A stretch of 35,394 bases of DNA from Bacilli bacterium (GCA_024695405.1 JAILIF010000040.1:1-35394), one strand, 5' to 3'; shown: positions 1 through 35,394, numbered from the stretch's first letter. Notes: a model not told the origin generated them from the sequence alone. Numbers and translations are program-made.

Positions 1-359
<359 letters not shown>

Positions 360-483
360 TTCTTAAGATTTTTACTAAGAGTAAAAAACAAAAATAAAAT
401 TTAGCGCAAATAAGTGTTAACAATGAAAGAACAATGTGGTAATATTCAGTTTTGAGAGAACAATATCTCTCTAGATTAAAAAA

Positions 484-591
<108 letters not shown>

Positions 592-622
592 TTTTTTATT
601 TTATGTCCGAAAATGTCGTAAT

Positions 623-651
623 TTGACAAGATCAATTTTTTAATGTAATAT
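623..651 (+). promoter_or_regulatory. Promoter for the fakA-like gene
   Basis: TTGACA - 17 bp - TAATAT. Confidence 0.75.
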
Positions 652-717
652 AGGGGCGACACATATTAGTGTCTTGATTTTGAAAGGTAATAGCAGCAAT
701 GCTATTGGTATATACAT

Positions 718-2388
718 ATGAAAACTATTAACGGCCAAGTGCTGAAGAAAGTATTTATTAGTGGGAGCAATAATTTATATAATTTTTATCCTGAAATAGA
801 TGCTTTAAATGTTTTCCCGGTGCCTGATGGTGATACTGGAATGAATATGAATCTTACTCTTTCAAGTGGTTGTAAAGAGATTAAAAATAGTGATGAAAAA
901 TCAGCTTTTGCAATAGCAAAATTATTCTCTCGTGGATTACTTATGGGAGCTAGAGGAAATAGTGGTGTTATTACTAGCCAAATTTTCCGTGGTTTCGCAG
1001 AAGGAATGCAAAATAAAAAAGAAATTACAGTAGAAGATTTATCTGCTGCATTTGAAAATGGCGTTCAAGTTGCATATAAAGCAGTTGTCAAACCAGTAGA
1101 AGGTACTATTCTTACTGTTATCAGAGAGTCTAGTGCATTATTAGCTGAACAAGTTAGATCTTCAATGTCCTTTGAAAGAGCATTTGATATTCTTATTAAA
1201 GAAGCTAAAGCTTCTTTACAAAGAACACCAAATCTTTTACCAGTTCTTAAAAAAGCTGGAGTTATCGACTCTGGCGGTGCTGGATTGATTAAGATTTTAG
1301 AAGGTATGAAATGTGCTTTACTTGGCAAAGATGTAGAAAGAACTTTGAATTCTGCTTTCGGCCAAGAAACTACAATGATTGCTGCAGGCGCTGCTTTAGA
1401 GGAAGAAGAATATGGCTATTGCACTGAATTTATTATGGAATTAGGCCCAGATTCAGTTAAAAAACCATTTGATGAAGCACAATTTACAAAAGATTTAAGT
1501 GATTTAGGTAATTCTTTAGTAGTTGTTAGAGATGAAGAAATTGTTAAAGTTCACGTTCATACTATGACACCTGGCGAAGCATTAAATTACGCTCAACAAT
1601 TTGGTGAGTTCTTAAAACTAAAAATTGAAAACATGACAGAACAACATCACGCACTTGTTTCAGGCGGAGAAATTACTGTCACGGAGGATTTAGTTAAAGA
1701 ACCAGAAACTACTCTAGAAAGAACTAAAAATGCAGTAATTGCTGTATCTTCAGGTGCTGGAATTGATTCGTTATTTAAAGAATTAGGGGTTAAGGTCATT
1801 GTTAAAGGTGGCCAAACAATGAATCCTAGTAGTGAAGATTTTTTAAATGCTATTAAAAAAGCGAATGCTGAGAATATTTATATTCTCCCAAACAATTCAA
1901 ATATTGTAATGGCAGCTAACCAAGCAAAAGAATTAGTTAAAGATATTGCTAATGTATATGTTGTTCCAACTAAGACTATTCCCCAAGGAATTTCAGCAAT
2001 TACTATGATGGATTTCGAAGGTAATGGAGAAGACAATTTTGAAAGTATGTCTTCTGCAATTGGGAATGTAAAATCAGGAGAAATTACATTCGCTGTTAGA
2101 AATACAAACTTAGATGGTGTAGATGTTAAGAAAGACGATTATATTGGAATTTACGATAAGAATTTAGTTACTGATCAAGCAAGTAAAATTGATGCTACAA
2201 TTAACCTACTCGACAAGATGATTGATGAGGATGAAAATTCAGTTATAACAATTATTGTTGGAGAAGATGTCAGTAAAGAAGAAAAGCAACAAGTTATAGA
2301 TTATATCAATGATAAATATCCTGATTTTGATCTTGATATTAGGGATGGAAAGCAACCTGTATATTCATTCTTAATTGGAGTTGAATAG
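718..2388 (+). CDS. fakA: DAK2/DegV-type protein, FakA-like fatty acid kinase (YloV)
   Basis: 556 aa; N-terminal DhaL-like NVFPVPDGDTGMNM and GARGNSGVITSQIFRG motifs; C-terminal DegV-like region. Confidence 0.85.
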   Translation: MKTINGQVLKKVFISGSNNLYNFYPEIDALNVFPVPDGDTGMNMNLTLSSGCKEIKNSDEKSAFAIAKLFSRGLLMGARGNSGVITSQIFRGFAEGMQNKKEITVEDLSAAFENGVQVAYKAVVKPVEGTILTVIRESSALLAEQVRSSMSFERAFDILIKEAKASLQRTPNLLPVLKKAGVIDSGGAGLIKILEGMKCALLGKDVERTLNSAFGQETTMIAAGAALEEEEYGYCTEFIMELGPDSVKKPFDEAQFTKDLSDLGNSLVVVRDEEIVKVHVHTMTPGEALNYAQQFGEFLKLKIENMTEQHHALVSGGEITVTEDLVKEPETTLERTKNAVIAVSSGAGIDSLFKELGVKVIVKGGQTMNPSSEDFLNAIKKANAENIYILPNNSNIVMAANQAKELVKDIANVYVVPTKTIPQGISAITMMDFEGNGEDNFESMSSAIGNVKSGEITFAVRNTNLDGVDVKKDDYIGIYDKNLVTDQASKIDATINLLDKMIDEDENSVITIIVGEDVSKEEKQQVIDYINDKYPDFDLDIRDGKQPVYSFLIGVE

Positions 2389-2390
2389 AA

Positions 2391-2416
2391 CAAGCCGAGA
2401 AATCGGCTTTTTCTTT
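2391..2416 (+). terminator. Intrinsic terminator after fakA
   Basis: AAGCCGA-GAAA-TCGGCTT followed by T-rich run. Confidence 0.8.
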
Positions 2417-2471
2417 TTTATTAAATTAATTTAATATTCGTGTAAAATAGATAGCATGGAGGAAATGATAC

Positions 2472-3158
2472 ATGATTAATGTTGATGAATTAAAACAAGT
2501 ATTAAGCGTAGATATCAATGATGCATCATATTATGAGCTAGCACTCACTCATCCTTCTTGTAATGGAGATGCTAAAACTAAGCATAACGATTACCAGAGA
2601 TTAGAATTTATGGGCGATGCAGTTCTTGGATTTGTATGTGGAGATCTCGTTTATAAGAATCATCCTGATATGGGTGAAGGTCTTCTTTCGAAATTGAGAA
2701 GTTATTTAGTTAGAAAAGAGAGTCTTTCTAATTATGCTAGAAAAATGCATTTAGAAAAGTTTATAAAAGTAGGACATTCTATTTCTAAAAATTCAATTGT
2801 TGCTTCAAATAATATTTTGGAAGATGTATTTGAGGCTTTAGTTGGTGCCATTTATTTAGATAAAGGGTTTGAAGTTGTTTACAATTATCTAAAAAATATT
2901 TTGTTACATTACATTCTTAATACTGATATTGATGTTCTAACCGATTATAAATCGAAGCTTCAAGAATTAATGCAATCCGAGCAAAGAGACGCAGTAACTT
3001 ATGAAACCGTTGATGAGACAGGACCAGCACACGATAAAACTTTTACTGTTAATGTTTTGTTAGATGGAATTGTTTTAGGTAGCGGCGTTGGGAAAAGTAA
3101 AAAAGAAGCCGAACAAAAAGCGGCTAAATCAGCTTTAGAAAAAGGAATTAAAAATTAA
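2472..3158 (+). CDS. rnc: Ribonuclease III
   Basis: NDYQRLEFMGDAVLG catalytic motif, C-terminal dsRBD; SD GGAGG upstream. Confidence 0.95.
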   Translation: MINVDELKQVLSVDINDASYYELALTHPSCNGDAKTKHNDYQRLEFMGDAVLGFVCGDLVYKNHPDMGEGLLSKLRSYLVRKESLSNYARKMHLEKFIKVGHSISKNSIVASNNILEDVFEALVGAIYLDKGFEVVYNYLKNILLHYILNTDIDVLTDYKSKLQELMQSEQRDAVTYETVDETGPAHDKTFTVNVLLDGIVLGSGVGKSKKEAEQKAAKSALEKGIKN

Positions 3159-4120
3159 TGGGATTAATATCATTTTTAAAATCAAAATTTGCTAAGAAAA
3201 AAGACGAAAAATATAATCAAGGTTTAGAAAAATCTAGATCTGCTTTTTCAAAAAAATTAAATGAGTTAGGAAAGAAATATAAAAAGGTAAACGAAGATTA
3301 TTTTTCTGACTTAGAAGAAATTCTTATTGAAGCAGATGTTGGAGTTAATGTTACTTTACAAACTGTCGATGAATTGCTTGAAAAAGCAAAGAAAAATAAA
3401 ATTTCAGAAGTTGATGAACTCAATGAAATGTTAATTGATATTTTATTTGCTAATTATACAGAGAATGCAGAATTACCAACCGAAATTATTTTCGATGAAA
3501 ATTATCCTACAGTAGTTTTGATTGTTGGAGTAAATGGCGTTGGAAAAACTACATCAATCGCCAAACTTGCTAATAGATATAAAAATCAAGGTAAGAAAGT
3601 CTTGCTTGTTGCAGGTGATACATTTAGAGCAGGGGCAACTGAGCAGTTGGCTTTATGGGGTCAAAGATTATCGATGGATGTTATTGTTGGAAAAGAAAAT
3701 TCCGATCCCAGCAGTGTTGTTTATGACGGTGTAGCAAAAGCAGTTAAAGAAAAATACGATTTAGTTTTAGTAGATACTGCTGGTCGTTTACAGAATAAAA
3801 ATAACTTAATGGCTGAACTTGAAAAAATCAAAAGAGTTATTGGAAAATTGGTTCCAAATGGTCCACAAGATACTTTCCTGATTTTAGATGCAACTACTGG
3901 TCAAAATGGAGTTGTTCAAGCTAAAGCATTTAATGAAGTTACTAAGATTACTGGCGTTGTTATTACAAAAATGGATGGCACTAGTAAAGGTGGCATAATC
4001 TTAGCTATTAAAAATGAATTAAATATTCCGGTTAGATTTATTGGCTTAGGCGAAAAGATGGATGACTTAGAAGTCTTTGATTTAGAGAAATATCTTTATG
4101 GCCTATGTGTAGGTGAGTAG
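3158..4120 (+). CDS. ftsY: Signal recognition particle receptor FtsY
   Basis: GVNGVGKTTSIAKLA, DTFRAGATEQL, DTAGR, TKMDGTSKGG SRP-GTPase motifs. Confidence 0.95.
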   Translation: MGLISFLKSKFAKKKDEKYNQGLEKSRSAFSKKLNELGKKYKKVNEDYFSDLEEILIEADVGVNVTLQTVDELLEKAKKNKISEVDELNEMLIDILFANYTENAELPTEIIFDENYPTVVLIVGVNGVGKTTSIAKLANRYKNQGKKVLLVAGDTFRAGATEQLALWGQRLSMDVIVGKENSDPSSVVYDGVAKAVKEKYDLVLVDTAGRLQNKNNLMAELEKIKRVIGKLVPNGPQDTFLILDATTGQNGVVQAKAFNEVTKITGVVITKMDGTSKGGIILAIKNELNIPVRFIGLGEKMDDLEVFDLEKYLYGLCVGE

Positions 4121-4436
4121 AATGGAAAAATTGGAAAAGACAATTAAGTACAACGACTTGCTTAGAATATATGGCTCGCTTTTAAGTGAAACACAAAGAG
4201 AAATTGCAAAATCTTATTTCGAATTTGATTTATCAATTTCTGAAATTGCAGAAGAAAAAAATATCTCTAGAGCAGCAGTGGAAGACGCTATCAAAAAATC
4301 TATTTTAAAATTAGATCAACTTGAAGCAGTGCTGCATATTTTAGAGAATAACAAGAGCATTGAAGAAATCATCAAAGACTTAGATGATGAAACAAAAAAT
4401 AAAATAGAAAAGGTATTAGATAGTTATGGCATTTGA
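4113..4436 (+). CDS. ylxM: YlxM family HTH protein (SRP-associated)
   Basis: 107 aa sigma-like HTH protein located between ftsY and ffh. Confidence 0.85.
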   Translation: MSRMEKLEKTIKYNDLLRIYGSLLSETQREIAKSYFEFDLSISEIAEEKNISRAAVEDAIKKSILKLDQLEAVLHILENNKSIEEIIKDLDDETKNKIEKVLDSYGI

Positions 4437-5811
4437 ATCGTTAACAGATAAATTATCACTTATATTTAAAAAGCTTCGTGGAAAGGCTAAAATCACTGAA
4501 TCTAACATTGAAGAGATGCTAAAAGAAATTAGAATCGCTTTATTAGAAGCAGATGTTAATTTCAAAGTAGTTAAATCTTTCTTAGAAAATGTTAAACAAA
4601 AAGCAATTGGGCAAGATGTCTTAGGAAAAATTGATCCTAGCCAACTTATTGTTAAGATTGTTCACGATGAAATTATCGACCTTTTAGGCGGAAATGATTG
4701 TGAACTTAATATCAAGAGAAAACCTTCAATAATCATGTTTGTTGGTCTTCAAGGTACAGGTAAAACTACAACCGCTGCAAAACTTGCTTATCATTTAAAA
4801 AATAAATTAAAGAAGAAAGTTCTTTTAGTTGCAGGTGACGTTTACCGTCCAGCTGCAATTGACCAATTGGGTCAACTTGCTAAATCAATTGGTGTTGAAA
4901 TGTTTACAATGGGAACTAATGTTTCACCAGTAGAAATTTCTTTAAAAGCGCAACAAAAAGCAATTGATGAAAACTACGATGTTATGATTATCGATACTGC
5001 CGGTCGTTTAAGTATTGATGAACAGTTAATGGAAGAGTTAACTCTTATAAAAAAAGCAGTAAATCCTGATGAAGTATTATTCTTAGTAGACGCTGCTTCT
5101 GGTCAAGATACATATAACACTGCAAATATATTCAACGAAAAAGTAGGCTTAACTGGCTACATCATGTCTAAGTTTGATGGTGATGCTCGTGGTGGTTCCG
5201 CTTTATCTATTAGATATTTAACTCACTTACCAATTAAATTTGTTGGTGTTGGTGAAAAAGTAGCTGATTTAGATGTTTTCCATCCAGATAGAATGGCGGA
5301 TAGAATTCTTGGAATGGGTGATGTTGTTACTTTAGTTGAAAAAGCTCAAGAACAAATCGATGAAAAAGAAGCTAAGAAAACAATGAATAAAATGATGAAT
5401 GGTACATTCAATTTGGATGATATGCTTCATCAAATGAAACAAGTAACTAAACTTGGCTCTCTCGGCGGTTTGCTTAGATTAATTCCTGGTATGCCAAAAA
5501 TTACTCCAGAACAACAGGAATATGCCGAAAAAGAAATGAGAAGTTTTGAGATAGTTATTAACTCAATGACTAAGGAAGAAAGACAGCATCCAGAAATATT
5601 AAAATTCTCAAGAAAACAAAGAATTTGTTTAGGTAGCGGAAGAACAATGCAAGACATTAATAAAGTTTTGAAAAAATATGAACAATCAAAACAAATGATG
5701 GAACAAATGGCAAAAATGAAAAAGAATGGTGGAGGATTCCCTGGAGGCGGTTTTCCAGGTGGAGGATTCCCTGGAGCTGGCGGATTCCCTGGTGGATTCC
5801 CAGGAAGATAG
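4426..5811 (+). CDS. ffh: Signal recognition particle protein Ffh
   Basis: GLQGTGKTTTAAKLA, DTAGRL, SKFDGDARGG; M domain; GGFPGGGFPG-rich tail. Confidence 0.96.
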   Translation: MAFESLTDKLSLIFKKLRGKAKITESNIEEMLKEIRIALLEADVNFKVVKSFLENVKQKAIGQDVLGKIDPSQLIVKIVHDEIIDLLGGNDCELNIKRKPSIIMFVGLQGTGKTTTAAKLAYHLKNKLKKKVLLVAGDVYRPAAIDQLGQLAKSIGVEMFTMGTNVSPVEISLKAQQKAIDENYDVMIIDTAGRLSIDEQLMEELTLIKKAVNPDEVLFLVDAASGQDTYNTANIFNEKVGLTGYIMSKFDGDARGGSALSIRYLTHLPIKFVGVGEKVADLDVFHPDRMADRILGMGDVVTLVEKAQEQIDEKEAKKTMNKMMNGTFNLDDMLHQMKQVTKLGSLGGLLRLIPGMPKITPEQQEYAEKEMRSFEIVINSMTKEERQHPEILKFSRKQRICLGSGRTMQDINKVLKKYEQSKQMMEQMAKMKKNGGGFPGGGFPGGGFPGAGGFPGGFPGR

Positions 5812-5840
5812 AAAAAATCGACTTTTGAGTCGATTTTATT
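5812..5840. terminator. Bidirectional terminator between convergent ffh and trmD
   Basis: AAAATCGACT-TTTG-AGTCGATTTT hairpin with A tract on one side and T tract on the other. Confidence 0.75.
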
Positions 5841-6624
5841 TTATAAATTTTTTACCTTTTTCGATTGCTTTAGTTTCCCAATCGCCAATTGTGTTATCGT
5901 CAATTTCTTTGATGAGTTTTTTGTCTTGCTTTGATAACTCAAGCTTTTCAAATAAATCAGGACGTTTTTCTCTTGTAATCCTTAAAGATTCTTTCCTACG
6001 CCATTTTTTAATTGCTTCATGATTTCCGGAATATAAAATGTCTGGAATTTTGTCTCCATTATAATCATATGGTTCAGTGAATTGAGGATATTCTAGACAA
6101 CCATCTTCAAACGATTCTTCTTCTGTGCTCTCATTAGCAATAGCACCGTCTAGTAATCTAACTATTGAATCAACAACTACCATTGCACCAACTTCGCCAC
6201 CAGTAAGAATATAATCACCAATAGATATTGATTCATCAATATATTCTTTTACTCTTTCGTCTATACCTTCATAATGACCACATAATAATACTAAGTTTTC
6301 GATTTCGTCTTTTAATTTATGAGCCATTTTTTGATTATAAGTTTCTCCTCTAGGAGAAAGCATATAAACTTTTGAATTTGGTGGAGTGTTATCTTTAATT
6401 GCATCAATTATTGGCTGACACTTCATGATAAGACCTGCGCCTCCGCCAACAGGAGCGCTATCAACGCGTCCATATTTATCAGTGGTGTAGTCTCTAATAT
6501 TACCCAATTTTATCTCGACTACTCCTGAAGCGATTGCTCTTTTAATAATGGAATTTTCTAATATTCCAGTAAACATTTCTGGGAATAATGTAAGGATTGT
6601 TATTCTCATAACATTCCCTCCCAT
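5836..6624 (-). CDS. trmD: tRNA (guanine37-N1)-methyltransferase TrmD
   Basis: MRITILTLFPEMF, LSPRGETYNQ, LLCGHYEGIDERV, SIGDYILTGGE. Confidence 0.95.
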   Translation of the reverse strand: MGGNVMRITILTLFPEMFTGILENSIIKRAIASGVVEIKLGNIRDYTTDKYGRVDSAPVGGGAGLIMKCQPIIDAIKDNTPPNSKVYMLSPRGETYNQKMAHKLKDEIENLVLLCGHYEGIDERVKEYIDESISIGDYILTGGEVGAMVVVDSIVRLLDGAIANESTEEESFEDGCLEYPQFTEPYDYNGDKIPDILYSGNHEAIKKWRRKESLRITREKRPDLFEKLELSKQDKKLIKEIDDNTIGDWETKAIEKGKKFIK

Positions 6625-7109
6625 AAGACTACATCAATTTCTTGGTTTTCTAATGAAACATTCTTTATAAATTCTTTAATAAACGGAATGAAGAATTCAT
6701 TTCCTTCGTTTGATTTTACTCTAAGAGTAATTTGTGCAGGGAATTCTTCTACTTTTATTACTTTTCCAATTACTTTTCCATTTGAGATAACATTACATTT
6801 CTCTAAATCTGAAAAGTAATAATAGCCATTTTCTAAGTCGTTAGTTTTATTAATTAATAAACTATAAGATTTATATGAATCAGCTTCTTCTTTGGTTAAT
6901 ATTTCATCAAATTTAACAAAGTCAATTTCTCCAGCATTTCTAAAAGAAGAAACAGTAAGTTCCTTTATAATATTCTCGTTTTTGTCTGCAAGATATACTT
7001 TGTTTCCTTTTACGTATCTTTTACTAGACATATTTGTTTTAGAAAGAACTTTAATAGTTCCATCTAATGAGAATGATGAGATGATGTAACCAAGTAATAA
7101 CTTTTCCAT
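6606..7109 (-). CDS. rimM: Ribosome maturation factor RimM
   Basis: LLLGYIISSFSLDGTIKV N-terminus, PRC-barrel C-terminus; adjacent to trmD. Confidence 0.85.
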   Translation of the reverse strand: MEKLLLGYIISSFSLDGTIKVLSKTNMSSKRYVKGNKVYLADKNENIIKELTVSSFRNAGEIDFVKFDEILTKEEADSYKSYSLLINKTNDLENGYYYFSDLEKCNVISNGKVIGKVIKVEEFPAQITLRVKSNEGNEFFIPFIKEFIKNVSLENQEIDVVLWEGML

Positions 7110-7128
7110 AATATTTTAAAAAAGAGGA

Positions 7129-7395
7129 CTAGTCCTCTTTAATTTCTTCATCAAATGATTCGAATTTGACGTGAACGTGAATATTTTCGCTTTTTCCTGC
7201 AACGGAGATGATTTCTCTAATTGAGTTAGCAATGATTCCGCGTCTACCGATTAAGCGAGCAGTATCATCTTTTTCTGCAGCGATAAGAATGCTTAAGTCT
7301 TTATCGCTTTCTTCGTTGAGTCTAATAAGGACTGAGTCAGGTTCTTCAATAATTGGATCGATTAATGAATGAATAATTTTCTCGTAGTCCATCAT
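7129..7395 (-). CDS. khpA: KH domain RNA-binding protein (KhpA/YlqC type)
   Basis: KH core IGRRGIIANSIREII; located between rpsP and rimM. Confidence 0.85.
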   Translation of the reverse strand: MMDYEKIIHSLIDPIIEEPDSVLIRLNEESDKDLSILIAAEKDDTARLIGRRGIIANSIREIISVAGKSENIHVHVKFESFDEEIKED

Positions 7396-7401
7396 TAGGT
7401 C

Positions 7402-7677
7402 CTACTTTCCAGCTTTTTTAGCTTCAACTAATTTAGCATTAAGACCTTTACGATTGAACATTGCTTTAACAGTGTCAGATGGTGTAGCACCAGCTAATAA
7501 CCATTTTAAAGCTAAAGTTTCATCGATAACTGCATTTTCAACGCCCTTTTCTGGGTCGAAATAACCAATTTGTTCAATGTAACGGCCATCACGAGCGAAA
7601 CGTGAATCAGCTGCTACGATACGGAAAAATGGATCTTTATGACGACCGATTCTTGTTAATCTAATTTTAACTGCCAT
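7402..7677 (-). CDS. rpsP: 30S ribosomal protein S16
   Basis: MAVKIRLTRIGRHKDPFFRIVAADSR...RDGRYIEQIGYFDP. Confidence 0.96.
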   Translation of the reverse strand: MAVKIRLTRIGRHKDPFFRIVAADSRFARDGRYIEQIGYFDPEKGVENAVIDETLALKWLLAGATPSDTVKAMFNRKGLNAKLVEAKKAGK

Positions 7678-7773
7678 AATAATATCCTCCTTATGTGCTG
7701 AAATATCATATATTTATTATTAATAGGTGTCAAGCATTTTTACTTAACATTCATACAAAACTCAATATTTTTG

Positions 7774-7802
7774 TTGAAATGGTTTAATTAAATAGGTATA
7801 TT
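7774..7802 (+). promoter_or_regulatory. Promoter for rplS
   Basis: TTGAAA - 17 bp - TATATT. Confidence 0.7.
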
Positions 7803-7804
7803 AT

Positions 7805-7888
7805 TTAAGCATGCTTAAGCATGATACGGGTGCTCCGCTGTCTAATATAGAGAATGAACATCAAGAGACAATATATCAAGGAGGCGTT
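7805..7888 (+). ncRNA. Candidate L19-type ribosomal protein leader upstream of rplS
   Basis: About 80-nt untranslated leader between promoter and rplS start; TCCGCTG and GAACATCAAG segments recall the Firmicutes L19 leader; also contains palindrome TTAAGCATGCTTAA. Confidence 0.5.
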
Positions 7889-7894
7889 GAAAGT

Positions 7895-8242
7895 ATGAAT
7901 AACAATTTAGTTAATGAAATTACTGCTAGCCAAATCCGCAAAGACTTACCAGAATTCAAATCTGGTGACGAAGTTAAAGTATCTGTCCGTATTGTTGAAG
8001 GTAACAAAACTCGTTTACAAGTCTTCCAAGGCGTCGTTATTTGCCGTCGCGGTGGTGGTGTTAGTGAAACGTTTACAGTTCGTAAGATGAGTGCTGGTAT
8101 TGGTGTTGAAAGAACATTCCCAGTAAACAGCCCAAACGTTGCATCTGTTATAGTTGTACGTAAAGGTAAAGTTAGAAGAAACAAAATTACTTACATTCGT
8201 AAACTTTCTGGTAAATCAGCAAGAATTAAAGAAATTCTCTAA
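7895..8242 (+). CDS. rplS: 50S ribosomal protein L19
   Basis: 115 aa; [41 protein letters not shown]; start set at 7895 because SD AAGGAGG lies at 7878-7884 (ORF track start at 7811 is inside the leader). Confidence 0.95.
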
Positions 8243-8251
8243 TGAAAAAAT

Positions 8252-8277
8252 AAGGGTTCGCAAGAATCCTTTTTTTG
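8252..8277 (+). terminator. Intrinsic terminator after rplS
   Basis: GGGTTC-GCAA-GAATCC followed by T7. Confidence 0.75.
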
Positions 8278-8332
8278 CGCTCACACGTATTGCGAATAAT
8301 ATCACGATTTCATATAATGAGATGGTGTAATT

Positions 8333-9115
8333 ATGAAACGCAAAGAATTTATTTTGAATCTTCTTTATAGTGTCGTTCCAATGATTCTGATCATTCCTTT
8401 AAGCATATGGGCGCTTTCTCAAATGAGTAAAGGCGCTTATGATTGCTTTTTTGTTATGGGAACATCAATGGAGCCATATCTTTCTGGATCAGAAAATCAG
8501 TCTACTTATGGTTATAGTGACAATAGTGATAAAGCTATAGATAACTTAAAAAGGTTTGATTTAGTAATTTGTTATTATCCTTTTGAAGGCCAAAACGATT
8601 ATGAAATGCCTTATAACAGATATAAACCAATATTAACTGAAACTGCTACTTTAAAAGTTAAAAGAGTTATTGGCTTACCTGGAGATAAATTGACTATTGA
8701 TAACGAAAATTTCAGTATTACTGACAAAAACGGAATTACTGAAAATTACAATGAAGAGAATTGCCCTTTTAAAAGAAAAACTCCAATTGAAAATAGAAAA
8801 GCAGATGTCAAAAAGTTAGAAGATAATGAATATTTTGTCATGGGTGATAATTGGACTAAAAATGGATCTTTAGATTGCTGTAATCCGTCCGCAAAAGCAA
8901 CTAAGTACGAAGTTTTATATAGAGAGAACATTCAAGGCGTTATTTTTAAACTTGAAGGAAATTGTACATATGGTCCATTAAAACACTGTAAGAGCTGTAA
9001 AAAAGTAGTGGATGACGATGTAAAAGAATGCAGTTGTGGTTCAACAAAATTTTTAGTTTATAATGACATCATAGAGAAAAGGCCATACGAAGATGGTCCT
9101 ATATACATTAAGTAG
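8333..9115 (+). CDS. lepB: Signal peptidase I, with a C-terminal Cys-rich (zinc-ribbon-like) element
   Basis: N-terminal TM, MGTSMEPYLSG (Ser box), LKVKRVIGLPGDKL (Lys box), YFVMGDNW; C-terminal CKSC...CSCG. Confidence 0.87.
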   Translation: MKRKEFILNLLYSVVPMILIIPLSIWALSQMSKGAYDCFFVMGTSMEPYLSGSENQSTYGYSDNSDKAIDNLKRFDLVICYYPFEGQNDYEMPYNRYKPILTETATLKVKRVIGLPGDKLTIDNENFSITDKNGITENYNEENCPFKRKTPIENRKADVKKLEDNEYFVMGDNWTKNGSLDCCNPSAKATKYEVLYRENIQGVIFKLEGNCTYGPLKHCKSCKKVVDDDVKECSCGSTKFLVYNDIIEKRPYEDGPIYIK

Positions 9116-9117
9116 TT

Positions 9118-9957
9118 ATGGCAGAAATACATTGGTTTCCTGGACATATGAAAAAAGCCCTCATTAACGTTGAGGAGAAAATAAAATTAGTCGATGTAAT
9201 CGTTGAACTTTTAGATTCACGCGCTCCTTTAAGTTCACTAAACGATGATTTAGCGAAATTAATTCAAAACAAAAAAAGAGTAATTGTTTTATCTAAAACA
9301 GATTTAGCAGATATCGAGCAAACTAAGAAGTGGCTAGAGTATTTTAAAAAGAATAATGACTTAGTTATTGATTTAGATTTGTCTAAGCCAAATTCGGGCA
9401 AAATTATATCTAACTGTGTTGCTAGAGTAGGCAAACCAATATGGGATAAACAAAAGGCAAAAGGTATGAAACCTCAGCCAATTAAGACAATGATTATTGG
9501 TATTCCAAATGTTGGAAAATCATCTTTGATTAATAGATTTGCAAAAAGAAGCGCTGCAGGTGTAGAAAACAAGCCTGGTTTTACTCGTGGTCAGCAGTGG
9601 ATTAAGGTTTCTAATGAATTTGTGTTATTAGATACTCCTGGAATCTTACCAATGAATTACGAGAATAAAAAGAAAGCGATGAACCTTGCTTTGCTTGGAT
9701 CTATTCGTGAAGATATATTGCCGATTGAAGATATGTGTAGAGATCTTCTAGACTTTTTAAAATTTCATTACCCGGATTCTTTAAAAGCAAGATTTGATAT
9801 TGAAAATATTGATAATTTTGAAGATGCTATTAATGGTATATGTGAAAGAAGAAAACTACTTTCAAATGGAACTTACGATTTACAAAGAGCATATAAATTA
9901 TTATTAACTGAATTCAAAAATGGCCTTTTAGGCCAAATAACTTTAGAGTGGCTATAA
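9118..9957 (+). CDS. rbgA: Ribosome biogenesis GTPase RbgA/YlqF
   Basis: IHWFPGHMKKAL, circularly permuted GTPase motifs, GIPNVGKSSLIN, LLDTPGILP. Confidence 0.95.
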   Translation: MAEIHWFPGHMKKALINVEEKIKLVDVIVELLDSRAPLSSLNDDLAKLIQNKKRVIVLSKTDLADIEQTKKWLEYFKKNNDLVIDLDLSKPNSGKIISNCVARVGKPIWDKQKAKGMKPQPIKTMIIGIPNVGKSSLINRFAKRSAAGVENKPGFTRGQQWIKVSNEFVLLDTPGILPMNYENKKKAMNLALLGSIREDILPIEDMCRDLLDFLKFHYPDSLKARFDIENIDNFEDAINGICERRKLLSNGTYDLQRAYKLLLTEFKNGLLGQITLEWL

Positions 9958-10583
9958 TGGCTTTAGATTACGAACAACAATTTTACGATAAAGGCTATGA
10001 ATTTATAGCGGGCACAGATGAAGCAGGAAGAGGGTGTTTATTAGGCCCCGTTTTTGCTGCGGCAGTTATATTACCAAAAGGTTTTTCTTGTGACTTAATT
10101 AATGACTCGAAAAAGTTAACAGAAAAGCAAAGAGAAAAAGCTTTTGATATCATTACTGAAAATGCAGTTGCGTATGGGATTGCTTATGTCAATCCTGAAG
10201 AAATAGATAAAATTAGTATTCTTGAAGCCAGCAGAAAAGCAATGTGTTTGGCCTTACAACAAATTAATCATAAAATCGATTTAATTCTTACTGATTACAT
10301 GAAACTTCCTAATCAAAATTGTGAAGTTATTGATTTAGCTCATGGAGACGCTTTATCGCAAAATATAGCAGCAGCCTCAATATTAGCAAAAGTATCTAGG
10401 GACCGCGAGTGCAAAAAACTCGATAAACTATATCCGTATTATAATATCGCTAAAAATAAAGGGTACGGAACTAAAGATCATTTAGAAGCTCTTGAAAAGT
10501 ACGGCCCAATCGAAGGATTGCATAGATTTTCCTATGCTCCTGTTAAACAGTCAAGAATACAAAAAATAAAATTATTTGATTAA
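9957..10583 (+). CDS. rnhB: Ribonuclease HII
   Basis: IAGTDEAGRGCLLGPVFAAAVIL, NDSKKLTEKQRE, AAASILAKVSRD; TAATG overlap with rbgA gives start 9957. Confidence 0.95.
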   Translation: MALDYEQQFYDKGYEFIAGTDEAGRGCLLGPVFAAAVILPKGFSCDLINDSKKLTEKQREKAFDIITENAVAYGIAYVNPEEIDKISILEASRKAMCLALQQINHKIDLILTDYMKLPNQNCEVIDLAHGDALSQNIAAASILAKVSRDRECKKLDKLYPYYNIAKNKGYGTKDHLEALEKYGPIEGLHRFSYAPVKQSRIQKIKLFD

Positions 10584-10639
10584 TTTTTACAAATTTTCTA
10601 AAAAAGCCCCCTCTAAATAAGTAAGGAGGTTTTTTATTA

Positions 10640-11446
10640 ATGAATGGAAGACAAATATTAATAGCGCTATCAATAAAATTCGAAGGAGACTGGAAAAAGA
10701 TATATCAGGCAGTGAATGAAAAAGATTTAGATAATTTAGATGAATATATAGAAATGTTTAATCATTCAAAATGCAATGCGGTCACAATGCTAGATAAAGA
10801 ATATCCACAAATATTAAAAGAAATTTATAATCCGCCTTTTGTTTTATTTTACTATGGAGATATAACTCTTGCTTATAATCCTAATAAGTGCATTTCTATT
10901 ATCGGTAGTAGACTTCCATCTAATTATGGAACTAAGATGGTGAATGTTTTAGCTAAGGATTTATCAAAACATTACATAATTGTTTCTGGTCTTGCTAGAG
11001 GAATTGATGGGCTTAGTCATAGAAGTGCGATAGAAGCTGGCAACAAAACAATTGCGATTATTGGCAGTGGAATAGATAATTGCTATCCACCAGATAATTT
11101 AGATTTATATTACGAAATGAAAAAGAATCATTTAGTGTTAAGTGAATATTTTGGGAAAGTCACTCCAGATAAAGATCATTTTCCTTTGAGAAATAGAATT
11201 ATTGCTGGCTTATCTAAGGCTACGTTAATTATAGAGGCACATACTCATAGTGGAACAAGTATAACAGCTTCGTTTGCATTGTCGTTTAGTAGAATAGTTT
11301 TGGCGGTACCTGGAAGAGCTGATAGCGACTCTGCTTGCAATAGATTGATTAAAGAAGGCGCAGTCTTAGTTGAGAACGCTAATGATGTCATTGAAGAATT
11401 AGAGGATACCCCATTTGTCGGAAAAGAAATTCAACAAAATTCTTAA
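10640..11446 (+). CDS. dprA: DNA processing protein DprA
   Basis: Rossmann core IIGSRLPSNYG, VSGLARGIDGLSHRSAIEAGNKTIAIIGSGID, EAHTHSGTSITASFAL. Confidence 0.93.
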   Translation: MNGRQILIALSIKFEGDWKKIYQAVNEKDLDNLDEYIEMFNHSKCNAVTMLDKEYPQILKEIYNPPFVLFYYGDITLAYNPNKCISIIGSRLPSNYGTKMVNVLAKDLSKHYIIVSGLARGIDGLSHRSAIEAGNKTIAIIGSGIDNCYPPDNLDLYYEMKKNHLVLSEYFGKVTPDKDHFPLRNRIIAGLSKATLIIEAHTHSGTSITASFALSFSRIVLAVPGRADSDSACNRLIKEGAVLVENANDVIEELEDTPFVGKEIQQNS

Positions 11447-11534
11447 ATAAATATTTCTTTTATTTAATATAGATATAAGGAAAAATTCCCTTTGACTTTT
11501 CTTATTACTAGGCTTAGACTTTAAACCCGGAATT

Positions 11535-13631
11535 ATGAAGTTAGTAATCGTTGAATCACCTGCAAAATGTAAAACAATCGAGAAATACCTCGGTAATGAA
11601 TATACAGTTGTTGCCTCTTTAGGGCATATACGTGACCTTGCTACAACAGGCAAAGGTGGTTTAGGCGTAGACGTAGATAATGGCTTTGCTCCATCATATA
11701 TTATTAATAAGGATAAAAGAAAAGTTGTTAGCGATTTAATTAAACAAAAGAATAAATCTAGTGAAGTTATTCTTGCAACCGACCCTGATAGAGAAGGAGA
11801 AGCTATCGCATGGCATTTAGCTCAAGTTTTGAACTTGGACATTGCTTCTACTAAACGTCTTGAATTCCATGAAATTACTAGAGATTCAATCTCAGAAGCA
11901 ATGGCTAATCCTAGAACTATCGACACTAACTTAGTTTCTTCTCAAGAAACAAGAAGAATTTTAGATAGAATTATTGGCTTTAAGTTATCTAATCTTTTGT
12001 TCAAAAAGATTCATTCTAGAAGCGCTGGCCGTGTACAAAGCGCTACTTTAAAACTTATCTATGATCACGAACAAGAAATCAAAAAATTTGTTAGTGAAGA
12101 ATATTGGAAAATTAAAGTTATTGCAAAGATTTTAGGCAATGATTTTAATGTCAAAACCTTGGATAAAAATAATAAAGAATTAGATATTCATAACAAACAA
12201 GAATGTGATGAAATATTAAATAACATTGGAAAAGTTATTGAAGTTGTATCTTTAGATACAAGCAATAGAATAAAAGATAGTAAAGAACCATTTACAACTT
12301 CAACAATGCAGCAAGAAGCATTCTCAAAACTAAAATTTAAAACCAAGAAAACTCAATCTGTTGCGCAATCTTTATATGAAGGTGTTGTTGTTAATGGTGA
12401 GCAAGTTGGTTTGATTACTTATATGAGAACTGACTCTCCTAGATTAGCTCCATCATTTGTTGAAAGAGCAAGTGCTTTTATTACTGAAAAATATGGCGCT
12501 GAATATTTAGGACATATTAAAAAAGGTAAGAAATCTGTTTTAAGTCAAGACGCTCACGAAGGTATTAGACCTACAAGCTGTCATAGAACTCCAGAGAGTA
12601 TTAGACAATTCTTAACTCCTGATCAATATAATCTTTATAGACTAATCTATAATAGAGCGCTTGGTTCCTTAATGGCACCTAAAGTAGAAAAGGTATTATC
12701 CATAAAATTTACTGATAATAGTTTTAATTACGGCATTGAACTTGCACATACATCATTCCGTGGATTTGACATCATTTATAGAGATGATGAAGCAGAAGAT
12801 TATAAAGGCGATTTCCCAGAGATTAATGTTGGTGATAAATTCGAAATTATTTCAAAAGAAGGTGAACAAAAATTCACTGAAGCTCCTGCGCATTATTCCG
12901 AAGCTAAAATTGTTAAGCTTATGGAAGAGGTTGGTATTGGTAGACCAAGTACATACGCTACAACAATTGATACTTTAAGAGAAAGAAAATACGTTAATAA
13001 CACTGGTGGTATTTTGACTTTGACTGAACAAGGTGAAAAGACTGCTCATGTATTAGAGAAATATTTCCCTGCTATTGTTAATGTTAAATATACCGCTAAC
13101 ATGGAAACTAAACTCGATAACGTACAAGACGGTAGTGAATCAAGACTTAAGATGTTATCTGATTTCTATGTACCTTTTGTAAAGCAAGTAGAAGAAGCAA
13201 ACGAAATTATGTATAAAGATGCTCCTGAAGAAACAGGAGAATTATGCCCTAAGTGTGGTGCTCCATTGATCTATAAAGATAGTAAAAATGGTAGATTTAT
13301 TGGATGTAGCAACTATCCTAAATGTAAATACGTTAAAAAAGAGAAAAAAGAACCAGTTATGACAGATGAAATCTGTCCAATCTGTGGAAAGCATTTAGTT
13401 GAAAGACAAGATAGAAGAGGTAAAACATTCTTAGCTTGTAGTGGCTTCCCAGCTTGTAAATATATCAAACCAGAAGTTGCAAAGACTGAAGATCAAAAAA
13501 GTGATAAATTATGTCCTAAGTGTGGTGCCCCATTGCTTAAGAAAAAAGGCAAGTATGGCTACTTCTATGGATGTAGTAATTATCCAAAATGTAACTACAT
13601 GGAAAGAATTTCTAAAAGAAAGCACAACTAA
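11535..13631 (+). CDS. topA: DNA topoisomerase I
   Basis: MKLVIVESPAKCKTIEKYLG, DPDREGEAIAWH, LITYMRTDSPR; three C-terminal CPxCG zinc fingers. Confidence 0.97.
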   Translation: MKLVIVESPAKCKTIEKYLGNEYTVVASLGHIRDLATTGKGGLGVDVDNGFAPSYIINKDKRKVVSDLIKQKNKSSEVILATDPDREGEAIAWHLAQVLNLDIASTKRLEFHEITRDSISEAMANPRTIDTNLVSSQETRRILDRIIGFKLSNLLFKKIHSRSAGRVQSATLKLIYDHEQEIKKFVSEEYWKIKVIAKILGNDFNVKTLDKNNKELDIHNKQECDEILNNIGKVIEVVSLDTSNRIKDSKEPFTTSTMQQEAFSKLKFKTKKTQSVAQSLYEGVVVNGEQVGLITYMRTDSPRLAPSFVERASAFITEKYGAEYLGHIKKGKKSVLSQDAHEGIRPTSCHRTPESIRQFLTPDQYNLYRLIYNRALGSLMAPKVEKVLSIKFTDNSFNYGIELAHTSFRGFDIIYRDDEAEDYKGDFPEINVGDKFEIISKEGEQKFTEAPAHYSEAKIVKLMEEVGIGRPSTYATTIDTLRERKYVNNTGGILTLTEQGEKTAHVLEKYFPAIVNVKYTANMETKLDNVQDGSESRLKMLSDFYVPFVKQVEEANEIMYKDAPEETGELCPKCGAPLIYKDSKNGRFIGCSNYPKCKYVKKEKKEPVMTDEICPICGKHLVERQDRRGKTFLACSGFPACKYIKPEVAKTEDQKSDKLCPKCGAPLLKKKGKYGYFYGCSNYPKCNYMERISKRKHN

Positions 13632-13646
13632 TATGTGCTTTTTTTG
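13618..13646 (+). terminator. Intrinsic terminator overlapping the topA stop codon
   Basis: AAAGCACA-ACTAATA-TGTGCTT followed by T7. Confidence 0.75.
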
Positions 13647-13659
13647 TTATTATTAAGCC

Positions 13660-14562
13660 ATGAATAATTATCTTTTTGAGTACTTAGAAATATTGAAAAA
13701 TGAAAAGCGTTATTCTTTAAAAACCATTGATTCTTATAGAAGAGATATAGAAAAATTCATGTTATTTATGGATAAAGAAGGGTGCTCTTTTAAAGAAGTC
13801 GATATCATAATTATTCGTAATTTTTTAAGTGAAGAATTGAATAATGGAATCACTAAAAGATCGTGCAAAAGAAGACTTTCGGCATGCAAAGGATTCTTTA
13901 AATTTTTGTTCAAAAGAGGTGTGGCTGAGAAAAATGATTTTGTAATTCTAAACCCGTTAAAATTAGAAAAAAAGTTTCCACATGCTCTTTATAAAGAGCA
14001 AATAGAGAAAATATTTAATGAGAATAAAAATAGAACCGATGAAATGATGCCTAGAGATCAAGCAATTATTGAGACTTTGTATTTTACTGGTATAAGAGCA
14101 TCAGAATTAGTTAATTTAAAGTTAGAAGATATCTTCTTGAAAGATAGACTTTTAAGAGTAATTGGTAAGGGTAATAAGGAAAGAGTAGTTCCTTTTACTG
14201 AACAATGTAGAGACACAATAACCGAATATGTTTTTAAATTTAGAGAAAAACTATTGAGTAGAGCAAAAATACCTAGCGATTATTTGTTTTTAAATAAGAA
14301 TGGTGGTCAATTGACAACCCGCGGTCTCGAACTTATTTTGAGCGAGCTTGAAAAGAAATTAGGCTTGAATTTTGGCTTGCACCCTCATATTTTTAGGCAT
14401 TCTTTCGCTACGCACTTACTTGAAGCAGGTATGGATTTACGTTTGATACAAGAATTATTAGGCCATGATAGCATCAACGCAACACAGGTTTATACGCATG
14501 TTTCTGATAAATCTATGCAAGAGATTTATATAAAATCTCATCCAAGAGCGAAAAAAAGTTAA
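13660..14562 (+). CDS. xerC: Tyrosine recombinase XerC/XerD type
   Basis: ETLYFTGIRASELVNL, HPHIFRHSFATHLLEAGMDLRLIQELLGHDSINATQVYTHVS; location after topA is typical for Firmicutes XerC. Confidence 0.85.
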   Translation: MNNYLFEYLEILKNEKRYSLKTIDSYRRDIEKFMLFMDKEGCSFKEVDIIIIRNFLSEELNNGITKRSCKRRLSACKGFFKFLFKRGVAEKNDFVILNPLKLEKKFPHALYKEQIEKIFNENKNRTDEMMPRDQAIIETLYFTGIRASELVNLKLEDIFLKDRLLRVIGKGNKERVVPFTEQCRDTITEYVFKFREKLLSRAKIPSDYLFLNKNGGQLTTRGLELILSELEKKLGLNFGLHPHIFRHSFATHLLEAGMDLRLIQELLGHDSINATQVYTHVSDKSMQEIYIKSHPRAKKS

Positions 14563-14569
14563 ATAACTA

Positions 14570-14598
14570 TTGTTAGTTATTATATAGTTTGATAAAAT
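14570..14598 (+). promoter_or_regulatory. Promoter for rpsB-tsf
   Basis: TTGTTA - 17 bp - TAAAAT. Confidence 0.6.
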
Positions 14599-14603
14599 CA
14601 TAC

Positions 14604-14722
14604 ACGCTGTGAAAATATCACAGACTACACACGCTGCGGATTGAACTGCCGTTGTGCTCCTAAAGATTGGAGTGGTCGAGTTCTTAGAAACAGCGGAGGC
14701 TGAACAAAAGGAGGTCTTCACA
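14604..14722 (+). promoter_or_regulatory. Structured 5' leader of rpsB (candidate r-protein autoregulatory leader)
   Basis: Hairpins CTGTGA-AAATA-TCACAG (14607-14623), CACA..CGG/CCG..TGTG (14628-14656), CTCC/GGAG (14657-14672), no T tract. Confidence 0.45.
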
Positions 14723-15805
14723 ATGGTTGAAGAAGAAAAGAAAGTAGCAGAAGCAGCAACAGCTGTTGATGCAAAAGATGCAGCAACTATGGCTGCAGTT
14801 ATGCATGACGAAAATGCTCCAGTTATCACAATGAAGAAATTGTTAGAAGCTGGTTCACACTTTGGTCATCAAACACGTAGATGGAACCCAAAGATGAAAA
14901 AGTACATCTACTGTGCAAGAAATGGTGTTTATATCATTGACTTAGCACAAACAGTTGCTTTCGTAAATGATGCTTACAAAGCAATGAAAGCTATCGTTGA
15001 TAACGGTGGTAAAGTATTATTCGTTGGTACAAAACAACAAATCGCTGAAGTTGTTACTCAAGAAGCATTAAGAAGTGGTAGCTTCTACATCACTAACAGA
15101 TGGTTAGGTGGTACATTAACAAACTTCAAAACAATCCAAGGTAGAATTAGATACCTCAAAGATTTAGAGAGAAGAGAAGAAGAAGGCGAATTCGAATTAT
15201 TACCAAAAGTCGAAGCTGCTCAACTCCGTAAAGAAAAAGAAAAATTATCAAAGAACTTAGAAGGTATTAAGGAAATGAGAAAAATTCCTAATGCACTCTT
15301 CGTTGTTGATCCAAATGCAGAACACAATGCTGTTGCTGAAGCAAAGAGATTAGGAATCCCAGTCTTCGGTATCGTTGATACAAACAGCAATCCTGATTTA
15401 TGTGACTATGTCATCCCAGCAAACGATGATGCAGTCAGAAGTGTTTCCTTAATTTTAGCTGTCATCGCTGACGCTATCGTTGAATCTAAGGGTGGTGCAC
15501 CAGTAGTTGCTTACACTAAAGATGAAGGCGATGAAGTTACTATGAAGGAAGTCATTAAACAAACTGAAAAAGAAAACGCTGAAAAATTAGCAAAGATTCG
15601 TGCAGAAAGAGCTGCTCGTCAAGAAGCTTTTGAAAAAGAACAAGCTGAAAGAGCTGCAAAAAGAGCTGCAATGTTAGCTGCTGATGGTAACGGCGACAAG
15701 AAACCTGCTAAAGCACCTGCAAAGAAACCAGCTGCTAAAAAAGAAGTTGCTCCTAAAGCAGAAGAAGCTAAAGCAGAACCAGCAAAAGAAGGAGAATCCA
15801 AATAA
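14723..15805 (+). CDS. rpsB: 30S ribosomal protein S2 with N- and C-terminal extensions
   Basis: [27 protein letters not shown]...; SD AAGGAGG before ATG 14723; Ala/Lys/Glu/Pro-rich tail. Confidence 0.96.
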
Positions 15806-16677
15806 TGGCTGATAGTTTAATTGACTTAATTAAAGTATTAAGAGATAGAACTGGTGCAGGCTTAATGGACTGCAAAGGCGCTTTATTAGCAAACGATTGC
15901 GATTTAGATAAAGCGGGTGACTACCTCCGTGAAAAGGGCTTAGCAAAAGCTGCTAAAAAAGCAGATAGAATTGCTGCTGAAGGTTTAGTAGTTGTTAAAA
16001 CTTGTGAAGGCTGTGGCAAAACAGTTATCGTTGAAGTTAACTGTGAAACAGACTTCGTTTCTAAAGGTGATGCTTTCAAAGAATTAGTTGAAAACGTTGC
16101 TTCAGTTATTTTAAAGAACAAACCAGCTGACGTTGCTGCTGCAAAAGAATTAACAAAAGATTTATTCACAGACGCAACTGTTAAGATGGGTGAAAAATTC
16201 GATTTACGTAGATTCCAAATCATCGAAAAAGGTGACAACGCTGTTTATACATACATTCACATGGGTGGCAAAATCGGTGTTGTTGCAGTTTTAGATAAGG
16301 AAGATGCTGAAACTGGTAAAGGTTTAGCAATGCACATTGCTGCTAATAACCCAACATATGCTTCAAAAGCTGACATCGGTGAAGATGCAATTGCACACGA
16401 AACTGAAATTCAAACAAGAGCTGCTAAAGAAGATCCAAAATTTGCTGGTAAGCCAGAAGCTATGATTCAAAAAATCATCGGCGGTAAAGTTGATAAATAC
16501 TTCTCCGAAATGGTTCTCACTGAACAAGCTTACTTATTAGATGATTCTAAGAAAGTCGGCGCTGTCTTAGCAGAAAAGAAATTAAATGTTGTCAAATACG
16601 TTCGTTACCAAGTTGGTGAAGGTATTGAAAAACGTCAAGATGATTTCGCTAGCGAAGTCATGGCACAAGCTAAGTAA
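15805..16677 (+). CDS. tsf: Elongation factor Ts
   Basis: LIKVLRDRTGAGLMDCKGALLANDCDLDKA, VEVNCETDFVSK, HIAANNP. Confidence 0.97.
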   Translation: MADSLIDLIKVLRDRTGAGLMDCKGALLANDCDLDKAGDYLREKGLAKAAKKADRIAAEGLVVVKTCEGCGKTVIVEVNCETDFVSKGDAFKELVENVASVILKNKPADVAAAKELTKDLFTDATVKMGEKFDLRRFQIIEKGDNAVYTYIHMGGKIGVVAVLDKEDAETGKGLAMHIAANNPTYASKADIGEDAIAHETEIQTRAAKEDPKFAGKPEAMIQKIIGGKVDKYFSEMVLTEQAYLLDDSKKVGAVLAEKKLNVVKYVRYQVGEGIEKRQDDFASEVMAQAK

Positions 16678-16690
16678 TTTTTGAAATTCA

Positions 16691-16719
16691 AAAGGGACAT
16701 CTTTGATGTTCCTTTTTTT
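16691..16719 (+). terminator. Intrinsic terminator after tsf
   Basis: AAGGGACATC-TTT-GATGTTCCTT followed by T run. Confidence 0.75.
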
Positions 16720-16731
16720 AAGAGGTAAATT

Positions 16732-17448
16732 ATGTACAAAAGAGTATTATTAAAGTTCTCAGGAGAAGCGTTAAAGGGCAACTCAAATGCTATAGTAGAT
16801 TCTAATATGATGAAGGGTCTTGCTAGTATGATTGCTCAAATGAAAAATGAAGGAACACAAGTATGTATCGTTATTGGTGCAGGCAACATCTGGAGAGGAA
16901 AAATTGCATCTGATAATGGCTTAGATAGAGTTCCTGCAGATTATATGGGAATGCTTGGAACTGTTATTAATGCAGTAACAATGTCTTCTGTATTGAAAAA
17001 TATTAATGTTCCTTCATTGGTAACATCTGCTGTTCCTGCAATTGAAGGAGTTACAGTTACTTATTCACCTGAAGTTGCTGATAAAGCAATGAACGAAGGA
17101 AAAGTAGTTTTTTTAGCTGGTGGTACAGGTAAACCATACTTTACAACAGATACTGCAGCAACAATGAGAGCAATCGAACTTAATTGTGATGCTATCTTGA
17201 TTGGCAAGAATGGTGTAGATGGAATTTATGATGATAATCCAGCTACAAATCCTAATGCAAAATTTATCTCTGAAATAACTTTTAATGAAATTATAAAAAG
17301 AAATCTTCAAGTTATGGACATTTCTGCGATAGAATTAGTTAAGGATAAAGATATAGATGTTAGAGTATTTTCAATGGAAGATCCTACTAACTTTATTCGT
17401 GTCGCTAAAGGCGAGTCTTTAGGGACCACTTGTAAAAAAGGAGAATAA
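16732..17448 (+). CDS. pyrH: UMP kinase
   Basis: RVLLKFSGEALKG, VIGAGNIWRG, VFLAGGTGKPYFTTDTAA. Confidence 0.97.
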   Translation: MYKRVLLKFSGEALKGNSNAIVDSNMMKGLASMIAQMKNEGTQVCIVIGAGNIWRGKIASDNGLDRVPADYMGMLGTVINAVTMSSVLKNINVPSLVTSAVPAIEGVTVTYSPEVADKAMNEGKVVFLAGGTGKPYFTTDTAATMRAIELNCDAILIGKNGVDGIYDDNPATNPNAKFISEITFNEIIKRNLQVMDISAIELVKDKDIDVRVFSMEDPTNFIRVAKGESLGTTCKKGE

Positions 17449-17452
17449 TTCT

Positions 17453-17998
17453 ATGGATGAATTAATTATGATGGCTGAAGAACAAATGAAGAAATCAGCC
17501 GAATCTTTAAGAGGAAGTTTATCTTCTTTAAGAACTGGTAAAGCAAGCCCTGCTATGCTTAATGGAATCAATGTTGACTATTATGGTTCACCAACTCCAT
17601 TAAATCAAATTTCTTCTGTTTCTGTTCCAGAACCAAGACAATTATTAATCAAACCTTACGATAAAAATGATATTAAAAATATCTGCGCTGCTATTAACGC
17701 TAGTGATTTGGGAATTAACCCAATTAATGAAGGCACACAAGTAAGATTAATGATTCCTGCATTAACTGAAGATAGAAGAAAAGATATCGTCAAGCAAGCT
17801 CGTAAGTATGGTGAAGAATCAAAAGTTGCAGTTAGAAATGTAAGAAGAGAATATGTCGATTTAATCAAAGACGATGACGCTTACACTGAAGACATGCAAA
17901 AACGTTTACTTGATGATTTACAAAAAGTTCATGATGATGCAATCAAAGAAATTGATGCAATTATTGCAGAAAAAGAGAAAGAATTAATGTCAATTTAA
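17453..17998 (+). CDS. frr: Ribosome recycling factor
   Basis: LRTGKASPAMLNGINVDYYGSPTPLNQISSVSVPEPRQLLIKPYDK. Confidence 0.97.
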   Translation: MDELIMMAEEQMKKSAESLRGSLSSLRTGKASPAMLNGINVDYYGSPTPLNQISSVSVPEPRQLLIKPYDKNDIKNICAAINASDLGINPINEGTQVRLMIPALTEDRRKDIVKQARKYGEESKVAVRNVRREYVDLIKDDDAYTEDMQKRLLDDLQKVHDDAIKEIDAIIAEKEKELMSI

Positions 17999-18003
17999 TG
18001 AAT

Positions 18004-18028
18004 AGAGGCGCTTGCCTCTTTTCTTTTT
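18004..18028 (+). terminator. Intrinsic terminator after frr
   Basis: AGAGGC-GCTT-GCCTCT followed by T-rich tract. Confidence 0.8.
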
Positions 18029-18046
18029 GTCTATGTATAACTTGTG

Positions 18047-18075
18047 AGATGGTATTTTATTTAAAATTACCATCT
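18047..18075. promoter_or_regulatory. Near-perfect palindrome just upstream of the uppS -10 box
   Basis: AGATGGTATTTTA-TT-TAAAATTACCATCT, one-nt asymmetry. Confidence 0.6.
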
Positions 18076-18095
18076 TATTGTGTATAATGAATCAA

Positions 18096-18812
18096 ATGGA
18101 AAAAGAACTTAAACACATTGCGTTTATAATGGATGGAAATGGTCGCTGGGCTAAAAAGCGTGGCTTACCAAGACATTTAGGCCATAAAAAAGGGTGTGAA
18201 GTATGTACAGACATCTATGAAGGATGCTTAGAAAACGGCATTAAAGTAATGTCTTTATATGCTTTTTCTACTGAAAACTGGAATCGTCCAAAAGATGAAA
18301 TCGATCACTTATTCAATTATCTAGAAATCTTTTTCAAAAAAGAAATAAAGAGATTTATGAGAGATGGTAGTAGAGTAATGGTGAGCGGAGACTTATCAAG
18401 AATTCCAGAAAAAACTAGAAAAGTTATCTATGACTCAATAGAAAAAACCAAAGATAATAAAAATTTTGTTTTTAACATTTGCTTAAACTATGGTGGGAAA
18501 TCCGAAATAGTTAGAGCGGCAAAATTAATCTGTGAAGATGTTGAAAACAATGTTATTTCTATTGATGATTTAAATGAAAAAACTTTTGAAAATTACTTAT
18601 ATACAAAAGATTTACCACCAGTTGATTTATTAATTAGAACATCAGGAGAGATGAGAACTAGTAATTTCTTACTATGGCAATTAGCATATGCAGAATTTAT
18701 TTTTACTAAAACTTGTTGGCCTGATTTCAATAAAAAAGAGTTGAATGATTGTATAAAAGAGTTCAAAACTAGAGATAGAAGATACGGAGGGATAGAAGAT
18801 GGAAATAAATGA
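18096..18812 (+). CDS. uppS: Isoprenyl transferase (undecaprenyl diphosphate synthase)
   Basis: HIAFIMDGNGRWAKKRGLPRHLGHKKG, YAFSTENWNRP, DLLIRTSGEMRTSNFLLWQLAYAE; exact start uncertain (18078/18087/18096). Confidence 0.95.
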   Translation: MEKELKHIAFIMDGNGRWAKKRGLPRHLGHKKGCEVCTDIYEGCLENGIKVMSLYAFSTENWNRPKDEIDHLFNYLEIFFKKEIKRFMRDGSRVMVSGDLSRIPEKTRKVIYDSIEKTKDNKNFVFNICLNYGGKSEIVRAAKLICEDVENNVISIDDLNEKTFENYLYTKDLPPVDLLIRTSGEMRTSNFLLWQLAYAEFIFTKTCWPDFNKKELNDCIKEFKTRDRRYGGIEDGNK

Positions 18813-19908
18813 GAAAAACTTATCATTAACCAGTAATGAAGATAGTACCTCTTCTATCAGCATGACTAGCATCAAAACTGCTATGGAAACTCCTTCTCCT
18901 GAAGAAGAAGCACAAAGAAATAAAAGAAATTCAATTATGACTAGAGTCATAACTGCAATTGTTTTAATTACTTTTGCTTTGCCTGTTGTCCTATTAGGTG
19001 ACTGGTTTATATTCGTGTTTATTTGTGTCACTTTAATTGGCGCTATTTGGGAAATCATTAAATGCGGACGTATTAGATATTCTGTATTTATGTACGTTGT
19101 TACTCTTATATCTTCCATATTCCTGATGGTTATGCCTCTTATTAGAGGCTTAATGACGAAAACGGGCGGTATAAGAATATCTGAATACTTTATAGACATT
19201 AACTTTTCCCCGTTAATCGTTTTCGTTGTTATTCTTTTCTTATTCTTAGCTGTTATTGTTGATAAAAATTTTACTGTTCGTGAAGCATGCTTCATCTTCA
19301 CAATGATATTCATTATCGTTTTCGGTTTACAAAGTGCTTTATATATTAGATACATTCCAAGTAGTGTTAACCACGATATAGTTACTGTTGCATCGGATAC
19401 TACGGCGATTATAGATAATTCGGATTACTTTAATGTTGATGATAACTTCTATACTGCTTTCTTATTACTATGGGTATGTATGTCCGGTGTATTAAGTGAT
19501 ACTGGTGGATATATATTTGGTATGTTATTTGGTAAAACAAAGATGAATGAAAGAATTTCTCCTAAGAAAACTTGGGAAGGATTCTTTGGCGGAATTGTCT
19601 TCTCATTTGCTCTTTGTACTTTAGTTGGTCTAATGTTACCTGCTTTCACTCAAGGACAAGTGGTTTTATTAAGAGGCGTTCTTGACTTAGAACACTGGTA
19701 TAACATTTTAATTTTAGCGTTGATCTTACCTCCGACCTCTGTTATTGGTGATTTCGTCTTCTCTTCAATTAAACGTTTCAACGGTATCAAAGACTATGGA
19801 AATATTTTCCCAGGACATGGTGGAATTTTAGATAGAATTGACTCCTTAATCTTCTCATGTATGGCTGCTGCTACATACATTTTCATTTGGGAATTCTTTG
19901 TTTCGTAA
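18799..19908 (+). CDS. cdsA: Phosphatidate cytidylyltransferase
   Basis: Multi-TM protein; C-terminal SDTGGYIFG...KMNERISPKKTWEGFFGG and PGHGGILDRIDS. Confidence 0.93.
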   Translation: MEINEKNLSLTSNEDSTSSISMTSIKTAMETPSPEEEAQRNKRNSIMTRVITAIVLITFALPVVLLGDWFIFVFICVTLIGAIWEIIKCGRIRYSVFMYVVTLISSIFLMVMPLIRGLMTKTGGIRISEYFIDINFSPLIVFVVILFLFLAVIVDKNFTVREACFIFTMIFIIVFGLQSALYIRYIPSSVNHDIVTVASDTTAIIDNSDYFNVDDNFYTAFLLLWVCMSGVLSDTGGYIFGMLFGKTKMNERISPKKTWEGFFGGIVFSFALCTLVGLMLPAFTQGQVVLLRGVLDLEHWYNILILALILPPTSVIGDFVFSSIKRFNGIKDYGNIFPGHGGILDRIDSLIFSCMAAATYIFIWEFFVS

Positions 19909-19909
19909 T

Positions 19910-21055
19910 ATGAAGAATATTTGTTTGTTAGGGGCATCAGGTTCTATAGGCAAACAAACGCTGGATGTAATTAAAAAACATCCAGCGGATTTTAACTTAG
20001 TCGCTTTTTCTGTTGGCAAACAAATAAATAAAATCGAAGGAATTTTAGAAGATTTTCCTGTTAAATATATCTGTGTTAGAAACGAATCTAAAGAATTAGA
20101 AAAACAATTCCCAAATGTTAAATTTTTCTTTGGTGATAATGGGCTAAACGAATTAATTGGTATTTGTAACTGCGATATGGTTGTTAATGCATTAGTAGGA
20201 TTTGTTGGACTTAAGCCAAGTTTAACCGCTTTGGAAAATAACAAAGTATTAGCTTTGGCAAATAAAGAAACATTAGTTACTGGCGGTGAATTAGTTAACA
20301 AACTTTTAAAAGAAGGTAAAGGTAAATTGATACCAATAGACAGTGAACATGTAGCGTTGTCTAAATGTCTATCGGTAAGCAATGAAAACGTAGATAAAAT
20401 TGTTATTACAGCTTCTGGCGGTGCGTTTAGAAAAATATCTAGAGAAGAATTAAAAGATGTTACTCCAGAAGACGCACTTAAACACCCTACATGGTCAATG
20501 GGACAAAAAATAACCATCGATAGTGCTAGCATGGTCAATAAGACTTTTGAAATAATTGAAGCCTATTATTTGTTTGGATATAAATACGAAGATATCGAAT
20601 TAATGTTTAATTATGAAAGTTTTGTTCATTCGCTAGTTAGATATAAAGATGGTTCATATAGACTTGATGAAGGTAAACCAGATATGAGAGTGCCTATTAA
20701 ATATGCTCTATACGAAGGTGCTTGCGAATATGATTTAGTGTATGTAAACGATTTAAAAGAATACAAAAAATCAAATTTATATCCTTTTGATTATGATAGA
20801 TTTCCGATAGTTAGACTTGCAAAAAAGGTTATTGATGAACAGGGATTATATGGCGCAGCATTTAACGCTGCTAATGAAGAAGCGGTGTATGCTTTCTTAA
20901 GTAAGAAAATTAAATTTACAGAAATAGAAAATATCATTGATTACTGTGTAAACAATGTTGATAATATACAAAACCCTTCTTATGAAGATATAAGAAAATG
21001 TGATGTCTTCACTAGAGAGTTAGTAGCAAAATTAGTGAAAGGAGAAAGATTGTAA
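19910..21055 (+). CDS. dxr: 1-deoxy-D-xylulose 5-phosphate reductoisomerase
   Basis: MKNICLLGASGSIGKQTLDVI, LANKETLVTGGELV, PIDSEHVALSKCL, ASGGAFR, KHPTWSMGQKITIDSA. Confidence 0.96.
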   Translation: MKNICLLGASGSIGKQTLDVIKKHPADFNLVAFSVGKQINKIEGILEDFPVKYICVRNESKELEKQFPNVKFFFGDNGLNELIGICNCDMVVNALVGFVGLKPSLTALENNKVLALANKETLVTGGELVNKLLKEGKGKLIPIDSEHVALSKCLSVSNENVDKIVITASGGAFRKISREELKDVTPEDALKHPTWSMGQKITIDSASMVNKTFEIIEAYYLFGYKYEDIELMFNYESFVHSLVRYKDGSYRLDEGKPDMRVPIKYALYEGACEYDLVYVNDLKEYKKSNLYPFDYDRFPIVRLAKKVIDEQGLYGAAFNAANEEAVYAFLSKKIKFTEIENIIDYCVNNVDNIQNPSYEDIRKCDVFTRELVAKLVKGERL

Positions 21056-22323
21056 TGGGATTTTTAATGACAGTTTTATATATTCTTCTTTTCTTAGTTT
21101 GCTTATCGGTTTTAATTGTTATTCATGAATTAGGTCATTTAACTGCAGCAAAAATATTTAAGGTATATTGTCTTGAATTCTCTGTAGGTATGGGGCCTTT
21201 GCTTTGGAAGCATAAAAGAAAAGGTGGAGAAACTCAATTTTCTTTAAGGGCAATTCCTTTTGGCGGATATGTCTCTATGTATGGAGAAGGAGTGGAACTT
21301 CCAGAAGGCGTAGAAGTAGATGCCTCAAGAAGCTTACACGGAATTAAAAAATGGAAACAAGCAATTATATTAGTAGCAGGCGTTACTATGAACGCTGTTC
21401 TTGCTTTAGTTGTATTCTTTATTGGAAATATTGCGTGTGAACAACATTCATTTACTTACATTAATGAAGTTAGTGTTGTTGATGATTCAATCATCGCCAA
21501 TGCTGGTATTCAATCTCATGACTATTTAAGTCTTGCTAGCGATGAAATATGGAATGACGTTGATGAATTTGGAAATATTAATTCATGCATGCTTATGGAA
21601 GTAGGAACAGTTACTTTTAATGATGATTCTACTAAAGATGCTAGAGTGGCATTAGTCCCAAATAGATCTTTTAAAAACCCAGTTTATTCTTATGTCTTAT
21701 ATGGATGTAATGATGATGAAAATCATACAGTAATTCAAACTGTTAAATATGTCGATAATATCAAATCTCTTTCAATCAATTTAAAAACTAAAGATAAAGA
21801 GAACAAAGAGAATCACTTTGATCACCCTGTCGTTATTAATTTCGAGGATGGAAAGATGCCTGATTGTGGATTAAGAATCAATGTGGAAGACTATAGATAT
21901 TCTTTTGGAGAAGCAATAGGTCAATCATTTAAAGACTTTGGAAGAAGCGCTACTGCTGTAGTAGATGGACTAGGTTCATTAGTTACTGGAAAAGTAGGCG
22001 TTGATAAAATGTCTGGAATTGTTGGAATTGGCTTTGAAGCAAAAACAATTCTCGATGAATTAGGAGTTGCTACATTTATCTATTTATGGGGGTTAATTAG
22101 TGTTAACTTAGCTATTTTCAATTTGCTTCCGTTCCCTGGATTAGATGGATGGCAGTTATTAGTTTTAATTATTGAAGGAATAACACATAAAAAAATTCCT
22201 GACAAAGCAAAAAACATTGTTTCTTTTATTGGATTAATTATTCTTTTAGGATTTATGGCATTTATCTTATTTAAAGATATTTGGGTATATATCTTCCAAG
22301 GCTTTTTAGTGGGTATTTTATGA
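21055..22323 (+). CDS. rseP: RseP/RasP family site-2 protease
   Basis: VIHELGHLTAAKIF (HExxH), C-terminal NLLPFPGLDGWQL. Confidence 0.92.
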   Translation: MGFLMTVLYILLFLVCLSVLIVIHELGHLTAAKIFKVYCLEFSVGMGPLLWKHKRKGGETQFSLRAIPFGGYVSMYGEGVELPEGVEVDASRSLHGIKKWKQAIILVAGVTMNAVLALVVFFIGNIACEQHSFTYINEVSVVDDSIIANAGIQSHDYLSLASDEIWNDVDEFGNINSCMLMEVGTVTFNDDSTKDARVALVPNRSFKNPVYSYVLYGCNDDENHTVIQTVKYVDNIKSLSINLKTKDKENKENHFDHPVVINFEDGKMPDCGLRINVEDYRYSFGEAIGQSFKDFGRSATAVVDGLGSLVTGKVGVDKMSGIVGIGFEAKTILDELGVATFIYLWGLISVNLAIFNLLPFPGLDGWQLLVLIIEGITHKKIPDKAKNIVSFIGLIILLGFMAFILFKDIWVYIFQGFLVGIL

Positions 22324-25300
22324 TAACTAGAGAGAAGATGATATCGTTCTTAAATTCTATTCACATCGATAATGTCGATGATTTTGATATGGAATTTGAA
22401 ATGGTAGGAAGAAATAGATTTAAACACGAACAAATCGATATGGTCATTGTTAAAAAGACTCCTTGGAAATATGAATTCTTACATCAACTTCAAGAAGGCC
22501 TTAATGGTGTAGATTATCCATATTTTGTTAGATTCTTATATATTAAAAAGCCAACAAGTAAAGATGTTGCTAGCTTATTAAAGGATTGGTATCAATCTAT
22601 TTATCATATTCCTTTCCCATATGAGATAAATGCAAATAAAGACTCTATTACTGTTTCTTTTGATGATGAGATGGAAAAAGATTTATGCTCTAATACTATT
22701 TTTGATTTCAAAGACTTTTTAGCGTTTATCAACTATGATTTCATGGTTGAAGAAGTTGTAAAAAGCCCTAGTAAAAAAATAGAAGAAGTGCCTCAAGAAG
22801 TGGTTGAAGAAAGCTCTTCTAAAGATATTAAAGAAACCGTCATAGATAACTCATCTAATGACGAAGTAATCGAAGAAGAAATTGAATCAACTGAAGCAGA
22901 ATCTTCTATTGATGACGACGAAAACGAAGAAGCTAAAGAAATAAAAGAAAAAGATGAAGCTACCGCATTGATTGAAAAAGAAAGAGAAGCAATGCAGGAA
23001 GTTACCGAAGATATTTATCTTGAAAAGATGAAAGAAAATCTTAGAGAGCTTCAAAATGAAAAAGAACGTCAGCGTTTAAATAAACGTGGTAACTATAAAT
23101 TGATTGAAAAAATTGACGATATTACTTTAGAAAGTGACCACGTTGATTTTGTCGGTAAATTCTTCTCAAAAGAAATTAAAGAATTTGGTGGCAAAAAGAA
23201 AGTTACTATTGGCGTATTTGATACTGCTGGCGGAGCAATCTATGTTAATCAATTTATTAACGCATCATTCACTGATGAAATTTGTAATAAATTAAGTTGG
23301 GGTGACAACCTTAGAGTAAGAGGTGTTACTACATTAGATAATTTCACTAAGCAATTAACTATCAAAGGACATTATATTGATCCTCTTCCACCAGATGAGA
23401 TAGAAGTTGAACAAGGTGAAACTAGAGTAGAATTACATTTACACACAAATATGTCTGCGATGGATGGTATTTCCAATATGGCTGTTTACTGTGCTCAAGC
23501 AAAAGCAATGGGCCATAAAGCCATTGCAATTACTGACCACGGAGTTGTTCAAGGATATCCAGATGCTCAAGATGCCGCTCGTAAAACAGGCTTAAAGATT
23601 TTATATGGCATTGAGTTTTATATGATTGAAGACAAACTCAATTACATCATGAATCCTTCTGATGTTGTTTTAAATAAAGCGAGTTATGTTGTATTCGATA
23701 CTGAAACTAGTGGCTTAAGTGCTAAATATAATAGAGTAATTGAGTTTGGCGCGGTTAAAGTTGAACATGGTTCGGTAGTTAGCAGATTTGATATTTTAAT
23801 TAATCCTGGAAAGCCTTTACCAAGAAAGATTGTTGAATTAACTGGCATTAGTGATGACGATTTAGCGAATCAACCATCTATGGAAGAAGCACTTCCAAAG
23901 ATTATGGAGTATATTGGTGATTCTGTTTTAGTTACTCATAACGCTAGTTTCGATATTGCGATGATGAACGCAGAACTTAAACGTTATGGATATGAAGAAC
24001 TTAAAAATCCAGTTATTGATACTTTAATGTTATCTAGATATTTATTCCCTGAATCAAAAGCGCATAGATTAGGCGCTTTATGTAGAAACATGGAAGTTGA
24101 ATATGATGAAGATGAAGCCCATAGAGCGGATTACGATGCTAAAGTCTTAAATGATGTTTGGCAACCAATCTTAGCTAAACTCACTAAAGACAATTATGAA
24201 ATGCGTCATAGAGATTTAGAAAAGCTTCAAATAACAAACGAACACTATAAACACATGAGACCGTCTCATGTTGTTGCAATTGCTAAAGATAAAGTAGGTC
24301 TTAAAGATTTATTTAAATTAGTCTCTTATTCTCATATTGATTACTTTGCAGAAGTTCCAAAAATTCCTAGAAGTAAAATCCAAGAACATAGATCTCATTT
24401 ATTAATTGGTTCTGCTTGCTTTAATGGAGAAGTGTTTAACGCTGGAAGATACTATGAAAAAGAAAAACTTCTAGAAACAATGAAGTTTTATGATTATATC
24501 GAAGTTCAACCTCTTGAAAACTATTCATGGTTAGTGAATATGCGTGAAAATACAGAGGAAGAAATTAAAGATATTGTTAAAGATATCGTTAGTGGTGCAG
24601 ATGAATTAGGAATTCCAGTATGCGCTACTGGAGATGTTCACTATGCTGATAGAACTAGAAAAGTATTTAGAGATGTATATATTTTCGCTAAGTTGCTTGG
24701 CGGAGTTAACCACGCTCTTAATCCATATAGTAGAAGCAAAGAAAAAGAATTCCCTAATCCAGATCAACATTATCGTTCAACAAAAGAAATGCTTGAATGT
24801 ATGGATTTCTTAGGCAAAGAAAAAGCATATGAAATAGTAGTTACTAATACTAATAAAATTGCGGATCAAGTAGAATTCTTGGAACCTACTCCAAATACTC
24901 ACTTATATACTCCTACTATTGAGAACTGCGACAATATGTTGAGAGAAATGTGCTTTAATAAAGCGCATGAATTATATGGTGATATCTTACCTGAATATAT
25001 TGAAAAGCGTTTAAATAGAGAGCTCGATGGTATTATCAATAACGGCTATGCTGTTATTTATTACATCGCTCATAAGATTATTAAAAAAGCAAACGAAGAT
25101 GGATTTATTGTTGGATCTCGTGGATCTGTTGGTTCTTCTTTTGTTGCTACAATGGCAAACATTACTGAAGTTAATCCTCTTCCTCCACACTATAGATGTC
25201 CAAAATGTAAGCACTTAGAATGGACTAGTGAAACTATGCCAGAATATAAATCTGGTTATGATTTGCCTGAAAAGAAGTGTCCTATTTGTGGCGAACCAAT

Positions 25301-26840
25301 GGTACATGATGGACAAAATATTCCTTTTGAAACATTCCTAGGGTTTAACGCTGATAAAGTTCCTGATATTGACTTAAACTTCCCTAACGATTATCAAGGT
25401 AAAGCTCATGATTATACTAAAGTATTGTTAGGAGAAACTAATGTCTTTAGAGCAGGCACTATTGAAACAGTCGCAGAAAAGACTGCTTTTGGTTATGCAA
25501 AAGGATATATCGAAAGATTATTAATTTCTAAAGGTATTGATAAATTAGACGCTAAGAATATGGCAGATAATTATCCAAGAGCGAAGATTGGCTTTTTAGC
25601 TAGTGGATGTGTTGATGTTAAACGTACAACTGGCCAACACCCTGGTGGTATTGTTGTTGTTCCTAAAGAAAACGATGTTTATGACTTTACTCCAGTTCAA
25701 TACCCAGCTGATGACTTAGAAAGTAGATGGCAGACAACTCACTTCGATTTCCATTCTATTCATGATACTATTCTTAAACTCGACTTATTAGGTCACGTTG
25801 ACCCTCTTGCGCTTAGACTTATGTGTGAATTAGCAGGAGTGGACATGAAATCTATTCCACTGAATGATCCTAAAGTTCTTTCCCTATTCTCTTCTCCAGA
25901 AGCACTTGGTATGTCAACTGACTTTGATCATAACGAAACAGGTGCTTTAGGTATTCCTGAATTCGGTACTGGATTCGTTAGAGGAATCTTAGAAGAAACT
26001 AGACCTAAAACATTCTCTGATTTAGTTATTATTTCAGGTATTTCTCATGGTACTAATGTTTGGCAAGGAAACGCTGAAGATATTATTAAACAAGGAAAAG
26101 CTACTCTTAGAGAAGTTATTGGATGTCGTGATGATATTATGGGCTATCTTATCTCTAAAGGTTTACCTCCAGGAACATCATTTAAAATCATGGAAGATGT
26201 TCGTAAAGGCAAAGGTCTAAAAGAAGAATATTTTGACATGATGAAAGCTAATAATGTTCCTGATTTCTATATTGATTCATGTCAAAAGATTAAATACTTA
26301 TTCCCTAAAGGACACGCTGTTGCTTATGTTACTATGGCGGTTCGTGTTGGATACTTTAAAGTATATTATCCTTTAGTGTTTTACTGTGTTTTCTTCTCTG
26401 TTAGAAGTAAACAATATGATATTCAAACAATGATTGATGGAAAAGACGCAATTATTAAGAAGATTGTCGAATTAGATAACAAAGTTAAAAATAAAGAAAA
26501 ACTTTCTACTAAAGAAGGTGAACAACTTAAGACATTGCATATTGCTCTTGAGATGTATCAAAGAGGCTATAAGATAAGTAACATTAACTTATATAAATCT
26601 GATTCAGTTAACTTCGTTGTTGATAAAGAAAATAAATGTTTAATCCCTCCATTCTCTACTGTTGATCAATTAGGTGAAAACAACGCTCAGACAGTTATAG
26701 AAGCAAGAAAAGATGGCCCATTCACTTCTAAAAAAGATTTATTAAGAAGAACTAAATTATCACAAACTAACGTCGAAGCATTATCTCAAATGGGAGTTTT
26801 AGATGGATTAGATGAAGATGATCAATTAACTCTCTTCTAA
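22320..26840 (+). CDS. polC: DNA polymerase III PolC-type alpha subunit
   Basis: 1506 aa; PHP HLHTNMSAMDGI interrupted by exonuclease VVFDTETSGLSAKYNRVIEFGAV, polymerase core PDIDLNFPNDYQ; start 22320 by ATGA overlap with rseP. Confidence 0.97.
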   Translation: MITREKMISFLNSIHIDNVDDFDMEFEMVGRNRFKHEQIDMVIVKKTPWKYEFLHQLQEGLNGVDYPYFVRFLYIKKPTSKDVASLLKDWYQSIYHIPFPYEINANKDSITVSFDDEMEKDLCSNTIFDFKDFLAFINYDFMVEEVVKSPSKKIEEVPQEVVEESSSKDIKETVIDNSSNDEVIEEEIESTEAESSIDDDENEEAKEIKEKDEATALIEKEREAMQEVTEDIYLEKMKENLRELQNEKERQRLNKRGNYKLIEKIDDITLESDHVDFVGKFFSKEIKEFGGKKKVTIGVFDTAGGAIYVNQFINASFTDEICNKLSWGDNLRVRGVTTLDNFTKQLTIKGHYIDPLPPDEIEVEQGETRVELHLHTNMSAMDGISNMAVYCAQAKAMGHKAIAITDHGVVQGYPDAQDAARKTGLKILYGIEFYMIEDKLNYIMNPSDVVLNKASYVVFDTETSGLSAKYNRVIEFGAVKVEHGSVVSRFDILINPGKPLPRKIVELTGISDDDLANQPSMEEALPKIMEYIGDSVLVTHNASFDIAMMNAELKRYGYEELKNPVIDTLMLSRYLFPESKAHRLGALCRNMEVEYDEDEAHRADYDAKVLNDVWQPILAKLTKDNYEMRHRDLEKLQITNEHYKHMRPSHVVAIAKDKVGLKDLFKLVSYSHIDYFAEVPKIPRSKIQEHRSHLLIGSACFNGEVFNAGRYYEKEKLLETMKFYDYIEVQPLENYSWLVNMRENTEEEIKDIVKDIVSGADELGIPVCATGDVHYADRTRKVFRDVYIFAKLLGGVNHALNPYSRSKEKEFPNPDQHYRSTKEMLECMDFLGKEKAYEIVVTNTNKIADQVEFLEPTPNTHLYTPTIENCDNMLREMCFNKAHELYGDILPEYIEKRLNRELDGIINNGYAVIYYIAHKIIKKANEDGFIVGSRGSVGSSFVATMANITEVNPLPPHYRCPKCKHLEWTSETMPEYKSGYDLPEKKCPICGEPMVHDGQNIPFETFLGFNADKVPDIDLNFPNDYQGKAHDYTKVLLGETNVFRAGTIETVAEKTAFGYAKGYIERLLISKGIDKLDAKNMADNYPRAKIGFLASGCVDVKRTTGQHPGGIVVVPKENDVYDFTPVQYPADDLESRWQTTHFDFHSIHDTILKLDLLGHVDPLALRLMCELAGVDMKSIPLNDPKVLSLFSSPEALGMSTDFDHNETGALGIPEFGTGFVRGILEETRPKTFSDLVIISGISHGTNVWQGNAEDIIKQGKATLREVIGCRDDIMGYLISKGLPPGTSFKIMEDVRKGKGLKEEYFDMMKANNVPDFYIDSCQKIKYLFPKGHAVAYVTMAVRVGYFKVYYPLVFYCVFFSVRSKQYDIQTMIDGKDAIIKKIVELDNKVKNKEKLSTKEGEQLKTLHIALEMYQRGYKISNINLYKSDSVNFVVDKENKCLIPPFSTVDQLGENNAQTVIEARKDGPFTSKKDLLRRTKLSQTNVEALSQMGVLDGLDEDDQLTLF

Positions 26841-26847
26841 TTCTTTT

Positions 26848-26924
26848 CGGGAAGTAGCACAGCTTGATAGTGCGCTCGCTTCGGGAGCGAGAGGTCGCGA
26901 GTTTGAATCTCGTCTTCCCGACCA
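26848..26924 (+). tRNA. tRNA-Pro (anticodon CGG), CCA encoded
   Basis: CGGGAAG acceptor pairs with CTTCCCG; anticodon arm CTCGC-TTCGGGA-GCGAG; T arm GCGAG-TTTGAAT-CTCGT; ACCA end. Confidence 0.95.
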
Positions 26925-26926
26925 AA

Positions 26927-27907
26927 TTATTTAAAAATCCACATAAATTTCTCAACATTGATTCTATATGGATAAACATAGAAACCATTTGCGTTTTCTA
27001 GAGATAAATAAGAAGCGTATTCATCCTCAAACCAATCTTGAGTCATCTGAGAATAGTATGCTCTATAGACATTTCTGTATTCAATTATGTAGCCATCTTT
27101 ATTGATGATTGTTTTCCTTGCGGAGTTGTTTGGTTGTCTTATCTCAATTCCTTCTAAACTATATGGAATCTCAGCGTTTAAATATAGTGTATAGTGGTCT
27201 GAAAACACTTCAGAATCATCTTTCATTGATTCGATTATTGTGCTTATTCGATATTCTTTGTTATTACAAAATATTGATGCATTATGCATTCCTAATAATT
27301 TTAAAAAATTGTTACCGGATTTATTGTCAAATTTATCACTAGAATAAATAGACACTGATTTAATATATTCTAAGAAAGAATAAAAAATATCTAGAGCATC
27401 ATCGGATAAATAGTGGATTCCATCCTTTGTATAGCCAACTGTTCCATCGTAATAAATATCAGCTCTTCCAAGAGAAGCGTTTTCTACTTGGAAAGCACCG
27501 TGGCTATTATTAACTTCATCAATATGGAAATTTGTTTGTTGAATAAAGGTGTTAAAATAATCTTCGAATGTTTTAGACGATTTGCAATTATATAGGTTCT
27601 GTAATTCGCCATTAAAATATGTAAATGAATTTTCAATATTTGCATTTTCGTCTGGTGATTTTAAGTTTGTAACTTCTCTTTTTATATCTTTATTATCTAT
27701 TTCTTCGTGTCCAAAAAATAAATAAGATTTTAAAGTAATTTCTTTGTTAGTGATTGTTGTATCATATATTTCTTTTAATCCAGAATAGTAAACAAAATCT
27801 TCTTCTACTTGAGGAGTAACTGTATCGTTTCCGGGCATTTTGCCATCGTCCGAACACGAAACTAATAAAAAACATATTGAAAGAAATTTTACAGCTTTAT
27901 TTTTCAT
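26927..27907 (-). CDS. Lipoprotein of unknown function (cassette 1, gene B)
   Basis: 326 aa; lipobox FLLVSC; SD GAGGAGG; overlaps upstream gene by ATGA; paralog of 29095..30090. Confidence 0.8.
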   Translation of the reverse strand: MKNKAVKFLSICFLLVSCSDDGKMPGNDTVTPQVEEDFVYYSGLKEIYDTTITNKEITLKSYLFFGHEEIDNKDIKREVTNLKSPDENANIENSFTYFNGELQNLYNCKSSKTFEDYFNTFIQQTNFHIDEVNNSHGAFQVENASLGRADIYYDGTVGYTKDGIHYLSDDALDIFYSFLEYIKSVSIYSSDKFDNKSGNNFLKLLGMHNASIFCNNKEYRISTIIESMKDDSEVFSDHYTLYLNAEIPYSLEGIEIRQPNNSARKTIINKDGYIIEYRNVYRAYYSQMTQDWFEDEYASYLSLENANGFYVYPYRINVEKFMWIFK

Positions 27908-28743
27908 AGCGAAGGATCCTCCTCTTCATATAGGATAATTCCTGTATCGTATAAGCAATCTAAACAAACAAGATGCCCATTCGAGTCTCCAAATCTATGA
28001 GGCTCATTTTCTGAGATGGTTGTGCAACAAATCGAATGTTTGTTATGAACATAGCTGTTCACCGATGTATATCCGTAATAGTGCATTAATCTATAAACAG
28101 AGAAAGTTGTTTCAGGAACTATATCATTACCTGGAAGAATTGTTTGCTCTTGATAATATGGACATTCTAAGGCGTAATGCTCATATACTCCATGTTCACA
28201 CCATTTTGATCTAACCAATGTACCGGAAAAACTTGTAGATGGAGCGATAACATAGGCTGAATGAGAATTTCCATCCATATTCATTGCTCCTCCGTAATCA
28301 GTGTTTTCGTAAACAATAATATCACCTGTTAAAAGAGGGGAGATAAAAGGAAACGAAGAAGGAAAAACTGAGCCATATATTACCGTATAGTAACAAAAAG
28401 TTCCAAGATAGTCAGGATCTTGCAAAAACTGCCCTTCATTATTAATAATGCAATTTGTATAATTGTTTATATTGTTTAGATTACCTCTATAGCGCCATGC
28501 AAAAGAATGGCAATTATACTTGAAAGATGGTTCAGCGACTTTTATAGCATTTGGAAATCTACTTATATCAAGAAAATCAGTTGGAGTTTCGTTCCCTATA
28601 TATATAAAAGAAGAAATATTTTTACCTGTGTAGGAAATAAAAGAATCATCCTGGTATTTGGTATAATCTACACTAAAAGAACGGCCATTTATATTCCGAG
28701 TACTTAATGAAAAACATATAATTAAAAATAATTCTTGTACCAT
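27904..28743 (-). CDS. Putative secreted papain/NlpC-P60-like protein with C-terminal Cys/His cluster (cassette 1, gene A)
   Basis: 279 aa; short hydrophobic N-terminus, YNCHSFAWRY, GDIIVY, HSAYV, VRSKW..G.YEH, ICC..H..GHLVCLDC; paralog of 30087..30920. Confidence 0.7.
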   Translation of the reverse strand: MVQELFLIICFSLSTRNINGRSFSVDYTKYQDDSFISYTGKNISSFIYIGNETPTDFLDISRFPNAIKVAEPSFKYNCHSFAWRYRGNLNNINNYTNCIINNEGQFLQDPDYLGTFCYYTVIYGSVFPSSFPFISPLLTGDIIVYENTDYGGAMNMDGNSHSAYVIAPSTSFSGTLVRSKWCEHGVYEHYALECPYYQEQTILPGNDIVPETTFSVYRLMHYYGYTSVNSYVHNKHSICCTTISENEPHRFGDSNGHLVCLDCLYDTGIILYEEEDPSL

Positions 28744-29027
28744 ACTTTACTTTAAAACTTATTTTATTTTTAATCAATATTTTTATAAACTGTCATCTAT
28801 TTATATATACGTGGATATTTTGAATTAACTAGCAAATTTGAATTTACTAAACTGTATACGTTCAGCAACACAATCAATAGCAATTTTGTAAAAGCATATT
28901 AAAACCTTTGCTTTTGAGACTTTTTACTTATATATTTCTCAGAAAATATGCATTTTTTGCATTTTTTACAGATAGCGTTTCATAAAGGTAGGTCTTAGTG
29001 CTACCTGTTATTCTATCCAAATTATCT

Positions 29028-29092
29028 CAGCTTGATAGCGCACTCGCTTCGGGAGCGAGAGGTTGCGAGTTTGAATCTCGTCTTCCCGACCA
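29028..29092 (+). pseudogene. Truncated tRNA-Pro: 3' 65 nt of a tRNA-Pro(CGG), lacking the 5' acceptor strand
   Basis: 62/65 identical to 26860-26924 by eye; sequence 5' of CAGCTTGATAG does not pair with CTTCCCG. Confidence 0.9.
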
Positions 29093-29094
29093 AA

Positions 29095-30090
29095 TTATTT
29101 ATAAATCCAAATCAATTTATCAATATTTATTTTAAATGGATAGACAACAAAAATATGTGCGTTCTTTAAAATAAATGTTCCTGCATATTGATCTTGATCC
29201 TTGAAATAACTCTGTAGCATTTCGGAATGATAAGACATAAATTCATCCCTATATTCAATAATATATCCATCTTTGTTGATAATCGTTTTTGAATTTTCAA
29301 CTTCGCCATTTTTAATTTTAATACCTTCTAAACTATATGGAATAGGAGCATTCATATATAAGGTTAAAGTATCTGAAAACAATTCAACATTATCAAGAAA
29401 TAATTCATATATTTTTTGCATTTCAAATCCTTTATTGTTACACGTTAATAATGCATTGCGACTTTTTAACTTATAAAAAAAGTCTATTCCATCCTTAAGA
29501 GTGAATTTGTATTCTATGTTAGTAGTCAATATCATAATGTATTCTAAGTATAAATTAAATGTATCCAATTTTTCGTTTGATACATAGCGGATGTCGTTAT
29601 TTGTATATCCGACTTTTCCATCGTAATATACATCTATAACGCCAAGTGTTTGATTATAAATACTAAGTATGCCTAAATCATTATTTATTTCATCTACAAT
29701 AAAGTTTGCGCTTTCAAAGAAACTATTAAGATAGTCATCAAATTCTTTAGAAAATTTGTAAATATGAGGAGTTCCACTAGTTGTTCTATAAATATAAAAT
29801 AATGAGTTATCAATATTAGTGCTTTCGTTTGGAAATCTGAGATTTTCAATTTCTCTTTTGGTTTCTTTAAAATCTACCTCTTCCCAACCGTGATATTGAA
29901 TAGATTGCAATGTTATCTCTTTATTCTTTATTGAGGTATCATAGATTTCTTTTAATTCTGTGTAGTATTCAAAAGCTTCTTCAATTTGAGGATTATCTAC
30001 TTGGCTATTGCTTGCTTCGTTGTTACTGTTACTAGAACATGAAATTAATAAAAATGATAGTAAAAAAAGATTAAACGGCTTTGCTTTCAT
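29095..30090 (-). CDS. Lipoprotein of unknown function (cassette 2, gene B)
   Basis: 331 aa; lipobox FLLISC; SD GGAGG; ATGA overlap with upstream gene; paralog of 26927..27907. Confidence 0.8.
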   Translation of the reverse strand: MKAKPFNLFLLSFLLISCSSNSNNEASNSQVDNPQIEEAFEYYTELKEIYDTSIKNKEITLQSIQYHGWEEVDFKETKREIENLRFPNESTNIDNSLFYIYRTTSGTPHIYKFSKEFDDYLNSFFESANFIVDEINNDLGILSIYNQTLGVIDVYYDGKVGYTNNDIRYVSNEKLDTFNLYLEYIMILTTNIEYKFTLKDGIDFFYKLKSRNALLTCNNKGFEMQKIYELFLDNVELFSDTLTLYMNAPIPYSLEGIKIKNGEVENSKTIINKDGYIIEYRDEFMSYHSEMLQSYFKDQDQYAGTFILKNAHIFVVYPFKINIDKLIWIYK

Positions 30091-30920
30091 AGTGAAGGAT
30101 CCTCCGTGTTATATAAAATGATTCCTGTATCATATAAACAGTCTAAGCAAATGAGATGGCCGTTAGAATCTCCAAATCTATGGGCTTCATTTTCAGAGAC
30201 AGTGGTGCAACAAATTGAATGCTTATTATGAAGATAAGGATTTATATAACTATATCCATAATAATGCATTAATCTAAAAACAGAAATTTGTCTTTCGGGA
30301 TATATGGTATTTCCATAAATTATTTGAGGGTTATAATATGGACAATCTAAAGCGTTGTGTTCATATGTGCCATATTTACCCCATTTAGATCTAACTACTA
30401 TGCTTGCAAAACTTGTTGACGGAGTAATTACATAAGCTGAGTGAGCATTGCCTTCCTCAATAAAATCTCCGATGATATCGTTTTTTATATAAACTATAAT
30501 GTCCCCTTGTAAAATAGGGAAATAAAAAGGAAAAGAGGAAGGATAAATTTCATCATATATATGCTCATAATAACAAAAAGTACCGCTATATTCAGGATTG
30601 CCTAAAAATTGAGTTTCATCATCAATGACGCAGTTTGTAGTAGAGTCAATATTGTTTAAGTTTCCTTTGTATCGCCATGCAAATGAATGGCAGTTGTAAT
30701 TAAAAGATGGATTACCAACTTTAGTAGCACTTAAATAATTGCTTGCGGATGGGTAATCTACTGGGGTATCATTCCCAATATATCTTTTACAATTAATATC
30801 TCTGCCTGTATCTGAAACGAAATTGTAACTCTCATAGTCAGAGTCCAATCTTAAAATTAGCCCTCTATCTGTTTGAGAACTCAAAGATATAAACAAAACG
30901 GAAATTAATTCAGTTACCAT
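30087..30920 (-). CDS. Putative secreted papain/NlpC-P60-like protein with C-terminal Cys/His cluster (cassette 2, gene A)
   Basis: 277 aa; YNCHSFAWRY, GDIIVY, HSAYV, VRSKWG..G.YEH, HSICCTT..HRFGDSNGHLICLDC; paralog of 27904..28743. Confidence 0.7.
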   Translation of the reverse strand: MVTELISVLFISLSSQTDRGLILRLDSDYESYNFVSDTGRDINCKRYIGNDTPVDYPSASNYLSATKVGNPSFNYNCHSFAWRYKGNLNNIDSTTNCVIDDETQFLGNPEYSGTFCYYEHIYDEIYPSSFPFYFPILQGDIIVYIKNDIIGDFIEEGNAHSAYVITPSTSFASIVVRSKWGKYGTYEHNALDCPYYNPQIIYGNTIYPERQISVFRLMHYYGYSYINPYLHNKHSICCTTVSENEAHRFGDSNGHLICLDCLYDTGIILYNTEDPSL

Positions 30921-31074
30921 AGCTAATTATATAATTTATGTTTTAGTAAAAAAAATAATTTTATGCTCTAATTGTTTTGAATTTAGTCTTAAAAATATTA
31001 TATATTTTTATCAAAAAATTAATTTTTTTGTTTTATTATGGTGCATTTTCTAGTAATTTATAAATAATAAAATC

Positions 31075-32421
31075 ATGAAGTATTTTTATCTAGGGACAAT
31101 TGCTATAGTGACATTGATGATGTTAGGAATGACATTTCACGTTTTAGCATACTCTGGATTTACAAAAAAACAAAAGAAATGGTTTACTTGGACATTCTTA
31201 TCTATAGTATTCTGCTGCTTTGCAGAATTTGCTGTTCACTGTGGATATTATGATCCTGATTTAAAAATTCCTTTATATATTTTAACTGTATTGCAATTCT
31301 CATTATCTCCTATTCTTGCAATGCTTTTTTGTGGTGCTCTTGGCTTAAGAGGCCAAAAAGTTGTAGCAATAGTGTTCTTTACTATGGGAATAATCGCTGA
31401 AACAGTATGTGCTTTTAAAGGATGGATATTTTCTTTCGATGAAATTGGATATCATAGAGGAACATATTTTTATATTTATGAAATCTTTTTCTCGGTATCA
31501 TTTGCTTACTTGCTTGTATGCTTATTTGTTGTAGGTAGAAGATTTAGATCTAGAGATTTAGTTACTATTGCATGCATTTTTGTTATTATCGCTGCTGGTA
31601 TAGCTCTTACAATGTTCTCTAAGGAATTATTTAATGAAGAAATTCATGTTACGTATATCGCGATTGGATTGTGTGCTTGTCTATCTTATATTTACTATAA
31701 CGATTTAGTCCAAGAAGATGTCAAAACTGAATTAGTAGATAAACAAGAAAAGATGTCTAGAATGCAAAACCATATTATTACAGCGTTGGCCAGTTTGATT
31801 GAAAGTAGAGACGCTAATACTGGTGAGCATGTTATTAGAACAAGTTATTTTGCTAAGAATCTTGCAGAAGAAATTAAAGGCATGAAGAGTTATTCTAAAG
31901 AAGTATCAGATGAATTTGTTCAACTTATATATTTATTAGCACCTTTACATGATGTTGGTAAAATTGTAGTTTCAGATCAAATATTAACTAAACCCGCTAG
32001 ATTAACTCCTGAAGAATTTGAAGAAATGAAAAAACACGCTTCTATGGGTGGTGTTGTTATTAAGCAAATCTTAGAAGGTGTTGCTGATGATGATTATCTC
32101 AAGTTTGCTAGTGACATCGCAATGTATCATCATGAAAGATGGGATGGAACAGGGTATCCAACTGGATTAAAAGGTAAAAAGATTCCTTTAGCAGCTAGAA
32201 TTATGGCTATTGCGGATGTATTTGATGCTTTAACTTCAGAACGTTGCTATAAACCTAAAATGGAACCTGAGAAAGCTTTCCAAATTATTGAGGAAGAAGC
32301 AGGAACACATTTTGATCCTCAATTAGTTAAAGTGTTTCTTAAGAATAAAGAACTATACGTCAATTATTTAAATGGACAAGAAACAATAGAACAAAAAAAT
32401 GAAGAGGTCGCTCAAAGCTAA
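31075..32421 (+). CDS. Membrane HD-GYP domain protein (putative c-di-GMP/cyclic dinucleotide phosphodiesterase)
   Basis: N-terminal multi-TM region; HDVGKI and HHERWDGTGYPTGLKG with ADVFDALTSERCYK. Confidence 0.88.
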   Translation: MKYFYLGTIAIVTLMMLGMTFHVLAYSGFTKKQKKWFTWTFLSIVFCCFAEFAVHCGYYDPDLKIPLYILTVLQFSLSPILAMLFCGALGLRGQKVVAIVFFTMGIIAETVCAFKGWIFSFDEIGYHRGTYFYIYEIFFSVSFAYLLVCLFVVGRRFRSRDLVTIACIFVIIAAGIALTMFSKELFNEEIHVTYIAIGLCACLSYIYYNDLVQEDVKTELVDKQEKMSRMQNHIITALASLIESRDANTGEHVIRTSYFAKNLAEEIKGMKSYSKEVSDEFVQLIYLLAPLHDVGKIVVSDQILTKPARLTPEEFEEMKKHASMGGVVIKQILEGVADDDYLKFASDIAMYHHERWDGTGYPTGLKGKKIPLAARIMAIADVFDALTSERCYKPKMEPEKAFQIIEEEAGTHFDPQLVKVFLKNKELYVNYLNGQETIEQKNEEVAQS

Positions 32422-32439
32422 GCGCCTCTTCGTTTTTGT
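32401..32439. terminator. Bidirectional terminator between convergent HD-GYP gene and clpB
   Basis: GAAGAGG-T-CGC ... GCG-CCTCTTC with T tract downstream and A7 upstream; overlaps the HD-GYP stop codon. Confidence 0.75.
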
Positions 32440-32441
32440 TT

Positions 32442-34559
32442 TTACATCTGTTTAATTACAATCTTGTCGTTAATGTAATCAACTAGATATTTATGTTTTG
32501 TATCTATATGCTCACTAATGATTTCAGTAGCAAGAAGTGTTTCCACTTCGTTTTGAATAAATCTTTTAATAGGTCTAGCACCAAAAGTTTCAGAATAAGA
32601 GCTATCTAAGATATATTGTTTAAGAGCGTTAGAGAATTCAACTGAATAGTAAGATTCTTTTAGTCTTCTATTAAGTAAATTTAACATCTTATCAACAATC
32701 TTTAATTGAACTTCTTTTCCTAATGGATTGAAGTAGACTATTTCATCAATACGATTTAAGAATTCCGGTTTAAATGTTTGATGTAATAACATTTCTACAT
32801 TTTCTTTATGGCCTTCCAATATATCACTTGATCCTAAATTAGAAGTCATAATGATAATGGTGTTCTTAAAATCAATTATTCTTCCTTGAGAGTCTGTTAG
32901 TCTACCATCATCGAGTATTTGAAGTAATAGATTAAATACTTCAGGATGAGCTTTTTCTATTTCGTCAAATAAGACAATTGAATATGGGTTTCTTCTTACT
33001 TTTTCAGTTAATTGTCCACCTTCTTCGTAACCAACATATCCTGGAGGAGCACCAATTAATCTAGAAGTAGAATATTTCTCCATATATTCAGACATATCGA
33101 TTCTAATGATATGAGATTCACTATCAAATAAAGCTTCTGCTAAAGATTTTGCTACTTCTGTTTTACCTACTCCAGTTGGACCAAGGAATAAGAACGAACC
33201 AATTGGCCTATTTGCATCCTTAATACCTGCTCTTTGACGTAAAATAGCGTTACTAACAAGAGAAAGAGCTTCATCTTGTCCGATAACTCGTTTCTCTAAA
33301 GTTTTCTTTAAATCTAAGACTTTTTGCTTATCACCTTTTTGAATACGTGATAGTGGAATATTAGTTTGTTTAGAAATAATTTTTGCGATTTCTTCTTCAT
33401 CGACTACTTCACTAATTAAAGATTCACCATTAGAATTTTTAACTTCTAGTGATTCAAGCTTTTTCTCCAAAGCAGGAATAATCTTATATTTTAATTCACC
33501 TGCTTTTTCATATTCACCTTGGCTATAAGCAAACTCTAGATCTCTAGTTGCTTTTTCTTTTTCTTCTTTAACTTTCTTTGCTTCAACAATTTTTTCTTTT
33601 TCTTGTTTCCACTCAGCAGTTAGTTTTTCCTCTTCTGATTTCTTTTTAGATAATTCATCTTCTAAGACAGCAAGACGCTTTTTACTAGAATCATCGCTTT
33701 CTTTAGAAAGAGCTGCTTTTTCTATTTCTAATTGTCTTATATTTCTTTCTAATTCATCTAATTCAGTAGGCATTGATTCAATTTCTACTTTTATAGATGC
33801 GCATGCTTCATCTACTAAGTCGATTGCTTTATCAGGAAGAAATCTACTTGTTAGATATCTATTAGATAAAGTAGCCGCGGCTATTAAAGCATTATCAGAA
33901 ATCTTAACTCCATGGAAAGTCTCAAATCTATTTTTAAGACCTCTTAATATAGATATAGTATCTTCTACAGTAGGTTCTCCTACTAAGACAGGTTGAAAAC
34001 GTCTTTCTAGTGCTCTATCTTTTTCAATATATTGTCTATATTCATTTAAAGTAGTGGCGCCAATACAGTCAATTTCCCCTCTAGCAAGCATAGGCTTAAG
34101 CATATTAGATGCATCCATTGCGCCATCTGTTCTACCTGCACCAACAATTAAATGAATTTCATCAATAAATAAAATAATCTTTCCGTCAGATTCTTTAATC
34201 TTATTTAAGACTGCTTTAAGTCTTTCCTCAAATTCACCACGATATTTAGCGCCTGCAATAAGCGCACCCATATCTAGTTCATATATAGTCTTATCTTTTA
34301 AAGTTAAAGGGACATCATCTTTAACTATTCTTTCTGCTAAACCTTCAAGAATAGCGGTTTTACCAACTCCTGGTTCACCAATAAGAATGACATTATTCTT
34401 ACTTTTACGAGCAAGTATTTGAATAATTTTTCTTATTTCTTCATCTCTTCCTATTACAGGATCTACTTTTCCTTTCTTGACTTCTTCGTTAATGTTACGT
34501 CCAAACTTTTGAAGGACGTTTTCATCATTTTCATAATTAGGTTCTTGGTTAATATTCAT
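32442..34559 (-). CDS. clpB: ClpB-type AAA+ disaggregase lacking the N-terminal domain
   Basis: 705 aa; two Walker A sites ([22 protein letters not shown]), coiled-coil M domain; starts at [24 protein letters not shown]. Confidence 0.9.
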
Positions 34560-34583
34560 AATCTTGTCCTCCTATTCAATTTC

Positions 34584-34611
34584 ATTATAGTACAAAATTA
34601 GCACTCTGCAA
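34584..34611 (-). promoter_or_regulatory. clpB promoter
   Basis: Minus strand TTGCAG - 16 bp - TATAAT; -35 lies inside CIRCE. Confidence 0.7.
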
Positions 34612-34624
34612 GTGAGAGTGCTAA
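34598..34624. promoter_or_regulatory. CIRCE element (HrcA operator)
   Basis: TTAGCACTC-N9-GAGTGCTAA, perfect inverted repeat. Confidence 0.96.
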
Positions 34625-34761
34625 AAATTTTATTTAATTTATTTATAAATTACATTTCTCAAATTCTTATTTTATTGGTGGCAAACCACTCATTTTTCAA
34701 AAAGAAAAGCCATATAAAGACTATTATGATAGAATATAAAATGCTTTTAATAGGAATAGAT

Positions 34762-34844
34762 GCGGCCATGGCGGAATTGGTAGACGCGTCGGCCTCAGAA
34801 ACCGATGAGTAATCATGGAAGTTCAAATCTTCTTGGCCGCACCA
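34762..34844 (+). tRNA. tRNA-Leu (anticodon CAG), CCA encoded
   Basis: GCGGCCA/TGGCCGC acceptor; loop CTCAGAA; long variable arm; ACCA end. Confidence 0.93.
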
Positions 34845-34874
34845 ATTTTTGAAATAATATTAAAAGTTATATAT

Positions 34875-34950
34875 GTGCTTGTAGCTCAGTCGATAGAGCG
34901 TGGCCCTCCGGAGGCTAAGGTCGTATGTTCAATTCATACCAAGCACTCCA
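34875..34950 (+). tRNA. tRNA-Arg (anticodon CCG), CCA encoded
   Basis: GTGCTTG/CAAGCAC acceptor; loop CTCCGGA; T arm GTATG-TTCAATT-CATAC. Confidence 0.93.
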
Positions 34951-35007
34951 AGTTTATTAATTCCTTTGTTGATTACAATAAGACTAGAATTTATAATATA
35001 TTACACT

Positions 35008-35094
35008 GCCCGAGTGGTGAAATTGGTAGACGCACTGGACTCAAAATCCAGCAGTAGTGATACTGTGCCGGTTCAACTCCGGCCTCGGGCACCA
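35008..35094 (+). tRNA. tRNA-Leu (anticodon CAA), CCA encoded
   Basis: GCCCGAG/CTCGGGC acceptor; CTGGA-CTCAAAA-TCCAG; long variable arm; ACCA end. Confidence 0.95.
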
Positions 35095-35313
35095 GTTGAA
35101 ATATCACCCTTTTATTGGCCTATGAACCGGCACAATTTAAGGATTTTTTTATTTTATTTAAGGATTATTTAATAATTATTATTCTATAATCCTATTGTTG
35201 TTTTTAACGTTGTTGCAACTAAAAGTTGCTAATAAAACAATAAATGACAAATAGAATGTATAGATTAATTTTACTATTTAGTCTTTAATATACATATTGA
35301 AAAAGGGGAAAGT

Positions 35314-35394
35314 ATGGAAGAAGTTATTGAAGTAAAAAGAAAAAATGTGTTTAGGAATAAAAATTTTACATTAGTATTTTTAGGAGCGTTAGTT
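35314..35394 (+). CDS. N-terminus of a membrane protein, probably an MFS permease (partial, runs off window)
   Basis: MEEVIEVKRKNVFRNKNFTLVFLGALV..; SD-like AAAGGGG upstream. Confidence 0.5.
   Translation, partial: MEEVIEVKRKNVFRNKNFTLVFLGALV

What the first reader, a model, noticed from the sequence alone, without database searches (positions are those of the whole stretch)
26848..30920. Two-gene secreted-protein/lipoprotein cassette present twice in tandem, each copy flush against tRNA-Pro sequence
Seen directly: [tRNA-Pro(CGG)]-[geneB]-[geneA] is followed by [65-nt tRNA-Pro 3' fragment]-[geneB']-[geneA'], all with the same polarity. In both copies the lipoprotein stop codon lies 2 nt past the tRNA CCA, inside the identical junction CCCGACCAAATTATTT. 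An intact tRNA at one end plus a displaced 3' tRNA fragment is the classic footprint of site-specific integration into a tRNA gene (genomic islands, satellites, tycheposons). Here the unit is only about 2.1 kb and carries no integrase. Inference: a minimal tRNA-anchored cargo cassette, mobilised in trans or by homologous recombination, accreting in order at a dispensable tRNA-Pro.
Basis: partly seen in the sequence, partly recalled or inferred. Interest (0 to 1): 0.85.

Follow-up and report, generated by a model that had tools for sequence, protein, structure and literature searches.

The report
Surface-gene pair stacked at a tRNA
In an uncultured bacterium, two well-diverged versions of a secreted-enzyme and lipoprotein gene pair sit side by side behind one proline tRNA gene, with a recently displaced piece of that tRNA between them, a small example of the known habit of bacterial genomes to stack accessory genes at tRNA genes.

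Summary
tRNA-Pro(CGG) 26848-26924 is followed by lipoprotein B and secreted protein A (both minus strand). Next come a 65-nt tRNA 3' fragment (29028-29092, 62/65 identical) and B'-A'. Both B stop codons lie 2 nt past CCA.

Comparative data show a flexible spot. The polC-tRNA-Pro junction is ancient (19 of 20 relatives examined). The nearest congener is collinear with the window up to exactly 2 nt past the tRNA, then carries unrelated surface genes. Another congener lacks this tRNA.

A/A' and B/B' are as diverged as orthologues of different species (dS 1.3 and 1.9; 4-fold sites 44-48% identical), yet the useless tRNA fragment is 95% identical. The fragment was therefore displaced recently. Copying followed by divergence in place, with the fragment already dead, is very unlikely.

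I favour additive recombination at the tRNA that joined two already diverged tRNA-B-A segments. A rival is an old tandem whose second tRNA was truncated recently.

No dedicated integrase was found (XerC/D type only), and no phage, plasmid or viral relative. A/B homologues elsewhere are not tRNA-linked, so "minimal mobile cassette" is not supported. The closest known kind is the additive flexible genomic island with tRNA 3' repeats.

The parts
26848..26924 (+). intact tRNA-Pro(CGG), 8 nt after the polC stop codon; conserved polC-tRNA-Pro junction of the family
   Evidence: ARAGORN, Rfam; synteny
26927..27907 (-). gene B: predicted lipoprotein, 326 aa, no family above cut-off; stop codon 2 nt from the tRNA CCA
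27904..28743 (-). gene A: predicted secreted protein, 279 aa, motif YNCHSFAW...HS...SKW, probably CHAP/papain-like cysteine hydrolase; ATGA overlap with B
28744..29027 (.). spacer upstream of A, ending abruptly at the tRNA fragment; no detectable similarity to the spacer after A' or to G001
29028..29092 (+). displaced tRNA-Pro 3' fragment (positions 13-77), 62/65 identical to the intact tRNA
29095..30090 (-). gene B': lipoprotein, 331 aa, 47% aa identity to B
30087..30920 (-). gene A': secreted protein, 277 aa, 61% aa identity to A
26925..34720 (.). whole variable interval against the nearest congener (tRNA-Pro end to just before tRNA-Leu): B, A, B', A', HD-domain protein (63% aa in G001), Clp/ClpB-type ATPase (absent at this place in G001)

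Best explanation
The interval behind polC-tRNA-Pro(CGG) is a small flexible genomic island that uses the tRNA 3' end as its fixed edge. Two already diverged versions of one accessory operon (secreted CHAP/papain-like protein A, then lipoprotein B), each adjoining a tRNA-Pro 3' end, were brought together there. A recombination event at the tRNA gene added tRNA-B-A in front of a resident tRNA-B'-A', probably with DNA from a related species. It left an intact tRNA at the edge and the resident tRNA's 3' 65 nt as a displaced scar. Shown: the anatomy, the exact synteny edge, the mismatch in age between fragment and genes, and the absence of the cassette in the relatives examined. Inferred: the donor, the direction of addition, the function of A and B, and that homologous or illegitimate recombination rather than an integrase did it.
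For: G001 is collinear with the window from 200 to exactly 26926 (tRNA end + 2 nt), carries an unrelated 825-aa surface-type protein and a 155-aa lipoprotein there, and returns to 91% identity at 34721. A/A' dS is 1.30 and B/B' dS 1.87, with 4-fold site identity 0.475 and 0.438, while the fragment is 62/65 identical; P = 1e-16 if it had evolved like those sites. The fragment's acceptor 3' strand, whose partner is lost, and its loops are unchanged. Each of its three differences occurs at the same position in functional tRNA-Pro of relatives (only suggestive, P = 0.075). A/A' divergence (61% aa, dS 1.3) matches that of fast orthologues between G000 and G001 (e.g. 65% aa, dS 1.52), and the tRNA-fragment difference (3/65) resembles the tRNA difference between these species (2/77): both look like a segment from a congeneric species. 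The 3' flank of tRNA-Pro differs between many members of the family. The identical CCA-AA-TTA junction in both copies implies that the tRNA-B adjacency predates the A/A' split.
Against: No strain or species with a single tRNA-B-A unit was found, so neither donor nor intermediate state is seen. No third tRNA fragment lies beyond A'. GC content and codon usage of A/B are close to the host's, so foreign origin is not shown by composition. dS between G000 and G001 varies from 0.05 to 1.5, so it does not date events.
Confidence: 0.48

Rival explanations
1. An old tandem duplication of the whole tRNA-Pro-B-A segment. Both tRNA genes stayed functional while the protein genes diverged; recently the second tRNA lost its first 12 nt and became the fragment.
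For: Also explains the shared stop/CCA junction, the head-to-tail order and the tRNA-like quality of the fragment. Needs no donor. If the duplication is about as old as the G000-G001 split it needs no loss in G001.
Against: Requires long maintenance of a redundant copy of a tRNA that G002 does without. None of the 20 relatives' polC loci shows two tRNA-Pro(CGG) genes. No remnant of the tRNA 5' end or polC end precedes the fragment.
Confidence: 0.3
2. B-A is a minimal non-autonomous mobile cassette whose attachment site is the tRNA-Pro 3' end, integrated site-specifically by an integrase acting in trans.
For: Intact tRNA plus displaced 3' fragment is the textbook footprint. B-A is a presence/absence module in the family (3 of 226 genomes have A). 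A recombinase-like gene lies 3.2 kb behind tRNA-Pro in relative G041.
Against: Only XerC/XerD-type recombinases in the assembly, both with orthologues in congeners. No viral contig carries this att. A is absent from phages, plasmids and viral contigs and B from viral contigs. Other A-B pairs are not at tRNAs. With 2 nt between CCA and the B stop there is no room for integrase arm sites outside the B gene. No fragment lies after A'.
Confidence: 0.12
3. Old duplication with the fragment kept similar by gene conversion from the intact tRNA or by selection, for example as a 3' end or terminator for B'.
For: Identity falls off from the tRNA into the end of B: 95%, 90%, 75%, 45%, as a conversion tract might leave. 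No terminator-like site follows either B gene in the scan.
Against: The antisense strand of the fragment does not fold better than shuffles (z -0.39). Unpaired parts are as conserved as stems. A conversion tract limited to about 65-85 nt is near the lower limit for recombination (general knowledge).
Confidence: 0.07
4. Assembly chimera of two strains joined at the tRNA repeat.
For: The genome is a 108-contig draft; the repeat would be the natural place for a false join.
Against: The longest exact shared run is 37 nt, shorter than usual final k-mers. The fragment's left edge is not at a repeat.
Confidence: 0.03

Closest known systems
Additive flexible genomic islands (fGIs) at tRNA genes, with tRNA 3' direct repeats at the ends of inserted cassettes (Alteromonas PMC4119200; Ca. 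Actinomarinales PMC7771536; Ca. Methylopumilus fGI-2 PMC10872708)
   Same: Conserved tRNA as fixed edge, displaced tRNA 3' repeats (20 nt in Methylopumilus, 52 nt in an Alteromonas island), small accessory cassettes (from 330 bp and 1 CDS in Methylopumilus), variable content between close relatives, and in Actinomarinales no identifiable mobile elements.
   Different: Here the two cassettes are homologous versions of one gene pair sharing the same stop codon/CCA junction. Only one fragment and one genome with the array are known, and strain-level presence/absence could not be shown.
Tycheposons
   Same: tRNA-edged accessory region.
   Different: Tycheposons are 4-200 kb with a tyrosine recombinase gene (PMC10872708); here 4 kb and none within the island.
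tRNA-integrated genomic islands, ICEs, IMEs, prophages
   Same: Intact tRNA on one side, partial 3' copy on the other.
   Different: No integrase, no conjugation or phage genes, no repeat at the far end.
CHAP / NlpC-P60-type secreted cysteine hydrolases with an adjacent lipoprotein
   Same: A family: YNCHSYAW, HS, SKW(G) motifs. 5 of 29 members hit CHAP weakly (best 1.6e-4). 22 of 71 loci have a lipobox protein directly downstream.
   Different: The window's own A proteins hit no Pfam family above cut-off; the fold match to papain-like enzymes is weak.

Membership tests
Additive tRNA-anchored flexible genomic island | conserved tRNA at the edge of the variable region | tested here: met
   polC-tRNA-Pro in 19 of 20 relatives; collinearity with G001 stops at 26926
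Additive tRNA-anchored flexible genomic island | direct repeat of the tRNA 3' part at the end of an inserted cassette | tested here: met
   65-nt fragment after B-A; none after B'-A'
Additive tRNA-anchored flexible genomic island | cassettes present or absent between strains of a species | not testable with these tools
   one genome per species held; at species level absent in G001 and G002
Site-specifically integrated element (island, IME, prophage) in a tRNA | integrase gene in the element or helper with this att | tested here: not met
   only XerC/D-type in an 87% complete genome; att absent from viral contigs
Site-specifically integrated element (island, IME, prophage) in a tRNA | att repeat at both ends of each unit | tested here: not met
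   B-A has both; B'-A' lacks the distal one
Tycheposon | tyrosine recombinase and large cargo beside the tRNA | tested here: not met
CHAP / papain-like cysteine hydrolase (protein A) | catalytic Cys-His motif and fold | tested here: inconclusive
   invariant C78, H161 and SKW in 29 proteins; weak CHAP hits; model pLDDT 78, best PDB hit papain-like but E > 0.2

The most novel reading that the evidence does not exclude
A 2.1-kb integrase-free two-gene cassette whose mobility unit is defined by a host tRNA-Pro 3' end fused to the lipoprotein's stop codon, moved between congeneric species by recombination at the tRNA and stacked there in order.
Probability: 0.12. Interest if true: 0.65.

Novelty: new member of a known kind. 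Interest (0 to 1): 0.42.

Why it matters
It is a compact case of gene accretion at a tRNA without a visible integrase in uncultured small-genome Bacilli. The decay-clock argument, comparing a dead tRNA fragment with synonymous sites of the flanking paralogues, separates 'copied here and diverged' from 'diverged elsewhere, then joined' and could be applied widely. The cargo, a secreted CHAP-like protein with a lipoprotein, is a recurrent, uncharacterised Firmicutes surface module.

Tried and rejected
Copy-and-diverge in place with a dead fragment: rejected by the fragment's 95% identity against 44-48% at 4-fold sites. Fragment as a structured antisense terminator: fold not better than shuffles. 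tRNA-Pro(GGG) link of the G147 A-B pair: the genes between are collinear with its congener G148, in which no A was found, and B-A follows them, so that tRNA is coincidental. My first dating, using polC 3'-end dS 0.31 as the species distance, was withdrawn after dS over the other genes proved to range 0.05-1.5. Spacer comparison as a test of duplication: uninformative (p 0.32). Fold of B: no usable model (pLDDT 41). Searches of phages, plasmids and viral contigs: nothing. Class-wide search for a closer relative: none.

Full report
1. What is there. The window belongs to G000, an 87% complete assembly of 108 contigs. Two members of the same family carry NCBI labels as Erysipelotrichaceae MAGs: contigs of 20757 and 55881 bases match G147 and G133. 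tRNA-Pro(CGG) starts 8 nt after the polC stop. On the minus strand, reading toward the tRNA, come A (secreted) and B (lipoprotein), overlapping at ATGA; the B stop codon is 2 nt from the CCA. A 284-nt spacer follows A, then positions 13-77 of a tRNA-Pro (62/65 identical), then B' and A' in the same arrangement with the identical junction. A covariance-model search of the whole assembly finds 36 full tRNAs and only this one fragment.

2. The gene pair. Homologues of A occur widely in Firmicutes: 78 distinct loci were returned by the scan, a few of them from other phyla. All 29 aligned proteins keep YNC, H161 and SKW. Five of 29 hit the CHAP model weakly. The AlphaFold model's top PDB neighbours include several papain-like enzymes, but none is significant. 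In 22 of 71 loci checked, a protein with a lipobox follows directly, so A-B is a recurring secreted-enzyme plus lipoprotein module. Only one of these 71 loci has a tRNA within 1 kb. A third A-B pair in the same genome (contig C63) has no tRNA nearby, although the contig ends 523 bases past B. The pair in G147 begins where collinearity with its congener G148 ends; no A was found in G148. That place is upstream of a glycosyltransferase gene, not at a tRNA. The module is therefore accessory and its location varies, but it is not tRNA-bound in general.

3. The site. polC followed by tRNA-Pro(CGG) is found in 19 of 20 relatives examined, the exception being congener G002. By eye, most of those tRNAs are followed by a hairpin with a T run, a terminator-like sequence that the window lacks. 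The window and G001 align at 86% from 200 to 26926, which is the tRNA end plus 2 nt. Alignment resumes in the HD-domain gene at only 70% and returns to 91% at 34721, just before tRNA-Leu. G001 has an 825-aa surface-type protein and a small lipoprotein at the spot. In G002 no tRNA-Pro(CGG) 3' end was found at up to 3 mismatches (that assembly is 91% complete). Content behind the tRNA differs between many relatives. The tRNA 3' end is thus the fixed edge of a flexible region. Part of this difference may be replacement of the whole tRNA-Pro to tRNA-Leu interval: HD gene dS is 1.44, and the Clp ATPase is absent at this place in G001.

4. Ages. A/A' have dS 1.30 and B/B' dS 1.87, with 4-fold site identity of 0.475 and 0.438. 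Had the fragment been free to drift for that time, 62/65 identity would have P of about 1e-16, and still 3e-7 at a neutral identity of 0.7. The unpaired acceptor strand and both remaining hairpin loops are intact. The antisense fold is not special, so a terminator role does not explain it. The three differences are all states found in functional tRNA-Pro of relatives (weak by itself, P 0.075). The fragment was most likely part of a working tRNA until recently. Because both copies share the junction, the tRNA-B adjacency is older than the A/A' split. Two histories remain. In the first, two diverged tRNA-B-A segments, differing about as much as fast orthologues of G000 and G001, were joined recently by additive recombination at the tRNA. 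In the second, an old tandem kept two working tRNAs until one was truncated. I prefer the first, because a redundant copy of a dispensable tRNA is unlikely to be maintained and no relative shows two. No intermediate has been seen, however.

5. Integrase question. The assembly has only two tyrosine recombinases, both of XerC/XerD size and with counterparts in G001 and G002; one is in the window next to topA. The tRNA 3' end is absent from the viral contig collection, and no relative of A was found in the phage, plasmid or viral collections. B'-A' has no distal fragment. A dedicated mobile cassette is thus possible but unsupported. The genome is about 13% incomplete, so a helper could be missing.

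6. Known kind. Additive flexible genomic islands are described with this footprint: tRNA as edge, repeats of its 3' part after cassettes, small cassettes, and sometimes no recognisable mobile elements (PMC4119200, PMC7771536, PMC10872708). This is a member at small scale, with the unusual feature that the stacked cassettes are versions of the same operon.

Noticed in passing
window 31075-32421 and 32442-34559: HD-domain signalling protein is far more diverged from G001 (63% aa, dS 1.44) than most neighbours, and a 705-aa Clp/ClpB-type ATPase lies before the tRNA-Leu-Arg-Leu cluster in the window but not at this place in G001 or G002; the whole tRNA-to-tRNA interval may be a replacement island.
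   Followed up: partly
L044 (G002:C2), after polC: tRNA-Pro(CGG) missing in congener G002; polC is followed within a few nt by a 564-aa HD-domain protein.
   Followed up: partly
L061 (G041:C2:60000-67000), 3.2 kb behind tRNA-Pro: A 522-aa recombinase-like protein and small phage-like genes follow the same tRNA-Pro in a relative: possibly an integrated element at this site.
   Followed up: no
L043 (G001:C56) 5396-7873 -: 825-aa secreted protein with a hydrophobic C-terminal anchor-like end, no Pfam match, directly behind tRNA-Pro in the congener.
   Followed up: no
L042 (G000:C63) 524-2395 -: Third, very diverged A-B pair in the same genome (about 32% aa to A), not beside a tRNA.
   Followed up: partly
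window 7811-8242, 14654-16677: Genes with dS of only 0.05-0.2 to G001 while neighbours reach 1.5: strong codon constraint or recent exchange between the species.
   Followed up: no
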